Source: Neobacillus dielmonensis
GTDB lineage: Bacteria; Bacillota; Bacilli; Bacillales; Cytobacillaceae
Direction: 5' to 3'
DNA: 64,000 nucleotides
Assembly (NCBI RefSeq): GCF_000612665.1
Contig: NZ_HG942066.1
Coordinates: forward strand, 62,001-126,000
This document shows positions 1 through 64,000 of this stretch, in pieces. The notes under the pieces are model-generated. The model saw only the letters and a program-made list of their open reading frames with translations. It was not told where the DNA came from and made no database searches. The position numbers were made by a program, and so were the translations under genes. Numbering within the stretch: position 1 is the first letter of the stretch; each line of letters begins with the position of its first letter.

Positions 1-13
1 AGGTGTAGATAAT

Positions 14-625
14 TTGAATATTAATTTATCAGAAGAAATTCAACGAGAGATTGATCGCTTAGAACCGATGGCTGGTTTTTATTACAACCCTGAAACTAAC
101 CACTTAACAGAGATTCAAAGTTCATTAAGGGAGCTGCAATCACAAATTCAAGGGGATTTAAAGAACAATAGCCGTGTTACCTTTAAGCTCATCCAAGAAC
201 TGCAAACGCAACTGGAGGAGTTCAGTCAAAATACAAATCAGCCACAAGAGGACCTAGCGGCTGATGCAGTGTCTCAATCGGCCAAACAATTGGACAAGCT
301 TAAGCTTGTCACACTTGAGATATTCGATATGCTGGATTTAGTCTATCAAGCTTCTAAACAGATAAACAATCCAACTTGGACAAAAGAAATCGAGAATGCC
401 GTCCAAAAAGTTTTAACCATCCTTGCAAATAATGGACTTGCCGAAATTGCCGTTGAAGGCAAACTCACGAATGGGGAAGTTATGGAGGTTATTGGAACGG
501 TTCCTAAACAGGATGTACCAGATGAATACCAATTATACCAAGTATATGCAGTTCACCAGCGGGGCTTTATGGATAAAAGTACAGGTAAAGTAATCCGCAG
601 AGCAAAAGTTACAACGGTTTTATAA
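14..625 (+). CDS. Divergent GrpE-like nucleotide exchange factor
   Basis: A 203-residue acidic, helical protein whose last 100 residues follow the GrpE pattern: a helix around FDMLDLVYQAS, a helix ending in LTILANNGLAEIAVEGK, then a beta part with VPKQDVPDEYQLYQV and HQRGFMDKSTGKVIRRAKV, matching the VGY-R-PAKV end of GrpE. GrpE proteins exchange ADP for ATP on Hsp70. The DnaK-like gene starts 26 bases downstream, so a dedicated partner is likely. The TTG start at 14 has AGGTG at 1-5, but the frame is open to the window edge, so the true start could lie outside. It is much more divergent than housekeeping GrpE and is best read as a second, specialised copy. The family call is from pattern only. 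Confidence 0.7.
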   Translation: MNINLSEEIQREIDRLEPMAGFYYNPETNHLTEIQSSLRELQSQIQGDLKNNSRVTFKLIQELQTQLEEFSQNTNQPQEDLAADAVSQSAKQLDKLKLVTLEIFDMLDLVYQASKQINNPTWTKEIENAVQKVLTILANNGLAEIAVEGKLTNGEVMEVIGTVPKQDVPDEYQLYQVYAVHQRGFMDKSTGKVIRRAKVTTVL

Positions 626-651
626 CTATATCTTTATTGGGGGATTAAACA

Positions 652-2385
652 ATGACCATCATTGGAATTGACTTAGGGACAACGAACTCTGCTGTAGCGT
701 ATTTAAAAAACGGAAAGCCAGAAATCATTACGAATAGTGAAGGTCAAAGAACCACTCCTTCGGTTTTCCAAATCAGCCTCGACAATGAAATCATAATTGG
801 TAACTCAGCTAAAATGGCTAGTCCGGGCCTTCCGCATTTGACAATTATGGAGGTTAAACGATTAATGGGATCAGAGGAAACGGTAATGGCGGGGAATGAA
901 GTGTACCGTCCAGAGGAAGTTTCTGCCCATATTCTAAGATATTTGAAAAAATGTGCCGAAGATTTTCTTGGACAGCCAGTTACGGAGGCGGTTATCACAG
1001 TTCCTGCTTACTTCTCTGACTCACAGAGAAAGGCCACCCAAAAAGCAGGTGAATTAGCAGGACTTAAGGCGGAAAGGATCATAAACGAGCCAACAGCTGC
1101 TGCGATTGCCTATGGTATGGAGAATATTGATAAAGATATGAACATACTTGTCTATGATCTCGGCGGAGGAACTTTTGACGTATCAGTGGTTGAAATTTTT
1201 GACGGAGTCGTAGAGGTAAAAGCAAGTGCAGGAGATAACCATCTTGGGGGAGTCGACTTTGATAACGCACTAGCAGATTGGATTATTGATAATTACAAAA
1301 AACAAGAAGGAATTGACCTTTATTCCATTGGGACTGCGCATGAAATTAACCAAAGAAGAGCAAGGATCAAACTAGAAGCGGAGAATATCAAAAAAAATCT
1401 TTCTGTCCAAAAAACAGCATCCATTAATTTACCATTCATCGCTATTCATAATAATGCTCCTATCAGCATCAACACTTCCATCACCAGGGAAGAATTTGAA
1501 GATTTAATTCGTGATATGATCCTTAAAACAATGAATGAAGTCGATAAGGCATTAACGGACGCGAAACTTTCCGTTTCTAACGTGGATGAAGTGCTTTTGG
1601 TCGGAGGTTCCACTAGGATACCAATGATCCAACAGCTAGTAGAACAAAAGTTTAATAAGAAGGCAAAAAAGGATTTAAACCCAGATGAAGCAGTTGCACT
1701 TGGTGCTGCTATACAGGGTGGTATTAAGAGCGGTGAAATTGATTCGTCACAAGGAATAATGGTTATCGATGTATGCCCTTATACATTAGGGACGGAAATT
1801 GTTAAATCGATTGGCGGCCAGAACGTACCTGGTTTCTTTGATCCAATCATTCCACGTAACAGTTCGATTCCGATTACAGAAAGAAAAGTTTATTATACAG
1901 CAAATGATTATCAAACCGGCGTGAATGTAAATGTCTTCCAAGGTGATAATCCTTATATTGACCAAAATATTTTTCTAGGCGATTTTATTCTTGATGGCAT
2001 TCCTGCTGCTCCTAAGGGTGAAGAGGCGATAGAAGTTAAGTTTTCCTACGATATTAATGGAATCTTAGAAGTTGAAGCAACCATTGTGAGCACTGGCAAA
2101 AAGGCTTCGACTGTCATTAAGTCGCAGGCAGGTGTCATGTCGGATGAGGAATTAAATTTGGCCAAGGATCGGATTGAGAAGGAGTGGGATCAATCTGATC
2201 TATACAATGAAGTAAAAAGTGTTATTACCAGAGGGGAACGGATGCTTTCTGAAACCACTGGAATGGAGCAAGAGAAGTTATTCTCCCTTCTTCAAAATAT
2301 TAAAATCGCACTAAGCAAAAATGATCGTGAACTTGTTAAAAAGTACGAAGAAGAACTAACTGACTTGTTAATTGAATTAGTATAG
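652..2385 (+). CDS. DnaK-like Hsp70 family ATPase, short form
   Basis: This 577-residue protein has the Hsp70 ATPase signatures: GIDLGTTNS at residues 5-13, a second phosphate motif DLGGGTFD at 169-176, and an adenosine motif [11 protein letters not shown] near 313-323. A substrate-binding beta domain follows (about 375-490) and then a short helical lid. It lacks the long acidic DnaK tail and is about 30 residues shorter than typical DnaK. It should bind and release client peptides in an ATP cycle driven by the GrpE-like and J-like proteins next to it. The start is supported by GGGGG at 640-644. It follows the GrpE-like gene by 26 bases and precedes the TPR gene by 9, so the genes look co-transcribed. 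Probably a specialised paralogue; the client is unknown. Confidence 0.93.
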
Positions 2386-2394
2386 AGGTTCGAG

Positions 2395-3666
2395 ATGAAA
2401 CAATTAACCGATAAATATAATCAAGCCTTAGCCTTAATTAGAAATAATCAGATGGATCGGGCCCAATCATTACTAGAGACGATCCTCTCCATTGCTCCTT
2501 TGCATTCACAGACACTTTGGACAATTGGTTTACTGGAAGTAATGGTTGGAAAGCCACTATCAGGATTACGCAGATGGGAGCGGCTTAATCCTGATGAATT
2601 TCCCCAGCTGGCGGCCAAAAAAGAGCTGGTTCAATCTCTGTTAGGCAATTATGAGGAAATTCAATTGCTGTATAATAAGGCCCTATCGTTTGCTAAAGAG
2701 AGGAAATATATAGAAGCAAACGAAGTAGTATCAGCCATATGGAATCAGTACCCTGGAATTCCTTTGCCAGAAGAGATATATAAGCTATGCTTGTTGATAA
2801 AATCGCTCACCGAGGATCAACAACAAATAGTTGAATGGCTAGACACTGCCCCTGATTATATTAAAAACTCTCAATCAATTTTATCGATTATGCAAAAATG
2901 GAATGAGAAACAAGAAGAACAAGCAAAAGGGTTGGAAGAGGAAGAGAGCCCTAAAAAGAGAAAATCACTTATCATTCCAACCGTTGCAGCTGGCGCAGTT
3001 GGTGTAGCAGCTGCCAGCCTCTTTATTCTTTATAGTGGAGTTTTCAATAATCAAGCGGGCAATAAGCCAGCAGCTGCCGTTTCTCCCAAAACGGAAACTG
3101 CATCATCGAAACAAGAATTATCACAGCTTGAATCAAAGGTCTATTCTTTGGAATCTGAAAAAAAACATTTTCAATCCGAAATGGACAAATTAAATGAACA
3201 GCTGGAACAAACAAGCGGAAGAGATGAACTTTACCAAAAAGCAGGTATTAATCTGGAAGCAATTGAAACGACAAAAGCGAAAGAAGCCTTTCAAACCGGG
3301 TATCGTTACTTGAAAAACGATAATCTCAACAAGGCTGCAGATCAGTTGGAATTAAGTTTGTCCCTGGATGCAAATCAATACTTTAGTGACGACGCGGCCT
3401 ACTTCTTAGCCTTAACCCAATATGACTTAAACAGCTTAAACTTGGAAGACCCAATCTACCAATCATTCCAAAACAATCAAGGAGAGCATTATCGTCAATC
3501 TCCGTATAAAGACGATTTTCTTTTACTAAAAGCACGGAATGAATGGAGAGCAGGCGACAAAGACGCGGCACTTAAAACCATTGAAACGATTAAAAATGAG
3601 TATCCGAAGGAATGGACGTTTGGTGCGGCCACAAGCTTAGAGCATACCATTTTACAAGGCTCTTAA
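2395..3666 (+). CDS. TPR-type single-span membrane protein of the Hsp70 cluster
   Basis: A 423-residue protein with three parts. Residues 1-180 are helical and TPR-like. A basic KKRK stretch is followed by one membrane span at about 191-213 (IIPTVAAGAVGVAAASLFIL). After it come a coiled coil at roughly 238-275, rich in leucine and glutamate, and a C-terminal TPR-like unit (AFQTGYRYLKNDNLNKAADQLELSLSLD). By the positive-inside rule the N-terminal half should be cytoplasmic and the coiled coil outside. It starts 9 bases after the Hsp70 stop, with AGAGG as ribosome binding site. I know no characterised homologue. The context suggests a membrane adaptor that brings the Hsp70 to an envelope client; that role is inference. 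Confidence 0.8.
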   Translation: MKQLTDKYNQALALIRNNQMDRAQSLLETILSIAPLHSQTLWTIGLLEVMVGKPLSGLRRWERLNPDEFPQLAAKKELVQSLLGNYEEIQLLYNKALSFAKERKYIEANEVVSAIWNQYPGIPLPEEIYKLCLLIKSLTEDQQQIVEWLDTAPDYIKNSQSILSIMQKWNEKQEEQAKGLEEEESPKKRKSLIIPTVAAGAVGVAAASLFILYSGVFNNQAGNKPAAAVSPKTETASSKQELSQLESKVYSLESEKKHFQSEMDKLNEQLEQTSGRDELYQKAGINLEAIETTKAKEAFQTGYRYLKNDNLNKAADQLELSLSLDANQYFSDDAAYFLALTQYDLNSLNLEDPIYQSFQNNQGEHYRQSPYKDDFLLLKARNEWRAGDKDAALKTIETIKNEYPKEWTFGAATSLEHTILQGS

Positions 3667-3717
3667 ATATGTTTTTTATTATTTTCATAAAGAGTGGGGA
3701 ACAACGGGGGAATTGCA

Positions 3718-4896
3718 TTGATTTCAGGAAATTATTATGAAATTTTAGAGGTTGACCAGACGGCATCCTCTACCGATATAAGAAGAGCATATACGAGAAA
3801 AATTAGACAATATTCAAATGAAACTCACCCTGAAGAATTCCAAATCATTTCTAAGGCCTACAAAACTTTGGGTAATGAGGAAAGCAGAAGGGAATATGAT
3901 CATTCAATTCAAGATAATGGACGATATCAGGAACAGCTCAACGAATTAGAAGATTATGTAGAAAAAGAATATTACGATCTTGTTATCAACCGAGCTGAGT
4001 CGCTTTTAATGGAGTATCCTAATGACCCAGCTATTTTATACTTCCAGGCAATCGGCTATGAAAACCTTGAGCGATACCCTGAAGCAGAGAGGATCCTGAA
4101 ACGGTTAGTTTTAGAATTCCCAGATAACGAAGCCTATACTTCATCACTTGCCTTTGTCTACATGGAAATAAAGGATTATGAAAAGGCCCTTAAATATCTT
4201 GAAAAATTAATTGCAATAAATTCTTTGGAGAATAATTACTATCTCCGGTTATCGAATTGCTACTTACAGTTACAGCAACATTCAAAAGCGGCTGATGTGT
4301 TGGAAAATAAACTTCGACTCCAAGAAACCATTTATGATTTTCCACTGCTTACGGAGTTGTATTATCTAACCGTTATCATGGAGCGGGATGATTATCATCA
4401 AAAGGTTGTGTCCCGTATTAAAGCCTTGCCAAAGAATGATGAGGAAAGAAATAAATTACTGAATTTAATGATTGATCACGCGGCTTCCATGGAAATTGAT
4501 CATTATATGGTGAAGGAAATTATTACTATCATTGATCAAATTAATATCAATCATGACCCTGACTATTCCAACTGGGTTCGAGAATCAAGAGCGAAATTAG
4601 ACCCATCTAGATTCTATTATGGGGACCCTGAACAAAGCAATTCGTCTTACCAACCGGATATGGCAGTTCAAACACAAACGGCTGCAACCGTTGCTCAAGC
4701 GGAACGCGGCTCCGTGTTAGTATCGATTATTTTAGGAATCATCTTATCGTTTATCGCCACCCCTATTGTCGGAATTATTGCTGGATTTGTATATTACTTT
4801 TTCGCTGGAGCCATTAAATCATTCGTAAAGGGATTAGGGTGTTTAGTATTTGCCATTATTCTTCTTGTGATTGTTATCAACTCTTGCGGTTTGTAA
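3718..4896 (+). CDS. J-like domain protein without HPD, with TPRs and C-terminal membrane segments
   Basis: The start chosen is TTG 3718, with GGGGGA at 3706-3711; a GTG at 3694 is in frame but poorly placed. Residues 5-60 have the J-domain pattern (NYYEILEVDQTAS, then DIRRAYTRKIRQY, then ISKAYKTLGNEESRREYD). The HPD tripeptide expected after Tyr32 is replaced by Ser33-Asn34-Glu35, and HPE appears only at 37-39. TPR repeats fill about 75-260 (DPAILYFQAIGYENLERYPE and similar). The last 60 residues hold two or three hydrophobic segments, so the protein is membrane-anchored at its C terminus. It ends the Hsp70 operon and is followed by a terminator. It may recruit the Hsp70 without the classical HPD stimulation. 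Confidence 0.82.
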   Translation: MISGNYYEILEVDQTASSTDIRRAYTRKIRQYSNETHPEEFQIISKAYKTLGNEESRREYDHSIQDNGRYQEQLNELEDYVEKEYYDLVINRAESLLMEYPNDPAILYFQAIGYENLERYPEAERILKRLVLEFPDNEAYTSSLAFVYMEIKDYEKALKYLEKLIAINSLENNYYLRLSNCYLQLQQHSKAADVLENKLRLQETIYDFPLLTELYYLTVIMERDDYHQKVVSRIKALPKNDEERNKLLNLMIDHAASMEIDHYMVKEIITIIDQININHDPDYSNWVRESRAKLDPSRFYYGDPEQSNSSYQPDMAVQTQTAATVAQAERGSVLVSIILGIILSFIATPIVGIIAGFVYYFFAGAIKSFVKGLGCLVFAIILLVIVINSCGL

Positions 4897-4899
4897 AGG

Positions 4900-4925
4900 A
4901 AAGCTGCTTAATTGCAGCTTTTTCC
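4900..4925 (+). terminator. Rho-independent terminator after the Hsp70 cluster
   Basis: AAGCTGC at 4901-4907 pairs with GCAGCTT at 4914-4920, with a six-base loop and a following T-rich run. It separates the Hsp70 genes from the CorA-like gene and shows that a TTG start at 4912 for the latter would lie inside the hairpin. Confidence 0.8.
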
Positions 4926-4968
4926 TTTTACTATTCACGGACACTTTTATAAAAGGGAGAGTAGCAAA

Positions 4969-6348
4969 GTGACACATCCGACCGTAGTGAATGAAAAATC
5001 CTATTTGATTGTCCCGTTCGCCTATAATTTGAAATATAAACAAGCAGTGTCAGCGATAGATTTCGAATTTTTTGAACGAGTACAAATAAGAACAGAAAGA
5101 TTATTTGATCATATCGAAAAGCTTGTCGCAATTGGTGAGGACACGCCCGAGTCGATTGGCAGCCATTTTCGGATGAAGCAAAAAGCAAGGACAGTATATA
5201 ATTTACCAAATAAAAATGACCTAATGCTGACCTGTAAAACAAAACAAAACGAATATCAATTTTCTGTGAATACAGTCGATCTGTATTTATTTGAAACTCA
5301 AGTGGGATTTTGGTGTATTCAACTTGGTTACCCAGATGGGATTACTATAGAGAAATTAATTGAAACTAACTATTATGCCAAGAAACTATCACAGTTTGAA
5401 TATGAACTATCGTTTGAAAAGAAAATATCAAAGAATGAAATCATTAAACAACCTGTAGATCTTGGGGCAATAATTAATGAACTCTCAAACCCATTCCAGG
5501 TTACGACATTCTTTGAAGGGATAAAAAATAATCCAAGTCAGGCACTAGTTTATACTTCTGCAAAGATAGATGAAATTAGCGTTGAAGAGTCTTCTCTTGC
5601 TTCTTATCTTTTCCAGTTAAGGAGAAGCTTCAAGTCTACTTATAAGCCTAGCAAGTTAGAGGAGGATTTCATTGGCAATCAGGGACTTTTGCCACTGTTT
5701 CATAACAGTTATTGGGGAATCTCGTTAGAAGGTTTGGCCAATATCGTAACCAAAACAGAGGATCCTAAGACAGAGCAATTTTTTACATCAACCTACTTTC
5801 ATCAAATTGAAACAACCTATTTATATTTATATATTTTAGGTTTGCATCAAAAATACGCTTTATTGAGGTTTACCTATTTAGCTTCCAAACTATCGTATGA
5901 AATAGATTCATTTAATAAGGATTATTCGCAGCAAAATTCGTTGATAAGTGAGTTAAGGAATCAAATTATCCGTTTTATGTTAAGAAGTTCTTATACACAG
6001 GTATCTAATAACACCCATTATGCACAATTATATGAGGTGGTGCGCCAAAATTTAAGGATTAATGACCTCTTTAAGGAACTTCATGATGAATTGAGTGCCA
6101 TTTCTTCCATTACCCAAGTGGAAGAGCAAAAACAACAAAATGAATTGGAGAAAATCAGGAGAGAGCAATCGGAAAAATTCAATAATAGAATTACGGCGAT
6201 TACCACGTTTTTCCTGCCAATCACAGTTATAACCGGATTCTTTGGAATGAACCTGGCCTTTATTTCAAAAAATGATGATAAGTGGTGGTTGTTTGCACTA
6301 TCCACCATCTTGGTCTACCTATTTACCTATTGGAAGAAAAAAGATTAG
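4969..6348 (+). CDS. CorA-like divalent cation transport family protein
   Basis: A 459-residue protein whose last 65 residues have the CorA layout: a long charged helix (EQKQQNELEKIRREQSEKF), first membrane span (FFLPITVITGFFGMNLAFI) carrying the family GMN motif, then a second span ending in YWKKKD. CorA proteins are pentameric magnesium or cobalt channels. The 390-residue N-terminal domain is long and not obviously CorA-like to me. GTG 4969 is preferred, with GGGAG at 4955-4959; an upstream TTG falls in the terminator. It is transcribed in the same direction as the Hsp70 set but lies behind a terminator, so joint function is only suggested by position. A strong terminator follows. Confidence 0.75.
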   Translation: MTHPTVVNEKSYLIVPFAYNLKYKQAVSAIDFEFFERVQIRTERLFDHIEKLVAIGEDTPESIGSHFRMKQKARTVYNLPNKNDLMLTCKTKQNEYQFSVNTVDLYLFETQVGFWCIQLGYPDGITIEKLIETNYYAKKLSQFEYELSFEKKISKNEIIKQPVDLGAIINELSNPFQVTTFFEGIKNNPSQALVYTSAKIDEISVEESSLASYLFQLRRSFKSTYKPSKLEEDFIGNQGLLPLFHNSYWGISLEGLANIVTKTEDPKTEQFFTSTYFHQIETTYLYLYILGLHQKYALLRFTYLASKLSYEIDSFNKDYSQQNSLISELRNQIIRFMLRSSYTQVSNNTHYAQLYEVVRQNLRINDLFKELHDELSAISSITQVEEQKQQNELEKIRREQSEKFNNRITAITTFFLPITVITGFFGMNLAFISKNDDKWWLFALSTILVYLFTYWKKKD

Positions 6349-6361
6349 TAATAAATCATTA

Positions 6362-6410
6362 AATATCCCTCCACCTAAAGTTCCCATTTAGGAGGAGGGA
6401 TATTTTTTTA
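6362..6410 (+). terminator. Strong terminator after the CorA-like gene
   Basis: An 18-base stem with one mismatch (6362-6379 against 6387-6404) encloses a short loop and is followed by a run of T. Confidence 0.9.
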
Positions 6411-6683
6411 AAGGCTCTTTTCTAAAGGACTGTTGCTTTTTCTACTATCAGAAAAGTAAAAGCATATTGCCTATATATAAACGACCGAACCCTCAGAAAA
6501 AGTGCCAGCCCGATCGTTAATAGCCCTTATTGTAGACCAATAGTAGGAGTTGGATATAAGGAGGGTAAACAACGAAGTATACAGAAACAGCCTTTTAGAA
6601 GGGCATAATTCCTAAGGTTGTTAATACCCTTCCTTGAGAAAGCGGTTTATAGTTTGAAAATGGTCACATTTCATTCACATACA
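6411..6683. other. Intergenic stretch upstream of the ldh control region
   Basis: Apart from a ribosome-binding-like AAGGAGGG near 6560 with no open frame behind it, I see no gene or clear signal here. The ldh regulatory sites begin at 6684. Confidence 0.4.
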
Positions 6684-6701
6684 TTGTGAAATTTTTCACA
6701 A
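6684..6701. promoter_or_regulatory. Rex operator 1 upstream of ldh
   Basis: TTGTGAAATTTTTCACAA is a near-perfect inverted repeat that matches the known Rex (NADH/NAD+ sensing repressor) box, TTGTGAA-N4-TTCACAA. It lies about 255 bases before the ldh start. Confidence 0.85.
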
Positions 6702-6711
6702 AGCGCTTACA
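6698..6711. promoter_or_regulatory. cre-like CcpA site overlapping Rex operator 1
   Basis: ACAAAGCGCTTACA matches 12 of 14 positions of the cre consensus TGWAANCGNTNWCA and overlaps the right end of the first Rex box. Joint redox and carbon control of lactate formation is plausible; CcpA binding is not proved by the match. Confidence 0.5.
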
Positions 6712-6830
6712 TTCCTTTACATATTTTCTGAACGGATTAAACTAAGCTTATAAAAGGTTCTAACTTACAAAACCCGAAGGGATGAGAACAGAAACCCCAT
6801 ACTTATTGTGGCTTATTGTTTTATTACATC

Positions 6831-6848
6831 TTGTGAAACACTTCACAA
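6831..6848. promoter_or_regulatory. Rex operator 2 upstream of ldh
   Basis: TTGTGAAACACTTCACAA is a second inverted repeat of the Rex type, 147 bases from the first (centre to centre), which would suit cooperative or looped repression of ldh. Confidence 0.85.
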
Positions 6849-6940
6849 ACGTGGTGTTTTAGCAACATTGCCAACTTGGGAATAGTAAAAGACTTTGTTG
6901 GCAGCTCTGAGTTATTGATATCTACCATTTTATATATTGA

Positions 6941-7906
<966 letters not shown>

Positions 7907-7935
7907 AAAATAACAGCTAGTAAGAAGGGTGAACA

Positions 7936-9165
7936 ATGGAGACACGTATAGATACAAAAAAGGGTTATTTCATGATGGCAGTATTATGGATGGCTTACGT
8001 AACCTTTGCGATGAACTGGGTGGCTGGATCTTCCTTAACACCGCAAATCACAGAAACCTTTTTTGATGGACCGGTCAATCCACTTATTTCTCAATTAGTC
8101 AACTATTCGATCACAACTGCCCGCGTTTTTGCCAACATTTTAGCGGCGGTTGTGCTAATGAAATTGGGTCCAAAAAAAGCGGCAGGTACGGCGATTGGCC
8201 TGTTAATGATGGGGCTTGTGGCTATCTATCTGCCCAACTATTGGGCCTATACAGCTGCAAGAATGGTCATGGCCGTAGGCGGCTCCATGGTTATTGTCTA
8301 TATGAATCCTGTTGTCGCCCATTATATTACCAATTCAAAGACCAAGCTGCGCATGAACGCAGCCAACACGGTTGCCTATAATGCCGGAGCCTTCATCGTG
8401 GCTGTCCTATTTACAATTTTTGCGAAGCAAATGGTGGTAAATTGGCGTCTGACCTTAACATTCTTTGCTTCTTTAACCATTTTGTTTTTTGCCGGATGGC
8501 TGTGGAAAGCTGAAAACTTTGAAACAAAAGAGAATGATAATGGAAAAGGGGAGGCATACGGTTACAAGGATGCCCTTAAAGATGGATTTATCTGGCGTTA
8601 CGGCATGGCCTTTGCATCATTTTTAACCTTGTATGTATTATCGCTTGTAAGCTTTAAAGCCATATTTGACCAATATACGTTATTAAATGGCTCAGTTACC
8701 AACTTATTAATTTCCGGTTTTGGTATTTTGGGGACATTTGCAGGAATTACGATTGGAAATAGAGGGGTGCCGCGTAAGCCTGTTCTTATAGGAAGCGGAG
8801 TTGTAATGGTTGGCGCGTTTGCATTAGCCCTTGTCTTTGCCAATAGTGTTCCGCTCCTATCTTATACGTTGATTGCGATTTCTGGGTTTGCCATGTATAT
8901 TCAATACCCCATCTTTTTGAATCTTCCCCATGAATTGAAGGGGATGACACCGCAAAAATTAACCATCATGTTCGGGCTTTTTTGGGCGCTGGCCTACGCA
9001 GGTCAAACCATTGCTACAATTATATGGAGCTATATTTTAGGCACTGCTGGCTACACACCGGCCATGATTTTCTTTATTGCTGTTTCAAGCCTATATATTT
9101 TCTTAGCAGCTACGTTCCCAGAAACGAGGCAAAAAGACGCAACTATGATGAAAAAAGCGGCCTAG
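7936..9165 (+). CDS. MFS transporter co-transcribed with ldh
   Basis: A 409-residue protein with about twelve hydrophobic segments and a central hydrophilic loop near residues 195-215 (ENFETKENDNGKGEAYGYKD), typical of the major facilitator superfamily. The sequence resembles the CynX/NimT-like anion carriers rather than LctP-type lactate permeases, which are a different fold. The ATG has AAGGGTG upstream and lies 29 bases behind ldh; a terminator follows. Export or uptake of lactate, pyruvate or another short carboxylate under Rex control is an inference from position only. Confidence 0.85.
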   Translation: METRIDTKKGYFMMAVLWMAYVTFAMNWVAGSSLTPQITETFFDGPVNPLISQLVNYSITTARVFANILAAVVLMKLGPKKAAGTAIGLLMMGLVAIYLPNYWAYTAARMVMAVGGSMVIVYMNPVVAHYITNSKTKLRMNAANTVAYNAGAFIVAVLFTIFAKQMVVNWRLTLTFFASLTILFFAGWLWKAENFETKENDNGKGEAYGYKDALKDGFIWRYGMAFASFLTLYVLSLVSFKAIFDQYTLLNGSVTNLLISGFGILGTFAGITIGNRGVPRKPVLIGSGVVMVGAFALALVFANSVPLLSYTLIAISGFAMYIQYPIFLNLPHELKGMTPQKLTIMFGLFWALAYAGQTIATIIWSYILGTAGYTPAMIFFIAVSSLYIFLAATFPETRQKDATMMKKAA

Positions 9166-9184
9166 TACAAACTTTAGAAATAAT

Positions 9185-9220
9185 AAAAAACAGGAAATCA
9201 TCACGATTTCCTGTTTTTTA
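9185..9220. terminator. Bidirectional terminator between the MFS and L,D-transpeptidase genes
   Basis: ACAGGAAATC (9190-9199) pairs with GATTTCCTGT (9205-9214). A-runs on the left and T-runs on the right let it serve the convergent genes on both strands. Confidence 0.9.
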
Positions 9221-9226
9221 TGGCTA

Positions 9227-10675
9227 TTAGTAGATGACTACCGGTTCATAGGTACTAAGGTTTGCATACACGGTTTTCATGACGCTTGGCGGGGTATTGA
9301 CGCAGCCATGCGATCCATCGTTAAGATAGGCATTGCTTGCCCAGTTGCTCCTAAAGCTGGCATCATGGAAACCTTGGCCATCATTCGTGAATGGAGCCCA
9401 ATATTGTACTTCCACTCGATAACTTGGTTTTCCTCCGAGTTCCCTGCCTGTCAGAATGGATGGCGACTTCTTATAGAGAATGTACCACACACCTGGTGAT
9501 GTATCATGACCGGTGCTGTGCTTACCAGTCACAACATTGGTTGTGACCATCAATTGTCCGTTTTTGTAAATCCAAATTTTTTGTTCGGAAATGGAAACCT
9601 CTGCATACGTATCGCCGATACCGTTGTTGGTTAACGTGTCGTAACCGTAGCCTTCGCCTTTCCAGCCGTGCCCAATAACATTTGAAGCCGCAATCGATTT
9701 TTCTCCGTTTTCAAAAGCTTTTTGTAGCTGTTCCGTCTCTTTATCCACGTCTAGTGCCCAGCCATACCCTTGTCCTTTAACCGAAATAACAGAACCAGAA
9801 TGAGTTTTGAAACTGAAATTTTTATTTAGTGTGGCTTGTGTGTTATTAATTTCAGCAACTTTGGTTTTTATGTCATCTGCATTAATGGACACTTTTAAAT
9901 CTTTTGACACCGTAGCAGTTTTAATGACTTCACTGCCTTTTAACGGATAAACTTTATCTTGTACTTTATACTCAACTGATTGATCAAGAAGTTCCTGCAG
10001 CTTTTTCTGTTCATTTTTGACAATTTCGCTGTCTTCTCTAACAGGTTGTATGTATACGGGTTCTAAATGAATTTCACTGATATATTCCTGCTTTTCGTAA
10101 TCCTTTAACAAGCTTTCCACATCGTACTGTTCCCCGTCAATGCTGGGAGCAACTACAATCTTGCCTTCTTCCAAATGGGCCATGGCATCTTGGGGTGCTG
10201 TTAAAGTCTCGTTCAAGGATACCAGCTTTTCTTCGACTTGTTTTTTCAAGGTTTGGGAGCGATATTCGTCCATTTTGCTTGGCATGATGGAATAACTTTT
10301 TTCCTTTGAGGAAGGAAAAAATGTCCACTGAGTTTTTAATAATTTTTTAACACCTGGCAAATCTTTCTCAGTAAATGCCATTTTCATGTCATCGCCATCG
10401 ATAATTTGCTGTTTTCCGACATAGACGGTGTTTTTTAAGACAGTCGTTTTTAATTTTTTCAGTGCCTCCTCTGCTGTAAGACCGCCGACTTTGGTGCCGT
10501 TTATCTGGGTATTGGAATTGAAATGAGTTGCCTGGTAATAGCTGATGCCCCCGAGTATAAATGCAATAATAATGATGATAATGGCAGTAATAAGCAACCA
10601 TTTCCCAGGCCGCTTGGATGGATTGACTCGGTTCCTACTTAATCCCTCTACCGATTGAGCTGTTACAGTTTCCAT
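9227..10675 (-). CDS. YkuD-type L,D-transpeptidase with VanW-like peptidoglycan-binding domains
   Basis: A 482-residue membrane-anchored enzyme. A cytoplasmic N terminus is followed by a membrane span near residues 26-48 (LLITAIIIIIIAFILGGISY), two extracytoplasmic repeats of the PG_binding_4 kind (INGTKVGGLTAEEALKKL near the first), and a C-terminal YkuD domain. The catalytic motif is SHGCVNTPP, with His456 and nucleophile Cys458. These enzymes make 3-3 cross-links in peptidoglycan or attach proteins to it, and resist most beta-lactams. Its stop lies next to the shared terminator. It appears to be a single-gene unit. Confidence 0.93.
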   Translation of the reverse strand: METVTAQSVEGLSRNRVNPSKRPGKWLLITAIIIIIIAFILGGISYYQATHFNSNTQINGTKVGGLTAEEALKKLKTTVLKNTVYVGKQQIIDGDDMKMAFTEKDLPGVKKLLKTQWTFFPSSKEKSYSIMPSKMDEYRSQTLKKQVEEKLVSLNETLTAPQDAMAHLEEGKIVVAPSIDGEQYDVESLLKDYEKQEYISEIHLEPVYIQPVREDSEIVKNEQKKLQELLDQSVEYKVQDKVYPLKGSEVIKTATVSKDLKVSINADDIKTKVAEINNTQATLNKNFSFKTHSGSVISVKGQGYGWALDVDKETEQLQKAFENGEKSIAASNVIGHGWKGEGYGYDTLTNNGIGDTYAEVSISEQKIWIYKNGQLMVTTNVVTGKHSTGHDTSPGVWYILYKKSPSILTGRELGGKPSYRVEVQYWAPFTNDGQGFHDASFRSNWASNAYLNDGSHGCVNTPPSVMKTVYANLSTYEPVVIY

Positions 10676-11015
10676 TTTGTTACCATACCCCCGATGACCT
10701 CGTAATCCTGCGAATCCACGCCTTTAGCATAGACCTTTTGTTTTGAATAGAACTAATTATCATTTTACCTTTTTATTAAAGTTCGCACTACTATTCTACT
10801 AAATTTTAAAGGGTGAAACTTAAGTTTCTATTAATTTTAAAAAAAATAGGCGAATAGATACAATATTAGACGAAAATTGTCCTGTATTGGTTTCAAAATT
10901 GGTAATTCCTTCTTAAGTTTTTTCTTTGTCAATCGGAAATTTCAAAGGAAGCAAAGGCAGTAACAGGGGTAGTTCGATATAATTACATTAACGTTTGTAG
11001 ATTGCAGTACGTTAA
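10676..11015. other. Intergenic region upstream of the L,D-transpeptidase gene
   Basis: AT-rich sequence that should hold the minus-strand promoter of the transpeptidase gene. I could not single out one convincing promoter and saw no small gene. Confidence 0.4.
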
Positions 11016-11047
11016 AAAAAAGCTGACATTAGAAAGTCAGCTTTTTT
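11016..11047 (-). terminator. Terminator after the phospholipase D-type gene
   Basis: GCTGAC (11022-11027) pairs with GTCAGC (11036-11041), extended by A-run against T-run. It lies downstream of the minus-strand gene ending at 11092. Confidence 0.85.
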
Positions 11048-11091
11048 ATGTTGGGAACTTGCCGTTTCCACCATCAATCATCAGCGAAGCC

Positions 11092-12516
11092 TTATAATAA
11101 ATGCTGGAATAACCCCGTTATATAGGAAAGCCCTTTTATACTGAAGGATTTAAACCAACTGACTTTACCTGGTTTTAAGTTGGGGTCCTCTATATACGAT
11201 TCATCCTTTGCCACCTTTAAGCTCTTTTTAACATATTGGCTCATTTCCTTTTCGAGATTTTCGGTAAATTCCACGCTATCAATGACGACCATGGACTCAG
11301 TATTTAAAAACGCAGATCTGGCATCCATATTAAATGCTCCAATCGCACTTAATCGATCATCAAAGATAAATGTTTTGGCGTGTATGGAGTCTGAACCCTG
11401 ATATTCCAATATATTTACACCCTTTTTTACCATCCCGTTAATATGTTTAATATGTCCTGAGTAAGCCATAACATTGGCAGTCGACGCTAATGAGTTCGTT
11501 AAAATCGTTATCTTTTCGGGAGGTACGTGTAACGGAACCATATAAGGGAGCATCGGTTTCGTTGGAATCACATACGGACTTTGAATGACTAAGGACTTTT
11601 TCGAATTCTTCATGAGATTTGTTAAATCATACCAAGCCCAAGGTTCTTTATTAAATCTTTGTATAGGATTAAAGATAAAGGTAATTTTGTTGGTAGGAAG
11701 GGACATTTTTACCCAATCATAATAATGATTAAATAATTTTTTATCCGTATTTCTTAAATTCTCTAGTTTCTGTTTTAATTGTTGATTGGCTTCTTTTGCT
11801 TTTTTTTGCTGGCGTGAGGATAGCTTTTCTGAAGCAGCCTTTGTAATGGGATGATTCCAGACTTCAGTAAAGTAGCCTTCCATTTGTTTTAGAACACTGC
11901 CTTCCTTCGTTTTGGGGTCCGTATTAATAATCAGAACATCGCGGTCATTCGTTGGGAATTTTTCACCTTTTTCAACAAAATAACGGTTTCCAATATTTCT
12001 TCCGCCGATAATGGCATACTTATGATCGATAATAAGTAATTTATCATGTAGTCGATTATTCCATGTCCAAGGAAGAATAGGATTTAATGGTTCATAAAAT
12101 TTCATTTCGATATTGGGATGATTAATTAACGCATACTGATCATCTTTTAGACTAAAACGAAGACCATGGAAAATTCCATCCAAAAGGATCCTTACCTTTA
12201 CGCCACGATCCGCTGCATCTAAAATCATTCCTAATAGTAAATCAGTAATATATCCTTTATGAATTGCATAATAGGCGATATCAATAGACTCCTGTGCATT
12301 TTCGATTAAGTTAACACGGGCAAGCCCAGAAAATGTTTTTTCTTCAAGTAGAATCACGCGATCCTGGGATAACTCATTTCCATAGAATCTTTCCACTTTA
12401 TGTTGTTCCTTAAAGGTGCTGCTTACCTGCGGATGGTTATCTTTGAAAATAACAATACCGAATATGGTAATATACAGTAAATATAAAATGAGAATCAATA
12501 TAACCGTTCTCTTCAC
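11092..12516 (-). CDS. Phospholipase D/cardiolipin synthase family protein
   Basis: A 474-residue protein with one N-terminal membrane anchor (VILILILYLLYITIFGIVIF) and two HKD motifs: His157-x-Lys159 with Asp164 (LHDKLLIID) and His379-x-Lys (IHAKTFIFDD), followed by GRN and FNMDARS. Two HKD motifs form one active site that transfers phosphatidyl groups. The layout resembles ClsC-type synthases more than the two-span ClsA type, so cardiolipin or a related lipid is a likely product. The start is GTG; AGGAGG lies 17 bases away, so start assignment is moderately sure. It is a single gene with its own terminator. Confidence 0.85.
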   Translation of the reverse strand: MKRTVILILILYLLYITIFGIVIFKDNHPQVSSTFKEQHKVERFYGNELSQDRVILLEEKTFSGLARVNLIENAQESIDIAYYAIHKGYITDLLLGMILDAADRGVKVRILLDGIFHGLRFSLKDDQYALINHPNIEMKFYEPLNPILPWTWNNRLHDKLLIIDHKYAIIGGRNIGNRYFVEKGEKFPTNDRDVLIINTDPKTKEGSVLKQMEGYFTEVWNHPITKAASEKLSSRQQKKAKEANQQLKQKLENLRNTDKKLFNHYYDWVKMSLPTNKITFIFNPIQRFNKEPWAWYDLTNLMKNSKKSLVIQSPYVIPTKPMLPYMVPLHVPPEKITILTNSLASTANVMAYSGHIKHINGMVKKGVNILEYQGSDSIHAKTFIFDDRLSAIGAFNMDARSAFLNTESMVVIDSVEFTENLEKEMSQYVKKSLKVAKDESYIEDPNLKPGKVSWFKSFSIKGLSYITGLFQHLL

Positions 12517-12839
12517 CTTTTTTATCGAATATACCTCCTTTTTAACACCTGTAAGACCATAATAATTGCTAATAGTTTGTTCAACCTTTTTTTAAATATG
12601 AAAGGAATAAAAAGAGGTAGGGTTAGTTTACAGCAAAGAAGCAAATGGAATGGGTGCAACTCAATGGGGATTAATTAATCAGAAGTAGGGCTAAGAAGTA
12701 AAGTTTTTTATTACAATAAAGAGGGGAGTTTTTTCAATAAAGTATCTTCTAATAAAAAAAGAGAGCGGCGAACCACTCACTTCATCACTTTAGCGATTGA
12801 AAGAAACGCTATTTTTCAATATGTTATGGTTATGTTCCC
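12517..12839. other. Intergenic region between the PLD-type and VOC genes
   Basis: It holds the minus-strand promoter area of the PLD-type gene and the end of the VOC gene. A 26-codon frame from ATG 12597 exists but has no good ribosome binding site, so I do not call it. No further structure was seen. Confidence 0.4.
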
Positions 12840-13208
12840 TTATCTTTCTACCAATTCAAGTTTCTCGCCATTTGGACCTTGGAAAAAGGCGATTTTAACG
12901 GTATTATTTAAAATACTTCGAGGTTCCTCATCTACTAATTTGACGCCAGCTTCTTTAAGGCGTTCGAGTTCTGCTTCCATGTTTTTAACAGTAAAGGCCA
13001 AGTGGTTTACGATTCCTTCGCTTTCAACCGGGCCGCCGAGGAGCAGTTCAACCTCTACACTTGGCTGCTCTGGAAAAAATAAGAAGGCAAGCTCAACCGT
13101 GTCATTTAACCATTCTCTACTTCTTAATTGTAAACCGAGGATGTTTTGATAGAAGGCTAAAGACTCGTCCATGTCCTTAACCATAATTCCCACATGTTCC
13201 ATTTTCAC
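12840..13208 (-). CDS. VOC family (glyoxalase/dioxygenase-fold) protein
   Basis: A 122-residue protein with the paired beta-alpha-beta-beta-beta units of the vicinal oxygen chelate fold: MEHVGIMVKDMDESLAFYQN at the start, a second unit from IVNHLAFTVKNMEAELERLK, and the ending GPNGEKLELVE. The likely metal ligands are His5, His68 or nearby, and the final Glu. The family includes glyoxalase I, fosfomycin-resistance enzymes and dioxygenases; the short length and motif suit a lactoylglutathione-lyase-like or methylmalonyl-CoA-epimerase-like protein, but the substrate cannot be told. GTG 13208 has AGGAGG eight bases upstream. Confidence 0.88.
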   Translation of the reverse strand: MKMEHVGIMVKDMDESLAFYQNILGLQLRSREWLNDTVELAFLFFPEQPSVEVELLLGGPVESEGIVNHLAFTVKNMEAELERLKEAGVKLVDEEPRSILNNTVKIAFFQGPNGEKLELVER

Positions 13209-13413
13209 TATGCATTCCTCCTGACGGAAATAGTATGTATCGTACGTCTATATAATAGTCTATATTTGACTGTTCCCATAGTGAAAGATTCTACGGCAAG
13301 AACCAAGAGGTAAGTAGGAAAGAAGCTAACCGTAACGAACACTATTCGCTAAGGTATTTTTTATAGATAGAAAAGGAAAAGCAATAATGCTGATAAGGGA
13401 AGGGGGAAAAAAA

Positions 13414-14295
13414 ATGAACGGATTTACTTATAGGAAAGACTACAAGGATGACGAGAACCTTAGAAAAAGCTTCAATGAGCTAGCTGCGATGGTTTTTGGC
13501 ATCAATTTTGAAGATTGGTATCAGAAAGGATTTTGGAGTAACCGGTATATTCCATTTTCTTATATTGATGGAGGCAAGGTTGTTGCAAATGTTTCCGTCA
13601 ATGTGCTTGACTTCGTGATAAATGGTGAGAAAAAAAGGGCATTGCAGATTGGCACCGTGATGACCCATCATGATTACAGAAACAGAGGACTCTCTGGTAG
13701 TTTGATGAACAAAGTTTTAGAGGAATACCAGAACTACTACGATTTCATGTACTTATTTGCGAATCCATCTGTTCTAGATTTTTATCCTAAGTTTGGGTTT
13801 AAACGAGTCGATGAGTATCAATATTCAATGGAATTCCTACCCGGTCATACAGATAGTTCAGGTATTCGTAAGCTCAATGGAAAAAAAACAGAGGATCTTG
13901 ACTTTATATATCAATTTGCAAAAGAAAGAATGCCGGTTTCCAAAATTTTTGGAACAGAAAATGCTCAAGGCATCCTTATGTTCTATTGTTTATACGTTTT
14001 TTACCATGATATTTATTACTTAGAACAAGAGGATGTCATTGTCATTTATAAGAAGGAAGAAGAACAAATCGACATTTTTGATATAATTTCAAAAAAAGAG
14101 ATACATATTGAGGAAGTTCTTACAAAGATTTCTGACGTAGATACCAAGAAAGTCGTTTTTCATTATACGCCAGATTATATAGGGATAGAGACAAAAAGAG
14201 ATATTTATAATGGGGATGAAGTGTTATTCGTAAGAACTGGTGGAGACGATCTCTTTCCATTGCAAATTAAACACCCTATTACCTCTCAAGCATAA
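13414..14295 (+). CDS. GNAT family N-acetyltransferase, Eis-like layout
   Basis: A 293-residue protein with a GNAT core in its first half: a beta strand with QIGTVMTHHDYRNRGLSGSL, where RNRGLSG is the acetyl-CoA pyrophosphate loop (Q/RxxGxG/A), then NKVLEEYQNYYDFMYLFAN and FYPKFGFKRV. The second half is a further domain, which together give the longer Eis-like architecture. It should acetylate an amine on an unknown substrate. ATG 13414 is chosen because GGGAAGGGGG sits at 13397-13406; an ATG at 13387 lies upstream of that site. A 12-bp inverted repeat follows the gene. Confidence 0.85.
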   Translation: MNGFTYRKDYKDDENLRKSFNELAAMVFGINFEDWYQKGFWSNRYIPFSYIDGGKVVANVSVNVLDFVINGEKKRALQIGTVMTHHDYRNRGLSGSLMNKVLEEYQNYYDFMYLFANPSVLDFYPKFGFKRVDEYQYSMEFLPGHTDSSGIRKLNGKKTEDLDFIYQFAKERMPVSKIFGTENAQGILMFYCLYVFYHDIYYLEQEDVIVIYKKEEEQIDIFDIISKKEIHIEEVLTKISDVDTKKVVFHYTPDYIGIETKRDIYNGDEVLFVRTGGDDLFPLQIKHPITSQA

Positions 14296-14327
14296 AAGCA
14301 AGTTTAAACAGCCAGGGGTTAATAAAC

Positions 14328-14367
14328 CTACGGCAATAAGTCAAAGAGAGGACTTTTATTGCCGTAG
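14328..14367. repeat. Inverted repeat after the GNAT gene
   Basis: CTACGGCAATAA (14328-14339) is the exact reverse complement of TTATTGCCGTAG (14356-14367). There is no T-run after it, so it may be a weak terminator or a mobile-element scar. Confidence 0.5.
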
Positions 14368-14416
14368 ACGCAACTGGCCCAGGATGTGGCGAACAACGAG
14401 ATTCCTTTATCCAAGC

Positions 14417-16269
14417 CTATGCTCTTATTAGGCTAAGTTCTGAAGTGGTAGCTTTCGGAAATTTGCTTTCAAATTCATTCACTTTTATCGGTTTGCTAAA
14501 ATAATAGCCTTGGCCAATGCGGCAATTTAACATTAAAAGATGCTGAAGCTGTTTCTCAGTCTCAATCCCTTCTGCTACAACTTTTAAACCTAGGATATTT
14601 CCAATTTCAAGAATGGCCATGACTAATAGATTTTCTTTAGGATGCTCTAACAGATCACGTACGAATGACTGATTGATTTTTATGGTGTCAATTGGCAAGT
14701 CCTTTAGAACATTAAGAGAGGAATAGCCGGTTCCAAAATCATCAATGGAAATGCTGACCCCAATTTCTTTTAACGACTTTAGGATGGGAATAGTTAACTC
14801 GGTATCAGCGATTTCACTCTCCGTAATTTCAATTTCAAAGAGATTTGGATCAATATGAAAGATAACCAGACCGGAACGAATGGTTTGGACTAAATCCTTA
14901 TCACGAAATTGCCTGGATGAAACATTAACGGAAACTCTCATACAAGGATAGCCTTGATCTTGCCAGGTTCGCATTTGCCGCAATACCTCATGGATTACCC
15001 ATTTCCCAATGTCAATGATTAGTCCCGTTTCCTCTGCTATAGGAATAAATTCCGTAGGTGAAATCAGGCCTAACTCAGGATGCTCCCAGCGAATAAGGGC
15101 TTCCATGCCCACTATTTCAAAACTATCCAGCTGAAATTTTGGCTGATAGAACATGTGCAGTTCTTTATTTATTAAAGCTTTTCTTAATTCAGACTCCAGT
15201 CTCGATTTCCTTTCGATCTTCCATTCCAGTTCTTCATTAAAAAATTTATAGGTGTTTTTCCCATCCAATTTTGCGTAATACATGGCTGTGTCTGCAAACT
15301 TTATTAAGTCGGTTATATCATGCGTGTGATGGGGGTAAAAGCTGATGCCGATACTGGTCGTAATCCAAATTTCGATCCCATTAATAGAATAGGGTTCTTG
15401 GATCCTTTTGATAATGGCTGCTGCTAGTTCTTTTATATAGGTTATATTCGTGCATTGAATAATAATAATAAATTCATCGCCGCCGTGATGGTAAACGTTA
15501 ATCATCTTATCCTCAAAGGAGAGCAGCCTTTTAGCAACATTCTTCAATAATTAATCACCAATATCATGGCCATAATTATCATTTATCATTTAAAACGGTC
15601 TAAATCAAGAAATAAGAGAGAGGTTTGCTTTTCATCTTGCTTAATACTAGTAAGATCATGAATTAATTTCCTTCGGTTTGGCAAATTGGTCAGATCATTA
15701 TGTTCGGCAGCATATTTCATGAACTCTTCATAATTTTTTTGCTCCGTAATATCCCTAAAAATGCAGATGGTATTTTGTGATTCTTTTATCATGGATAAAG
15801 ATATTTCCTGAGGAAATGTGGTGCCATCTTTTTTGATGCCGACCGCCTCACCTTTCCAATAACCTTGCCATGATTCAGGTATGGATGCGCCGTCAAAGTC
15901 ATGAATGGATTCATTTACATAACAATCCCGCAATTGTAAAGTAAAGAACTCCTTTTTAGGATAGCCGTACAATTTGGCCAGCGCCTCATTAGCAAATACA
16001 AATTGGCCTGTTTCATTGATAATTCCGATTGCATCCCCAATCGTATCCATAGCAAAGGAGTAATCTTTTAGTACCGTTTTGGTTGATCCTAGTTCTTTTT
16101 TTGACATTCGATATTTATCAATCTGAGTCCCAATAAGCCAGCCAATCCCTCCATTGATAAAAAGAGAAAGTACCGCTTCGAATGAAAAATTTCCTGTGGG
16201 AATAAAACTAAACAGTAAATTGAAGAAAAAGATAATCGCTGATAAACACAGCCTCCAGAAATATCGCAT
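14417..16269 (-). pseudogene. Broken PAS-GGDEF-EAL cyclic-di-GMP gene
   Basis: The first part (16269 to 15586, 227 residues) has two membrane spans, a PAS domain (about 60-170) and the start of a GGDEF domain ending at FLDLDRFK. It then meets TGA at 15588-15586. One base further in frame, the expected GGDEF sequence continues (MINDNYGHDIGD) until a TAA at 15553-15551 where a Gln codon would fit. The third part (from 15547, 376 residues) keeps HHGGDEF, then a full EAL domain with EALIRW, DDFGTGYSS and VVAEGIET. So there are two independent lesions: a one-base deletion in an A-run and a nonsense change. The EAL part might still be made from TTG 15547, but I regard the gene as inactivated. Confidence 0.85.
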
Positions 16270-16473
16270 AGCTCTTCACCTTTCCTTTACTAAGGTGCAT
16301 GTATTTAAATATAGGGTTTGGGTATTTATATATTTGTTAACTTTATAGGTCTATAGTTTTATGTTAATGCAAGATGATGGTAATGTTTGTGACGGAATTT
16401 TGAACATTTATATAAAAATCACAATACATTGATTGAATGGTTAGGATGACTGTACCGAGCGGATGGTAAGAAT

Positions 16474-16497
16474 TCATTCATGATTGTTCATGAATGA
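16474..16497. promoter_or_regulatory. Inverted repeat, candidate operator before the AhpD-like gene
   Basis: TCATTCATG (16474-16482) and CATGAATGA (16489-16497) form a 9-bp dyad with a six-base centre, 38 bases upstream of the start codon. Position and symmetry suit a repressor site; the regulator is unknown. Confidence 0.5.
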
Positions 16498-16534
16498 TGC
16501 AGACTATATATAAAATGGAAAAGGAGCATTGAAA

Positions 16535-17188
16535 ATGCCAACTAATTTATATGCAAAAGAAAATACACAAGAATTAACCAAATTAAAAGACCTTGCACCT
16601 GAACCATTAAAGGCCTTTAATGATTTTAATGCAGCTGTTTTTCAAGATGGAGCTTTATCCAAAAAGGAAAAAGAAATCATTGCTGTTGCGATTACCCATG
16701 TAACACAATGTCCTTATTGTATTGATGCCCATACAAAGGCTGCGAAAAAAGCAGGAGCGACATTAGAAGAATTAGCTGAAGCTGTATTCGTCACGGCTGC
16801 AGTCGAAGCGGGCGGCACGGTTACCCATAGCACGCATGTGCACAATGCAAAAGATAATGAAGCATCAGATGTACTTTATGCTCGTTCTAATTTAAAAAAC
16901 TTAGGCCAATTAGCCAAGTTTGCTCCAGATGGTTTCAAAGGCTATCAAGCATTTAGTGCGGCAGCCACAAAAGCAGGAAAACTAAGTGCTAAAATGAAAG
17001 AAATCATTGCGGTAGCAGTTGCTAACACGACTCAATGTCCCTATTGTATTGTTGTTCATTCCAAGAATGCCGACAAACAAGGTGCAACAAGTGAAGAACT
17101 TGCGGAAGCCATCATGGTAGCTTCTGCCGTACGTGCAGGAGGAGCTTATGCTCACATGGTTAATATGATTCAAAGCTATCAAGATTGA
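16535..17188 (+). CDS. Carboxymuconolactone decarboxylase family protein with two AhpD-like domains
   Basis: A 217-residue protein made of two similar halves, each with an AhpD-type core: KEKEIIAVAITHVTQCPYCI followed by DAHTKAAKKAGAT, and MKEIIAVAVANTTQCPYCIV followed by VHSKNADKQGAT. Each has the CxxC plus downstream His arrangement that gives peroxidase or disulfide reductase activity in AhpD. It is a tandem internal duplication of the usual single-domain protein. ATG 16535 is chosen with AAGGAG at 16521-16526. A role against peroxides or electrophiles is likely; the electron donor is unknown. The gene appears monocistronic. Confidence 0.92.
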   Translation: MPTNLYAKENTQELTKLKDLAPEPLKAFNDFNAAVFQDGALSKKEKEIIAVAITHVTQCPYCIDAHTKAAKKAGATLEELAEAVFVTAAVEAGGTVTHSTHVHNAKDNEASDVLYARSNLKNLGQLAKFAPDGFKGYQAFSAAATKAGKLSAKMKEIIAVAVANTTQCPYCIVVHSKNADKQGATSEELAEAIMVASAVRAGGAYAHMVNMIQSYQD

Positions 17189-17190
17189 GG

Positions 17191-17349
17191 TTGCATTTTT
17201 TGCGTCTTTCAAAAATAGAAAATCAACGAATAGCTAGAGAGATCAACATAAAAGGCTGCCAAGCGACGTCATTCAGTGATAGTATGGTCGTCGAAATCAC
17301 TCAAGCATGTCCGTTAACATCGATCATTACGGTATCTTTTCAAGATTGA
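17191..17349 (+). CDS. Possible small ORF or gene remnant
   Basis: A 52-codon frame from TTG 17191, two bases behind the AhpD-like stop, with GAGG just before it. The product has one Cys in GCQATS and one in TQACPLTS. I do not recognise it. It could be a short translated tail or the remains of an older gene; the rest of the stretch to 17654 shows nothing clear. Confidence 0.2.
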   Translation: MHFLRLSKIENQRIAREINIKGCQATSFSDSMVVEITQACPLTSIITVSFQD

Positions 17350-17654
17350 TTTTCCTGGTCTCGGAATTTTTGAAGGAATTTAAACAATATTGAAGTACCT
17401 GATGCTTTGTGAAAAAAGACTATCATTCCGGGGAGAAGTGACTGGCACTGTTCGCCTACTTTCCAGGCATAAAGTGGGAGATTTATAACCAAGACGGAAA
17501 AAATAGTAAATGATTCGAATAAGACTTCTAAAAAGTATCATCATTTTGAGCAACTACAAATTAGGTCAATTCACGCATTATTATTATTGAATAGTTTATA
17601 ACAGTAAAGAAAAGCTAATCATTGAACATTGAATTGAAATGAGGGAAAAATCTA

Positions 17655-19139
17655 ATGCCTGCAAATAACGCACCAATTACAGTTAATGCCTATATTAATG
17701 GTCAAAATGTTGAGTCGAGTAAACATGTTCCACGTGAAAATCCAGGAAATCCAGACGAAATTGTAGGATATTTTCCAGACAATACGCTTGAGGAAGCAAA
17801 AGCAGCCATTGATGCAGCTGAGGAAGCATTTAAAACATGGTCAAAAACATCTGTTGACGAAAGAATCAGCAAGATGAAATCTGCTTCTGAAAAAATTAAA
17901 GCAAGGATTGATGAACTCAGTGTTCTTTTAGCTCGTGAGCACGGAAAGCCTTTGTATGATGCAAAAGGTGAAATTACCATTTCAACGATGTGGATGGATT
18001 ACCAAAGTGGAATCGTCAAAGAACAAATAAAAGATAACGTCTTTGAGGATGAAAACGGCAGGGTTATTGTCGCACATGATCCCGTTGGAGTCGTGGGTGC
18101 GATTACGCCTTGGAACTATCCAATTATTTTGTCATTAGTGAAGGTCGTTCCAGCGTTGCTCTGCGGGAACACGATGGTCGTCAAGCCTTCTCCGTTTGCA
18201 CCATTTGCCATTCATAAAATTATTGAAATCATTGCCGCAGAATTTCCAAAAGGTGTACTAAACATCGTGCATGGAGGAGGTGAGGTTGGCGCGGAACTTA
18301 CCTCCAACCCTAAAATAATGAAGGTCGCCTTTACTGGAGGTACCAAAACCGGGTCAACGATTATGAAAGCTGCGGCAGACACCATCAAAAAAATCACCCT
18401 GGAATTAGGGGGAAATGATCCAGGAATTGTTCTGGAAGACTTCGATCTCAATGATGAAAAAGCATTACGCCGCATGGTCATAGCCAACTTTCTCACCGGC
18501 GGTCAAATTTGCATGATTGCCAAGCGTGTCTACGTACATCGCTCTATTTATGATGAATTTGTAAAAAAATATATCGAAGCGGCAAATAAATGGATCCGCG
18601 TTGGCGATCAACTCAATCCTGAGGCTACCGTTGGTCCTGTCAATAATGCAAAACAAGTCCAATTCGTTCAAAGTCTTTTGGAAGATGCGAAAAATAATGG
18701 ATGTGAAATTATTAAGTTAGGGACCATCGTTGATGAAGATATTTTTAATAAGGGGTACTTTTTGCAGCCAACCCTTGTCTTGGGCGCCGATTACAACAGC
18801 CGTATTGTAGTGGAGGAGCAATTTGGTCCGGCTGTGCCTATCCTGCCTTACGATTCTGAGGAACAGGCCATTGCAGAAGCAAATAAAAGCGAGTATGGGC
18901 TTACCTCTTCTGTATGGGGGGAAGAGGAACACGCCATTCGGGTTGCACGCCAAATTCAAGCAGGTGTTACCATGATTAACACTGCAGCGTTACAAGGATT
19001 TGATATCCGTTTTCCGTTTGGCGGCGTGAAGCAATCAGGTATTGGCAGGGAGTTCGGGCCGGGGTCATTCATGGCTTATACAGAAGAGCATGTGATGACT
19101 GTTCCCAAGAGTGGCGACCTGCCATATATTCCGAAATAG
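17655..19139 (+). CDS. NAD(P)+-dependent aldehyde dehydrogenase
   Basis: A 494-residue enzyme that oxidises an aldehyde to the acid. The family signatures are present: substrate and cofactor segment TPWNYPIILSLVKVVPAL, glycine motif FTGGTKTGSTIM, catalytic Glu in LELGGNDPGIVLEDFD, and nucleophilic Cys in TGGQICMIAKRVYVH. The FPFGGVKQSGIGREFG ending is typical of the succinate-semialdehyde/betaine-aldehyde branch. The ATG has GAGGG upstream. It stands alone between a regulator-free spacer and a bidirectional hairpin, so the pathway cannot be read from context. Confidence 0.94.
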   Translation: MPANNAPITVNAYINGQNVESSKHVPRENPGNPDEIVGYFPDNTLEEAKAAIDAAEEAFKTWSKTSVDERISKMKSASEKIKARIDELSVLLAREHGKPLYDAKGEITISTMWMDYQSGIVKEQIKDNVFEDENGRVIVAHDPVGVVGAITPWNYPIILSLVKVVPALLCGNTMVVKPSPFAPFAIHKIIEIIAAEFPKGVLNIVHGGGEVGAELTSNPKIMKVAFTGGTKTGSTIMKAAADTIKKITLELGGNDPGIVLEDFDLNDEKALRRMVIANFLTGGQICMIAKRVYVHRSIYDEFVKKYIEAANKWIRVGDQLNPEATVGPVNNAKQVQFVQSLLEDAKNNGCEIIKLGTIVDEDIFNKGYFLQPTLVLGADYNSRIVVEEQFGPAVPILPYDSEEQAIAEANKSEYGLTSSVWGEEEHAIRVARQIQAGVTMINTAALQGFDIRFPFGGVKQSGIGREFGPGSFMAYTEEHVMTVPKSGDLPYIPK

Positions 19140-19167
19140 AGAACTAAATTCTAAAAAACAAAAATAG

Positions 19168-19195
19168 AGCATAGGTACACTTTGGTACTTATGCT
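19168..19195. terminator. Hairpin between the aldehyde dehydrogenase and DUF4188 genes
   Basis: AGCATAGGTAC (19168-19178) pairs with GTACTTATGCT (19185-19195) with one mismatch-type wobble. On the minus strand it is followed by a T-rich tail, so it may terminate both convergent units. Confidence 0.65.
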
Positions 19196-19308
19196 TCATT
19201 TGTGTTTAATCCATTCAGATTTTATAAAAAATGGATCTATTAAAAGAACAACATCATTTATGTTACGGTGGAACCTATCAAGAATAAATGTATGGGCCTC
19301 TGGACTCA

Positions 19309-19794
19309 TTAGCTTGTTGGACGACGATTCAGTCGTTTATGAGCAGAATTTTTCTTTTCCGTTATCGCGATATGCTTCATTGCTTTTCCTAGCCCATAAA
19401 GCGGCATATTCCCATAAATCGCCTCATACTCACCGCTTGTCACTTGATAGGTTTCGTGGTAGATGCCCACAGCATCATTGTTGCCCACTTTGGTATTGAA
19501 GTTCTTCCATGCCGTCAGGTGTTTCTCATTCCTTGCATAGGAAAGCAGGTCATCGATGGACCGCCAATATTGAATCATAATAGTCGTCCTAAGACCGAAA
19601 AAGCTTTCCATGGACAAAAAGCCCAGTTCCTCTTGGTTTTGATAAAGCTCTTGAATCATCCCAGGCATAGAAGTGGCGACAGGAAGCCATTTATGCGGGG
19701 CAAGGAATCTATTGATTCTCATTCCAATAATAAAAACGACAACATTCTCATCATTCTCGGTGGTGTAACGCCCCGTAAAGATTTGTTTGGACAT
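19309..19794 (-). CDS. DUF4188 family (monooxygenase-like) protein
   Basis: A 161-residue protein with the DUF4188 pattern: NVVVFIIGMRINRFLAPHKW near the start, MQYW-type segment TTIMIQYWRSIDDLLSYA, and AVGIYHETYQV. The fold is expected to be a ferredoxin-like dimer related to antibiotic-biosynthesis monooxygenases; heme or small-molecule oxidation has been proposed for relatives but is not established. It starts two bases after the PadR gene ends, so both form one operon. GGGGAGG is the ribosome binding site. Confidence 0.8.
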   Translation of the reverse strand: MSKQIFTGRYTTENDENVVVFIIGMRINRFLAPHKWLPVATSMPGMIQELYQNQEELGFLSMESFFGLRTTIMIQYWRSIDDLLSYARNEKHLTAWKNFNTKVGNNDAVGIYHETYQVTSGEYEAIYGNMPLYGLGKAMKHIAITEKKNSAHKRLNRRPTS

Positions 19795-19796
19795 GA

Positions 19797-20351
19797 TTAT
19801 TCCTCCCCATTTAAGAGTTGTTCAAGCGTAAAGGTGCACCAGTCGATGGCAGCCACTGTTACCCGCTTTCCATAATCCAATGTGAACAGCCAATAGCGGG
19901 CATCCTCGTGGTTTTGTTGGTAATGGGTAATGACCTGTTCAATACTAAGATAGGTTTGGAAGCGATCCTGCAATTTTCGTTTGTAATCCTCCAGAAGGAG
20001 CACCTTGCTTTCCTTGGATTGATAGCGTCCAAAAAACAGTTTGAGCAAAATTTCATTTCGTTCCGTGGGGATTTGCTCGATTGGCTGCTCCAGCCAGGCC
20101 TTTAACGTCTCGATTCCTTTGGGTGTGAGGAAGTACTCATGACGGTCCGGCTTTCCTATATTGGAAGAGGTTTGGACTTCGGCTAATCCTTCCTCAACAA
20201 TGAATTTTAACGTTGGGTAGATCTGGCCATAACTAATTTTCCAGAAATGATTGAGACTTTGGTCGATTTGCTGCTTAATGGAATAACCGGACTTGCAGTC
20301 AGTCGTTAGAATTCCAAGGATCGCGTATGTGGTGTGATTGTATTTCTTCAA
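19797..20351 (-). CDS. PadR family transcriptional regulator
   Basis: A 184-residue repressor with the PadR winged-helix N terminus (YAILGILTTDCKSGYSIKQQ, then FWKISYGQIYPTLKFIVEEG, then YFLTPKGIETLKAWLEQP) and a C-terminal helical dimerisation domain that ends in LEQLLNGEE. PadR proteins usually sense phenolics or drugs. TTG 20351 is the start, with GGGGGG about ten bases upstream. A dyad at 20372-20403 lies directly before it and is the likely autoregulatory operator for this gene and the DUF4188 gene. Confidence 0.93.
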   Translation of the reverse strand: MKKYNHTTYAILGILTTDCKSGYSIKQQIDQSLNHFWKISYGQIYPTLKFIVEEGLAEVQTSSNIGKPDRHEYFLTPKGIETLKAWLEQPIEQIPTERNEILLKLFFGRYQSKESKVLLLEDYKRKLQDRFQTYLSIEQVITHYQQNHEDARYWLFTLDYGKRVTVAAIDWCTFTLEQLLNGEE

Positions 20352-20371
20352 AAATTATCCCCCCTATCTAA

Positions 20372-20403
20372 ATGATATGTATCTTTTAGATATATAATAT
20401 CAT
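20372..20403. promoter_or_regulatory. Imperfect dyad, candidate PadR operator
   Basis: ATGATATGTATC on the left and GATATATAATATCAT on the right form an AT-rich inverted repeat of the ATGT/ACAT kind that PadR proteins bind. It lies 20 bases upstream of the PadR start. Confidence 0.6.
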
Positions 20404-20514
20404 ACTAATGGTAAATTTTGTATAATATCAAAGCCGCTAAGGGATTTTAGCTGAGAACAATTTCATTAGCCAAACAGAATCTTTGATCAGTGCACAATCA
20501 ATCTAGGTCCATTA

Positions 20515-20652
20515 TGGCTAAGCGTCTAGCGGAGCAGGGGATTGTAGATCAAAAGGTTAAAAGCTGCATGATGGAGGCTGCGAGGAAATACAATTGCTCG
20601 GTGACTGAATTAAAGTCACTTGTGGAGTATCCGGAAGATATTGATTGGTAAA
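20515..20652 (+). CDS. Possible 45-residue hypothetical protein
   Basis: An ATG frame with a plausible Bacillus-like product (MAKRLAEQGIVDQKVKSCMM, later CSVTELKSLVEYPEDIDW). Its composition looks coding, but the ribosome binding site is weak and I do not recognise the family. It could be the C-terminal remains of a lost gene. The surrounding 20404-20804 stretch has no other feature that I can support. Confidence 0.3.
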
Positions 20653-20804
20653 GGGAAGATATCTGATATGCTAGGCAATATAAAGGAACATTAGAACAAT
20701 CAAAATCTCAATAATCATCCTTATTTAATTAGTTTTCTGTGAAACCTACCATCAGTAAATGAGATTTTTGGATAGATCAAAAGGAAACCCTATTGAAAAT
20801 AAAA

Positions 20805-20832
20805 GTGAAGCAAGGGTGGGACCTTGCTTCAC
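20805..20832 (-). terminator. Terminator of the catabolic operon
   Basis: GTGAAGCAAGG (20805-20815) pairs with CCTTGCTTCAC (20822-20832), and the minus strand then runs into a T-rich tail. It closes the eight-gene minus-strand operon. Confidence 0.88.
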
Positions 20833-20841
20833 TAAGTCTTC

Positions 20842-21795
20842 TTAAAAAACCGGAGTTAAAGGTGTATGATTCTCCAATACATTTAACACATTTTTGGCTG
20901 AAAGTTTGGCCATCTCTTCTCTTGCTTCTACTGTTGCGTTGCCTATGTGAGGTGTAAGGACCAGGTTTTTTAACTGTTTTAATTCTTCGGTAATGTGAGG
21001 TTCGAATTCAAATACATCAAGTGCTGCCCCAGCAATTTCCTCTGATAGAAGCGCTTGAACAAGGTCCATCTCCTTGACGACAGGTCCCCTTGATAAATTA
21101 AGGAAAAAAGCACTTTTCTTCATTCGTGCAAATGCCTCTTTTGTAAAAAGGTGATGTGTTTCTTCATTATATACAGTATGTACCGTTACAATATCACACG
21201 TCTGCAGAAGTTCATTGAGTTCCAAATAGGTTGCATCAAACTGATCTTCCAGTTCAACTGGTTTCTTCGCACGCCCGGTATAATAAATATCCATTCCGAA
21301 AGCCTTCGCACGTTTGGCTACTGCCTGCCCGATTTTTCCGAAACCTACAATGCCAAGCTTTTTATTAGCCAACTCTCTTCCTAAAAAGAAAAGCGGTGCC
21401 CAGCCATCAAACCCGGTTGTGCGGCAGAGTGTGTCTCCCTCAGGAATCCGTCTGAGAAGGGCGAGCATTAAACCAAGAGCCAGTTCTGCCGTGGCTTCTG
21501 TAGAAACACCTGGTGTATTCGTTACCAAAATCCCTTTTTCCTTGGCTGCTTCAATATGAATGTTATCAAAGCCTGCCCCGAAGTTAGCAATGATTTGTAA
21601 ATGAGGAGCAGCCTCCATGATACTTTTTGTTACCTTAGTGGAGAGGGGGCAAAGGAGGGCGTCGGCATCCTTGACTCCCTCGATTAATTCATCTTCTGTA
21701 ATAAGTTTTTTTCCTGTGTACACTGTCAATTTGTGCTCTGAGAGTAGTTCGTAACCGATGTCCGGAATTTCACCGGAAATGAATATTTTGGCCAT
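20842..21795 (-). CDS. D-2-hydroxyacid dehydrogenase (glyoxylate/hydroxypyruvate reductase type)
   Basis: A 317-residue NAD(P)-dependent enzyme of the D-isomer family. Visible are the Rossmann motif GIVGFGKIGQAVAKRAKAFG, the catalytic Arg in FLNLSRGPVV, Glu in ALDVFEFEPHI and His in LTPHIGNAT. It reduces a 2-oxoacid such as glyoxylate to the D-hydroxyacid. It is the last gene of the operon, 19 bases behind the isomerase-like gene, with AAAGGAG upstream. In an allantoin-type pathway, reduction of glyoxylate to glycolate would fit, but other 2-oxoacids are possible. Confidence 0.92.
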   Translation of the reverse strand: MAKIFISGEIPDIGYELLSEHKLTVYTGKKLITEDELIEGVKDADALLCPLSTKVTKSIMEAAPHLQIIANFGAGFDNIHIEAAKEKGILVTNTPGVSTEATAELALGLMLALLRRIPEGDTLCRTTGFDGWAPLFFLGRELANKKLGIVGFGKIGQAVAKRAKAFGMDIYYTGRAKKPVELEDQFDATYLELNELLQTCDIVTVHTVYNEETHHLFTKEAFARMKKSAFFLNLSRGPVVKEMDLVQALLSEEIAGAALDVFEFEPHITEELKQLKNLVLTPHIGNATVEAREEMAKLSAKNVLNVLENHTPLTPVF

Positions 21796-21814
21796 TCATG
21801 CTGGCTCCTTTCTA

Positions 21815-22564
21815 TTAATCGTTGAGTACTGTTTGCTTGACATCAAAGATTTTTCCCCAGCCATTTATGGAAGAAGGATCTTCACCCATCATCCGCATGC
21901 ACTGCCACAATAAAACGGTGATGGTATCGTAAAGGATGAACCCGTATTTTTCTTCATAATAATCTGCTTTAGTGACGGCTGGAAAGTTGGTACAAACAAT
22001 GCTGATACCGTCGGCCTGATCAACGGCAACGTCTTTTATCATTTCTTCAATTCTTTCATCTGTTACTTGGCTGAAGGAACGATTCACCGTCTGCCCCAGC
22101 CCCTTTTGCTGAATCGTTCGGATGCCGCCATGTTTCAAATATTGTTCAGCAATCAACTCATTGATGGGGGAGATATACGGTGTAACGAGATGAAGGGTTT
22201 TGACGTCATTGGCTTGAAAGGCTTCCATTTGGGCAAGCATCGATGTGGTCGCCGGGATGCCGGTACGTTCCGTAATTTTCCGGCAAAGCTCTTGGTCCAC
22301 TTCGAATCCGAGCCATCCGCCAGATGTTCCATTCCAAGCAATGACATCCACTTCAGCATGAGCCAGCAATTCGGCTGCTTTCAGCATTGGCTCAAAGTCA
22401 AACTGACTAAGGGCATCTTGTTCCAATGAGATTTTTGTTACTTCAAAACGCCCATAATGACAGGTAATATTCTTTAAATTCGCCGTCATGGCTGAGCAGA
22501 TTGGTTCAAGTACTGTATTAGATGAAGGGGTCAGCATTCCAATTTTCTTTGGTTCAGGTCTCAT
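21815..22564 (-). CDS. Asp/Glu racemase superfamily protein, arylmalonate decarboxylase/maleate isomerase-like
   Basis: A 249-residue protein that opens with KKIGMLTPSSNTVLEP, the maleate cis-trans isomerase signature. The family uses two facing residues, one in each half. Here the first position is Gly (WNGTSGGW) and only the second has Cys (IVCTNFPAV). Maleate isomerases and racemases carry Cys at both; arylmalonate decarboxylase has Gly first and Cys second. So a one-cysteine decarboxylase or isomerase chemistry is more likely than racemisation. Operon position between the GntR regulator and the 2-hydroxyacid dehydrogenase puts it in the same pathway. Confidence 0.8.
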   Translation of the reverse strand: MRPEPKKIGMLTPSSNTVLEPICSAMTANLKNITCHYGRFEVTKISLEQDALSQFDFEPMLKAAELLAHAEVDVIAWNGTSGGWLGFEVDQELCRKITERTGIPATTSMLAQMEAFQANDVKTLHLVTPYISPINELIAEQYLKHGGIRTIQQKGLGQTVNRSFSQVTDERIEEMIKDVAVDQADGISIVCTNFPAVTKADYYEEKYGFILYDTITVLLWQCMRMMGEDPSSINGWGKIFDVKQTVLND

Positions 22565-22583
22565 TCTAGGTTCCTCCTAAGCG

Positions 22584-23252
22584 TTACAAAGTAGTGTTAG
22601 TTTCAAGAAAGTGGGTTATATCGTTTTCGATATGCATCATCATCGCGGCCGCAGCTCTTTTACTTTCACGATTCTTCATATATTGATAGATGTGTTTATG
22701 TTCCTCGTAGAGCTCTTTTCCGCGGTTCTTCCCTGTAAAGTTAAGAACACGGAAATAATAGCTTAATGAATTAATATCTCTTAATTGCTTTTTCAATAGC
22801 TGGTTATTGTTATATAGGATGATGCTTTCATGAAATTCAGTGTTCAGTTCAATCAGTCTCTCGCGATTGTGTTCTTCATCAACGAGAAATCGTTCCGTTT
22901 TTTCGATGATTTCTCCAATCTCTTCAAGCTGATCGTTTGTTGCTGTTTCGGTGGTCAGCTTGGCGGCTAAGGACTCTAAAGCCATCCGGCATTGGTAAAT
23001 TTGGACGATATCATCTAGAGTAGGTTCAAACACAAAGATGCGGGATTTTTCATCCGATACGAGCAAACCTTCTTTAATGAGGGCTTTGACTGCCTCGCGG
23101 ACAGGGCTGCGGCTTGTATTAAACAGACCTGCCAACCTCGATTCATAAACCCGTTCTCCGGGTTTAATTTTCATATAAAGAATCATTTCCCGAAGCTTAT
23201 AATAAATTTGATCGTAATAGGGCATTGATTTTTCGATTGCGTATGGATCCAT
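22584..23252 (-). CDS. GntR family regulator, FadR/FCD type
   Basis: A 222-residue regulator with an N-terminal winged helix (YYKLREMILYMKIKPGERVY, then LFNTSRSPVREAVKALIKEG) and an all-helical FCD ligand domain (DIVQIYQCRMALESLAAKL, FHESIILYNNNQLLK). ATG 23252 is chosen with TTGGAGGGAG upstream; a GTG at 23270 is in frame but lies before that site. FCD regulators usually bind small carboxylates. It sits inside the operon it probably controls and could act at the duplicated promoters near 28.3 and 29.6 kb. Confidence 0.93.
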   Translation of the reverse strand: MDPYAIEKSMPYYDQIYYKLREMILYMKIKPGERVYESRLAGLFNTSRSPVREAVKALIKEGLLVSDEKSRIFVFEPTLDDIVQIYQCRMALESLAAKLTTETATNDQLEEIGEIIEKTERFLVDEEHNRERLIELNTEFHESIILYNNNQLLKKQLRDINSLSYYFRVLNFTGKNRGKELYEEHKHIYQYMKNRESKRAAAAMMMHIENDITHFLETNTTL

Positions 23253-23278
23253 TTTCTCCCTCCAATTCACGTGTGATT

Positions 23279-24601
23279 TTAGCTATAACGGCCCCAGCAT
23301 TGATTGGCCAGCTTTTGTATATGGGAGCAAAGTTCCGCTTCATCAATACCAAGAACCTTCCCGTCTTTCACACGCCATTCGCCGTCAATCCAAACATGCT
23401 CAACGTCCGTTGCCTGTGCAGAATGGACAAGTGTTCCATAAGGAGAAATAATCGGTGTTAGATGGTACTTTTCCTTCTTTACCGCAATAAGATCGGCCTT
23501 CTTTCCGATTTCGATAGAGCCGATTTCTTCTGCCATCCCAAGTGCTTTGGCTCCATTTAGTGTCGCCATTTCAACTAAATGGCGGGGCGCAGGTTCTGTC
23601 CGCCTGCCGCTCGACAGCCGATGAACAGCCATCCCAAACCGCATCGATTCAAACATGCTAGCAGACATGGAGTCGGTACAGATTGCAACGTTTACTCCTT
23701 TTTCCTCAAGGGAGGAAATGGGGGCGACATCGCCTTTTTTCAAATTTCCTTCCGGCACATGGGCAACACTTGTATTGGTGTTCGCCAGGAGTTCTTGGTC
23801 TGCTTCCGTTAAGTGGATACAGTGTGCCGCAACTGTCTTCGGTCCAAGAATGCCAAGCTCATTATACAATTGGACCGGTGTCAATCCATCTCTACGCTGA
23901 ATTTCTTCCACTTCCATGTTGCTTTGAGCGAGGTGGGTAGTAATCCCGACATCATACTTCTTTGCAAGTGAAATGATATCTTCTAAAAAAGGGGTGGTGC
24001 ACGTGTCTGGTGCATGAGGACCGAAATGGCAAGTTATTCTGCCATTCGCTTTGCCATGCCAGTTCTCGATTAGTTCCACGTTCTTTGATAGTGTCTTGTA
24101 TTGTGCTTCTTCATCTAGAAGATAGAGATGTTCAGGGATACGGAAAAAATCGACGTTATGGATCCGTTCGCTTATGACCCCGCGCAGACCAAGATCGGCA
24201 AGCGCCTGAATACTTTTTTCGGATTGAATGTAATTGGAGCCAATACAGGTATTACCGGCTCTCAGTGCCTCAACATAGCCAAGGATGTTAAACATATCGC
24301 ACTCTTCTTCCGTTAAGAGAACCCCTTGAGGGATATTGCGGGAGTATAGGGGCGGAACCCCTGTGTCTGCTCCTACACCTCTGGTGGAGACAAGTGCCCC
24401 ATGATAGTGAGGATTTACAAATCCGGGCATAACCATCATCGAAGAACAGTCAATGATTTGTGCCATTGGATATTGCTCGATCATGGCCGAATAGTCTCCG
24501 ATATCCTGGATGAGGTTATTGTTGACGACAACAGCCGATTGATAAAGAATGTCAGCATTCTTATTTAGTGTAAGGAGATCTCCTTTTATTAAAAACAACA
24601 T
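23279..24601 (-). CDS. Amidohydrolase superfamily deaminase/hydrolase (ATZ/TRZ-like)
   Basis: A 440-residue metal-dependent hydrolase of the cytosine deaminase/chlorohydrolase branch. Metal ligands are visible as HYH (FVNPHYHGALV), His in CHFGPHAPDT and in ITTHLAQSNMEVEE, a further His in VAAHCIHLTEAD, and Asp in ICTDSMSASM. These enzymes remove an amino group or other leaving group from a nitrogen heterocycle. It overlaps no neighbour, being 9 bases behind the C45-type gene, with GAGGTG upstream. The second metal-pocket sequence SVAHVPEGNLKKGD differs from the common S-H-NP-SN form, so substrate prediction from guanine or cytosine deaminase is unsafe. Confidence 0.88.
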   Translation of the reverse strand: MLFLIKGDLLTLNKNADILYQSAVVVNNNLIQDIGDYSAMIEQYPMAQIIDCSSMMVMPGFVNPHYHGALVSTRGVGADTGVPPLYSRNIPQGVLLTEEECDMFNILGYVEALRAGNTCIGSNYIQSEKSIQALADLGLRGVISERIHNVDFFRIPEHLYLLDEEAQYKTLSKNVELIENWHGKANGRITCHFGPHAPDTCTTPFLEDIISLAKKYDVGITTHLAQSNMEVEEIQRRDGLTPVQLYNELGILGPKTVAAHCIHLTEADQELLANTNTSVAHVPEGNLKKGDVAPISSLEEKGVNVAICTDSMSASMFESMRFGMAVHRLSSGRRTEPAPRHLVEMATLNGAKALGMAEEIGSIEIGKKADLIAVKKEKYHLTPIISPYGTLVHSAQATDVEHVWIDGEWRVKDGKVLGIDEAELCSHIQKLANQCWGRYS

Positions 24602-24610
24602 GTTAACACC

Positions 24611-25390
24611 TCAATGGTTGAAAGTAAGAGCTGCCCACTGATTGTGGCAGGGGGGGCCATCAGAATAAATCAGCCTTCTATTTTTTATATCAATAATCAA
24701 TGCTGTCTCTGTCGAGTGAACGGATAAATCCTTACTTCTCGAACCTTTGTTTTCAAAATCATGAATGCATAGGGACCCGATTTGTTGCTGATCGTTCGGG
24801 AGATGGGTGCTTAGAAGCTTTTTCATCTCTTCTAGCCATGTGGCCCCGCTCATTTCCTTTATCCCCATTTCAGCTTGAGTATATCGCAGTCTACGATCCT
24901 CCCATTCTATTAACCTCATTTCCTCATCCTGTAAAAGAAGGGATTCATTTGCGCGTATCATATAATCTGACTGGATTAGCTGCCCTTTTGTGCTTAGATG
25001 CGGCTCGTGTTCGAATACGGCCATTCCACCCTCTGCATCCATAAGGAAATGAGTTCCTCCGACTCCGCTGGGTTGTTCTGTAAAAAATGTCTCTAATGTG
25101 TGCAAGCCTTCCTGAACCGTACGACACCGGGATAAGGCCAATTCATTCGCCAATCCGCGTGTATCCTGGTTCTCAGACTTTGGCAGTTTCGTTCCGGCAT
25201 AGGAGGAAAGCACAGCTAGCCCACTCTCGTTGATGCCGGAATTGACCCCTTTTTGCCAGCCCATTTTGAAATATAGAAAGCCATAGCGGTTTACACCTGT
25301 TGGCTTATAAGCAAAAGTAAGGAGTGTTTTGGGTGTATCGACCGTCTTTGCTGCTACAAGTAAATCCCGTTTCATCATCATCGTGCACAC
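24611..25390 (-). CDS. C45-family N-terminal nucleophile amidase/acyltransferase
   Basis: A 259-residue protein related to acyl-coenzyme A:6-aminopenicillanate acyltransferase. The start is GTG 25390 followed directly by Cys2, which would become the N-terminal nucleophile after removal of Met. Other family features are NSGINESGLAVLSSYAG and GGTHFLMDAEGGMAVFEHEP, and the late SLCIHDF segment. It should hydrolyse or transfer an amide-linked acyl group. It lies 12 bases behind the ABC ATPase gene, with AGGGGG upstream, and so belongs to the catabolic operon. A role in releasing the core substrate from an acylated form is inference. Confidence 0.8.
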   Translation of the reverse strand: MCTMMMKRDLLVAAKTVDTPKTLLTFAYKPTGVNRYGFLYFKMGWQKGVNSGINESGLAVLSSYAGTKLPKSENQDTRGLANELALSRCRTVQEGLHTLETFFTEQPSGVGGTHFLMDAEGGMAVFEHEPHLSTKGQLIQSDYMIRANESLLLQDEEMRLIEWEDRRLRYTQAEMGIKEMSGATWLEEMKKLLSTHLPNDQQQIGSLCIHDFENKGSRSKDLSVHSTETALIIDIKNRRLIYSDGPPCHNQWAALTFNH

Positions 25391-25402
25391 TACATTTGCC
25401 CC

Positions 25403-26197
25403 CTATATCACTTGGTGGATGGGTGTTTTGCGTTCACTGGTATTTTTGTTTTTTACAATTAAATCGAGAATTTCCCGCTTGTATTGGTTAAAGATTGGGG
25501 AAGTTGTGTCCCGCGGACGGCTCATATCCAGATCAATGATTTTGTTTACTCTGCCAGGGCGATTGCTAAGAACAATAATTTTTGTTCCAAGGATTAGGGC
25601 CTCTTCAACAGAATGGGTAACAAAGATGATCGTCCGTTTATGCTCCTGCCAGATGCGGGCCAACTCCTCCTGCATGTCTGTTTTCGTAAATGGATCAAGG
25701 GCTGCAAATGGTTCATCCATTAAGATTAGGGAAGGATTCTGAAGCAATGCTCTCGCAATTCCAACACGTTGGTTCATCCCGCCCGACAATTCATGGGGAT
25801 AGTGATTTTCAAATCCTGTCAGTCCTACCATGTCAATATATTTTTGGGCTTCTTCCTTTTGCTTTTTCCTGCTCATTCCTTGAAGTTTTAAATAAAAGGA
25901 GATATTCTTTGAAACGGTTAACCATGGCATTAAGGTAGGTGCTTGAAAGACCATTCCGCGATCAGCGCCCATTCCTTCAATTTTCTTGCGGTTTACCAAA
26001 ATTTCTCCAGCCGTTGGCTTTTCAAATCCAGCAATCATATTGAGCAAGGTAGATTTGCCGCAGCCGCTGCCCCCAAGGAGGCAGACAAACTCATTCTCTT
26101 TAATTGAAAAATTTATATTTTCTAAGGCCTTTACGGAAGTGCCGCGTTTTTCATCTTTAAATACCTTCTCCACATTTTTTACTTCTAAGAATTCCAT
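25403..26197 (-). CDS. ABC transporter ATP-binding protein (SsuB/TauB/NitT type)
   Basis: A 264-residue ATPase with Walker A GGSGCGKSTLLN near residue 38, Q-loop VFQAPTLMPWL, signature LSGGMNQRVGIARAL and Walker B LILMDEPFAALD, and the H-loop VTHSVEEAL. It powers an importer together with the permease 13 bases upstream and the NMT1-like lipoprotein. This ATPase type serves sulfonates, nitrate, taurine and pyrimidine or thiamine precursors. AAGGGGG precedes the ATG. Confidence 0.95.
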   Translation of the reverse strand: MEFLEVKNVEKVFKDEKRGTSVKALENINFSIKENEFVCLLGGSGCGKSTLLNMIAGFEKPTAGEILVNRKKIEGMGADRGMVFQAPTLMPWLTVSKNISFYLKLQGMSRKKQKEEAQKYIDMVGLTGFENHYPHELSGGMNQRVGIARALLQNPSLILMDEPFAALDPFTKTDMQEELARIWQEHKRTIIFVTHSVEEALILGTKIIVLSNRPGRVNKIIDLDMSRPRDTTSPIFNQYKREILDLIVKNKNTSERKTPIHQVI

Positions 26198-26210
26198 TTA
26201 CCCATCCCCC

Positions 26211-27026
26211 TTAAGATTGTGTGCTTTCAATGGATACGCCCCGCTGCCAAGGAAGCACGGCCGCGATAATTTTCTTTAAGATAAAATCAGTAGAAAATCC
26301 AAGCAACCCGATACTGACCATACTGGCAATGACAAGGTCATAGCGGAGAAAATAATAGGCATCCCAGAGAACATACCCAAGTCCACTTTTCACCGCAATC
26401 ATTTCTGCTGTTACTGTTAGCATCCAGGCTGAACCTACCCCAATTCTCATTCCGGAAAAGATACTTGGAAGGGCGGCAGGAAGGATCACATATCGTAATA
26501 GATGCCACTGATTGGCTCCCATCATCCCGCCGGCCCGCACTAAGTTCTTGTCAATGGTTCGGACGCCATGAATGGTATTAACCAAAATGGGAAAGAACGA
26601 GGCTAAAAATACAAGAAAGATAGCTGGACGATTTGCGATTCCAAACCAAATGATGGCGAGAGGGATCCATGCAACAGGAGGGATGGGACGCAGGATTTGG
26701 ATAGTCGGTTCCAATAACTTTTCTGCAAATTTTGACCAGCCAATGATAATCCCAATGGTGACCGCAGTAACAACGGCTAAACTATAGCCTGCTATGACAC
26801 GCCATGCACTGCTGGCTGCATCGTTCAGCCATTGGCCGCTATGGACTTCAGCTGCTCCAGTCGAGCCAGTAATCCAATCACCCAATGATACAAGTATTTT
26901 CGTTGGGGCAGGCAGCAGGGCACTGGATACAAAGCCTAATCTCGAAAATAATTCCCAAATGACAATGATACTGAGAGGGACAACAAGTTTAGTAGAAAAT
27001 GATGCGATGGTCTGTTTCAATTTCAT
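26211..27026 (-). CDS. ABC transporter permease (SsuC/TauC type)
   Basis: A 271-residue inner-membrane protein with about six spans and the EAA-like loop GMMGANQWHLLRYVILPAA followed by PSIFSGMRIGVGSAW. ATG 27026 is chosen because AGGAGG lies nine bases upstream; the longer frame to 27158 runs through a hairpin and is not expected to be translated. It pairs with the ATPase and lipoprotein of the same operon. Confidence 0.93.
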   Translation of the reverse strand: MKLKQTIASFSTKLVVPLSIIVIWELFSRLGFVSSALLPAPTKILVSLGDWITGSTGAAEVHSGQWLNDAASSAWRVIAGYSLAVVTAVTIGIIIGWSKFAEKLLEPTIQILRPIPPVAWIPLAIIWFGIANRPAIFLVFLASFFPILVNTIHGVRTIDKNLVRAGGMMGANQWHLLRYVILPAALPSIFSGMRIGVGSAWMLTVTAEMIAVKSGLGYVLWDAYYFLRYDLVIASMVSIGLLGFSTDFILKKIIAAVLPWQRGVSIESTQS

Positions 27027-27082
27027 ATATGTTCCTCCTATCTTTTGTGAAGTTTCAGAACTGCGAATTTGTGTATTCAGAT

Positions 27083-27110
27083 CGTGAGGGCGGGGGATAC
27101 CGCACTCACG
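27083..27110. other. Hairpin between the lipoprotein and permease genes
   Basis: CGTGAGGGCGG (27083-27093) pairs with CCGCACTCACG (27100-27110) with one mismatch. Without a T-run it more likely stabilises or processes the upstream mRNA, giving more binding protein than permease, as in many ABC operons. Confidence 0.6.
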
Positions 27111-27157
27111 ATTGAAAGAAGCTGTTTTAGTAGGATGCCATAAGCCAATAGGTTCCA

Positions 27158-28222
27158 TTATTCTTTGCCTAGTTCTTCTGCTAACTTGCCGGTGGCCTTT
27201 TCAAGGAACTCATAGTCCATATTTTTTTTCGCTTTATCAGCCACATCATTTTGAATATAGTTCAAGTCTTTCATCATTTTTGCGATAGCAAGGGTTTCTT
27301 TTTCATGCATATTGTAATCGGGATAGGAATTTTTCAGAGCCTCCGTTGCAATATCATCTGATAAGGAGGTATTTTTACTGATGACATCCAACCACTTGGT
27401 TTTATCTTGTTTTAAATCATCCACTAAATTCACCACGCCTGTTACCACTTCTTGCAGTTCTGCCTTATGCTCTTTGAGGACATCAGAACGAGTTACAATT
27501 AAGTTCGTTAGATTGCCTGCAGCTTGGTCATATGGATAGGCAAAATGTTTACCAGACTTATTCAAGCGGATTTGGGAGGCAAATGGTTCAACCGTTGAAA
27601 TCACATCTACTTGGCCGTTTTCTAATGCGCTGGCATGGTCAGCAGGATTGGCGATATTGACAAATTCAATGTCATTAACCGGATCAATGCCATGTTTCTT
27701 GAACTCTCCACGCATGTGGATATCCTGAGCATTTCCTCGGGATGCGGCCACTTTTAATTTATTTCCCGATTTTTTACGCTCGGCAACAAGCTTCTTAAAT
27801 CCATCCCAGTCATCTGCTTTAAGAGAGATGTCATTTCCGACCAGGATTTCAGAACCGCCATTAATCTGACCGGAAATGGCCACTAAGTCTAATCCCTTAT
27901 CAAGCGCTGTTATGTAGTGAAGATACGTCACTTGTGCCACGTCTAAACTGCCAGAGACCAGTGCAGTCAGGACGTCGTTCCCTGATGGGAAATTTTTTGC
28001 ATCGATTTTAACATCTTTCACATAGTCAGGTACTAGTGACATAGCTAAGCAATGAGCACAGGTTGCATATCCAAGTTTGATTTCGGCTGTCTTCTGTCCA
28101 TTGTCTTCTGTCGACACTTTGGAAGAATCGGAAGCGGAGCTTTCTTGTGATGTGCCGCAAGCACTCAGGATTAAAAGAAAGACACTGCTTAAAATCAACA
28201 ACGACCATTTTAACTTTTTCAT
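27158..28222 (-). CDS. ABC transporter substrate-binding lipoprotein, NMT1/SsuA-like
   Basis: A 354-residue protein with a lipoprotein signal peptide (SSVFLLILSACG, lipobox LSAC with Cys22), a Ser-rich linker, then a periplasmic-binding fold of the NMT1/THI5 kind: ASRGNAQDIHMRGEFKKHGI, VSTVEPFASQIR and NLIVTRSDVLKEHKAEL. CATCAHCLA-like GYATCAHCLAM near residue 52 is unusual, with two Cys. It is the first gene of the operon, with its own promoter at 28277-28305 and GAAAGGGTGG before the ATG. The ligand is unknown; the neighbouring enzymes point to a cyclic amide or ureide. Confidence 0.92.
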   Translation of the reverse strand: MKKLKWSLLILSSVFLLILSACGTSQESSASDSSKVSTEDNGQKTAEIKLGYATCAHCLAMSLVPDYVKDVKIDAKNFPSGNDVLTALVSGSLDVAQVTYLHYITALDKGLDLVAISGQINGGSEILVGNDISLKADDWDGFKKLVAERKKSGNKLKVAASRGNAQDIHMRGEFKKHGIDPVNDIEFVNIANPADHASALENGQVDVISTVEPFASQIRLNKSGKHFAYPYDQAAGNLTNLIVTRSDVLKEHKAELQEVVTGVVNLVDDLKQDKTKWLDVISKNTSLSDDIATEALKNSYPDYNMHEKETLAIAKMMKDLNYIQNDVADKAKKNMDYEFLEKATGKLAEELGKE

Positions 28223-28276
28223 AAAACCACCCTTTCGGAAAACAAGTATGTTTTGCTTTTCCTGAATTTTGATACC

Positions 28277-28305
28277 ATCATCCTACTTGGAGAGGTCGAT
28301 GACAA
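28277..28305 (-). promoter_or_regulatory. SigA-type promoter of the catabolic operon
   Basis: On the minus strand TTGTCA (28305-28300) and GATGAT (28282-28277) are spaced by 17 bases. The block around it is closely similar to the one at 29617-29645, including AATCT-ACAA upstream of the -35, which suggests a shared regulator. Confidence 0.7.
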
Positions 28306-28358
28306 GGAGCTTGTAAGATTATGTGACGGTGTATTTTTTGTCTTTTATAAAAATTCAG

Positions 28359-29567
28359 TCAATAAGCCAGCTGGTGCAACGCTTCTGCCAGCACTTCAAT
28401 TCCTTTTTCCAACGCCTGCTCATCCGTATATTCGAGGGGAGAATGACTGATCCCTGACTGACTTGGTACAAATATCATCGCGGTTGGAATAATTGGTGCA
28501 ATTACCTGGGAATCATGAGCCGCCCCACTATGCATGGGCTTAAAAGGGATTTTTTTGCGTTCGCAGCTTTCTTGTAAGAGCGTAATGATTTTTTCACTCA
28601 TTGGCACAGGCTTTGAGGTAAACCAGGCCTCGATTTTTACATCGACGTTTTGTTTTTTCGCAATCGCACCTATTTCTGCTTTTATCAAATGCGTTATGTT
28701 TTCCAAATCGGATTCGTTGGTGTGGCGAACATCTAGTGTAAAGATGGCTTTTCCAGGGACCACATTTGAAATATTGGGCTCCAGCTGAAAATTTCCCACA
28801 GTGGCAACAAGCGGATCGCCCGCTTCATCGGCCAATGTCAAGATTCGGCTGATCATGAAGCTGGCAGCTTTCATGGCGTCACGGCGGTAGCCCATTGGGG
28901 TAGTGCCTGCATGATTGGGTTCGCCCAGGACCGTTACTAGGAATCTTTGCTGCCCGACAATGCTGGAAACCACTCCAATGTCTTTATTTTCTTTTTCAAG
29001 AACACTTCCTTGCTCGATATGCAGCTCAATAAAGGCCGTTACATTTTGTTTTGGTGAGAGCTCGGCTGAGTATCCTAATTCTCGCATGGCATCCATCATG
29101 CTGATCCCGTCAGTATCAACAATCCCATCGATATCTTCTGGTTTAGCCAGTCCAAACATGCTTCTGCTTCCCCACATCGCATAGGGAAATCGGCTTCCCT
29201 CTTCTTCTGCAAATGCAGCAAGCTGCAGCGTTTTCTTTGGCGGACCGTACTTTTTAAGAAGATCGATGATGGCCAGCGCGCCGCCGATGATTCCATATTG
29301 ACCGTCATAAATCCCGCCATTGACGACGCTGTCCAAATGGGAGCCTGTCAAAACCACTTCATCCGGCTGGCTTGCTCCCTTTATGCTGGCTAGCAGATTC
29401 CCAACTGCATCGATGTCGACAGAAAACCCTTCTTGTATAAGCCAATTTTTGAGCCCATGCTGCGCTTGCAACCATGGGTCAGAGTAGACGAGTCTCGTGA
29501 TTCCGCTTTGGCTGTCCTTCCCATACTCTGCCAGCCATTTTAATCTCTCAAGCACTTGATTTTCCAT
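28359..29567 (-). CDS. M20-type Zn amidohydrolase (allantoate amidohydrolase/N-carbamoyl-L-amino-acid hydrolase)
   Basis: A 402-residue dinuclear zinc enzyme. Ligands are visible as His in LTGSHLDSVVNGG, Asp in IYDGQYGIIGGA, and the Glu pair in FAEEEGSRFPYAMWGS, all as in AllC and HyuC. The dimerisation domain follows (GEPNHAGTTPMGYRRDAM). These enzymes cleave a carbamoyl or ureido group, releasing ammonia and carbon dioxide. It has its own promoter at 29617-29645 and faces an allantoinase gene, so allantoate is the first guess; a hydantoin-derived N-carbamoyl amino acid is the alternative. No terminator is seen before the next operon promoter. Confidence 0.92.
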   Translation of the reverse strand: MENQVLERLKWLAEYGKDSQSGITRLVYSDPWLQAQHGLKNWLIQEGFSVDIDAVGNLLASIKGASQPDEVVLTGSHLDSVVNGGIYDGQYGIIGGALAIIDLLKKYGPPKKTLQLAAFAEEEGSRFPYAMWGSRSMFGLAKPEDIDGIVDTDGISMMDAMRELGYSAELSPKQNVTAFIELHIEQGSVLEKENKDIGVVSSIVGQQRFLVTVLGEPNHAGTTPMGYRRDAMKAASFMISRILTLADEAGDPLVATVGNFQLEPNISNVVPGKAIFTLDVRHTNESDLENITHLIKAEIGAIAKKQNVDVKIEAWFTSKPVPMSEKIITLLQESCERKKIPFKPMHSGAAHDSQVIAPIIPTAMIFVPSQSGISHSPLEYTDEQALEKGIEVLAEALHQLAY

Positions 29568-29616
29568 AAAATCATCCTTTCGGTAGTGGGTTTATTTTTT
29601 TCAAAATTTAATTTTT

Positions 29617-29645
29617 ATCATCCAACTTAAAGATGGGTGTGGCAA
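29617..29645 (-). promoter_or_regulatory. SigA-type promoter of the M20 amidohydrolase gene
   Basis: Minus-strand TTGCCA (29645-29640) and GATGAT (29622-29617) are separated by 17 bases. The surrounding 55 bases align without gaps to the promoter at 28277-28305. Confidence 0.7.
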
Positions 29646-29694
29646 GTTCTTTGTCAGATTGCCTTACACATAACTTTAAAACTAGTAAACTTCT

Positions 29695-29702
29695 GCTATG
29701 AT
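29695..29702 (+). promoter_or_regulatory. Extended -10 promoter element for the allantoinase gene
   Basis: TGCTATGAT, with TATGAT at 29697-29702, forms an extended -10 about 38 bases before the start codon. The -35 (CTTTAA) is weak, so an activator may be needed. Confidence 0.45.
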
Positions 29703-29740
29703 AAATTACAAATTGATTTTTGAAAGGGGGATTTTCCAAA

Positions 29741-31117
29741 ATGACGGCAACGGCCATCATCACCAATGGAAAAGTTGTCACTCCAAAAGGGGTAGTGGAA
29801 GGAGAAATCGAAATTACCGCAGGCAAAATCTCAAACATTGCAGCCACTATACCGAGAAAAGATCATCTGGAGGTCATTGATGCAAAAGGGCAGTATATCC
29901 TTCCAGGAATGATTGATACTCATGTACATATTAATGAGCCTGGAAGAACGGACTGGGAGGGATTTGAAACCGGTTCGAAAGCGCTGGCAGCAGGTGGTGT
30001 GACCGCTTATATTGACATGCCCCTTAATGCTTTGCCTGCTACCACGACCAAGGAGGCTCTAGAGAAAAAAATAACCTTGGCCTCTGGAAAAAATTATATT
30101 GATTACGCCTTTTATGGAGGGCTTACACCGGATAATCTTGATAATTTAGAAGAACTTGCCGATGGAGGTGCAATCGCATATAAGTGTTTTCTTTCCACCT
30201 ATCAGACAGATATACCGGGAGATTTCAAAAGCATCGATGATTATATGCTTCTGGAAGGGATGAAGCGAATTGCTGCATTGGGGAAAATCCTGCTGATTCA
30301 TTGCGAAAATGACCAAGTTACGGACGGTCTGGAAAGACAAAAGGTGAGAGAGGGAAAAACGAGTGCCTACGATTTTGTGGATTCTCGTCCCATCCTTGCT
30401 GAAGTAGAAGCTGTATCGCGTGTGATACTGTTCGCCAAAGCAACGGGCTGTCCCGTTCATATTGTTCATGTTAGTTCGGCAGAAGCGGTTACTTTAATTG
30501 AGAAAGCGAAGCTTGAAGGTGTGAATATTACACTGGAGTCGTGCCCGCACTACTTTGCACTTAATGCAGATGATTTGGCACGTATTGGCCCAGTTGCTAA
30601 ATGTCAGCCGCCGCTGCGTTATCCAAAGGAGCAGGAAGCACTTTGGGAATGTTTGCTTCAGGGAAAAATTGACTGGGTCAGTTCTGATCATTCACCGTGT
30701 ACCAGTGATCTGAAGCAAGGGAGTATCTTTGAAGCACATGGGGGGATTTCCGGTGCTCAGAATAGTGTTGATGTCATGTTTGATTTGGCAGTAAATAAAC
30801 GTGGAATGAGTGTTGTTGATTTTGCCAATCTAATTGCATGCCAGCCTGCTAAACGATTTTCCTTATTAGAAAAAGGGGAAATTTCGGAAGGATATGACGC
30901 GGATCTGATTCTTATTGACCCAAGCCTATCTTATACAGTTTGCGCTGAAGGTCTGTACTATAAAAATCCCCATAGCCCATATATCGGAATGGAAATCGGC
31001 GCACGGGTAACGAAAACATTTTTACGAGGAGAACTGGTTTTCAGTATAGAGGAGGGGATAGTAGGGGAACCGAAGGGGAAATCTATCTTGAATTCAGTAC
31101 CAGTTGTAGGTGCTTGA
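29741..31117 (+). CDS. allB: Allantoinase (cyclic amidohydrolase)
   Basis: A 458-residue dinuclear metal enzyme that opens a cyclic amide ring; allantoinase makes allantoate from allantoin. Metal ligands are His61 and His63 in DTHVHINEPGRTDWEGF, the probable carbamylated Lys148 in IAYKCFLS, His in LLIHCEND and in VHIVHVSSAEA, and Asp in SSDHSPCT. The NEPGR segment and MPLN are more like AllB than dihydropyrimidinase. ATG 29741 is chosen with AAAGGGGG upstream. It is divergent from the M20 amidohydrolase, which would perform the next step. No hairpin terminator was obvious behind it. Confidence 0.88.
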   Translation: MTATAIITNGKVVTPKGVVEGEIEITAGKISNIAATIPRKDHLEVIDAKGQYILPGMIDTHVHINEPGRTDWEGFETGSKALAAGGVTAYIDMPLNALPATTTKEALEKKITLASGKNYIDYAFYGGLTPDNLDNLEELADGGAIAYKCFLSTYQTDIPGDFKSIDDYMLLEGMKRIAALGKILLIHCENDQVTDGLERQKVREGKTSAYDFVDSRPILAEVEAVSRVILFAKATGCPVHIVHVSSAEAVTLIEKAKLEGVNITLESCPHYFALNADDLARIGPVAKCQPPLRYPKEQEALWECLLQGKIDWVSSDHSPCTSDLKQGSIFEAHGGISGAQNSVDVMFDLAVNKRGMSVVDFANLIACQPAKRFSLLEKGEISEGYDADLILIDPSLSYTVCAEGLYYKNPHSPYIGMEIGARVTKTFLRGELVFSIEEGIVGEPKGKSILNSVPVVGA

Positions 31118-31250
31118 AATAAAATTTGCAAATGGAAAAAGAAAAAACACAAGTGTTAATGAATTATACAGATAAATTTAATTTTGCATATAAAGATGCT
31201 ACGGTAAGGTATCAACAGGAACAGTTATTTTTCAATAGTTATTAATCTAG

Positions 31251-31418
31251 CAGCATTTAGCCGATACAATCAGTACCTTATCCAAGCTGAACCTCCATAT
31301 GTTTGACCAGGCCGGGATGGGTTTCCCCGACCCGACCGGCACTATCGAACTGGGCTTTCACAAGGAATATGGCTTATTCGTTACTTTAATACCTAAGAAT
31401 GGTTTGGCACCCGTGTGA
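31251..31418 (+). pseudogene. C-terminal gene remnant
   Basis: An open frame without start codon, bounded by a stop on the left, reads as convincing protein (MFDQAGMGFPDPTGTIELGF, then YGLFVTLIPKNGLAPV) up to TGA 31416-31418. It looks like the tail of a lost gene. I do not recognise the family. Confidence 0.4.
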
Positions 31419-31467
31419 CCAGGTCTCCCTAACAATTAATGCAGTTAACGTGGGATGATTCTCTTGC

Positions 31468-31557
31468 TTACAAATATGTTTTTCTGAAAGATAGATGCTG
31501 GTTTTCACACCCCATTCCTTTCAGAATTTCCCGTAGGATTTCACGAGCTGTTTCCAT
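31468..31557 (-). CDS. Possible 29-residue peptide with a strong ribosome binding site
   Basis: ATG at 31557 is preceded on the minus strand by GGAGGAGG at a good distance. The product begins METAREILREILKGMGCENQ and ends at TAA 31470-31468. It has one Cys and an amphipathic first half. It could be a small functional peptide or the start of a truncated gene. The rest of 31118-32135 holds other decayed coding fragments and no complete gene. Confidence 0.35.
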   Translation of the reverse strand: METAREILREILKGMGCENQHLSFRKTYL

Positions 31558-32135
31558 AATTACAACCTCCTCCCCGATACGAAAAGAAGAGCATAATCAA
31601 CCACCCCAACAATATTCAGTTTCAATTTCATTCTATCTCTTCTATTCATTTAAAATCCTATCAATCTTCGACAAATCCGACGCGCGACAGGCACCGCACT
31701 TAAGAATTGAAATCTCCATTATTGCCAAATCTATTATGTAATTAGGATTCTGTTTACTAGATGATTTTGACAGTGAAATGGATGACAACCCGGGAATTAA
31801 TAAAATGGTGCTGAAGAAAGAGAATTTAATTAAGTAAAACATCAAAAGGCAGCACAACGTTGCCCTTTTTTATTTTTTATTTACTGCTAAAAAACTTACC
31901 TTCCCTCCGAAAAAAGACCTCGTAAAATCTAGGCCTAAATTATCCTGCTGTATTACTTGTTCTTACTACTTTTCTACCATTTCCCCCTTTTCTCAACACT
32001 TGCCCATTTCAAAAATTATGCATTTACATAGGATGCACTAACTGATGAAAAGAGGGGGGCATTAAAGAGTTACCGGAGGAGGAGCTGATTGGTATCGCAA
32101 AAAAATATGGTGATATTAAATGAAAGGAGATTAAA

Positions 32136-33482
32136 ATGTCTCAAATAGAAAATGAGCTTGAAAATGATCAACTCAAGCTACATCAAAGGAAAAAGAAACC
32201 GAAAGCGCCTGTAGTTGTGGAAAATTGGTTGGTTCGTACGACTGTCGTTGTTTTATATGCTCTATTGTTAACTGCGATTGTGTTTGTAAATATCAGAGCT
32301 GAAAAAACATGGGAATATGTGATTGGCGCTTTTTCTACTATAAGTTTTGGCTACCTTTTACTAAAGGTTGTTGTTTCTTATTTTTATAATCCTGCAAAAC
32401 AGGAACCTAAGAAAGATTATAAGGTTTCTGTTATCATCCCCAACTACAATGAAAGTATAGAATCCGTAAACGAAGGTTTAGCATGTTTGCTGCAACAAGA
32501 TTATCCACTTCATGAAATTATCTTTATTGATGATGGAAGTACGGATGATTCCGCTTATGTTGAAGTATGTAAAATGGCACAAGTCATTCATTCAAAAAAT
32601 GACCCCTCTTTACCTAAAATCATCACTCATCAATTTGAAAAAAACAAAGGGAAAAAGGCGGCACAAGCCTGGGGATTTACACATGCCACAGGTGATATTT
32701 TCTTACTATTTGATTCTGATGGATATATATTCCCGGATGCTGTAAGAGAGTTATTAAAACCATTTAATGACGATCAAGTAATGTCAGTCGTAGGTCATAT
32801 TAACGCAAGAAATGTAAAAGAAAACCTCTTAACTCGATTACAAGACATCGTGTATGATAAAGCATTTAGAGTAGGGCGCGGCGCACAATCCGTTACCAAT
32901 GCTGTCTTGGTTTGTTCTGGGGCCATAAGTATGCATAGGGCAAATATGGTTGTGGACCATTTGGATGAATTTTTAAGTCCTACTGTATCTGGGGTTCCTT
33001 GTGAAGTCGGGGACGACAGGATGTTAACCGATATCTCCTTGAAATATGGCGGGAAGACAAAATATCAATCCACAGCTGTGTGTCTGACGGACGTACCGAA
33101 CAAATTAAAACAACTCTTTAAACAACAAGTCCGTTGGGGGAAATCAACTTATTTATTCAGTATTGCCTCATTGAAACATGCTTGGAAAAAGCCGTTTATG
33201 TTAGTGTGGCTTCTTGGTGAAGGATATACATGGTTGTTTTATTCAGTATCTCTAGTGGCATCTTTCCTTCAATGGTCAGAAACATATGCCATGACTTTTG
33301 TTATCTATTCTTTAGGATATTTGTTCCTAGTTGCCTTTATTAGCGGTGTTTATTACATTTTTAAAAATCCATTGGTTTACCTGTTTTCTCCGATATTTGC
33401 ACTTATGTATATGGTCATATTAGTTCCGATTCGAGTTTGGGCGTTAGTAACCATTAATAAAACATCATGGGGTACTAGATAA
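32136..33482 (+). CDS. Processive family 2 glycosyltransferase, hyaluronan-synthase-like
   Basis: A 448-residue membrane enzyme. Two spans near residues 33-90 precede a GT2 domain with VSVIIPNYNES, the UDP-binding IDDGSTDD, LLFDSDGYIFPDA, and the acceptor motif GDDRMLT. Then come YQSTAVCLTDVPNKLKQLFK and the product-site QQVRW, followed by about four spans. The stretch GDDR-LT ... YQSTA-C-TDVP ... QQ-RW-KS closely follows streptococcal HasA. Such enzymes make and export a beta-linked polysaccharide in one step. The nucleotide-sugar dehydrogenase 13 bases downstream should supply an acidic sugar. AAGGAG precedes the ATG. The exact polymer is uncertain. Confidence 0.88.
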   Translation: MSQIENELENDQLKLHQRKKKPKAPVVVENWLVRTTVVVLYALLLTAIVFVNIRAEKTWEYVIGAFSTISFGYLLLKVVVSYFYNPAKQEPKKDYKVSVIIPNYNESIESVNEGLACLLQQDYPLHEIIFIDDGSTDDSAYVEVCKMAQVIHSKNDPSLPKIITHQFEKNKGKKAAQAWGFTHATGDIFLLFDSDGYIFPDAVRELLKPFNDDQVMSVVGHINARNVKENLLTRLQDIVYDKAFRVGRGAQSVTNAVLVCSGAISMHRANMVVDHLDEFLSPTVSGVPCEVGDDRMLTDISLKYGGKTKYQSTAVCLTDVPNKLKQLFKQQVRWGKSTYLFSIASLKHAWKKPFMLVWLLGEGYTWLFYSVSLVASFLQWSETYAMTFVIYSLGYLFLVAFISGVYYIFKNPLVYLFSPIFALMYMVILVPIRVWALVTINKTSWGTR

Positions 33483-33495
33483 GGGGGGGTTTTTT

Positions 33496-34815
33496 ATGGC
33501 CGAAACAGACCTGAATCACTACAGTAAGTTACATGCTAAATTACAGACAAAAAGTGCGGTTATTGGTGTAATTGGAATGGGCTATGTAGGTCTGCCGAAT
33601 ATGGTATCTAAAGCGAGATTAGGTTATTCGGTTATTGGGTTTGATGTGGATGAAACAAAAGTTAATCGCATAAATGCGGGTCAAAATTACATCAGCGATG
33701 TACAGGATGATATTTTGAAACAATTAGTAAATCAAAAGAAATTAAGAGCCACAAATAACTTTTCTGAACTTCGATTAGCTGATGTCATTGTTATTTGTGT
33801 TCCTACGCCGATTGATGAACACAAGCAGCCAGATTTGTCTTATATTCAAAACGCAACAAACACAATTGTACTGAATGCCACAGAGGGTTCATTAATAATC
33901 CTTGAAAGTACAACATATCCTTCTACAACTGAAGAAATCATTGTTAAATCACTTGAAGACAGAGGGTTTGAAATTGGAGAAGATTTATTTGTAGCTTATT
34001 CTCCAGAAAGAATTGACCCATCTAACGAAGTATATACGATTGATAATACGCCAAGGATTGTTGGCGGTCATACAGAAAGATGTACGGAACTTGCTCAACT
34101 GTTTATTGGTAGAAATGTATTCCCAGTAAGTTCAACGAAAGCAGCTGAAATGACGAAGGTGTATGAAAATACGTTCCGGTTTGTGAATATTGCCTTGTCG
34201 AATGAGCTTGCCGTTATTTGTGACAAAATGGGGTTAGATGCATGGGAAGTGATTGAAGCTGCCAATACAAAACCATATGGTTTCATGGCGTTTTATCCAA
34301 GTGTAGGAATTGGGGGACATTGCATACCCGTTGATCCGTACTATCTTTCTTGGTATTCAAAAAAGTATAATTACAATACCCAGATGATTGAAATTGCGGG
34401 TGAAATTAATGATAGAATGAATTCCTATTCTATTAAAAAAGTCATGCAAATTCTCAACTTGCATGGAAAAACAGTGAAGGGCAGCAAAATTGCCATCTTA
34501 GGGGCTACGTACAAGAAAGATATTGACGATGTGCGAGAATCTCCAGTATTCCGTTTCTATGAGTCATTAGAAGAGTTAGGTGCTGATCTTGTGGTTTATG
34601 ACCCTCATGTTGAAAGTTTCACTTTGAATGGGGAGATAATCCGAGTTGAAAATGTGAATTACGATAAACTTGGGGAATTTGATGTGGTGGTATTACTAAC
34701 AAATCACACCGATTTTGATTATGATAGAATTGCATCAAACTCAATTATTATCTTTGATACGAAAAACGGTTTTAAAGAAGTTGAGAGTTTCAAAGGGGAT
34801 TATTATAAATTGTAA
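33496..34815 (+). CDS. Nucleotide-sugar 6-dehydrogenase, UDP-HexNAc (WbpA/TviB) type
   Basis: A 439-residue NAD-dependent enzyme that oxidises a UDP-sugar C6 alcohol to the acid in two steps. Visible are the Rossmann motif GVIGMGYVGLPNMVSKARLG, VPTPIDEHKQPDLSYI, YSPERIDPSN, and the catalytic Cys in GIGGHCIPVDPYYLSWY. The GGHCIPVDP form is typical of UDP-GlcNAc or UDP-ManNAc dehydrogenases, whereas UDP-glucose dehydrogenases such as HasB and TuaD have GGxCxPKD. It is co-transcribed with the synthase-like gene and ends at a strong terminator. UDP-glucose as substrate cannot be excluded. Confidence 0.9.
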   Translation: MAETDLNHYSKLHAKLQTKSAVIGVIGMGYVGLPNMVSKARLGYSVIGFDVDETKVNRINAGQNYISDVQDDILKQLVNQKKLRATNNFSELRLADVIVICVPTPIDEHKQPDLSYIQNATNTIVLNATEGSLIILESTTYPSTTEEIIVKSLEDRGFEIGEDLFVAYSPERIDPSNEVYTIDNTPRIVGGHTERCTELAQLFIGRNVFPVSSTKAAEMTKVYENTFRFVNIALSNELAVICDKMGLDAWEVIEAANTKPYGFMAFYPSVGIGGHCIPVDPYYLSWYSKKYNYNTQMIEIAGEINDRMNSYSIKKVMQILNLHGKTVKGSKIAILGATYKKDIDDVRESPVFRFYESLEELGADLVVYDPHVESFTLNGEIIRVENVNYDKLGEFDVVVLLTNHTDFDYDRIASNSIIIFDTKNGFKEVESFKGDYYKL

Positions 34816-34840
34816 TATGTACCATATCATTGTCTTTAAT

Positions 34841-34876
34841 AAAAAATAGACCTGAAATTTTTTAGGTCTATTTTTT
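34841..34876 (+). terminator. Terminator of the polysaccharide gene pair
   Basis: AAAAAATAGACCT (34841-34853) pairs perfectly with AGGTCTATTTTTT (34864-34876). Confidence 0.92.
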
Positions 34877-35064
34877 ATTTACAAATGATTTACTTGGGCG
34901 TCAACATATGTGGCGTCCTTTTTCTACATTCATTAAAGGTGGGAACTTATTGATTACAATACTCAGTCTAAACAATAATAGAAATTTTCTAGCAATTATA
35001 ATGTTGCAGTCCTTATCAGAGAGAATTACAATTGATGTATCAAATGGTAATGAATGGTGATCAA

Positions 35065-37968
35065 ATGAGTAATTTTATCGATAATCTAAAAGTCTCCTTG
35101 CATAAGGGCTTTATTGATCAAGAGTACAATAAAACCGGAATCTATAAGCCGAAGTTATTAGTGAATAATGCAAAAGCAGGCGAAAATGTATTAAATACCT
35201 TACTTGATGAATTAGATAGCTGCGACTCATTTATTTTTTCAGTTGCATTTATTACTGAAAGCGGCCTGGCCACCCTGAAATCCCATTTTCTTGATCTTAA
35301 GCGTAAAGGTGTTAAGGGACGTATATTAACTTCAACTTTTCTAAATTTTAATCAACCAAAAGTCTTTAAAGAATTAATGAAAATTGAAAATGTGGAAGTT
35401 AGGACGACTGATTTAGAAGGGTTCCATTCAAAAGGATATATTTTTAATCAGAGAAATCATTATTCTTTAATTGTTGGAAGCTCCAATTTAACAGCCCATG
35501 CATTAAAAGTTAATTACGAATGGAATGTTAAATTAACTTCGCATGAAAACGGGGAAATTGTTAATCATTTTAAAAATCAATTTGAAGAAGTTTGGAACAG
35601 TGCGCTTCCTTTAAATGAAGAATGGATTGAAACGTACGAGAAGAGGTATACACCACTTGTTCACAGGAAAGCTTTAGACCAGGTGATAGAATTACCTTCT
35701 CAATACAGTACCAATTCTATCGAAGAGGCCCTGAAAATAAAGCCAAATAAAATGCAAGAGGCAGCATTACAAGGAATCCAGGCGATTCGTGATGCGGGAG
35801 CAAATAAGGGGTTAATCATCTCAGCAACTGGTACAGGTAAAACATATTTGTCTGCATTTGATGTGAGACGGTTTAGCCCAAAACGGATGCTATTTATTGT
35901 TCATAGAGAGCAAATACTGCAAAAGGCGAAAGATGATTTTAAGAAGATACTTGGCGGAATAGATACGGATTTCGGAATACTGTCGGGTACTAGTAAACAG
36001 ACAAATGCGAAATATCTATTTGCTACAATTCAATCCATTTCGAAAGATGAAACTTTGGCTCAGTTTGATTCAAACGAATTTGACTATATTTTAATTGATG
36101 AAGTACATAAAGCTGGCGCTCAATCCTATCAAAAGGTCATTGATTATTTTAACCCCGGCTTTTTAATGGGTATGACTGCTACGCCAGAAAGGACAGATGA
36201 TTTCAATATTTTTGAGCTTTTTGATTATAACATCGCTTATGAAATTCGTTTGCAAGAAGCTTTGGAAGAAGATATGCTATGTCCTTTTCATTATTTTGGA
36301 GTTACAGACCTAGAATATAATGGTGAACTGATTGATGAGACAGCTGTATTAGCAAAGCTTGTTACCGAGGAACGTGTTAATCATATTCTTGAAAAAGTCC
36401 ATTACTATGGCTTTTCAGGAGAAAAAGTAAAAGGGTTAATGTTCTGTAGCAGGAAAGAGGAGGCAATGAAATTAGCTGATGCTTTTAATAAGAAAGGGCT
36501 ACGAACAGTTGCCTTAGTAGGGGATCACAATCAGGAAGAACGGGAACGTCGGGTAAAGCAGCTCGAAGAAGGTTTGTTAGATTATATCATTACTGTGGAT
36601 ATTTTTAATGAAGGAATCGATATTCCTAGTGTAAATCAGGTAGTCATGCTAAGACAAACCCAATCAAGTATCATTTTTATTCAACAACTGGGTCGGGGAC
36701 TTCGTAAACATTCAACAAAGGACTTTGTAACAATCATTGACTTTATCGGGAATTATAAAAATAACTATTTAATTCCCATTGCACTTTCAGGTGATAAATC
36801 ACAGAACAAGGATAATATCCGTCGTTATATTAAGGATACGAGCTATATTAAAGGTGTTTCTACGATAAATTTTGAAGAAATTGCTAAAAAGCAGATCTTT
36901 AAAGCAATTAACAACAGTAATTTAACTGCGTTAAAAGTTTTAAAAGAGGCTTTTGTTGAGTTGAAAAATCGGATTGGCAGGACTCCTTATTTATATGATT
37001 TTGTAACGAACCATTCCATTGACCCGGAGGTAATAGTCGATAAATACACGAACTATTATCAATTTTTATTGAAGCTAAGGGAAGAAGTATCATTATTGAC
37101 GAAGTATCAAAACAGTGTTCTGACTATGCTTTCTACCGAGATCTTAAATGGCAAAAGGAAGCATGAGATTATTTTATTAGATCTTCTTTTTAAAAAAGAA
37201 ACAGTAAAATATGATGATTTTATAGAGAATTTAATTCATTTTAATTGTCCTATTGACGAAGAGACCATTTCTTCAGTTTTACGCGTTTTTAGTTTGGAAT
37301 TTTTTACACAAAGTTATAAAGAAAAGTATGGCAATGAGCCAATTATTATTTTAAAAGACGACGGTACCTTTTCATTTAATAATTTGTTTCGAGAGAGTTT
37401 ATGGGATAATCCGTATTTTAACTTTCTAGTTACCGATGTCATAAAAAGCGCGAAGGAAAAATCTAAGCTATACGAATCTAAAGAACCGCTTACCCTTTAT
37501 CAGAAATATTCAAGAAAAGATGCATGTAAGCTCTTGAATTGGACTAACGATGAAAGTTCTACCGTATATGGTTATAAAACAAAACACGGCACCTGTCCCA
37601 TTTTTGTGACCTATCACAAAGATGATGATGTCGAATCTAGTATAGATTATGCGGAAGAATTCCTAAGCCCTGAGGTTCTTAAGTGGTCAACAAGAAGTAA
37701 CAGAACGCTAGAATCCCAAGAAGTGAAAACAATTATCGAATCGGAAGAAAGAGGGATTGACCTTCATATTTTTGTAAAGAAAGATGATGATGAAGGAACT
37801 GATTTTTATTATTTAGGAAAAGCAACCCCTGATAAAAATAATATCGAGCAGGCAATGATGGAAGATGGTAAGGGGAAAAAGCTTCCAGTTGTTCATATGA
37901 ACTTGGTAATGGAAAATCCAATCGAAAATAAACTTTACAACTACATCATTAATGGTACAAATGACTAA
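35065..37968 (+). CDS. PLD-nuclease/SF2 helicase/DUF3427 fusion protein
   Basis: A 967-residue protein with three parts. An N-terminal phospholipase D-like domain has one HxK motif (His121-Ser-Lys123) followed by LIVGSSNLT. A superfamily 2 helicase core has Walker A ATGTGKT at about 254-260, DEVH at 345-348, the TAT-like MGMTATPERTD, and motif VI QLGRGLR near 541-547. The C-terminal 400 residues match the DUF3427 arrangement. ATG 35065 is preferred (GGTGA upstream; homologues begin MS-FID), but TTG 35032 or ATG 35035 is possible. The architecture suggests ATP-driven DNA cleavage in repair or phage defence. It stands alone, convergent with a Nudix gene. Confidence 0.88.
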   Translation: MSNFIDNLKVSLHKGFIDQEYNKTGIYKPKLLVNNAKAGENVLNTLLDELDSCDSFIFSVAFITESGLATLKSHFLDLKRKGVKGRILTSTFLNFNQPKVFKELMKIENVEVRTTDLEGFHSKGYIFNQRNHYSLIVGSSNLTAHALKVNYEWNVKLTSHENGEIVNHFKNQFEEVWNSALPLNEEWIETYEKRYTPLVHRKALDQVIELPSQYSTNSIEEALKIKPNKMQEAALQGIQAIRDAGANKGLIISATGTGKTYLSAFDVRRFSPKRMLFIVHREQILQKAKDDFKKILGGIDTDFGILSGTSKQTNAKYLFATIQSISKDETLAQFDSNEFDYILIDEVHKAGAQSYQKVIDYFNPGFLMGMTATPERTDDFNIFELFDYNIAYEIRLQEALEEDMLCPFHYFGVTDLEYNGELIDETAVLAKLVTEERVNHILEKVHYYGFSGEKVKGLMFCSRKEEAMKLADAFNKKGLRTVALVGDHNQEERERRVKQLEEGLLDYIITVDIFNEGIDIPSVNQVVMLRQTQSSIIFIQQLGRGLRKHSTKDFVTIIDFIGNYKNNYLIPIALSGDKSQNKDNIRRYIKDTSYIKGVSTINFEEIAKKQIFKAINNSNLTALKVLKEAFVELKNRIGRTPYLYDFVTNHSIDPEVIVDKYTNYYQFLLKLREEVSLLTKYQNSVLTMLSTEILNGKRKHEIILLDLLFKKETVKYDDFIENLIHFNCPIDEETISSVLRVFSLEFFTQSYKEKYGNEPIIILKDDGTFSFNNLFRESLWDNPYFNFLVTDVIKSAKEKSKLYESKEPLTLYQKYSRKDACKLLNWTNDESSTVYGYKTKHGTCPIFVTYHKDDDVESSIDYAEEFLSPEVLKWSTRSNRTLESQEVKTIIESEERGIDLHIFVKKDDDEGTDFYYLGKATPDKNNIEQAMMEDGKGKKLPVVHMNLVMENPIENKLYNYIINGTND

Positions 37969-37970
37969 AG

Positions 37971-37999
37971 TATAGTCTTCTCATTTTGAGAAGACTATA
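37971..37999. terminator. Convergent hairpin overlapping the Nudix stop codon
   Basis: TATAGTCTTCTCA (37971-37983) and TGAGAAGACTATA (37987-37999) form a perfect 13-bp stem with a three-base loop. It covers the stop codon of the minus-strand Nudix gene and can serve both convergent genes. Confidence 0.85.
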
Positions 38000-38393
38000 T
38001 TTCTTGGATTAGTTGTTCTACCGCAGGAATGTCAGCAGGAGCCCATTTTAAAGAATCTAAATTATCTCTTTTTAGCCAAACGAGTTTGGAGTGTTCACTC
38101 TTTGTAGGAGTGCCTTCGACAACTCTACATTTAATCGAAATAAGGTTTATGGTGAAGGTTTCATACTCATGAGTATTATCATTAAATACTTCTTTAAAAG
38201 TCTCAATCTTACAATTCAACTCTTCAGAAATTTCCCTTTCTAGTGCTGAAAAAATATCTTCTCCGGCTTCGACTTTCCCACCCGGAAACTCCCATCGATT
38301 GGGTATGGACATTTCTGGGGACCTAAGTGCACAAAGGATTTCCTGTTGCTCATTCTCAATAATAGCAGCTACTACTTTTACAAGTTTTTTCAA
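37995..38393 (-). CDS. Nudix hydrolase, MutT (8-oxo-dGTP diphosphatase) type
   Basis: A 132-residue enzyme with a complete Nudix box, GGKVEAGEDIFSALEREISE followed by EL, that binds magnesium for pyrophosphate cleavage. The start VVAAIIENEQQEILCALRS and the WEFPGGK segment are typical of MutT-like enzymes that clean oxidised dGTP or hydrolyse dCTP derivatives. The start is TTG 38393 with AGGAGG at good distance. It is convergent with the PLD-helicase gene, a pairing that may be functional. Confidence 0.92.
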   Translation of the reverse strand: MKKLVKVVAAIIENEQQEILCALRSPEMSIPNRWEFPGGKVEAGEDIFSALEREISEELNCKIETFKEVFNDNTHEYETFTINLISIKCRVVEGTPTKSEHSKLVWLKRDNLDSLKWAPADIPAVEQLIQEI

Positions 38394-38507
38394 AAGTTAT
38401 CCTCCTAGATGATTTTTTCTAGTCCTATAATATCATTTTTTGTCAGGGTGGTTCACCTATGAGGGAGAAATTGTCTTTGAAATAACTCAGAAAGGTGAAC
38501 CATTTAA

Positions 38508-38618
38508 ATGGCAAGGCATGATGTATCTCGTAAGAGTGTTGCAGACTTGGTAGTTAAGTTGGCAGTAACACCTGTAATGGAAATTCGAAGGGGGCTTAGA
38601 GTTGAACAAACTTTATAG
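38508..38618 (+). pseudogene. C-terminal remnant of an NAD(P)-binding (SDR-like) protein
   Basis: A 36-codon frame reads MARHDVSRKSVADLVVKLAV and then TPVMEIRRGLRVEQTL. The S-R-K/R-S-VADL-V pattern is the usual C-terminal helix of atypical short-chain dehydrogenases (NmrA-like). A second frame just upstream (38465-38560) also looks coding, which suggests a frameshifted fragment. No intact gene exists here. Confidence 0.4.
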
Positions 38619-38672
38619 TTGTTAAAGTTAAAAAGCCTTTTGATATTCTCGTTCTATCAAGGAGGCGGGAAC

Positions 38673-39197
38673 GTGAATAAGACAGGCAACAAAGATTTAA
38701 AGCTCGAAGATATTAGCATCCGAAACCAAGTAAGACCGGGCGATGCCGGTTATCTCACTTACATGCATGGATGGATCTATAACAAGGAATACAATTATAC
38801 GACTGTTTTTGAGGGATACGTTGCACAATCTTTTTATGACTTCCTTATGAACTACGATCCCAACAGGGATAGGCAATGGGTTGCAGAGCACAATAATGAG
38901 ATTGTCGGATTCATCGCCATATTGGGACATGGCGAAAGGGCGCAGCTGAGATGGTTTCTGCTGCATCCCGACTATCGCGGTATCCGGCTTGGAAAACATC
39001 TGTTGAATGAGGCTATTGCTTACTGCAGACAAAAGGGATTCAAGACCGTGTATCTCGATACGACGGACGACTTGGACCGAGCCATTGGCATGTACACCAG
39101 AGCAGGTTTTGTCAAAGTGGCAGAAAAAGAAAACCATACCTGGTCAGACCATCTCATGGAGTTGGAGTTTGAGTTGAACCTAGAAGATCTCAAGTAA
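38673..39197 (+). CDS. GNAT family N-acetyltransferase
   Basis: A 174-residue acetyltransferase. The core is RQWVAEHNNEIVGFIAILGH, AQLRWFLLHPDYRGIRLGKH (RGIRLGK binds acetyl-CoA), and ends with YLDTTDDLDRAIGMYTRAGF. The arrangement resembles the GNAT domain of MarR-GNAT fusions, but there is no DNA-binding part. GTG 38673 is chosen because AAGGAGG lies at 38659-38665; the open frame extends further upstream without a site. The substrate is unknown. A weak hairpin follows. Confidence 0.88.
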   Translation: MNKTGNKDLKLEDISIRNQVRPGDAGYLTYMHGWIYNKEYNYTTVFEGYVAQSFYDFLMNYDPNRDRQWVAEHNNEIVGFIAILGHGERAQLRWFLLHPDYRGIRLGKHLLNEAIAYCRQKGFKTVYLDTTDDLDRAIGMYTRAGFVKVAEKENHTWSDHLMELEFELNLEDLK

Positions 39198-39242
39198 TGA
39201 AAAAAAGTAAATTTTGAACATGTGTAATTGGTTAATCTAGAA

Positions 39243-39270
39243 AGTGCCGCCTATTTATGACGGCACTATT
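39243..39270 (+). terminator. Weak terminator after the GNAT gene
   Basis: AGTGCCG (39243-39249) pairs with CGGCACT (39261-39267) and is followed by a short T-containing tail. Confidence 0.55.
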
Positions 39271-39456
39271 TCATATTTAGATAATAGATGTGACAAAATC
39301 CAATAGCCCAAAACCAATGGAATAGATGATATTTTCCCTTTGTGCATCCAGAGGTGTGGAGTGATTTTGAAAGAAATTCTTGGCAAAGGAACAAGAACTG
39401 TTTTGAGAAGAGAGTATGGAGTCTATTTAATAGAGGTCAGTGTCTACCGAACAGAT

Positions 39457-39894
39457 CTAGTGCTTATTTTTCAACCAACTAACGACCCCATAAAGAATAA
39501 GCAGGAACACCCCTATCTCGATAGCATGGTCGGCAAAGTTAAGAATTCCGCCAGAGCGAATGATAAAATCTGTCACCTGCCCAAACAAAAGTCTATCGAT
39601 CCCATTTCCAATTGCTCCTCCAACTAGGAACCCAAAACTACAATCGATGAGAGCACCCTTCATTTCTCCGGTTCTGCGAAAATATAAAACACCTATCACG
39701 AACAACACAGCTACAACTCCGAAGAGCCGTGCATTGCCTTGAAATAACCCTCCTGCCATTCCGCTATTTTCAATATGTGTGAGTTGTATTCCCCACAATG
39801 TAAATGTTTCATTGATGTCAATGTAGGTGCGAATTAGATATTTAGAAAGCTGGTCCATCACAATAACGAGGACGGCAATGACATAAAATAGCAT
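39457..39894 (-). CDS. lspA: Signal peptidase II (lipoprotein signal peptidase), divergent copy
   Basis: A 145-residue protein with four membrane spans. Conserved family motifs are DQLSKYLIR near the start, GNGIDRLLFGQVTDFI with one catalytic Asp, and LNFADHAIEIGVF with the other. The segment that is normally N-x-G-A-A-F reads ENSGMAGGLF here, so it differs from housekeeping LspA. The enzyme cleaves prolipoprotein signal peptides after lipid attachment. GAAGGA precedes the ATG. It is likely a second copy, as housekeeping lspA usually lies beside rluD and the pyr operon. The Nudix and GNAT neighbours give no hint. Confidence 0.85.
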   Translation of the reverse strand: MLFYVIAVLVIVMDQLSKYLIRTYIDINETFTLWGIQLTHIENSGMAGGLFQGNARLFGVVAVLFVIGVLYFRRTGEMKGALIDCSFGFLVGGAIGNGIDRLLFGQVTDFIIRSGGILNFADHAIEIGVFLLILYGVVSWLKNKH

Positions 39895-40276
39895 ATAATA
39901 GTCCTTCTCTCTTGCAGAATTACGTGCATCCTAATGATCATTATAATTGGAAGCTTTTTTCTATTCTATTATGAATCTTGCCTTTTGCGCGTAAAACTTC
40001 CGATTGTCACCGCCACAGTAAAATCAAATCAGGATTGTTCGTGGACTACAGGAGGCAATGACTACGTATTTAAGTGTGTGTGATGAGTCAATTTAAGTAG
40101 GTCCATATGGTGATGGATATTGGGTACTTGCGGGGGGGCTTCGTGAGGAATATATTCATTGTCCTACAGTGATGATGGTTTATACCTTAGAAAAATCTAA
40201 GAGAGAATACAATGAGAAATTCTTTCGAAGTGTGGCCGGATGCTCTTGATCATTCCGAGAGCATACGAGCCATTGA
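39895..40276. other. Region with decayed coding fragments
   Basis: Short frames between stops look coding, for example VGPYGDGYWVLAGGLREEYI in the plus frame around 40100-40250, but none has a start or full length. I see no intact gene. Confidence 0.35.
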
Positions 40277-40618
40277 CTATTGAAGAAATATCTTACATGC
40301 ATTCCGAAAGAAAGGTGAGCTTTCGATTACTCTTCTGCATGACATCCATGGTTTTCTTATTTTCCAAAGAAGCCCAAGAGGATATTTGTAGTCCCTTCTG
40401 TTGAAAAATAGACTGGTTCCTCCACCAGATTCAATTAAGAAAGGGAATAGATCTTGGAAATGTTCAATAATAACTTTTTTAAGTTCCTTACTTTTAATTG
40501 ATATTCGAACATCAAAATTCGGTTTCCCGTCCAAACCGATTTTTCCTTTCATGCATATGTATGTATATGGTAGGAAAATTCCGGGAGGTGGATATAATGA
40601 ATCGTAGAAGGAGCCCAT
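40277..40618 (-). CDS. Uncertain ORF opposite the PLA2-like gene
   Basis: A 113-codon minus-strand frame whose middle part (GKPNFDVRISIKSKELKKVI, then GGGTSLFFNRRDYKYPLGLL) has plausible protein composition. Its 5' end overlaps the first 22 bases of the PLA2-like gene on the other strand. No family is recognised and no convincing ribosome binding site was seen; ATG starts near 40552-40556 are alternatives. It may be a remnant. Confidence 0.3.
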   Translation of the reverse strand: MGSFYDSLYPPPGIFLPYTYICMKGKIGLDGKPNFDVRISIKSKELKKVIIEHFQDLFPFLIESGGGTSLFFNRRDYKYPLGLLWKIRKPWMSCRRVIESSPFFRNACKIFLQ

Positions 40619-40887
40619 TTTCCCTTTGTGTATTCCCCGGCTACAAATGGTGTGGTCCTGGATGCAGCGGTCCTGGGCGGCCCATTAATGATGTAGACGC
40701 TTGCTGCTATCAGCATGATCGCTGCCTTAGCCAGGGATACTCACCGTGTGAGTGTGATAAGAAATTTATGAATTGCCTCCGGTCCAAAATAAATCCCAAC
40801 ACTCAAAAAGGAAGACAGGCCCTATTAATGTATCAGTTTATGAAGCTTAAAACCCCATTTACTTGCCCTCCCTCAAAATTAAGGTGA
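40597..40887 (+). CDS. Small phospholipase A2-like (parvovirus VP1-type) protein
   Basis: A 96-residue, Cys-rich basic protein. It carries the compact PLA2 core: KWCGPGCSGPGRPINDVDAC provides the glycine-rich calcium loop (CGPG-C-GPG) and Asp, followed by CYQHDRCL with the catalytic His-Asp pair, and CECDKKFMNCL with further Cys. This matches the PLA2-like domain of the parvovirus VP1 N terminus and small Bacillus proteins annotated as such. ATG 40597 has GGGAGGTGG upstream. No signal peptide is visible. It should hydrolyse the sn-2 ester of phospholipids. It stands alone in a mosaic region; a role in spores or membrane attack is unknown. Confidence 0.82.
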   Translation: MNRRRSPFSLCVFPGYKWCGPGCSGPGRPINDVDACCYQHDRCLSQGYSPCECDKKFMNCLRSKINPNTQKGRQALLMYQFMKLKTPFTCPPSKLR

Positions 40888-41097
40888 TAAGTAGAATGGA
40901 TTTGCCATAAATATGGTATGAAGACCATCTGATCCTGAGCGTCAAGTAATAGAGGTATTTTCGAGTTTAATGACGAATATTGCAGGAATTAGATGAATCT
41001 TGTAGAAATTAATAAGGGTATGGAACAATTCCGAAACACAGAAAAAAATAGAATGTGAGTATCGGGGTTGAAGTACCAATTTTTGGGGGGATTTAGG

Positions 41098-41454
41098 TTG
41101 GAATGGTATTTGAAAGTAGTCAAAAATTACACGGGATTTTCAGGAAGAGCCCGCCGTAAAGAGTACTGGATGTTTACTCTGTTTAATCTTCTTTTTGCAG
41201 TCGTCATCGGGATTATTGAGGGGGTATTTGATCTTCCGCAATTTCTTTCCGCACTTTATACTTTAGCAGTGCTATTACCTTCTATTGGGGTAGGCATCCG
41301 CAGATTACATGATTCAGGAAAAAGCGGCTGGTGGTTACTGATTAGTTTGATACCGTTTGTGGGAAGTATTGTTTTATTGGTATTCTTTTGTCTGGACAGT
41401 GAACCAAATGATAATAAATATGGTCCTAATCCAAAACATACTGTTAAGTTCTAG
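41098..41454 (+). CDS. DUF805 family membrane protein
   Basis: A 118-residue protein with the DUF805 pattern: WYLKVVKNYTGFSGRARRKE followed by YWMFTLFNLLF, then IGVGIRRLHDSGKSGWW, and three to four hydrophobic spans, ending GPNPKHTVKF. The function of the family is not established; YhaH-type inner-membrane proteins belong to it. TTG 41098 is preferred, with GGGGGG at 41085-41090 and homologues starting at this tryptophan-containing segment. A terminator follows. Confidence 0.9.
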   Translation: MEWYLKVVKNYTGFSGRARRKEYWMFTLFNLLFAVVIGIIEGVFDLPQFLSALYTLAVLLPSIGVGIRRLHDSGKSGWWLLISLIPFVGSIVLLVFFCLDSEPNDNKYGPNPKHTVKF

Positions 41455-41476
41455 ATTAGGTATCTTTTTGTTAGAG

Positions 41477-41507
41477 AGGTGTTCCGATTATGGGAGCACC
41501 TTTTTTC
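41477..41507 (+). terminator. Terminator after the DUF805 gene
   Basis: AGGTGTTCC (41477-41485) pairs with GGGAGCACCT with one wobble, followed by six T. Confidence 0.85.
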
Positions 41508-41632
41508 ATTTGAATGTCTCCAAAAGCCACTATCGACGGTCCTTTTTAATCGCCTGACCATTTTTATTAACAAATCAGGTTGATTTCTAATCATTCTCTA
41601 ATTTTGGATAATATGAAATAACAAATAATAAG

Positions 41633-41661
41633 TTGACTTTTCAAAAATATTATTATATAAA
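41633..41661 (+). promoter_or_regulatory. SigA promoter of the lysine-riboswitch transcript
   Basis: TTGACT (41633-41638) and TATAAA (41656-41661) are spaced by 17 bases, just before the riboswitch. Confidence 0.75.
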
Positions 41662-41679
41662 TATACTATAATTTAATAA

Positions 41680-41870
41680 GGCCTCGCTTTTTACAGCGGG
41701 GTAGAGGCGCGGTGTTTAACAGTCCTTAGTGGAGCCTGAGAAGCAATGAGGCTAGGGAGAAGGAAATATCGCCGAAGCTTGTAATATACTCAAATACTAC
41801 TTGCTGGGTCTGCAGTGAATAACTGCAGGACTGTCTCAATAAACTTCCCGGTTTATTGAGGAGTGCTATC
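41680..41870 (+). promoter_or_regulatory. Lysine riboswitch (L box)
   Basis: The lysine aptamer landmarks occur in order: GGTAGAGGCGCG at 41700-41711, GAAGGAAATATCGCCGAAGC ending at 41778, TTGCTGGGT at 41801-41809, and a CTGCAG-loop-CTGCAG hairpin ending in GACTGTC near 41835. A further stem (TCAATAAAC with GTTTATTGA, about 41836-41859) and a terminator at 41921-41948 follow, so lysine should stop transcription of the transporter genes. The exact ends of the aptamer are estimated. Confidence 0.9.
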
Positions 41871-41920
41871 TCGATTGAGAAAAAGAGGGGAATTTAAGGA
41901 CGGCTTATGATTATTTATAG

Positions 41921-41949
41921 CGACCTGAGTTCATCTCAGGTCGTTTTTA
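41921..41949 (+). terminator. Expression-platform terminator of the lysine riboswitch
   Basis: CGACCTGAG (41921-41929) pairs with CTCAGGTCG (41935-41943), followed by TTTTT. It lies 70 bases before the binding-protein gene and is the regulated terminator. Confidence 0.88.
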
Positions 41950-42018
41950 TTTTTTCAAAAGCTAGATTACTTAAATCCTACATAGATAGCCAAAAAAAAA
42001 CAGGGGGAGAGGAAAAAA

Positions 42019-42861
42019 ATGAAAAGAACTTTATCCATTTTTATTGTTATGCTTGTTTCGGTTGTTATGTTAGCGGCTTGTGGATCCAATGATTCTTCTG
42101 AATCCAAGACAGCCTCAGCAAAAGATGATAACACGTTTAAAGTAGGGATGGAAGCAGGTTATGCTCCATTTAACTGGACACAAAACAATGATTCAAATGG
42201 CGGTGTTAAAATTCAAGGTGCTTCCGAATATGCCGGCGGTTATGATGTGGAAATCGCCAAGAAAATCGCTGATGGTTTGGGCAAAAAATTAGTGATTGTG
42301 AAAACCGAATGGGATGGACTCGTACCAGCGTTAACTTCAGGGAAAGTTGATGCGATCATCGCTGGTATGTCACCAACAGCCGAACGTAAAAAGACCATTG
42401 ATTTTTCAGACAACTACTATAAATCAGATTTAGTCATGGTGGTTAAAAAAGGCGGCAAATATGAGAATGCCACTGCTATTCAAGATTTCAAAGGTGCCAA
42501 GGTTACCGCTCAATTAAATACATTCCACTATTCCGTGATTGATCAGATTAAAGGTGTCAACAAGCAGCCGGCCATGGACAACTTCCCAGCAATGAGGGTT
42601 GCCTTAGAGTCTGGTGTCATTGACGGATATGTTTCAGAGCGTCCGGAAGCAGTAAGTGCTTCTAGTGCTAACGAAAACTTTGCCATGGTCGAGTTTAAAG
42701 ATGGCTTTAAGACTTCAGACGATGATACAGCCATAGCAGTTGGTGTGCAAAAAGACAGTGAGCTAACCAAGAAAATAAACGAAGTTTTATCGGGTATTTC
42801 TGAAGATGAGCGCACCAGCATCATGGACGAAGCCATTAAAAATCAGCCTGCAGCAAAATAA
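42019..42861 (+). CDS. Amino-acid ABC transporter binding lipoprotein, probable lysine
   Basis: A 280-residue lipoprotein. The signal peptide ends at lipobox LAAC (Cys21). The mature part is a family 3 solute-binding protein: NTFKVGMEAGYAPFNWTQ, GGYDVEIAKKIADGLGKKL, VDAIIAGMSPTAERKKTIDF and SGVIDGYVSERPEAV. It captures a polar or basic amino acid for the permease and ATPase encoded downstream. The lysine riboswitch in front makes lysine the best guess. GGGGGAGAGG precedes the ATG. A terminator behind it separates it partly from the permease gene. Confidence 0.93.
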   Translation: MKRTLSIFIVMLVSVVMLAACGSNDSSESKTASAKDDNTFKVGMEAGYAPFNWTQNNDSNGGVKIQGASEYAGGYDVEIAKKIADGLGKKLVIVKTEWDGLVPALTSGKVDAIIAGMSPTAERKKTIDFSDNYYKSDLVMVVKKGGKYENATAIQDFKGAKVTAQLNTFHYSVIDQIKGVNKQPAMDNFPAMRVALESGVIDGYVSERPEAVSASSANENFAMVEFKDGFKTSDDDTAIAVGVQKDSELTKKINEVLSGISEDERTSIMDEAIKNQPAAK

Positions 42862-42874
42862 CATGCCGAGTTAG

Positions 42875-42904
42875 ACCGGCTGCATCAAATGCAGTCGGTT
42901 TTTA
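42875..42904 (+). terminator. Terminator behind the binding-protein gene
   Basis: ACCGGCTGCA (42875-42884) pairs with TGCAGTCGGT (42890-42899) with one G-T wobble, followed by T. It probably lowers permease and ATPase expression relative to the binding protein. Confidence 0.85.
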
Positions 42905-43204
42905 TCATCTGTGGATTGACACAACCTCCCGAGCATGACTTGGACAATATTAGCTCGATGGGGACCGAACTGTTTTGTCTGAAAGTGTTAGGGGCGGAAT
43001 AGTGATTACCGACCGAACAAGAGGAATTTGGTTTGGATGAGTTGGTAATCGAGCTCACTATCTCAGAATAGATAAATGGGAACGTGGGTAACGATAAGTG
43101 GCAAATTTAACACCTATATAAAAAATACTCCTATGGATTTCGAAATAACACAACTCTATATATAAAACAGTAACGTAACTAATTAAAAATGAGGAGGAGA
43201 ACTT
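42905..43204. other. Spacer between the binding-protein and permease genes
   Basis: A frame interrupted by two stops (about 42936-43071, ending GLDELVIELTISE) looks like a short decayed gene inserted in the transporter operon. The final 40 bases hold the GAGGAGGAG ribosome binding site of the permease. I could not identify a strong second promoter. Confidence 0.35.
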
Positions 43205-43969
43205 ATGACGTTGGATTGGTTAATGATAATCATAAAAGAAAACTGGCCGATGTTCCTTCGCGGGGCAGGAATGACACTGTTAATCTCGTTAATCGGTACA
43301 GTGATTGGCTCCATCATTGGTATGCTGATAGGCGTGATCCGTACCATCCCGGTTCCGGAAGAAGGGGTCAAAAGGGGCCTGTTAAAACTGGTTAATGCTA
43401 TTTTATCTATTTATATTGAATTTTTCCGTGGAACACCAATGATTGTCCAGGCCATGGTCATTTATTATGGTTCAGCACTGGCATTTGGCTTTGATATGGA
43501 CCGTGTCGTTGCAGCAATTTTTATCGTATCCATCAATACAGGTGCTTATATGTCAGAAATTGTCCGAGGCGGGATTGTATCAATTGATAAGGGGCAATTC
43601 GAAGCTGCCCATGCAATTGGGATGAATCACTTCCAAACCATGATTAATGTCGTGCTGCCACAAGCGATTCGTAATATCTTACCGGCAACAGGTAATGAAT
43701 TTGTCATTAATATTAAAGATACTTCTGTATTGAATGTTATCTCTGTTTCAGAGTTATTTTTCCAAACCAAATCGATTGCCGGAAATAACTTCCGCTATTT
43801 TGAATCGTTCTTTGTTGCCAGTGTCCTCTATTTAATCATGACCTTTACGGTTACAAGGATTCTACGTTATGTTGAGCGGAAATTGGATGGCCCAGATAAC
43901 TACGATATGATTATGATGGGCAATCAAATGCAGGTGGAAACACCAGTTATCAAGGAAAAAAATAGGTAG
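43205..43969 (+). CDS. Amino-acid ABC transporter permease (HisM/GlnP type)
   Basis: A 254-residue membrane protein with the polar amino-acid permease signatures: MFLRGAGMTLLISLIGTVIG, EFFRGTPMIVQAMVIYYG, and the EAA loop EAAHAIGMNHFQTMINVVLP. About five spans are visible. It forms a homodimeric channel with the ATPase encoded 15 bases downstream. Position behind the riboswitch-controlled lipoprotein suggests lysine. Confidence 0.95.
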   Translation: MTLDWLMIIIKENWPMFLRGAGMTLLISLIGTVIGSIIGMLIGVIRTIPVPEEGVKRGLLKLVNAILSIYIEFFRGTPMIVQAMVIYYGSALAFGFDMDRVVAAIFIVSINTGAYMSEIVRGGIVSIDKGQFEAAHAIGMNHFQTMINVVLPQAIRNILPATGNEFVINIKDTSVLNVISVSELFFQTKSIAGNNFRYFESFFVASVLYLIMTFTVTRILRYVERKLDGPDNYDMIMMGNQMQVETPVIKEKNR

Positions 43970-43984
43970 AGGGAGGCCTGACAT

Positions 43985-44725
43985 ATGGATGCAGTAATTG
44001 ATATTCAACATCTAAGTAAAGCTTTCGGTTCACATCAAGTGTTAAAGGATATTGATTTTTCCGTTAAGAAAGGCGAAGTGGTCTGTATTATTGGTTCTTC
44101 TGGATCGGGTAAATCCACGCTCCTTCGTTGTATTAATTTGTTAGAAAAACCAACGGGCGGACAAATTATTTATCATAATGAAAATATTCTCGATAAAAAA
44201 CATGATATTACAGCTTATCGGACCAAGCTAGGCATGGTGTTCCAGCAATTCAACCTGTTTAATAACCACAATGTTTTAAACAATTGTGTAGTCGGCCAAA
44301 TCAAGGTGTTAAAACGGTCCAGGGAAGACGCTGAAAAAGTGGCCATGAAGTACCTGAAAGTGGTTGGCATGGATAAGTATATTAATGCCAAACCTAAACA
44401 ATTATCGGGCGGGCAAAAGCAGCGGGTTGCCATTGCCAGAGCGTTAGCAATGGAACCGGATGTGTTATTGTTTGACGAGCCGACATCCGCTCTTGACCCT
44501 GAGATGGTAGGGGAAGTCCTCAAAGTTATGAAAGAACTGGCAGAATCGGGTCTGACCATGCTGGTCGTTACTCACGAAATGGGCTTCGCTAAGGAAGTAT
44601 CAGACCGCGTCGTTTTCATGGACAAAGGCGTCATCGCCGAGGAAGGAACCCCAGACCAAATCTTCAACCATCCAAAAGAAGAACGAACCAAAGAATTTCT
44701 ACAAAGAACACGAAATTCCATATGA
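43985..44725 (+). CDS. Amino-acid ABC transporter ATP-binding protein (GlnQ type)
   Basis: A 246-residue ATPase with Walker [16 protein letters not shown]-loop [14 protein letters not shown], signature [16 protein letters not shown], Walker [17 protein letters not shown] and H-loop VVTHEMGFA. This set is that of the polar amino-acid uptake family. It completes the importer begun at 42019. AGGGAGG precedes the ATG. A large hairpin repeat follows. Confidence 0.96.
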
Positions 44726-44730
44726 TGAAA

Positions 44731-44778
44731 CACGGGGACGGTTTCTTTCTGCTTCGAAGCAGAAGAACCGTCCCTGTG
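44731..44778. repeat. GGGGACGGTTCT-type dispersed hairpin, copy A
   Basis: CACGGGGACGGTTT at the left pairs with AACCGTCCCTGTG at the right around a CTGCTTCGAAGCAG centre. A closely similar hairpin lies at 59627-59674. Both follow stop codons, so they may act as terminators or mark a family of small dispersed palindromes. Confidence 0.8.
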
Positions 44779-44867
44779 CTGCATATGGGCTTATTGGACA
44801 CTCACCTATCACCTTAGAATAAAATACTATAGCTGTAGTCCTAGATAGTAAAAGAGGAGGTAGGCTA

Positions 44868-45728
44868 GTGTTTTATCATGTGAAGGAATTGCAATACCAA
44901 GCCAAGCCGGAAAGACCGGATCCGTTAATGGCGAAATATCTTCAGGAATTATTGGGCGGCCAAGCCGGGGAAATTACGGTCATGATGCAGTATTTATTTC
45001 AGGGATTTAATGTCCGTGGAAATGGAAAATACAAGGATTTATTAATGGATACTGGAACGGAAGAACTCGCCCATATTGAGATGTTGGCAACCATGATTGC
45101 CCGCTTATTGGATGGTGCTCCAGTTGGTGATCAAATGGCTGCAGCTGAAAATCCGATTATCGGAGCGATCCTCGGAGGCATGAATCCGCAACATGCCATT
45201 GTTTCGGGGCTGGGTGCTATGCCATCAGATAGTGTCGGCAATCGTTGGAGGGCAGAATATATAGCGGCCAGCGGCAACTTATTAGCAGATATGCGGTCAA
45301 ATCTGCACGCTGAATCGCACAGCCGGCTGCAAGCTGTCAGAGTTTATGAGATGTCTACTGACCGCGGTGTGAAGGATATGCTGTCATGGTTAATTGCCAG
45401 GGATACCATGCACCAGAACCAATGGATTGCTGCCATCCAGGAGCTTGAGGCGCAAGAGAATATTGTCGTGCCGAGCACATTCCCACGAGATTTGGAAAAA
45501 CGGGAGGTTTCTCATGTGCTGTTTAACTTCTCTGCAGGCAACGAGAGTGCGACGGGACGTTGGGCTAACGGACCAAGTATGGATGGAGAAGGAACGTTCC
45601 AATATGTAGAAAACCCTGTTCCCCTTGCTCCAAAGCCAAAATTAAAACCAGCACCGCCTTATATTCATGACACGCCGCCTTCTGTGATTAAAGGTCAGGC
45701 AGGTGGGATTCCTCCAAGTATGTATTAA
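44868..45728 (+). CDS. Manganese catalase
   Basis: A 286-residue protein of the non-heme catalase family. The four-helix ferritin-like core supplies metal ligands in GGQAGEITVMMQYLFQ, TGTEELAHIEMLATMI, NLHAESHSRLQAVRVYEMS and IARDTMHQNQWIAA, with the expected Glu and His pairs. The Pro-rich C-terminal tail (LAPKPKLKPAPPYIHDTPPS) is typical of Bacillus forms that are found in spore coats. It splits hydrogen peroxide. The start is GTG 44868 with AGGAGG upstream. It is a single gene. Confidence 0.93.
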   Translation: MFYHVKELQYQAKPERPDPLMAKYLQELLGGQAGEITVMMQYLFQGFNVRGNGKYKDLLMDTGTEELAHIEMLATMIARLLDGAPVGDQMAAAENPIIGAILGGMNPQHAIVSGLGAMPSDSVGNRWRAEYIAASGNLLADMRSNLHAESHSRLQAVRVYEMSTDRGVKDMLSWLIARDTMHQNQWIAAIQELEAQENIVVPSTFPRDLEKREVSHVLFNFSAGNESATGRWANGPSMDGEGTFQYVENPVPLAPKPKLKPAPPYIHDTPPSVIKGQAGGIPPSMY

Positions 45729-45765
45729 ACTGAATAAATAATGTTTTGTGGCAAGTAAAAAAACA

Positions 45766-45794
45766 TTGAAAATGGATGTCTATTATGCTAGCAT
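45766..45794 (+). promoter_or_regulatory. SigA promoter of the PyrR-controlled leader
   Basis: TTGAAA (45766-45771), 17 bases, and TAGCAT (45789-45794) preceded by TGC as an extended -10. Confidence 0.6.
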
Positions 45795-45812
45795 TATAGC
45801 GACAAAATACTA

Positions 45813-45845
45813 CCTTTAAAGCGGTCCAGAGAGGCCGAAAAGGCG
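45813..45845 (+). promoter_or_regulatory. PyrR-binding RNA hairpin 1
   Basis: CCTTT/AAAGG lower stem with CGG/CCG upper stem around the loop TCCAGAGAGG. This is the known PyrR-binding loop of Bacillus pyr attenuators. UMP-bound PyrR would hold this hairpin and so favour the downstream terminator. Confidence 0.88.
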
Positions 45846-45879
45846 CTGATTGTATATATTTAATTCTATCAGTATATCC

Positions 45880-45918
45880 AAGCCCTTTTGCACTCTCTGT
45901 GTCAAAAGGGCTTTTATT
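45880..45918 (+). terminator. PyrR-attenuator terminator
   Basis: AAGCCCTTTTG (45880-45890) pairs perfectly with CAAAAGGGCTT (45903-45913), followed by a T-rich tail. It lies between the two PyrR hairpins and 120 bases before the MFS gene. Confidence 0.88.
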
Positions 45919-45939
45919 TTTAAAAAAACTTACTTGTGC

Positions 45940-45975
45940 CTCTTTTAAAGCAAGTCCAGTGAGGCTTGAAAAGAG
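45940..45975 (+). promoter_or_regulatory. PyrR-binding RNA hairpin 2
   Basis: CTCTTTT/AAAAGAG lower stem and CAAG/CTTG upper stem around loop TCCAGTGAGG. It matches the PyrR loop pattern a second time. A short following stem (GAATGGAA with TTCCATTC, 45975-45997) overlaps its end. Confidence 0.82.
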
Positions 45976-46038
45976 AATGGAAGAATTTTTTCCATTCCTC
46001 GAAAACATTAAGGCAAAAGATATTGGAGGATGGAACAA

Positions 46039-47265
46039 ATGGATTATCGTAAAAAAACAGTTGTGGCTTCAGTAGCAGGTTTAACGCTAGAAGGAATGGA
46101 CATCATGTTTATTTCTTTTGCTATGTCGATGATTATTTCTGAGTTTCATATTGATTTGGCGACAGGCGGACTTATTTCTTCCATCACCAATCTTGGAATG
46201 CTAGCCGGGGGCGTCTTATTCGGAATTTTGGCCGATAAGTTTGGCCGGGTACGGGTCTTTACCTATACTGTACTGTTGTTTGCGCTGGGAACTGCCCTAA
46301 CGGGAATAGCCAACAATATTGACCAAGTGTATGTATTTAGATTCATTGCCGGACTTGGAGCTGGTGGAGAGTATGGCATTGGCATGACTTTAGTTGCCGA
46401 AGCTTGGCCAAAGAATAAACAAGGAAGAGCGTCATCATACGTTAGCGTCGGTGCCCAATATGGTGTGATTCTTGCAGCGCTTTTAAGTGCGATGATTTTA
46501 CCGGCATTTGGCTGGAGAGCCTTGTTCTTTGTCGGAATCGTTCCCGTGATTTTCGCCTTCATTGTACGTAAGAACCTAAAGGAATCCCCTGAATGGGTAA
46601 GGTTGGGAAAGAATAAACAAGATGGTAGCAAAAAAGACAAAATGAAGCTGGCCCAGTTGTTTGAAACCCCGCAAACCGCCATGACCACAGTGGGACTGGC
46701 CATCATGGCCACTGTTCAGATTGCGGGGTACAACGGGTTAATGATTTGGCTGCCTTCCATGCTGCAGCAATCACAGGGGTTATCGGTCTCCAGTTCAGCA
46801 ATTTGGACCATTAGTACGGCTGTTGGGATGATGATTGGGATGTTAACCTTTGGGCAATTCATGGACAGGCTTGGAGCCAAGCGTGCCTATGGAATCTTCC
46901 TGTTAGCCTCTGCATGTGCTGTCTTCCTGTACTCTTATGCAACAGGAAGTGCCGGAGTTTTAATTGGCGGTGCGGTTGTCGGTTTTTTTTCAAACGGAAT
47001 GTTTGCGGGCTATGGCGCACTGATTAGCAGTTTTTATCCGGTTCAAATTAGAAGTACCGCCACGAACACCATCTTTAATTTCGGTAGAGCGCTTGGCGGT
47101 TTATCGCCAATCCTAGTGGGATATATCCTGCAGCATTATAACATGACCACGGCGATGATTTACTTAGCCGTTCTATACTGCTTATCCTTTGTGGTCATGC
47201 TTAGCCTTAAAAAAGGACAGCAAAACCGTACAATCAAAATCATGAATGCAGTTGAATCGAACTAA
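46039..47265 (+). CDS. MFS transporter (aromatic acid:H+ symporter-like) under PyrR control
   Basis: A 408-residue carrier with twelve expected spans. It opens with AGLTLEGMDIMFISFAMSMI and has the loop motif GILADKFGRVRVF, FIAGLGAGGEYGIGMTLVAE and AEAWPKNKQGRA, as in the AAHS branch that carries aromatic and heteroaromatic acids such as niacin. The leader has two PyrR hairpins and an attenuator, so uptake should rise when UMP is low. That points to orotate or another pyrimidine precursor as substrate; this is inference. ATG 46039 is chosen with TTGGAGG at 46023-46029. Confidence 0.9.
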   Translation: MDYRKKTVVASVAGLTLEGMDIMFISFAMSMIISEFHIDLATGGLISSITNLGMLAGGVLFGILADKFGRVRVFTYTVLLFALGTALTGIANNIDQVYVFRFIAGLGAGGEYGIGMTLVAEAWPKNKQGRASSYVSVGAQYGVILAALLSAMILPAFGWRALFFVGIVPVIFAFIVRKNLKESPEWVRLGKNKQDGSKKDKMKLAQLFETPQTAMTTVGLAIMATVQIAGYNGLMIWLPSMLQQSQGLSVSSSAIWTISTAVGMMIGMLTFGQFMDRLGAKRAYGIFLLASACAVFLYSYATGSAGVLIGGAVVGFFSNGMFAGYGALISSFYPVQIRSTATNTIFNFGRALGGLSPILVGYILQHYNMTTAMIYLAVLYCLSFVVMLSLKKGQQNRTIKIMNAVESN

Positions 47266-47282
47266 ATGATAAAGGTTGATAG

Positions 47283-47320
47283 AAAACCGCCCACTAAGAT
47301 GATTTTAGGGGACGGTTTTT
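47283..47320 (+). terminator. Terminator after the PyrR-controlled MFS gene
   Basis: An imperfect hairpin (AAAACCGCCC with GGGGACGGTTTT) followed by seven T. Confidence 0.75.
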
Positions 47321-47588
47321 TTATTTGTGGGCTATCACATAAAGCATATTTTGCTTCTAGAACATTTTACAGAACCTTTATATTGAATTTAAAACCAGGT
47401 AACATGATGTCAGATGAGACCCACAATCTACTGAACGAACAAGGTTACCTTACTGTGACAAAAATGAAAGTGAAACGTGATGCTGAAGGAAAAAAATGAT
47501 GTACTAGGATTATGAGCGACAGGAACAGTAATCAACAGCCAAATTTACTGATGCCGAGTGTAAAAAAATCCAAATCAGGATCTTATGT
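47321..47588. other. Spacer between the MFS and PhoX genes
   Basis: Two short plus-strand frames occur (ATG 47404, product ends VKRDAEGKK; ATG 47513, ending inside the PhoX terminator). Neither has a good ribosome binding site or a family I recognise, so they are not called as genes. Confidence 0.35.
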
Positions 47589-47615
47589 AAAAAAACCGCC
47601 GGGAGGCCCAGCGGT
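47589..47615 (-). terminator. Terminator of the phoX gene
   Basis: ACCGCC (47595-47600) pairs with the region GGC...GCGGT (to 47615); on the minus strand it is followed by seven T. Confidence 0.8.
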
Positions 47616-47628
47616 CAACAGTTGAAAC

Positions 47629-49398
47629 TTATTTATTTGTACTAAGTGAAGATAAGTCAATATAACCAATGTTCCCAGGGTTTTGTGACCCGACCATTAA
47701 GTAGGAATGGCCATTTAACTCATCGACGGCTTGAATTCCGGTCACTTCTCCGCCATCCGGTGCAGAAATAATACGGGAAAGTTTCTTGGTCTCGACATTA
47801 TAGGCCCAGCCATAGTTATTCGTATGCATGTCACTGTCTTCTGCGATGAATAACGTCCTATATTTTTCAGAAAAAGCAAGATTGTCAGGGTTAGCGATCT
47901 TTTCAAGGTTGGCTTTGTTACCTTCTGCATCAGCCGCAGCCAGGTCTTCACCTGTTACCAAAGCGGCCATCTTGGTGACAACATAATCACTTTCGATTGT
48001 TTGTCCATCACGATCTTTTTGTCCATCTGCTAGACTCATTTCATACACGGCCCCGGCGCTCAGCTTCGGCAAGTGGATATCATCTGCAGGATCCATCGGA
48101 TTTGCGGTCATGCCTTTTTCAACATAGGACATGGCCATATATATTTTATTGTCGGCTTTGTTGAATGTGAGAGTTTCCATCTTATTAAACTCAGAAGTGG
48201 CCCCAAGAATCGCTCCATAGCGGCGGGATTCGAGGAACGCAGCCGCTTTTTCCATACCAGGTTTCACTTTCAGCCATTCAGTTGTCTTGCCGCCATTGGA
48301 ATTGGTCTTTATTTCTTTAAATCCATTTGCTTGGCCATAAGCAGCATCTGTAGTTGTTTCAAAAATATCGCTGAAAGTTACATTCTGAGCCATTTCTTTT
48401 ACTTCTTTATCGGTGGCATGACCTAACTTAATCCACTCAATAGTAGCTGAACCGCCGTTTTGGTCACTTGTTTGGTTCCATTTTGCTGCATATAAGGTAC
48501 CAGCTGATAGATCTTTTTCTTTGTCTGCCACATACATGAACGACATGGTATAGCCGCCGTCATCACCAAAATAAACGGTCCGGTTATCAGGTGCTACCGT
48601 TACGTTTTCAAAAGATAAACGTCCCATGCTGTAGTGCTTAACAGCTGATGCTTCACCATTAGGGTGAACCTTCACTTCGGTTGTATGCCCATAAAGGTAG
48701 GGATTGCCGACAACAGCATCATTTTGATAATAATTACGGGCAAACTGAGTAACAGCGGACTTTTCAGGATTTGCTTCATGGGCACGGGCATCCGGCTCAT
48801 ATTCCTCACTGCCTAAATGGGTATTCCAAGGAGATAAGACTCCGGCACAAGGTGTCCAAACACCGCCATCAGCTGAAAAATCAATAGGATTGAGATCAGT
48901 AATTTTCAGTTCACCTGTTTTTTTGTCTTGTTCCACTGTATTGAGGTACAGCGCTTTTGGCATATTCCCAATTTCATTATTAGGCATGCTTTCAAAGTGG
49001 TTAATCAAAAATAGTTTACCACTTTTTCCATTTACGCTAAGAAGCGTGTTGGCGTCAGGTGCTGTCGAAACGATTGGGCTTCCGTTTTTGTCTCTTATGA
49101 TGTTGCCATTCACATCATAAGCGGCACCGACAACTTTTCCGTTAATAACTTCACCAGGCTGTGCTAAATCATGATATTGAAGAGGTACCGTTTTCTGAGT
49201 TCCGTCGTTAAGTGTGACAAGTGCTGATGCCTCACTATACATAGAAGATTTTTCGGCATCCGTACTAGGAGCATCCATACCTATAAATTCTACCGATTTT
49301 ACGGAAACAGGTTTGTAAGGGTCAGCATATACATTTACGGCTGATGGAAATAGAATGGCTGCGCTTAGCAGTGGAACCATGAATTTGCTTGTTTTCAT
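47629..49398 (-). CDS. phoX: PhoX-type alkaline phosphatase (DUF839)
   Basis: A 589-residue exported protein. Residues 1-25 form a signal peptide (FMVPLLSAAILFPSAVNVYA). The mature part has the PhoX/DUF839 character: LFLINHFESMPNNEIG, GVLSPWNTHLGSEEYEPDAR, FENVTVAPDNRTVYFGDDGG, and NPDNLAFSEKYRTLFIAEDS. Acidic residues in these segments bind calcium and iron in known PhoX. It releases phosphate from organic esters outside the cell. Four PhoP half-sites with 11-bp spacing lie upstream, so it should be induced by phosphate starvation. AGGAGG precedes the ATG. Confidence 0.88.
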   Translation of the reverse strand: MKTSKFMVPLLSAAILFPSAVNVYADPYKPVSVKSVEFIGMDAPSTDAEKSSMYSEASALVTLNDGTQKTVPLQYHDLAQPGEVINGKVVGAAYDVNGNIIRDKNGSPIVSTAPDANTLLSVNGKSGKLFLINHFESMPNNEIGNMPKALYLNTVEQDKKTGELKITDLNPIDFSADGGVWTPCAGVLSPWNTHLGSEEYEPDARAHEANPEKSAVTQFARNYYQNDAVVGNPYLYGHTTEVKVHPNGEASAVKHYSMGRLSFENVTVAPDNRTVYFGDDGGYTMSFMYVADKEKDLSAGTLYAAKWNQTSDQNGGSATIEWIKLGHATDKEVKEMAQNVTFSDIFETTTDAAYGQANGFKEIKTNSNGGKTTEWLKVKPGMEKAAAFLESRRYGAILGATSEFNKMETLTFNKADNKIYMAMSYVEKGMTANPMDPADDIHLPKLSAGAVYEMSLADGQKDRDGQTIESDYVVTKMAALVTGEDLAAADAEGNKANLEKIANPDNLAFSEKYRTLFIAEDSDMHTNNYGWAYNVETKKLSRIISAPDGGEVTGIQAVDELNGHSYLMVGSQNPGNIGYIDLSSLSTNK

Positions 49399-49457
49399 TA
49401 TGTACTTCCTCCTAAAAGTTTAATAGATTTAACACCTCCTTAAGCATAAAATTCGAT

Positions 49458-49496
49458 TGTTAATAGAGTATTCAAAAAGTGTTAAGAAAGTTTAAA
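49458..49496 (-). promoter_or_regulatory. PhoP (Pho) box upstream of phoX
   Basis: On the minus strand four half-sites, TTTAAA, TTAACA, TGAATA and TTAACA, are each followed by 5 bases (period 11). This matches the Bacillus Pho box TT(A/C/T)A(C/T)A repeated four times. A possible -10, TATGCT, lies downstream. Confidence 0.78.
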
Positions 49497-49530
49497 TATT
49501 TCTAGGAAAAAAGTATGGTTATTTGCAAAT

Positions 49531-49571
49531 AAAAAACCCGTTAAAAATTAGGAGCTTTAACGGGTTTTTTT
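49531..49571. terminator. Bidirectional hairpin beside the M15 peptidase gene
   Basis: AAAAAACCCGTTAAA (49531-49545) pairs with TTTAACGGGTTTTTT (49556-49570). It terminates the minus-strand M15 gene. Confidence 0.9.
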
Positions 49572-49579
49572 ATATTGAA

Positions 49580-50176
49580 TTATTTATTCGTATCCGCTGT
49601 TACTGTCGAGGAAGGCGGTCTTTCCCCAGTTTGCAAATCTGCAATCGTTAAACCAAAGTTCATTTCCAAGTGGGGATAGTCCTTAAATTTTGCCCAGTCG
49701 CCACCCCAATCAAATCCTAACTTTTTTGCTATTTGGACAACTTCTGTCCAATCCGATTTTGCATTTTGGTTTCTGTCATAATCCATGTCCCACACGACTT
49801 CTCCAGAAGGGGTCTCTAGAGCAAAGTCGATGGCAAGCCCGTAATTATGATAAGACTCGCCACCTTTAGCATGGGTTACAATACTTCCTTCTGTGGTTCG
49901 GCCTTGTTTATATAGCTTGTCCTGATCGTCCGCACTTCGGAATCCATCCGTTATAACAACTACGATTCCTTTTTTGGCCGCTTGCTGAATTAACTGTTCG
50001 CTTCGCTCTTTCACAATTGGATTAAGCCCTGTAGGCATCGTCACTGATTCCTTTGCCTGTGTCTCTGGAAGGGGTTCTTGGTCCTTCCAATGTATAATGA
50101 GTACTAAGATTATGAGTGTAATCGATAGAATGGAAAATGTCTTAATGGATCTTCTTACCTTCTTTTTTAGTTTCAT
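49580..50176 (-). CDS. M15 family peptidoglycan peptidase (CwlK/VanY-like)
   Basis: A 198-residue protein with one N-terminal anchor (FSILSITLIILVLIIHW) and an M15 domain. The zinc-binding motif is SYHNYGLAIDFAL (HxxxxxxD) and the late His is in YPHLEMNFG. The pattern SYHNYGLAIDF and GGDWAKFKDYPHLE is that of CwlK-type L-alanyl-D-glutamate endopeptidases; D-Ala-D-Ala carboxypeptidase is the alternative. ATG 50176 is chosen with AAAGGA upstream. The longer frame to 50278 begins with an unlikely non-signal stretch. Confidence 0.88.
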   Translation of the reverse strand: MKLKKKVRRSIKTFSILSITLIILVLIIHWKDQEPLPETQAKESVTMPTGLNPIVKERSEQLIQQAAKKGIVVVITDGFRSADDQDKLYKQGRTTEGSIVTHAKGGESYHNYGLAIDFALETPSGEVVWDMDYDRNQNAKSDWTEVVQIAKKLGFDWGGDWAKFKDYPHLEMNFGLTIADLQTGERPPSSTVTADTNK

Positions 50177-50433
50177 ATTTTTCAAATCCTTTATTTTAAA
50201 AAAATTCTCACCCTCTAAGACGAAAAACATAGGAGAATAGTTTCCTATTTTGGGAGTGCAATTGTTGGAAAAACACAATCCAACGAACCGTTCTCATTGT
50301 ATCATTAGGCAAAAAGTTTTTCAGTTTAATACTCATCATTCATATTAGTTTAATAACATAAAAAAGTTGATAATAAATAGAACTTCGTTCAAAATGGTGT
50401 TTAAGTATTGTGACATAGTAAGGAGCGTATAAA

Positions 50434-50985
50434 ATGAAAAAAATTTTTTTCTTTTTTATTTGTTTGTTGGTATTGGTTCCGTCCATTGCGAGTGCACACA
50501 CAGGATTAGAGTCATCCAATCCTGCATCAGGACAAGTCATAACGGAGGACCTGAAGGAGATCTCCCTTACCTTTGAAGGGGAAATAGAATCATTAAGTAC
50601 CTTGACCCTTTCAAAAGATGGGCAGCAGATTCCGTTGGAAAGTGTTCCAAATGGTAAACAATTAACGGCTGCCCTATCGGCACCGCTTGAAAATGGAGCA
50701 TATGTTATTACATGGAATATTGCGGGTGAAGATGGTCATCCAGTAACAGGTGAAATTCCATTTACGGTACAAAAGCCAGAGAAGGCTGAGACACAAACGA
50801 ATGAACCATCTGACTCCCAAAAACAGGAGCCTGAAAAAACAGAGACGAATAAACAAGATACCAAGCAAGAGCAAACAAATGCTGACACCAAGGAATCATC
50901 ATCTTCTCTATCTTCCATTATTAGTATTATGGTGGTAGTGATTGTGATAATAGGGCTATTTATGTTATTTAAAAGGAAACGGTAA
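50434..50985 (+). CDS. CopC-domain copper-resistance protein, membrane-anchored
   Basis: A 183-residue exported protein. A signal peptide (FFFFICLLVLVPSIASAHTG) leaves His as the mature N terminus, which in CopC binds copper. The CopC/YobA fold follows (ESSNPASGQVITEDLKEISL, then WNIAGEDGHPVTGEIPFTV). A Glu/Lys/Gln-rich linker of about 45 residues leads to a C-terminal span and KRKR. The gene ends 3 bases before the CopD-like gene. In Bacillus subtilis YcnJ both domains are fused; here they are separate. AAGGAG precedes the ATG. Confidence 0.92.
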   Translation: MKKIFFFFICLLVLVPSIASAHTGLESSNPASGQVITEDLKEISLTFEGEIESLSTLTLSKDGQQIPLESVPNGKQLTAALSAPLENGAYVITWNIAGEDGHPVTGEIPFTVQKPEKAETQTNEPSDSQKQEPEKTETNKQDTKQEQTNADTKESSSSLSSIISIMVVVIVIIGLFMLFKRKR

Positions 50986-50988
50986 GAA

Positions 50989-52065
50989 ATGAACTATTTC
51001 ATCCCAATTGCCGAGTTGGCGAATTACTTGCTATTTTCAATCTTGGCAGGCCATATAGCCTTACAATTTGTGCCTGAAACACATAAGCCAAAAATAGAAG
51101 TTGCAAAACCAATTTTATTACTTTCAACACTGGGAATCATTCTGTTTAAGTTTGTTCCCATTGTTCCAACGATTGCCTATTTTAATCATGTGGTTGGTTT
51201 CACTTCTGCTTTTCAATCCGTCATCTTAAATTTTGAAGTAGGACGGGCATGGATTTTTATCGCGTTTATGTCCGTTTTTTTGTGGATGGCTATCGTGTTA
51301 AATAGCTCCAAGTATGCAAAGTCCTTGCTTCTCTTATTAATGATTTTAGGGGTTGGTTATGCCAGTCATGCAGCATCCATTTCCTTCTGGTCAGGATTTT
51401 TGTTTCATAGCTTTCATTTTTTATTGGTGACTTTGTGGGTGGGCATACTGATTCATGCGGCTTGGTTTTCAAAAGATTTATCAGGGTGGCCACAGTTTTT
51501 AAAATGGTTCACTCCACTGGCATTTTTATTGGTGGTCCTGAGTATCTTTACCGGAATCAACTTAATGTTATTTGTAATGGAACCAAAGGATTATGTAAAA
51601 GCATGGGTTCTTCCATACGGCCAAATGCTCCTCTTAAAACATATTAGCATCATCCCTGTTCTTCTTTTTGCCTTTATGAATGGGGTGCTTAGCAGAAAAT
51701 CCTTTAATCATCCTGAATTTAATCCAAAACCATGGATTAGAGGAGAAACCATCATTCTAGCTATTGTGTTTTATTTTACAGGAGTGTTAGGTACATTATC
51801 TCCGCCGCATGACGTTGAATTTACGGTGAATTTTGAGGGTGCATCAAATTGGGTACAATGGCTGCTGGGCAAAAATATCAATACAACCGTGGGAATACAC
51901 TTAACTCCTGCGCTTCAATCGGGCATGATGATCCTGATAGCCATTGTTTTTATGATGATGATTTTGGTTAGCTTTAAAAAAGTAAAACCAAGATTAAGCG
52001 TATTATTCGGAGTTTGTTTTATCGTTGTATTATATTTGGGTTTCATGTTTTCACTGACAATTTAA
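50989..52065 (+). CDS. CopD family copper transport membrane protein
   Basis: A 358-residue protein with about eight to nine spans. CopD features include FHSFHFLLVTLWVGILIHAA (His residues in membrane), LLLKHISIIPVLLFAFMNGV and GVLGTLSPPHD. It probably moves copper through the membrane in step with the CopC protein. It starts 3 bases behind the copC-like stop, so the two are one operon. A hairpin terminator follows. Confidence 0.9.
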   Translation: MNYFIPIAELANYLLFSILAGHIALQFVPETHKPKIEVAKPILLLSTLGIILFKFVPIVPTIAYFNHVVGFTSAFQSVILNFEVGRAWIFIAFMSVFLWMAIVLNSSKYAKSLLLLLMILGVGYASHAASISFWSGFLFHSFHFLLVTLWVGILIHAAWFSKDLSGWPQFLKWFTPLAFLLVVLSIFTGINLMLFVMEPKDYVKAWVLPYGQMLLLKHISIIPVLLFAFMNGVLSRKSFNHPEFNPKPWIRGETIILAIVFYFTGVLGTLSPPHDVEFTVNFEGASNWVQWLLGKNINTTVGIHLTPALQSGMMILIAIVFMMMILVSFKKVKPRLSVLFGVCFIVVLYLGFMFSLTI

Positions 52066-52104
52066 AGCAATAAGAGTGGTTTCCTAAACCAGTCCTTTTT
52101 GAAG

Positions 52105-52132
52105 AGACGATTCACGGGTTGAATCGTCTTTT
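52105..52132 (+). terminator. Terminator of the copCD-like operon
   Basis: AGACGATTCA (52105-52114) pairs with TGAATCGTCT (52120-52129), followed by T. Confidence 0.85.
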
Positions 52133-52270
52133 GTCTTGATTTTTTTGCAGCTCAGGGTATTGGTAATTCTTGTGATATTCGAAATCTTGATAAAATGATA
52201 AACTGAGAAAGGCTGCATTCCTATAAAATACACCTAGTTATTATTTAATGACTTTAGAAAGGCTGATCGT

Positions 52271-53041
52271 ATGTTTTTCGACTTGGATCCATCATTATTG
52301 ATTATCTTGCTCGTTTTTGGTTTCTTAGCAGCATTTATTGATTCCGTTGTAGGCGGCGGCGGCTTGATTGCACTGCCAGCATTATTATTTACGGGTTTGC
52401 CCCCGGCAGCAGCAGTGGCAACGAATAAATTGGCCGGGACAGTTGGTTCTTTAACAAGTACAGTCATGTTTTATCGGTCTGGGAAGATCGACTTTAAATC
52501 TATCTATAAATTATTTCCACTGACCTTTATTGGTTCGATGATTGGTGCCTGGACAGTCCACTTGATGAATCCGGAATTACTAAAGCCGCTTATGCTTGTG
52601 ATGCTGGCAGTGGTTGCTATTTATACGATTTTCAAGAAGGACTTGGGCACTATTGCAACTAAACGCGAATTATCATTCCGTCGTTATCTTATTTTTGTGG
52701 TCTTAATTTTTGCTATAGGTTTTTACGACGGATTTATTGGTCCTGGGACTGGTTCGTTTCTCATCTTTGCATTTTTAATGATTGGTTCAGACTTTTTAAA
52801 AGCAGCTGGAAATGCGAAGTTCTTAAACTTTGGAAGTAATATTGCAGCAATGTTGATGTTCATCGTTCTGGGTCAGGTCAATTATGCCTATGGGATCCCT
52901 ATGGGTATCGCCCAATTAGCTGGTGCCATTTGCGGCTCACGATTTGCTATTAAACGCGGAAGCAGCTACGTTCGCGCCTTATTTATCCTTGTCACCTTTT
53001 TATTGCTGGCCAAAAATGCCTATGATTATTTACAGCATTAA
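52271..53041 (+). CDS. TSUP family permease (TauE/SafE-like)
   Basis: A 256-residue membrane protein with eight spans and the family signature VVGGGGLIALPALLFTGLPP near residue 20, repeated in weaker form as DGFIGPGTGSFLIFAFLMIG in the second half. TSUP proteins export or import sulfite, sulfoacetate or other organosulfur anions. The ATG has GAAAGG upstream. No neighbouring sulfur gene is present, so the substrate is open. Confidence 0.92.
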   Translation: MFFDLDPSLLIILLVFGFLAAFIDSVVGGGGLIALPALLFTGLPPAAAVATNKLAGTVGSLTSTVMFYRSGKIDFKSIYKLFPLTFIGSMIGAWTVHLMNPELLKPLMLVMLAVVAIYTIFKKDLGTIATKRELSFRRYLIFVVLIFAIGFYDGFIGPGTGSFLIFAFLMIGSDFLKAAGNAKFLNFGSNIAAMLMFIVLGQVNYAYGIPMGIAQLAGAICGSRFAIKRGSSYVRALFILVTFLLLAKNAYDYLQH

Positions 53042-53166
53042 AAATTCTCTTGATAATTTTCTATCAATCTAAAGCACTACTTCTTTTTGCCTATGTTATA
53101 ATGCAGATATGGAAAAGTCTGTATTTGTTGTGATTGTGTTTTCTAAATATCAAGGCGGTGCTTTTT

Positions 53167-54048
53167 ATGTCAAAAAACTTGACAATCTTTAGAAAAAAGG
53201 GAAATAAACAATCGTTTATCGAGGCCTATGATGAGACACTAAAGCTTTGGCCGGTGCCATACGAAGAGCTTATGATTCCAACCTGTTTTGGGGATACACA
53301 TATAGTGGCAGCCGGACCTATGGATGCAGAACCACTGATTCTTCTTCATGGAATGACGTTTAGTGCTACAATGTGGTACCCGAATATTGAATCCCTTTGC
53401 ATGAAGTATCGGGTTTTTGCATTAGATACAATTGGAGATGTGGGAAAAGGAAAAGTCACAAAAATAATGAAAACCCGTCAAGATACAGTTGATTGGCTTA
53501 ACGATGTTCTTTACGGGCTAAAGATAACTTCTGCTCTGTTTGCTGGGCACTCAATGGGTGGTTGGCTGTCGATGAATTACGCCATTTTTGCACCAGAGAA
53601 GGTGAGAAAGCTTATTTTATTTGCTCCCGCTTCGGGAATCAGTAAAATAACTCCTAAGTTTTTTCTCAAAGTGTTTCCTGCCATTTTGTTTCCATCAGAA
53701 TCAAGAATTCAGAAAGAAATTCATTGGTTTGTCAGTCCGAGCTTTCAACCGGATGAAAAGGCGGAGAAAGTTTTCCGCCAATTTACCGTTTCCGGTACGA
53801 ACTGTGTGCCTTGCCAACAAGTGAAGCCCATTGTTTTCCCGGAACAAGAACTTCAAAATCTTTCGACTGAGACATTGCTTCTCGTTGGCGAAGATGAGGT
53901 CATTTATAATCCGGAAAAAATGCTAAAAAAAGCAGAACGACTGTTACCTAATGTAACAACAAAGATGATTCCGAAGGCTGGTCATGGCCTGACGATCGAA
54001 CAATATGAAAAAGTGAACGAGGCTGTTATGTCGTTTTTACTTCAATGA
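53167..54048 (+). CDS. Alpha/beta hydrolase
   Basis: A 293-residue enzyme with oxyanion-hole segment LILLHGMTFSATMWYPNIE, nucleophile elbow AGHSMGGWLSM (Ser in GHSMG), Asp in LLVGEDEVIYNPEK and His in AGHGLTIEQY. Homologues are Bacillus carboxylesterase-like hydrolases of unknown substrate. ATG 53167 is chosen with AAGGCGGTG upstream; the frame continues back to 53134 without a good site. The diguanylate cyclase gene starts 24 bases downstream. Confidence 0.9.
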   Translation: MSKNLTIFRKKGNKQSFIEAYDETLKLWPVPYEELMIPTCFGDTHIVAAGPMDAEPLILLHGMTFSATMWYPNIESLCMKYRVFALDTIGDVGKGKVTKIMKTRQDTVDWLNDVLYGLKITSALFAGHSMGGWLSMNYAIFAPEKVRKLILFAPASGISKITPKFFLKVFPAILFPSESRIQKEIHWFVSPSFQPDEKAEKVFRQFTVSGTNCVPCQQVKPIVFPEQELQNLSTETLLLVGEDEVIYNPEKMLKKAERLLPNVTTKMIPKAGHGLTIEQYEKVNEAVMSFLLQ

Positions 54049-54072
54049 TAGAGGAAATTGAGGCTGCAAAAA

Positions 54073-55314
54073 ATGAAATGGAGATTAGCATTTTCAATAC
54101 CACAGGTTTCCCGTGATAAGCAACTTCTTTTAAAAAAACATATATTTACTGAGAACCTAAAACGATGCAAGCTTTTTGCTAGTATCGTTATTTTATTTGA
54201 AATCATCCTTATTATGATGAATTTGTCATCCGATCATGGCAAACTTCTCATCAATACATATTTAATCTTATATTTCCTTTTGTTAGGTATGAGCATCTTA
54301 ATGCTTATCTATATCCACTGGTTTGAAAAAAAGTCGTCGTATACGGAGCGGCAATACAGGTGGTTTAACATTGGTATACTGAGTTTTGTCAATTTCTTTT
54401 TGGTATGGGGCGCTGCTGTAACATTGGTGGATCAAAAGAGTTATGGACATGTCATGGCTTTTGTTGTCAATTTTATGTGTGTTTCCATTCTTTTTCACGC
54501 TTCTAACCGGACAATCCTTATGATATATATTCCATCCATCCTGGTTTTACTTATTGGTTTACCTGTTTTTCAACATTCAGAAGCCATTTTACTGGGGCAT
54601 TATGTCAATCTGTCCGTCTTTATATTTTTTTGCTGGCTCGCTTCTAGGATGTTGTATATTAGTAATAGCACCAATTTTTTAAATGAATGGCTCTTAACTG
54701 AGACGAATGAGAATCTTGCAGCTAAGAATGCAGAAATCGAAAGAATAAATAGGGAACTCGCAGACGTAAACATACAATTAAAGAAAATGGCTGTATTGGA
54801 TGAGTTGACCAAAGTTCCAAACCGAAGAGGTTTCCAGCAATACATTCAAGAATGGCTGACCACTCATCAATCGCAACAAACTCTCACCATTATGATGCTG
54901 GATATTGATGCATTTAAATTGTTCAATGATCACTATGGTCATCTTGAAGGTGATAAAATTATTGAGTTGGTGGCACAAGCAATTCAAAACTGCATGGCAT
55001 CATCAGCAGGCATTACTGCCCGCTATGGCGGTGAAGAGTTTGTCATAGCCGTATTCGACACGGCTAATGAGGATGTCTATCGACTAGCTGAAAAAATCAG
55101 AGCAACCATTTTGGAAATGGGGATTCCCCACGAATTTTCTCCGGTTGCAAACAGGGTCACTGCGAGTATTGGCTATGCCTCAGGTGAGGTAAGCAACGAG
55201 GATGAAATTCAGGAGTTAGTAGAAATGGCGGACCGTGCCCTCTATAAATCCAAGTCCAAGGGTAGAAATCGCGTGGAAGGAATTAGTGAGGGCTTGGCTT
55301 CACAGAACTGTTAG
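54073..55314 (+). CDS. Diguanylate cyclase with six-span membrane sensor
   Basis: A 413-residue protein. About six membrane spans (residues 35-205) precede a coiled coil (LAAKNAEIERINRELADVN) and a GGDEF-type domain: DELTKVPNRRGFQQYI, LDIDAFKLFNDHYGHLEGD and the active motif RYGGEEFVIAVF. The RxxD inhibitory site upstream of GGEEF is not obvious. It makes cyclic di-GMP in response to an unknown membrane signal. ATG 54073 is preferred (GAGG at 54059-54063). Confidence 0.93.
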   Translation: MKWRLAFSIPQVSRDKQLLLKKHIFTENLKRCKLFASIVILFEIILIMMNLSSDHGKLLINTYLILYFLLLGMSILMLIYIHWFEKKSSYTERQYRWFNIGILSFVNFFLVWGAAVTLVDQKSYGHVMAFVVNFMCVSILFHASNRTILMIYIPSILVLLIGLPVFQHSEAILLGHYVNLSVFIFFCWLASRMLYISNSTNFLNEWLLTETNENLAAKNAEIERINRELADVNIQLKKMAVLDELTKVPNRRGFQQYIQEWLTTHQSQQTLTIMMLDIDAFKLFNDHYGHLEGDKIIELVAQAIQNCMASSAGITARYGGEEFVIAVFDTANEDVYRLAEKIRATILEMGIPHEFSPVANRVTASIGYASGEVSNEDEIQELVEMADRALYKSKSKGRNRVEGISEGLASQNC

Positions 55315-55405
55315 GATTTGAAAAGTTTTACGGCAAGATCGTTTAAGCTATCCCCAACAAAGATTCAACTTATTTTCATTTTTCTTAAAGGACGTGTGTC
55401 GCACC

Positions 55406-56626
55406 TTGGTTCAAACAGGAAATTCACTACTTAAGCAACCTTCCTTTGCAAAATATTGGATGGGACGGATTTTAACGTCAACTTCATTTCAAATGCTGTC
55501 CGTTGCAATCGGCTGGCAGATGTATGATATAACTCATGATGCATTTAGTCTTGGATTAGTTGGTCTCGCTCAGTTTATTCCGATGGTAATGCTGACATTG
55601 GTTGTCGGCCAGGCAGCCGACCATTTTGACCGCCGGAGAATTGTGTTTTTGTGCCAGCTAATAGAAGGTGCTGTGGCTGGACTATTGTTATATGGAAATT
55701 TTGCGGGCTGGATTGACCGCGAAAAAATCTTATTGGCTGCGGCAATTATCGGTGCATGTCGGGCATTCGAGGGCCCAACTTCCTCCGCTTTATTGCCGCA
55801 GCTTGTGTCAAAATCCATTCTGGCACAGGCCATATCATTAAGTACGATGGCAGGTCAGACCGCTCAAATCCTTGGGCCAACACTAGGTGGGGTTTTGTTT
55901 TCCTTTGGTCCTAACTTCGTTTACAGTACAGCAGCTGTTGCATTGTTTGCCTCGTCATTACTTACTTACCTCATACGGATTGAGCAGCCGCCTGTACGAA
56001 AAGCGGAGCCGATTAATTTACGGTCGATGCTTATGGGACTGGAATACGTTTATAAACATCCGGTAATCTTAGGTACCATTTCGCTTGACTTATTTGCTGT
56101 CTTATTGGGCGGGGCGACAGCCTTGTTACCAATCTTTGCACAGGATATTTTGCAGGTCGGTCCGTGGGGCTTGGGGTTAATGCGGACGGCACCAGCCGTA
56201 GGGGCCTTAATTGTCTCGATCTTTTTGGCTTATTTCCCACTTCAAAAAGCAGTTGGGCTTAAATTGTTTGGGGCTCTAGCCGTTTTTGGTGTGGCTACCA
56301 TGCTTTTTGCCGTATCTACGAATTTGATTGTTTCGTTGTTTGCACTGCTGCTCATTGGGGGTTCGGATGTCATTAGTGTAGTCATTCGCTCATCGCTGGT
56401 ACAGCTGCAGACACCTGATGAGATGAGGGGACGTGTGAATGCGGTCAATTCACTATTTATCGGGACCTCCAACCAGCTTGGTGAGTTTGAATCCGGAACA
56501 TTAGCCGGTTTTCTCGGTCCGGTGCCTGCTGCGTTTATCGGAGGAATTGGGACCGTTATTATTGCTGGACTATGGATGTACCTATTTCCCTCAATTAGAA
56601 AAATTAAATCATTATCAGAAACCTAG
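55406..56626 (+). CDS. MFS exporter, DHA3-type
   Basis: A 406-residue carrier with twelve spans, beginning LLKQPSFAKYWMGRILTSTS and carrying GQAADHFDRRRIVFLCQLIE. The pattern is that of macrolide- or siderophore-export relatives (EntS-like). The start is uncertain: TTG 55406 lies 13 bases behind AAAGGA (55387-55392), while GTG 55394 is only one base behind it. A bidirectional terminator follows. The exported compound is unknown. Confidence 0.88.
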   Translation: MVQTGNSLLKQPSFAKYWMGRILTSTSFQMLSVAIGWQMYDITHDAFSLGLVGLAQFIPMVMLTLVVGQAADHFDRRRIVFLCQLIEGAVAGLLLYGNFAGWIDREKILLAAAIIGACRAFEGPTSSALLPQLVSKSILAQAISLSTMAGQTAQILGPTLGGVLFSFGPNFVYSTAAVALFASSLLTYLIRIEQPPVRKAEPINLRSMLMGLEYVYKHPVILGTISLDLFAVLLGGATALLPIFAQDILQVGPWGLGLMRTAPAVGALIVSIFLAYFPLQKAVGLKLFGALAVFGVATMLFAVSTNLIVSLFALLLIGGSDVISVVIRSSLVQLQTPDEMRGRVNAVNSLFIGTSNQLGEFESGTLAGFLGPVPAAFIGGIGTVIIAGLWMYLFPSIRKIKSLSET

Positions 56627-56640
56627 TTTTCGATAAAATA

Positions 56641-56670
56641 AGACGATTCGGATGCCCGAATCGTCTTTTA
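56641..56670. terminator. Bidirectional terminator between the MFS and DoxX genes
   Basis: AGACGATTCGG (56641-56651) pairs perfectly with CCGAATCGTCT (56656-56666), followed by T. Confidence 0.9.
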
Positions 56671-56678
56671 ATTTATGG

Positions 56679-57194
56679 TTATGCAGTTACCTTTGGTTTC
56701 TTTGCACCAGCATTCTTGTTGGTGAATTTACTGATGAATGGAATGACCCAGCGGTCTAAACCAATTCTTCCTGCATTGTAGCCTGCTGTTAAGATGATGA
56801 AGCCTAAGAAAATGTCTCTAGGGTTGTGAGAGACGGTTCCTGCTAAGAAGAACGCGAAGTTCATGAATAATCCGAAGAACATGGCAGCTGTTGTTAAGCA
56901 GCCTAGCAGTAATCCTAGACCAATTAATGTTTCGCCCCAAGGGACGATCGTGTTGAATACGTGGACGTTTGGCAACGCAACCCCTTTTAAGAAGCTGACA
57001 TACCAGCCAAATACTACATCGCCTTCAGGCCCTTTTACAGGATTAGCGATGGCTCCTTTTAAGAAGCCAGAAGCATCGAAACCGCCAGTTAATTTGCCAA
57101 GTCCAGCTGTGAACCAAGAATAACCAAGATATAAACGTAAAATCGTAAGGATGATAGCAGCGTATTTGTTTTCTCTTAAAAATTTATTAAACAT
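56679..57194 (-). CDS. DoxX family membrane protein, copy 1
   Basis: A 171-residue protein with four spans and the DoxX pattern: LRLYLGYSWFTAGLGKLTGG, WGETLIGLGLLLGCLTTAAM, FGLFMNFAFFLAGTVSHNPR. DoxX proteins are linked to quinone or sulfur redox chemistry and to resistance to electrophiles. It is about 93 percent identical by my count (some 11 differences) to the gene at 59972-60487, with changes mostly in the last 24 residues. AAGGGG precedes the ATG. A conserved dyad at 57288-57327 lies upstream. Confidence 0.92.
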   Translation of the reverse strand: MFNKFLRENKYAAIILTILRLYLGYSWFTAGLGKLTGGFDASGFLKGAIANPVKGPEGDVVFGWYVSFLKGVALPNVHVFNTIVPWGETLIGLGLLLGCLTTAAMFFGLFMNFAFFLAGTVSHNPRDIFLGFIILTAGYNAGRIGLDRWVIPFISKFTNKNAGAKKPKVTA

Positions 57195-57287
57195 AAGTTT
57201 TGCACCCCTTAATTTCTTTTGTTTTTCTTTTTCTTTACACTATTAATATATAAGATTTAACTATAAAAAACATGGCAATAGTGATAA

Positions 57288-57327
57288 GTTCAAAGTTTGT
57301 TCGAAATGTTATGGCAAACTGTTGAAC
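57288..57327. promoter_or_regulatory. Dyad upstream of DoxX copy 1
   Basis: GTTCAAAGTTTG (57288-57299) and CAAACTGTTGAAC (57315-57327) form an inverted repeat that is kept in the second DoxX promoter. It is a candidate operator upstream of the promoter region. Confidence 0.6.
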
Positions 57328-57398
57328 AAGAAGGAGTCTGGGTGCGCTTAATTGGGGGAAAGCGGCTTTAAAGGTGCCATTTCATTGGGCAATCTAGG

Positions 57399-57480
57399 GA
57401 TATCTACAAATTTGATCGAGGTATCTACAAATTTTCCCGGATATCTACAAAATTCAAAAAGATATCAACAAATTGCCCAA
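57399..57480. repeat. Four imperfect direct repeats of GATATCTACAAATT
   Basis: Units start at 57399, 57421, 57440 and 57461 (GATATCTACAAATTTG, GTATCTACAAATTTT, GATATCTACAAAATTC, GATATCAACAAATTG). The period is 19-22 bases. A GGGGGACAGGCCCCC palindrome lies just downstream (about 57522-57536). The stretch has a 71-codon frame that I regard as accidental. Confidence 0.7.
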
Positions 57481-57605
57481 GATTGTCTGCCAAGGCGTCG
57501 CAATAGCGCGTTAAAGCGCCGGGGGACAGGCCCCCTAGAAGGAAAATTCCCCCTTTATATGGAATAGATAGAGGCTGAAATTTATAAATTGATAGGAGCA
57601 AGCAA

Positions 57606-58235
57606 ATGGTGCAGAATATGGATACAGTTAGTACGGAAGAGGAATTACGGTCCATTGTTGGATATTCTAGTGAATTAGTAAAAAACAAGGTAATTGACCA
57701 TTTAGATCATCATTGCACAGATTTTATTTCCAAATCGCCATTTTTGGTTCTTTCTACATCTGATGAATTTGGAAATTGCGATGTTTCGCCAAGAGGGGAT
57801 CACGTGGGTTTTGTCCAAGTATTGAATGAGAAACAATTAATCATTCCGGACCGGCCAGGGAACAAGAGAATCGATACAATGAGGAATATCTTGTCAAACC
57901 CGCGGGTCGGTCTGCTCTTTTTTATCCCAGGTTTAGGGGAGACTTTGCGAGTAAATGGAAAGGCTGTAATAGTGAAAGAAGAGAAATTGCTTGAAAATAT
58001 GGCTGTTAAAGGGAAAAAGCCTCAGCTTGCGATTGGCGTGGAAGTGGAGGAGTGTTTTATTCATTGTGCAAAAGCTTTTAGACGGTCAGGGCTTTGGGAA
58101 CCGCAGACCTGGGCAGATAAAGGGGAACTTCCTTCACCTTCCAAGATTCTATTCGATCACGCCAAACTGCCTGGGAGCAGTGTCGAATCGATTCAAAAAG
58201 GCCTAGAGGAGAGTTATTCAAAACGCCTTTATTAA
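57606..58235 (+). CDS. PPOX-type FMN flavoprotein (MSMEG_1061-like)
   Basis: A 209-residue protein of the pyridoxamine 5'-phosphate oxidase-like fold. The body has SPFLVLSTSDEFGNCDVSPR, where SPRGD is the FMN-phosphate contact, IPDRPGNKRIDTMRNILSNP and VGLLFFIPGLGETLRVNGKA. The C-terminal ECFIHCAKAFRRSGLWEPQT is typical of this subgroup. It probably reduces or oxidises a small molecule with FMN or F420. AGGAG precedes the ATG. It lies between the two DoxX copies on the other strand. Confidence 0.9.
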   Translation: MVQNMDTVSTEEELRSIVGYSSELVKNKVIDHLDHHCTDFISKSPFLVLSTSDEFGNCDVSPRGDHVGFVQVLNEKQLIIPDRPGNKRIDTMRNILSNPRVGLLFFIPGLGETLRVNGKAVIVKEEKLLENMAVKGKKPQLAIGVEVEECFIHCAKAFRRSGLWEPQTWADKGELPSPSKILFDHAKLPGSSVESIQKGLEESYSKRLY

Positions 58236-58375
58236 TGTCCCAGTCCCAATGTGGGTAAGAAGCATGAAAAATTGTTTTCCTGAATTGAAAGGTATACAAT
58301 CAAATAGTTCCCACTAGCAGAAATTTTCGATTAACTATGCTAGTATAATGTTGAATAAACTATTGGAGGTAAAAT

Positions 58376-59620
58376 ATGGTACTCCCTAATTTTAATGAAA
58401 ACTTACAAAAATATGCTCGCCTATTAGTAGCAAAAGGAATCAATGTTCAAGCAGGTGATTGGGTAAAAATGACCATTACGGTTGACCAAGCACCACTCGC
58501 CCGCTTAATTACGAAAGAAGCCTATGCATTGGGTGCTGAAAAAGTAATCGTGAAATGGTCTGACGACGAAATCACCAAACTAAATTACATAAACCAGTCT
58601 GTAGAAGTGCTGACAGACATTCCAGAATACGAAATCCAAGAATCAGAAGACCATGTCTTAAATCACCGCGTAAGCCGTTTATCAATTCTATCTAGTGACC
58701 CAGGCCTGCTGAATGAAGTTGATCCTGCCAAAATTGCGGCTTATCAAAATGTGGCCGGGAAAGCATTCAAGGCGCAGCGTGTTGCGACACAAAATGATGA
58801 TTTGAAATGGACCGTCGCTGCTGCAGCAGGAGCCGGCTGGGCTGCAAAGGTATTCCCAGATTTGGCTACTACAGAAGAACAAGTCGATGCCCTATGGGAT
58901 CAAATTTTCAAAACCTGCCGCGTTTACGAAGAAGATCCAGTTGCCGCATGGGATCAACACAAAGCAACATTAAATGAAAAAGCAGCAAAACTAAATGAAG
59001 TTCAATTTGATGCCCTGCATTACACAGCACCTGGAACGGATTTAACCTTGGGCTTGCCAAAGAATCATATTTGGATGAGCGCGGAAAGCAAGAATCCAAA
59101 AGGGGAAGAGTTTGTCGCCAACATGCCGACAGAGGAAGTTTATACTGCTCCTGATACCCGCCGCATGGATGGCGTGGTCCGCAGCACCAAACCGCTCAGC
59201 TATGCAGGTACATTAATTGAAGGCATTGAAGTGCATTTTGAAGATGGAAAGATAGTTGACATCTCTGCTGAAAAAGGAGACGAAACCATCAAAAAACTTG
59301 TTTTTGACAACGAAGGAGGAACTGGTTTAGGGGAAGTAGCACTAGTCCCAGATCCATCGCCAATTTCACAATCTGGCGTCATCTTCCTAAATACGCTGTT
59401 TGATGAAAATGCCTCCAACCACTTAGCAATTGGTGCAGCTTACCCTACTACCATTCAAGGTGGCACCAAAATGAGCGAAGAAGAATTACTTAAAAATGGC
59501 ATGAATACATCTACAGTCCACGTCGACTTCATGATTGGTTCAGCCCAAATGAATATTGACGGTATCAAACAAGACGGCACCATAATTCCAGTCTTTCGCA
59601 ATGGGGATTGGGCAATATAA
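58376..59620 (+). CDS. ampS: M29 family aminopeptidase
   Basis: A 414-residue metallopeptidase with the thermophilic aminopeptidase features: NLQKYARLLVAKGINVQAGD at the start, a middle segment with LNEVQFDALHYTAPGTDLTL, Glu ligands in FVANMPTEEVYTAPD, and late His and Asp ligands in ASNHLAIGAAYPT and VHVDFMIGSAQM. It removes N-terminal residues from peptides using two metal ions. TTGGAGG precedes the ATG. A dispersed hairpin repeat follows and may end transcription. Confidence 0.93.
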   Translation: MVLPNFNENLQKYARLLVAKGINVQAGDWVKMTITVDQAPLARLITKEAYALGAEKVIVKWSDDEITKLNYINQSVEVLTDIPEYEIQESEDHVLNHRVSRLSILSSDPGLLNEVDPAKIAAYQNVAGKAFKAQRVATQNDDLKWTVAAAAGAGWAAKVFPDLATTEEQVDALWDQIFKTCRVYEEDPVAAWDQHKATLNEKAAKLNEVQFDALHYTAPGTDLTLGLPKNHIWMSAESKNPKGEEFVANMPTEEVYTAPDTRRMDGVVRSTKPLSYAGTLIEGIEVHFEDGKIVDISAEKGDETIKKLVFDNEGGTGLGEVALVPDPSPISQSGVIFLNTLFDENASNHLAIGAAYPTTIQGGTKMSEEELLKNGMNTSTVHVDFMIGSAQMNIDGIKQDGTIIPVFRNGDWAI

Positions 59621-59626
59621 ATGAGA

Positions 59627-59674
59627 CAAGGGGACGGTTCTTCTGCTTCAAAAGCTGAAGAACCGCCCCCTTTT
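59627..59674. repeat. GGGGACGGTTCT-type dispersed hairpin, copy B
   Basis: AAGGGGACGGTTCTTC pairs with GAAGAACCGCCCCCTTT around a short centre. It is the partner of the hairpin at 44731-44778 and again lies just behind a stop codon. Confidence 0.8.
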
Positions 59675-59684
59675 GCTACTATAA

Positions 59685-59864
59685 CTAATCGTTATCTTCC
59701 CACTTTGTAAATAAACTGCTGCTATTACTGTTATTGCAGCTGGTACAAAGTTGATGCTCAGCAGTGAAAAAGTCACTTCCAGAAAAAGCATGATATCCTT
59801 TTCCGCGGCAAACTGGGCATTTATTTTTTGCTTTGGCAGTTGAATTACGATTGAAAAACCCCAT
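59685..59864 (-). CDS. Small zinc-ribbon protein
   Basis: A 59-residue protein with two Cys pairs, CPVCRGKGYHAF and LCTSCNNS, 28 residues apart. CPVCRGKG is like the CxxCxGxG units of DnaJ zinc domains. ATG 59864 is chosen with GAGGTG upstream; a GTG three codons earlier overlaps that site. Function unknown; zinc binding is expected. Confidence 0.7.
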   Translation of the reverse strand: MGFFNRNSTAKAKNKCPVCRGKGYHAFSGSDFFTAEHQLCTSCNNSNSSSLFTKWEDND

Positions 59865-59931
59865 GAAAATCACCTCGTTACTAACTAATATGGAGCGTAA
59901 AGGTGCAATTATTCAGAGTACCAAAACAAAA

Positions 59932-59957
59932 AGACGATTCGAAACTTCGAACCGTCT
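59932..59957 (-). terminator. Terminator of DoxX copy 2
   Basis: AGACGATTCGAA (59932-59943) pairs with TTCGAACCGTCT (59946-59957) with one mismatch; the minus strand continues into T-rich sequence. Confidence 0.8.
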
Positions 59958-59971
59958 TCGAAATGCTGTCT

Positions 59972-60487
59972 TTAAGCAGTTGCTTTAGATTTCTCTTGTG
60001 CTGCATTTTTGCCTGCAAATTTTCTGATGAATGGTACCACCCAACGGTCTAAACCAATTCTTCCTGCATTGTAGCCTGCAGTTAAGATAATGAAGCCTAA
60101 GAAAATGTCTCTAGGGTTGTGAGATACCGTTCCTGCTAAGAAGAACGCGAAGTTCATGAATAATCCGAAGAACATGGCAGCTGTTGTTAAGCAGCCTAGC
60201 AGCAATCCTAAACCAATTAATGTTTCGCCCCAAGGAACAATCGTGTTAAACACATGGACATTTGGCAACGCAATCCCTTTTAAGAAGCTGACATACCAGC
60301 CAAATACTACATCGCCTTCAGGCCCTTTTACTGGGTTGGCAATTGCCCCTTTCAAGAAGCCGGAAGCATCGAATCCTCCTGTTAATTTACCAAGTCCAGC
60401 TGTGAACCAAGAATAACCAAGATATAAACGTAAAGCCGTAAGAATGATAGCAGCGTATTTGTTTTCTCTTAAAAATTTGTTAAACAT
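59972..60487 (-). CDS. DoxX family membrane protein, copy 2
   Basis: The second 171-residue DoxX protein. It is identical to copy 1 over nearly all of residues 1-147 and differs mainly after RWV (RKFAGKNAAQEKSKATA here). Four spans and the same GWYVSFLKG and FLAGTVSHNPRDIFL segments are present. Its upstream region, including the GTTCAAAGTTTG dyad, is also copied, so the duplication covers promoter and gene. Both copies have the same orientation with three genes between them. AAGGGG precedes the ATG. Confidence 0.92.
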   Translation of the reverse strand: MFNKFLRENKYAAIILTALRLYLGYSWFTAGLGKLTGGFDASGFLKGAIANPVKGPEGDVVFGWYVSFLKGIALPNVHVFNTIVPWGETLIGLGLLLGCLTTAAMFFGLFMNFAFFLAGTVSHNPRDIFLGFIILTAGYNAGRIGLDRWVVPFIRKFAGKNAAQEKSKATA

Positions 60488-60576
60488 AAGCCTTGCACCC
60501 CTTAACTTTTCTTTTGTTTTTCTTTACACCATTAATATATAAAATTTGACGGTAAAAAACATGGCAATAGTGATAT

Positions 60577-60616
60577 GTTCAAAGTTTGTTCGAAATGTTA
60601 TGTCAAACTTTTGAAC
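60577..60616. promoter_or_regulatory. Dyad upstream of DoxX copy 2
   Basis: GTTCAAAGTTTG (60577-60588) and CAAACTTTTGAAC (60604-60616) form the same inverted repeat as at copy 1, at the same distance from the start codon within a few bases. Confidence 0.6.
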
Positions 60617-60658
60617 ATCGGGGTAGAAACGGAAATTATGGAGGACATCTCCTAAAAA

Positions 60659-60684
60659 GCGCCACAACATAAACATTGTGACGC
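60659..60684 (-). terminator. Terminator of the GH27 gene
   Basis: GCGCCACAA (60659-60667) pairs with TTGTGACGC (60676-60684) with one mismatch; the minus strand then has a T-run. Confidence 0.75.
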
Positions 60685-60690
60685 CCGAAA

Positions 60691-62682
60691 TCAGACTGAT
60701 TTTGATATTTTATTTTTTCGTTTATTAATAAAATAGATGCTGACTAAGACGATTAAAGTCAAAAGCAATACAAGATAGGGCAGCAAGGTTTGAACAGGGG
60801 ATGGTCTGTCAACATTTCCGTCTTGAGACATTAAGCTCTTGCCAATGGCGTTATGGGCGGAGACTCGATAGACATATCGGCTGCCGTTTTCCAGTGGAGC
60901 TGTTTTATCGATAAAGTATGGTTCGTTAACATTCGTAGCGATTGGTTTATAATCGCTGCTAACTCCAAATATATTTACCTTTTTGCGGTAAATGGTATAG
61001 AAATCTGTGCCAAAGGAGGGATTCCATGTGATGGTAACAGAATCCTCGTTATTCCTGTCAGCTAATATCCAGTCGGGCACCTCTGGAGTGGTCGTCATTT
61101 TGGTATAAAAAGAATAGGTTCCTATTGGTGATTCCGTTTTACCAGTAATGGCGGAAACCTTCCAATAATAGCGGGAATCCGGTTCAAGGCTTTCAATATT
61201 CGTTGCCTCGGAAGGAACGGTATGATCTATGATGATATTTTTAAAATCAGGGTCTCTAGCAACCAAGAGATGATAACCGCCTGCATCGGATGCTGAATTC
61301 CATTTCAGTTCGACATGGGAGGGATTTACACCGGTCGCACCACTTTTTGGCTCCACCGTAATCGAAGAAGCCGGAATCACATGGAGCATCCGGGAGCCAT
61401 GGGCGGGGAGACTCGCCGTAAAGTTTGTATATTTGGTCCCTAAATCTTGATGGCTCCACATGTCACGAACCTTAGCCGTGCCATCAATCCCTATATCTGA
61501 CCAGTTCACACTCACCTCTTTTACTGTTTTGTCGGTATTGAATAGACCGATGTTATATGAACCATCTGGTAACGTTTGATAAAATACCTGGATGCCGAAT
61601 TTATTGGATAAACGTTTCCCGGCCTTGCCGCTTTGGTTCGCAGCCAGTATTTCGTCATTGGTCAACAGGGCGATTCCGAAGTCGTCCAGTTTTGTCAGGT
61701 CGTTTCCAATCACAAAATGGGAAGCAGCTATGGCCCAAAGGGATACATAGGAACGTTTTTCTTCGTTTGTCAGCCCATCTTTACTTCCATTTGCGACATT
61801 TAGTGAGTCAAAGTCATTCCATCCGCCAGGACCTGCATGGGGCTGCCACTGGGCGGCATCAGAAAATCTTCTATAAACATGTTCCCAATCGGTAAGAGTA
61901 GGTTTTCCATAGCTTTCGACATCATGGTCCGTCCGCCAGCCATTCGATAATTGCTGCCAGGTAGACGAGTGTTTGATATCTAAGTTGTTAGATAGCTCTA
62001 CATGGATTGACCTCCCTGTTTTCTTCAGGGCGTTTGCCCATGCCTCCACATCTGCAATATCTTGGTTGCGGACGCCGTCAATTTTTAAATAATCGACTCC
62101 GTAAGAAGCAAACAGGTTTGCCCATGAATCGATATACTCCTGCGCCCCGGGCTTTGAATAATCGATGGAATACATATTTTCAAAATTAAAATTAACTTTT
62201 TGACCTTTTCTGAAGTCGACGATATCTTTTGCATGGTAGGGTGTTCCTTGTATGGGAGTGTTATGGTCCACCGCTCCTTTAGGAATTCCAAGCGTGACGT
62301 AAAGTCCAAACCTTAAGCCCTTGCTATGGATATAATCTCCAACTGCTTTCATGCCGTTGGGAAATTTCTTGGGGTCTACCGCCCATCTGCCATATTGATC
62401 AACGGTAGTGGTCCAATCTAACATATAATAATCGTCTAGATTAACGTATTGATATCCGTGCTGTTTAAACTTCGCTGCCATGATATCTGCCGCGTCTTTG
62501 ATTTTTTGTTCTGTCGGGTGCTTACGGATCGAACTCCAGCTGCTCCAGCCCATAAAAGGGCGCTCTGCCAAATCATTATAGGCGGAAGCCTCTGCTTCTT
62601 TTGGTTCTAGTATCGAATCTGGTAGATTACCACAAAGTAAAAAGGAGATTGATAACAAAGATGTAATGACTTTTTTTAGCAT
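60691..62682 (-). CDS. Surface-anchored GH27 alpha-galactosidase with FN3-like domains
   Basis: A 663-residue exported enzyme. A signal peptide (VITSLLSISFLLCGNLPDS) precedes a GH27 barrel: RPFMGWSSWSS, YQYVNLDDYYML, the nucleophile Asp in VDYLKIDGV and the acid/base Asp in GWRTDHDVESYG. A beta-sandwich domain (to about residue 435) and two fibronectin-III-like domains (about 440-530 and 535-625) follow. The end has a span (LLPYLVLLLTLIVLVSIYFI) and KRKNK, so the protein stays at the cell surface without an LPxTG motif. It removes alpha-galactosyl or similar groups from plant oligosaccharides. GGGGGA precedes the ATG. Confidence 0.92.
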   Translation of the reverse strand: MLKKVITSLLSISFLLCGNLPDSILEPKEAEASAYNDLAERPFMGWSSWSSIRKHPTEQKIKDAADIMAAKFKQHGYQYVNLDDYYMLDWTTTVDQYGRWAVDPKKFPNGMKAVGDYIHSKGLRFGLYVTLGIPKGAVDHNTPIQGTPYHAKDIVDFRKGQKVNFNFENMYSIDYSKPGAQEYIDSWANLFASYGVDYLKIDGVRNQDIADVEAWANALKKTGRSIHVELSNNLDIKHSSTWQQLSNGWRTDHDVESYGKPTLTDWEHVYRRFSDAAQWQPHAGPGGWNDFDSLNVANGSKDGLTNEEKRSYVSLWAIAASHFVIGNDLTKLDDFGIALLTNDEILAANQSGKAGKRLSNKFGIQVFYQTLPDGSYNIGLFNTDKTVKEVSVNWSDIGIDGTAKVRDMWSHQDLGTKYTNFTASLPAHGSRMLHVIPASSITVEPKSGATGVNPSHVELKWNSASDAGGYHLLVARDPDFKNIIIDHTVPSEATNIESLEPDSRYYWKVSAITGKTESPIGTYSFYTKMTTTPEVPDWILADRNNEDSVTITWNPSFGTDFYTIYRKKVNIFGVSSDYKPIATNVNEPYFIDKTAPLENGSRYVYRVSAHNAIGKSLMSQDGNVDRPSPVQTLLPYLVLLLTLIVLVSIYFINKRKNKISKSV

Positions 62683-62839
62683 AGATTTTCCCCCAAAATT
62701 GATATAATCCGCTTACAACTCCAGACGGAATCACATCGTCATGAATAGGATGTGCTGTTGTTTAATAATTCTATATTAATATAGAAATCTGTTAATTTTA
62801 ATGAACAATATGTTCCAGCAGAAATTCTTAATAAGAAAA

Positions 62840-62877
62840 AAGAGGACTGCTCCCTAAAAGCGGGTAACGAGTCCTCA
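62840..62877 (-). terminator. Terminator of the aldo/keto reductase gene
   Basis: GAGGACT (62842-62848) pairs with AGTCCTC (62870-62876), with further pairing inside (CTCCC..GCGGG-like). The minus strand then has TTTTTT. Confidence 0.8.
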
Positions 62878-62907
62878 TTTTGATAAATATTTACTTTGTG
62901 TTGGGGA

Positions 62908-63867
62908 TTAAACCATACTCTTTTCCCAGCCGCCTCGGATTTCAACGCCTGTTGCCTTTGCTGCTGTTTCTAATTCTTTTATTTCTGCTTCTGTTAGTTC
63001 AATATTGGAGGCAGCGACAGCTCCTTCAATGTGTTTTGGTTTGGTTACACCGATAATTGGCACTGTTCCTTTTGCAATCGACCAGGCAATCGCAATCTCA
63101 GCTGGATCTGCATCATGTTTGCTGCCGATTGTATTCATGACTTCAATTAATTGATCAAGTTTGGCTAAAACATCGGCATTGAATGCCTCTCCTCGTCTCG
63201 TACCAGCTTTAAACGGATTTTTGGAACTATAGGCCCCTGTTAAAGCGCCCTGTTCGAGTACCATATAGGAAAAGAAAACAATACCATGTTGATTACAATA
63301 ATCAATTATGCCAGCTTCCTCCGATGAACGGTACAGCAGACTGTAATGGTTTTGTACAGCCGAAAGCTGCAGGCCTTCTTTTTCAAGAATGGATGATGCT
63401 AATTTTATTTCTTCCAAATTATGATTCGATACTCCAGCGTGCTTGATCTTGCCACTTTTCATCAGCGGGATGAGTTTCGCCGTCCATCTTTCCACATCGT
63501 TTGGATTGTGAATCCAATAAATGTCTGCATGGTCAACTCCTAGACGGGTTAAACTCTGGCTAAGCATGTCTTCCACTGCATGGTCTGGCAGCTCACCGCG
63601 CGGAGTAAACTTCGTAGAAATCAGGACCTCATGACTTTCTTTAATAAATTTACCTAAGATGGTTTCTGACGCTCCCATTCCATAAACAGCGGCCGTATCC
63701 CATAAATTAAATCCTGCGGCCATGGCTGCATCATAAACAGGTTTTAAATCTTCCTCCGTTAACTGGTTTCCAAAAACGGTATCGCCGCCATTTGCACCGG
63801 TTCCCCACGACCAGGTTCCAAGTGCAATGGAGGGAATTTTATCATTCTTTAACTTCACATATTTCAC
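62908..63867 (-). CDS. Aldo/keto reductase
   Basis: A 319-residue NADPH-dependent reductase. The catalytic tetrad is visible: Asp in FNLWDTAAVYG, Tyr in the same AVYG, Lys in VLISTKFTPRG and His in IYWIHNPNDV. The cofactor end is TVPIIGVTKPKHIEG. The branch resembles plant-type and YhdN-like AKRs acting on aldehydes. GTG 63867 is preferred with GGTGGGAG upstream; the frame reaches back to 63879. It is a single gene with its own terminator, and its promoter should lie in 63880-64000. Confidence 0.92.
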   Translation of the reverse strand: MKYVKLKNDKIPSIALGTWSWGTGANGGDTVFGNQLTEEDLKPVYDAAMAAGFNLWDTAAVYGMGASETILGKFIKESHEVLISTKFTPRGELPDHAVEDMLSQSLTRLGVDHADIYWIHNPNDVERWTAKLIPLMKSGKIKHAGVSNHNLEEIKLASSILEKEGLQLSAVQNHYSLLYRSSEEAGIIDYCNQHGIVFFSYMVLEQGALTGAYSSKNPFKAGTRRGEAFNADVLAKLDQLIEVMNTIGSKHDADPAEIAIAWSIAKGTVPIIGVTKPKHIEGAVAASNIELTEAEIKELETAAKATGVEIRGGWEKSMV

Positions 63868-64000
63868 CTTTACTCCCACCTTCGTTAGTTTATTTCTTTA
63901 TCATTATTACCATTAAAAGGATTAAGTACAAGAATGGAGCTTGATAAGTTAGAAAATGTAAAGGTGAGAGTAAAATAAAACCTTCCAATTCGAGGAGAAT

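Follow-up and report, generated by a model that had tools for sequence, protein, structure and literature searches.

In the classical scheme for the pyr operon, PyrR holds a hairpin in the leader transcript when UMP is high, the antiterminator is thereby prevented and transcription terminates. PyrR-dependent translational repression is reportedly found as well, in Mycobacterium smegmatis, and is said to have been described by Fields and Switzer in 2007.

Carriers relevant to this locus belong to several groups. DctA is presumably a C4-dicarboxylate carrier of another family, the NiaP-type nicotinate carriers are taken here to be kin within the aromatic acid/H+ symport group, and TC 2.A.7.21.4 is assumed to lie outside the major facilitator superfamily (MFS), which we take to be class 2.A.1. 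An excerpt of one paper gives DctA as the orotate uptake route in E. coli and Salmonella (PMC13328217), and an excerpt of another describes OroP of Lactococcus lactis as an orotate transporter, filed under TC 2.A.7.21.4 (PMC12802215). Pyrimidine transporters are mentioned as a group in the excerpted text of a 2013 survey on RNA regulons (PMC3766115). An excerpt of a B. methanolicus transcriptome places a PyrR site and a SAM riboswitch ahead of one MFS gene (PMC4342826), which looks like a case of overlapping predictions. Among the literature matches listed there was no PyrR-controlled MFS carrier or leader of the kind described below and no MFS orotate carrier; an earlier in-silico prediction is possible, since RegPrecise, TCDB, subscription papers and supplementary files lay outside the search.

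The locus considered here is found in Neobacillus dielmonensis, in a stretch of 64,000 nucleotides (contig NZ_HG942066.1, positions 62,001 to 126,000) that is referred to below as the window. It contains an MFS gene behind two predicted PyrR-binding hairpins, and the encoded carrier is very probably an orotate importer whose mRNA is switched by PyrR.

The leader and the carrier gene

The features of the locus, all on the forward strand and numbered from the first letter of the window, are as follows.

45766-45794, forward strand: promoter-like site TTGAAA-17-TG-TAGCAT, a 9/12 consensus match
45813-45843, forward strand: predicted PyrR-binding hairpin 1 (site 1), loop TCCAGAGAGG at 45825-45834, fold of -8.0 kcal/mol
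45880-45921, forward strand: intrinsic terminator, a stem-loop and U tract, -19.8 kcal/mol
45940-45975, forward strand: predicted PyrR-binding hairpin 2 (site 2), loop TCCAGTGAGG at 45955-45964, downstream of the terminator
45975-45997, forward strand: hairpin 3 (GAATGGAA / TTCCATTC), read from the sequence, extendable to 46000 and followed by CTC, which marks the 'long' leader type
46025-46029, forward strand: Shine-Dalgarno sequence GGAGG, 9 nt upstream of the ATG at 46039
46039-47265, forward strand: MFS carrier gene of 408 amino acids, a predicted orotate importer on the basis of PF07690 and of homologue contexts

An earlier note on this DNA had described two PyrR loops in proper stems around a terminator, forming a pyr-operon-type attenuator before a stand-alone transporter, and this description holds at the positions given above. 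Site 1 is a match to RF00515 (PyrR) at 45809-45921, scoring 57.8 bits against a gathering cut-off of 54 in a cmscan search of the whole window, and the MFS gene at 46039-47265 follows. The 5' arm and loop of the terminator can pair alternatively with hairpin 1. On folding, this antiterminator unites the PyrR loop and the 3' side of hairpin 1 with the terminator 5' arm and loop and, before the terminator 3' arm exists, reaches -25.4 kcal/mol as against -16.6 kcal/mol with hairpin 1 forced. Site 1 is thus modelled to fold as an antiterminator/terminator switch like that of a classical attenuator. The terminator at 45880-45921 was not listed by a simple consensus scan of the region, probably because its stem contains a bulge. 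The promoter-like sites of the region exceed chance only modestly, with seven found compared with a shuffle mean of 3.8 (sd 2.0).

Site 2 scores 39.6 bits with RF00515 in a genome-wide scan, below the cut-off of 54; the RF00515 model includes a terminator besides the hairpin, and site 2 has none after it. A model of the hairpin only was built from 48 selected PyrR sites, among them homologue leaders and a single site from the pyr operon of this genome; the window was left out. With this model site 2 scores 48.6 bits (E 4e-7) and site 1 42.4 bits (E 6e-6), and the runner-up elsewhere in the 64 kb reaches 16.7 bits. A short upstream reading frame in the stretch from site 2 to the start codon was considered and dropped by inspection, in-frame extensions of the kind found at L045 and L087 not being general.

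The start codon is most likely the ATG at 46039, with GGAGG at 46025-46029 ahead of it, rather than 46030. The protein matches PF07690 (MFS) with 173.5 bits, where the Pfam cut-off is 33.4. Its best curated match is TIGR00895 (aromatic acid/H+ symport) at 280.6 bits, below the cut-off of 418.55, so that the 'aromatic-acid branch' to which the earlier note had assigned it stands as its nearest kin and falls as a statement of membership. TIGR00801 (NCS2 uracil permease) is absent from the best 25 of its 57 NCBIfam matches, and a search of solved structures found kin at superfamily level only (best E 5e-14). The gene is accessory: of the family's 193 genomes 62 have a match at E 1e-60, with an identity of only 35-57% in eight of them.

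The genome itself encodes an intact PyrR (NF003549, 270.2 bits, cut-off 138). Its pyr operon appears complete and has the order pyrR-pyrP-pyrB-pyrC-pyrAA-pyrAB-pyrK-pyrD-pyrF-pyrE, where PyrR was named via NCBIfam and PyrP as an NCS2 carrier, of UraA type (TIGR00801, 434 bits), and the remaining genes by eye and by order. A genome-wide scan for PyrR elements found five places above 39 bits, namely three in the pyr operon, which stand before and between its first genes, and the two sites of the window; the sixth place scores 26.6 bits. Possession of PyrP and of the full pyr operon counts against an evident need for orotate.

In the proposed mechanism, PyrR would hold hairpin 1 when UMP is high, no antiterminator would form and transcription would end at the terminator ahead of the gene. 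At low UMP the antiterminator would form out of hairpin 1 and the carrier would be made. Imported orotate would then be converted to UMP by PyrE and PyrF, both of which are encoded in the pyr operon of the genome. Site 2, lying beyond the terminator, may act as a further check on transcripts that have escaped termination, most likely through lower translation initiation.

Conservation of the leader and the role of site 2

The close homologues comprise the best 80 of 242 relatives, at 78-86% identity, and with the window they provide 81 leaders; by title they come from Neobacillus, Lysinibacillus, Peribacillus, Paenibacillus, Niallia, Priestia, Sporosarcina and others. No conserved neighbour is seen among them, and since the largest neighbour cluster covers just 11 of the 80 loci the carrier gene stands alone. 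The earlier note had suggested a look for the same leader before homologues. Within 330 nt upstream, the loop pattern finds site 1 in 74 and site 2 in 78 of the 81 leaders, with both sites in 73, compared with 0.03 chance occurrences per 330 nt in mononucleotide-shuffled leaders. Some of the misses are accounted for by a site 1 that lies farther upstream (L022) or by variant site 2 loops (L051, L061). All 74 leaders that have site 1, the window included, carry a hairpin with five or more U in the 9 nt after it, as expected of a terminator, and in 57 of them folding favours the antiterminator by a margin above 2 kcal/mol.

The hairpin stems covary. Within 48 chosen hairpins (16 of site 1, 16 of site 2 and 16 from other PyrR places in this and other genomes), 38 cells are changed on both sides compared with 13.3 in shuffles; for the short leaders alone covariation is thin, with one pair changed on both sides. 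In the long leaders RNAalifold recovers only the upper stem of site 2, and the alignment is silent on the lower stem because its 5' arm was lost in all rows except the window.

Two types of leader can be distinguished by the distance of site 2 from the start codon. In the 29 short leaders site 2 starts at -29 to -31, and the Shine-Dalgarno sequence pairs inside the lower stem of the site 2 hairpin. The mean chance that it is unpaired is 0.03 with the hairpin formed, 0.27 when folding is free and 0.44 when the hairpin is blocked, and its access is lowered relative to the blocked state in 29 of the 29. These folds make control of translation by site 2 likely in the short leaders.

In the 49 long leaders, window included, site 2 starts between -77 and -134. 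Behind it comes a GAATGGA/TCCATTC hairpin whose arms hardly vary, with a spacer that differs in length between leaders, as seen in an alignment of 46 of the 49. The 3' arm of this extra hairpin may be able to pair with the Shine-Dalgarno sequence. When 33 nt of coding sequence are included in the fold, Shine-Dalgarno access with the hairpin compared with the blocked state is lower in 11 of 49 and higher in none; with 6 nt it is lower in 16 of 48 and higher in three, and with 0 nt lower in 16 of 48 and higher in five. The leader L030 is absent from the folds of 48, and its Shine-Dalgarno place is misassigned in the fold of 49. Across the 48, pairing of the leader with the Shine-Dalgarno sequence is 0.77 with the hairpin forced and 0.54 unforced, and the probability of the Shine-Dalgarno being unpaired is near constant (0.20 forced, 0.25 unforced). 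For the window leader the unpaired probability is 0.20 with the hairpin forced compared with 0.26 free or blocked; when 6 nt of coding sequence are included it rises from 0.14 free to 0.20 forced. Because the effects are small and mixed, a switch in which hairpin 2 frees an anti-Shine-Dalgarno arm can only be put forward as a conjecture for the long leaders, and the folding models do not settle the role of site 2 there, the window included.

It is quite possible, if short of probable, that site 2 is no translational switch at all and is instead a second docking place that helps PyrR to hold the leader, or the remnant of a second attenuator. Such a role would suit the slight response of the long leaders to folding (11 of 49 lower and none higher, 16 of 48 lower and three higher) and the lack of a U tract after hairpin 3 in the window. 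It accords less well with the retention of site 2 in 78 of the 81 leaders and with the lowered Shine-Dalgarno access in every short leader. The statement in the earlier note that the hairpins flank the terminator stands as to their positions and can be refined, with site 1 as the transcriptional attenuator and site 2 as probably translational, although the latter is unclear for the leader type of the window.

Gene contexts, gene loss and the substrate

For the contexts of 64 distant loci, the Pyr proteins of the genome and five proteins of one of the loci (L191) served as queries. Forty-seven of the loci come from one order, called Lactobacillales-like here after its plasmid relatives, in which 87 of 246 genomes have a homologue. 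In these 47, pyrF-pyrE lies upstream of the carrier on the same strand in 15 and divergently in eight, and 24 have no such neighbour. The gene pair is also upstream of the carrier in L206, a locus from another family, which brings the linkage to 24 of the 64 loci or, counting one locus per genus, to 18 of 37 genera of the Lactobacillales-like order. NCBIfam models confirm PyrE and PyrF in the three loci checked (L200, L201 and L206). Because the pyrF-pyrE-linked carriers are just 36-48% identical to the window protein, its substrate is something we infer from theirs, if with good support.

A second, catabolic context is seen in eight of the 64 loci, none of them Lactobacillales-like, where a dihydroorotate dehydrogenase and an M20 carbamoylase lie no more than about 7 kb from the carrier. 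Each of the eight also has a PyrK-like and a dihydroorotase-type match, and L206 belongs to both groups. In three of these loci the dehydrogenase was compared with the NCBIfam models for PyrD and for PreA of the uracil pathway, and scored far higher as PyrD, with 377.3 against 151.3 bits (L206), 375.9 against 123.6 (L191) and 369.4 against 139.5 (L207). A relative of the carrier occurs in 79 plasmid records, 53 of them from Klebsiella (one opened), and six records were opened in all. In two of the six, from one Klebsiella and one Variovorax, a catabolic set is found near the relative, and its genes bear the annotations dihydroorotate dehydrogenase, Zn-dependent hydrolase and dihydroorotase. 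Another relative (42% identity) has a gallate dioxygenase about 4 kb away and a further one lies among ABC and hydantoinase/oxoprolinase genes; as these two sit amid other genes, the substrate may drift at about 41% identity. The two Lactobacillales plasmid relatives among the six have no telling neighbour.

The gallate dioxygenase near one relative, together with a nearest curated model for aromatic acid/H+ symport, would fit transport of uracil, of nicotinate-like compounds or of aromatic acids in general by a carrier that merely came under PyrR control. This is very unlikely given the TIGR00895 score below cut-off, the UraA-type permease already present in the pyr operon (TIGR00801, 434 bits), the recurrent linkage to pyrF-pyrE and dihydroorotate dehydrogenase, and the PyrR leader in nearly all close homologues.

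Gene loss bears on the substrate as well. Among 47 genomes with a homologue, PyrE is found over cut-off in all and PyrB in 37. Two of the ten others have no PyrB match, and the eight lower matches (the best with 167 bits against 236.95) are presumably other carbamoyltransferases. PyrC was searched in 23 of the 47, with a match in none of the ten PyrB-less genomes and in all 13 tested that have PyrB. Six of the ten also have no PF01180 match (E 1e-8) for dihydroorotate dehydrogenase, which is present in the other 37 genomes and kept in the remaining four without PyrB and PyrC (G690, G610, G708 and G437). The carrier stands beside pyrF-pyrE in nine of the ten PyrB-less genomes and in all six that lack dihydroorotate dehydrogenase too; of the 23 genomes with this linkage 9 lack PyrB, as does 1 of the 24 without it. 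Where no orotate-making enzyme is present, PyrE would be useful only with orotate from outside, and uracil salvage may operate there as well.

The carrier might instead import dihydroorotate or N-carbamoyl-L-aspartate, or several of these compounds, given that dihydroorotate dehydrogenase is retained in four of the ten genomes without PyrB and PyrC and that the catabolic clusters contain enzymes for orotate, dihydroorotate and N-carbamoyl-L-aspartate alike. Such a substrate is nevertheless unlikely, since the six genomes without a PF01180 match would be unable to make UMP from either compound and the operon partners, PyrE and PyrF, begin at orotate. Transport direction is not readable from sequence, which leaves room for an exporter of orotate or another overflow product. 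Export is highly improbable, however, as the PyrR attenuator would make the carrier at low UMP, which suits import, and as six genomes have PyrE and no match to PyrB, PyrC or dihydroorotate dehydrogenase, and hence no known route for making orotate. The earlier proposal of a pyrimidine-precursor importer, with orotate as first candidate, is thus supported by the conserved leaders, the pyrF-pyrE operons, the catabolic clusters and the genomes that have PyrE without PyrB, PyrC or dihydroorotate dehydrogenase.

PyrR elements are also found before some distant carriers, over the Rfam cut-off for L181-L183 (57.5-64.8 bits) and below it for L184 (43.9 bits) and L177 (48.8 bits). The carriers of L164-L175 (43-58% identity), mostly the nearest kin outside the window clade, have no PyrR leader of their own by pattern or Rfam, and sister-clade carriers are mostly without one. 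A match at L176 (41.2 bits) was rejected as a carrier leader, being on the strand of a divergent pyrF. The hairpin model gives weak matches upstream of pyrF in three of the 15 pyrF-pyrE-carrier operons (L266, L285 and L286) and on the pyrF strand in all eight divergent pairs, where, because of the strand, they are no proof of control of the carrier. The distant matches are individually weak (E 0.001-1.9), yet 17 of the 18, placed by eye, are upstream of the carrier (six) or of pyrF (three and eight), the exception being L205:6074.

In a quick tree of 79 rows the window clade comprises 13 rows (100% SH-aLRT) and is sister, with a support of 94, to a clade that holds pyrF-pyrE-linked rows of the Lactobacillales-like order. 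The catabolic rows, L206 and the PyrR-led L202-L205 fall outside both, such that pyrimidine-linked relatives are found on both sides of the window clade. Residues Q140, Q227, W256, N319 and N343 are conserved across 75-77 of 77 rows, the window included, and in neither of the two outgroup rows. These two rows are long-branched, according to a program warning, so that the root is not firm; given a correct root, the simplest reading would be an orotate-linked ancestor.

Comparison with known systems

Taken as a whole, the proposal is that a widespread and unnamed MFS family imports orotate and that PyrR controls its mRNA in Bacillales at two levels, through termination at site 1 and through ribosome entry at site 2, the latter by way of a Shine-Dalgarno stem in short leaders and of the extra hairpin in long ones. 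All parts together can be held only tentatively, as slightly less likely than not. If the carrier does import orotate, this would provide a function for a carrier family that the six plasmid records opened annotate only as 'MFS transporter', and would show a route to UMP from environmental orotate after loss of the early pyrimidine pathway. One RNA-binding sensor would act on both transcription and translation of a single mRNA. Counterselection with pyrE/pyrF rests on sensitivity to 5-fluoroorotate, which the carrier may help to explain or predict. B. subtilis expressing OroP is reported to be arrested by this compound (PMC12802215), whereas the excerpted text of a paper on Geobacillus (PMC5210280) yielded no usable 5-fluoroorotate data.

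Within the aromatic acid/H+ symport group, the TIGR00895 carriers share a superfamily with the window carrier and provide its best curated match, but the window protein remains under the curated cut-off (280.6 against 418.55). OroP has the same proposed substrate and use, orotate being converted to UMP by PyrE and PyrF, but its TC class is not MFS, and it is set apart here by classification and not by sequence. DctA likewise takes up orotate to supply PyrE but belongs to another family, and is likened by description only.

As for the RNA, the pyr operon attenuators of Bacillus (RF00515) have the same binding hairpin, overlapping antiterminator and terminator as the window leader. Unlike them, the window leader controls a stand-alone carrier and not pyrR, pyrP or pyrB, and it has a second PyrR hairpin past the terminator, toward the ribosome-binding site. 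The repression in M. smegmatis similarly involves a PyrR hairpin near the coding start, and the short leaders pair the Shine-Dalgarno sequence in the lower stem; in contrast, site 2 of the window comes after a transcriptional attenuator in one and the same leader, which belongs to a transport gene of Bacillales. The RNA element is therefore of a known kind, and what is new is its target and its doubled layout.

Leaders of close homologues and a possibly decaying copy

Two loci with close homologues of the carrier, the MFS gene predicted to import orotate, have departed from the two-hairpin leader and may be regarded as natural mutants of it. A loop-pattern search of 330 nt of leader found no PyrR site at the first (L029), and at the second (L097) only site 2, the downstream hairpin, is retained. 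The L029 leader appears to have been swapped for an unrelated, repeat-like sequence. A further match to a close homologue (G139:C23:483080-484294) is interrupted by one in-frame TAA, which may mean either that this copy is in decay or that the sequence was misread.

Genes flanking the carrier in the window

40498-40887: small cysteine-rich ORF
41694-44725: region led by a lysine riboswitch
44868-45728: manganese catalase gene
47629-49398, minus strand: 589-aa protein

The manganese catalase gene, whose product matches PF05067 at 416.6 bits, lies immediately 5' of the PyrR attenuator. The riboswitch further upstream (RF00168, 108 bits in an Rfam scan of the window) is followed by a solute-binding protein gene (SBP_bac_3 in Pfam) and, as read by eye, a putative ABC permease and ATPase, a set that is likely to encode a lysine-controlled importer of amino acids. 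The product of the small ORF bears, by eye, some resemblance in its motif to a phospholipase A2-like protein. The 589-aa protein has no Pfam match at E 0.001 and, from the look of its N-terminal start, would be secreted.

Distant relatives and their gene partners

Genome G712 carries the divergent carrier/pyrF-pyrE module in two separate copies (L274 and L275), and protein-family searches of this genome gave no PyrB above the cut-off and no match to PyrC or dihydroorotate dehydrogenase. On two Enterococcus plasmids (NZ_CP078506.1 and NZ_CP040462.1) the match of a relative with about 50% identity also extends to an annotated nucleoside phosphorylase. At the locus L190 the second carrier is followed by a protein resembling, by eye, a nucleoside phosphorylase.

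A plasmid set possibly for orotate degradation

L288: NZ_CP050823.1, 1419-7188, Klebsiella pneumoniae plasmid, source milk

Milk contains orotate, as stated in PMC12802215. The annotated record of this plasmid set lists a dihydroorotase, a Zn-dependent hydrolase, a dihydroorotate dehydrogenase and an MFS carrier, which together look like an orotate degradation cluster.
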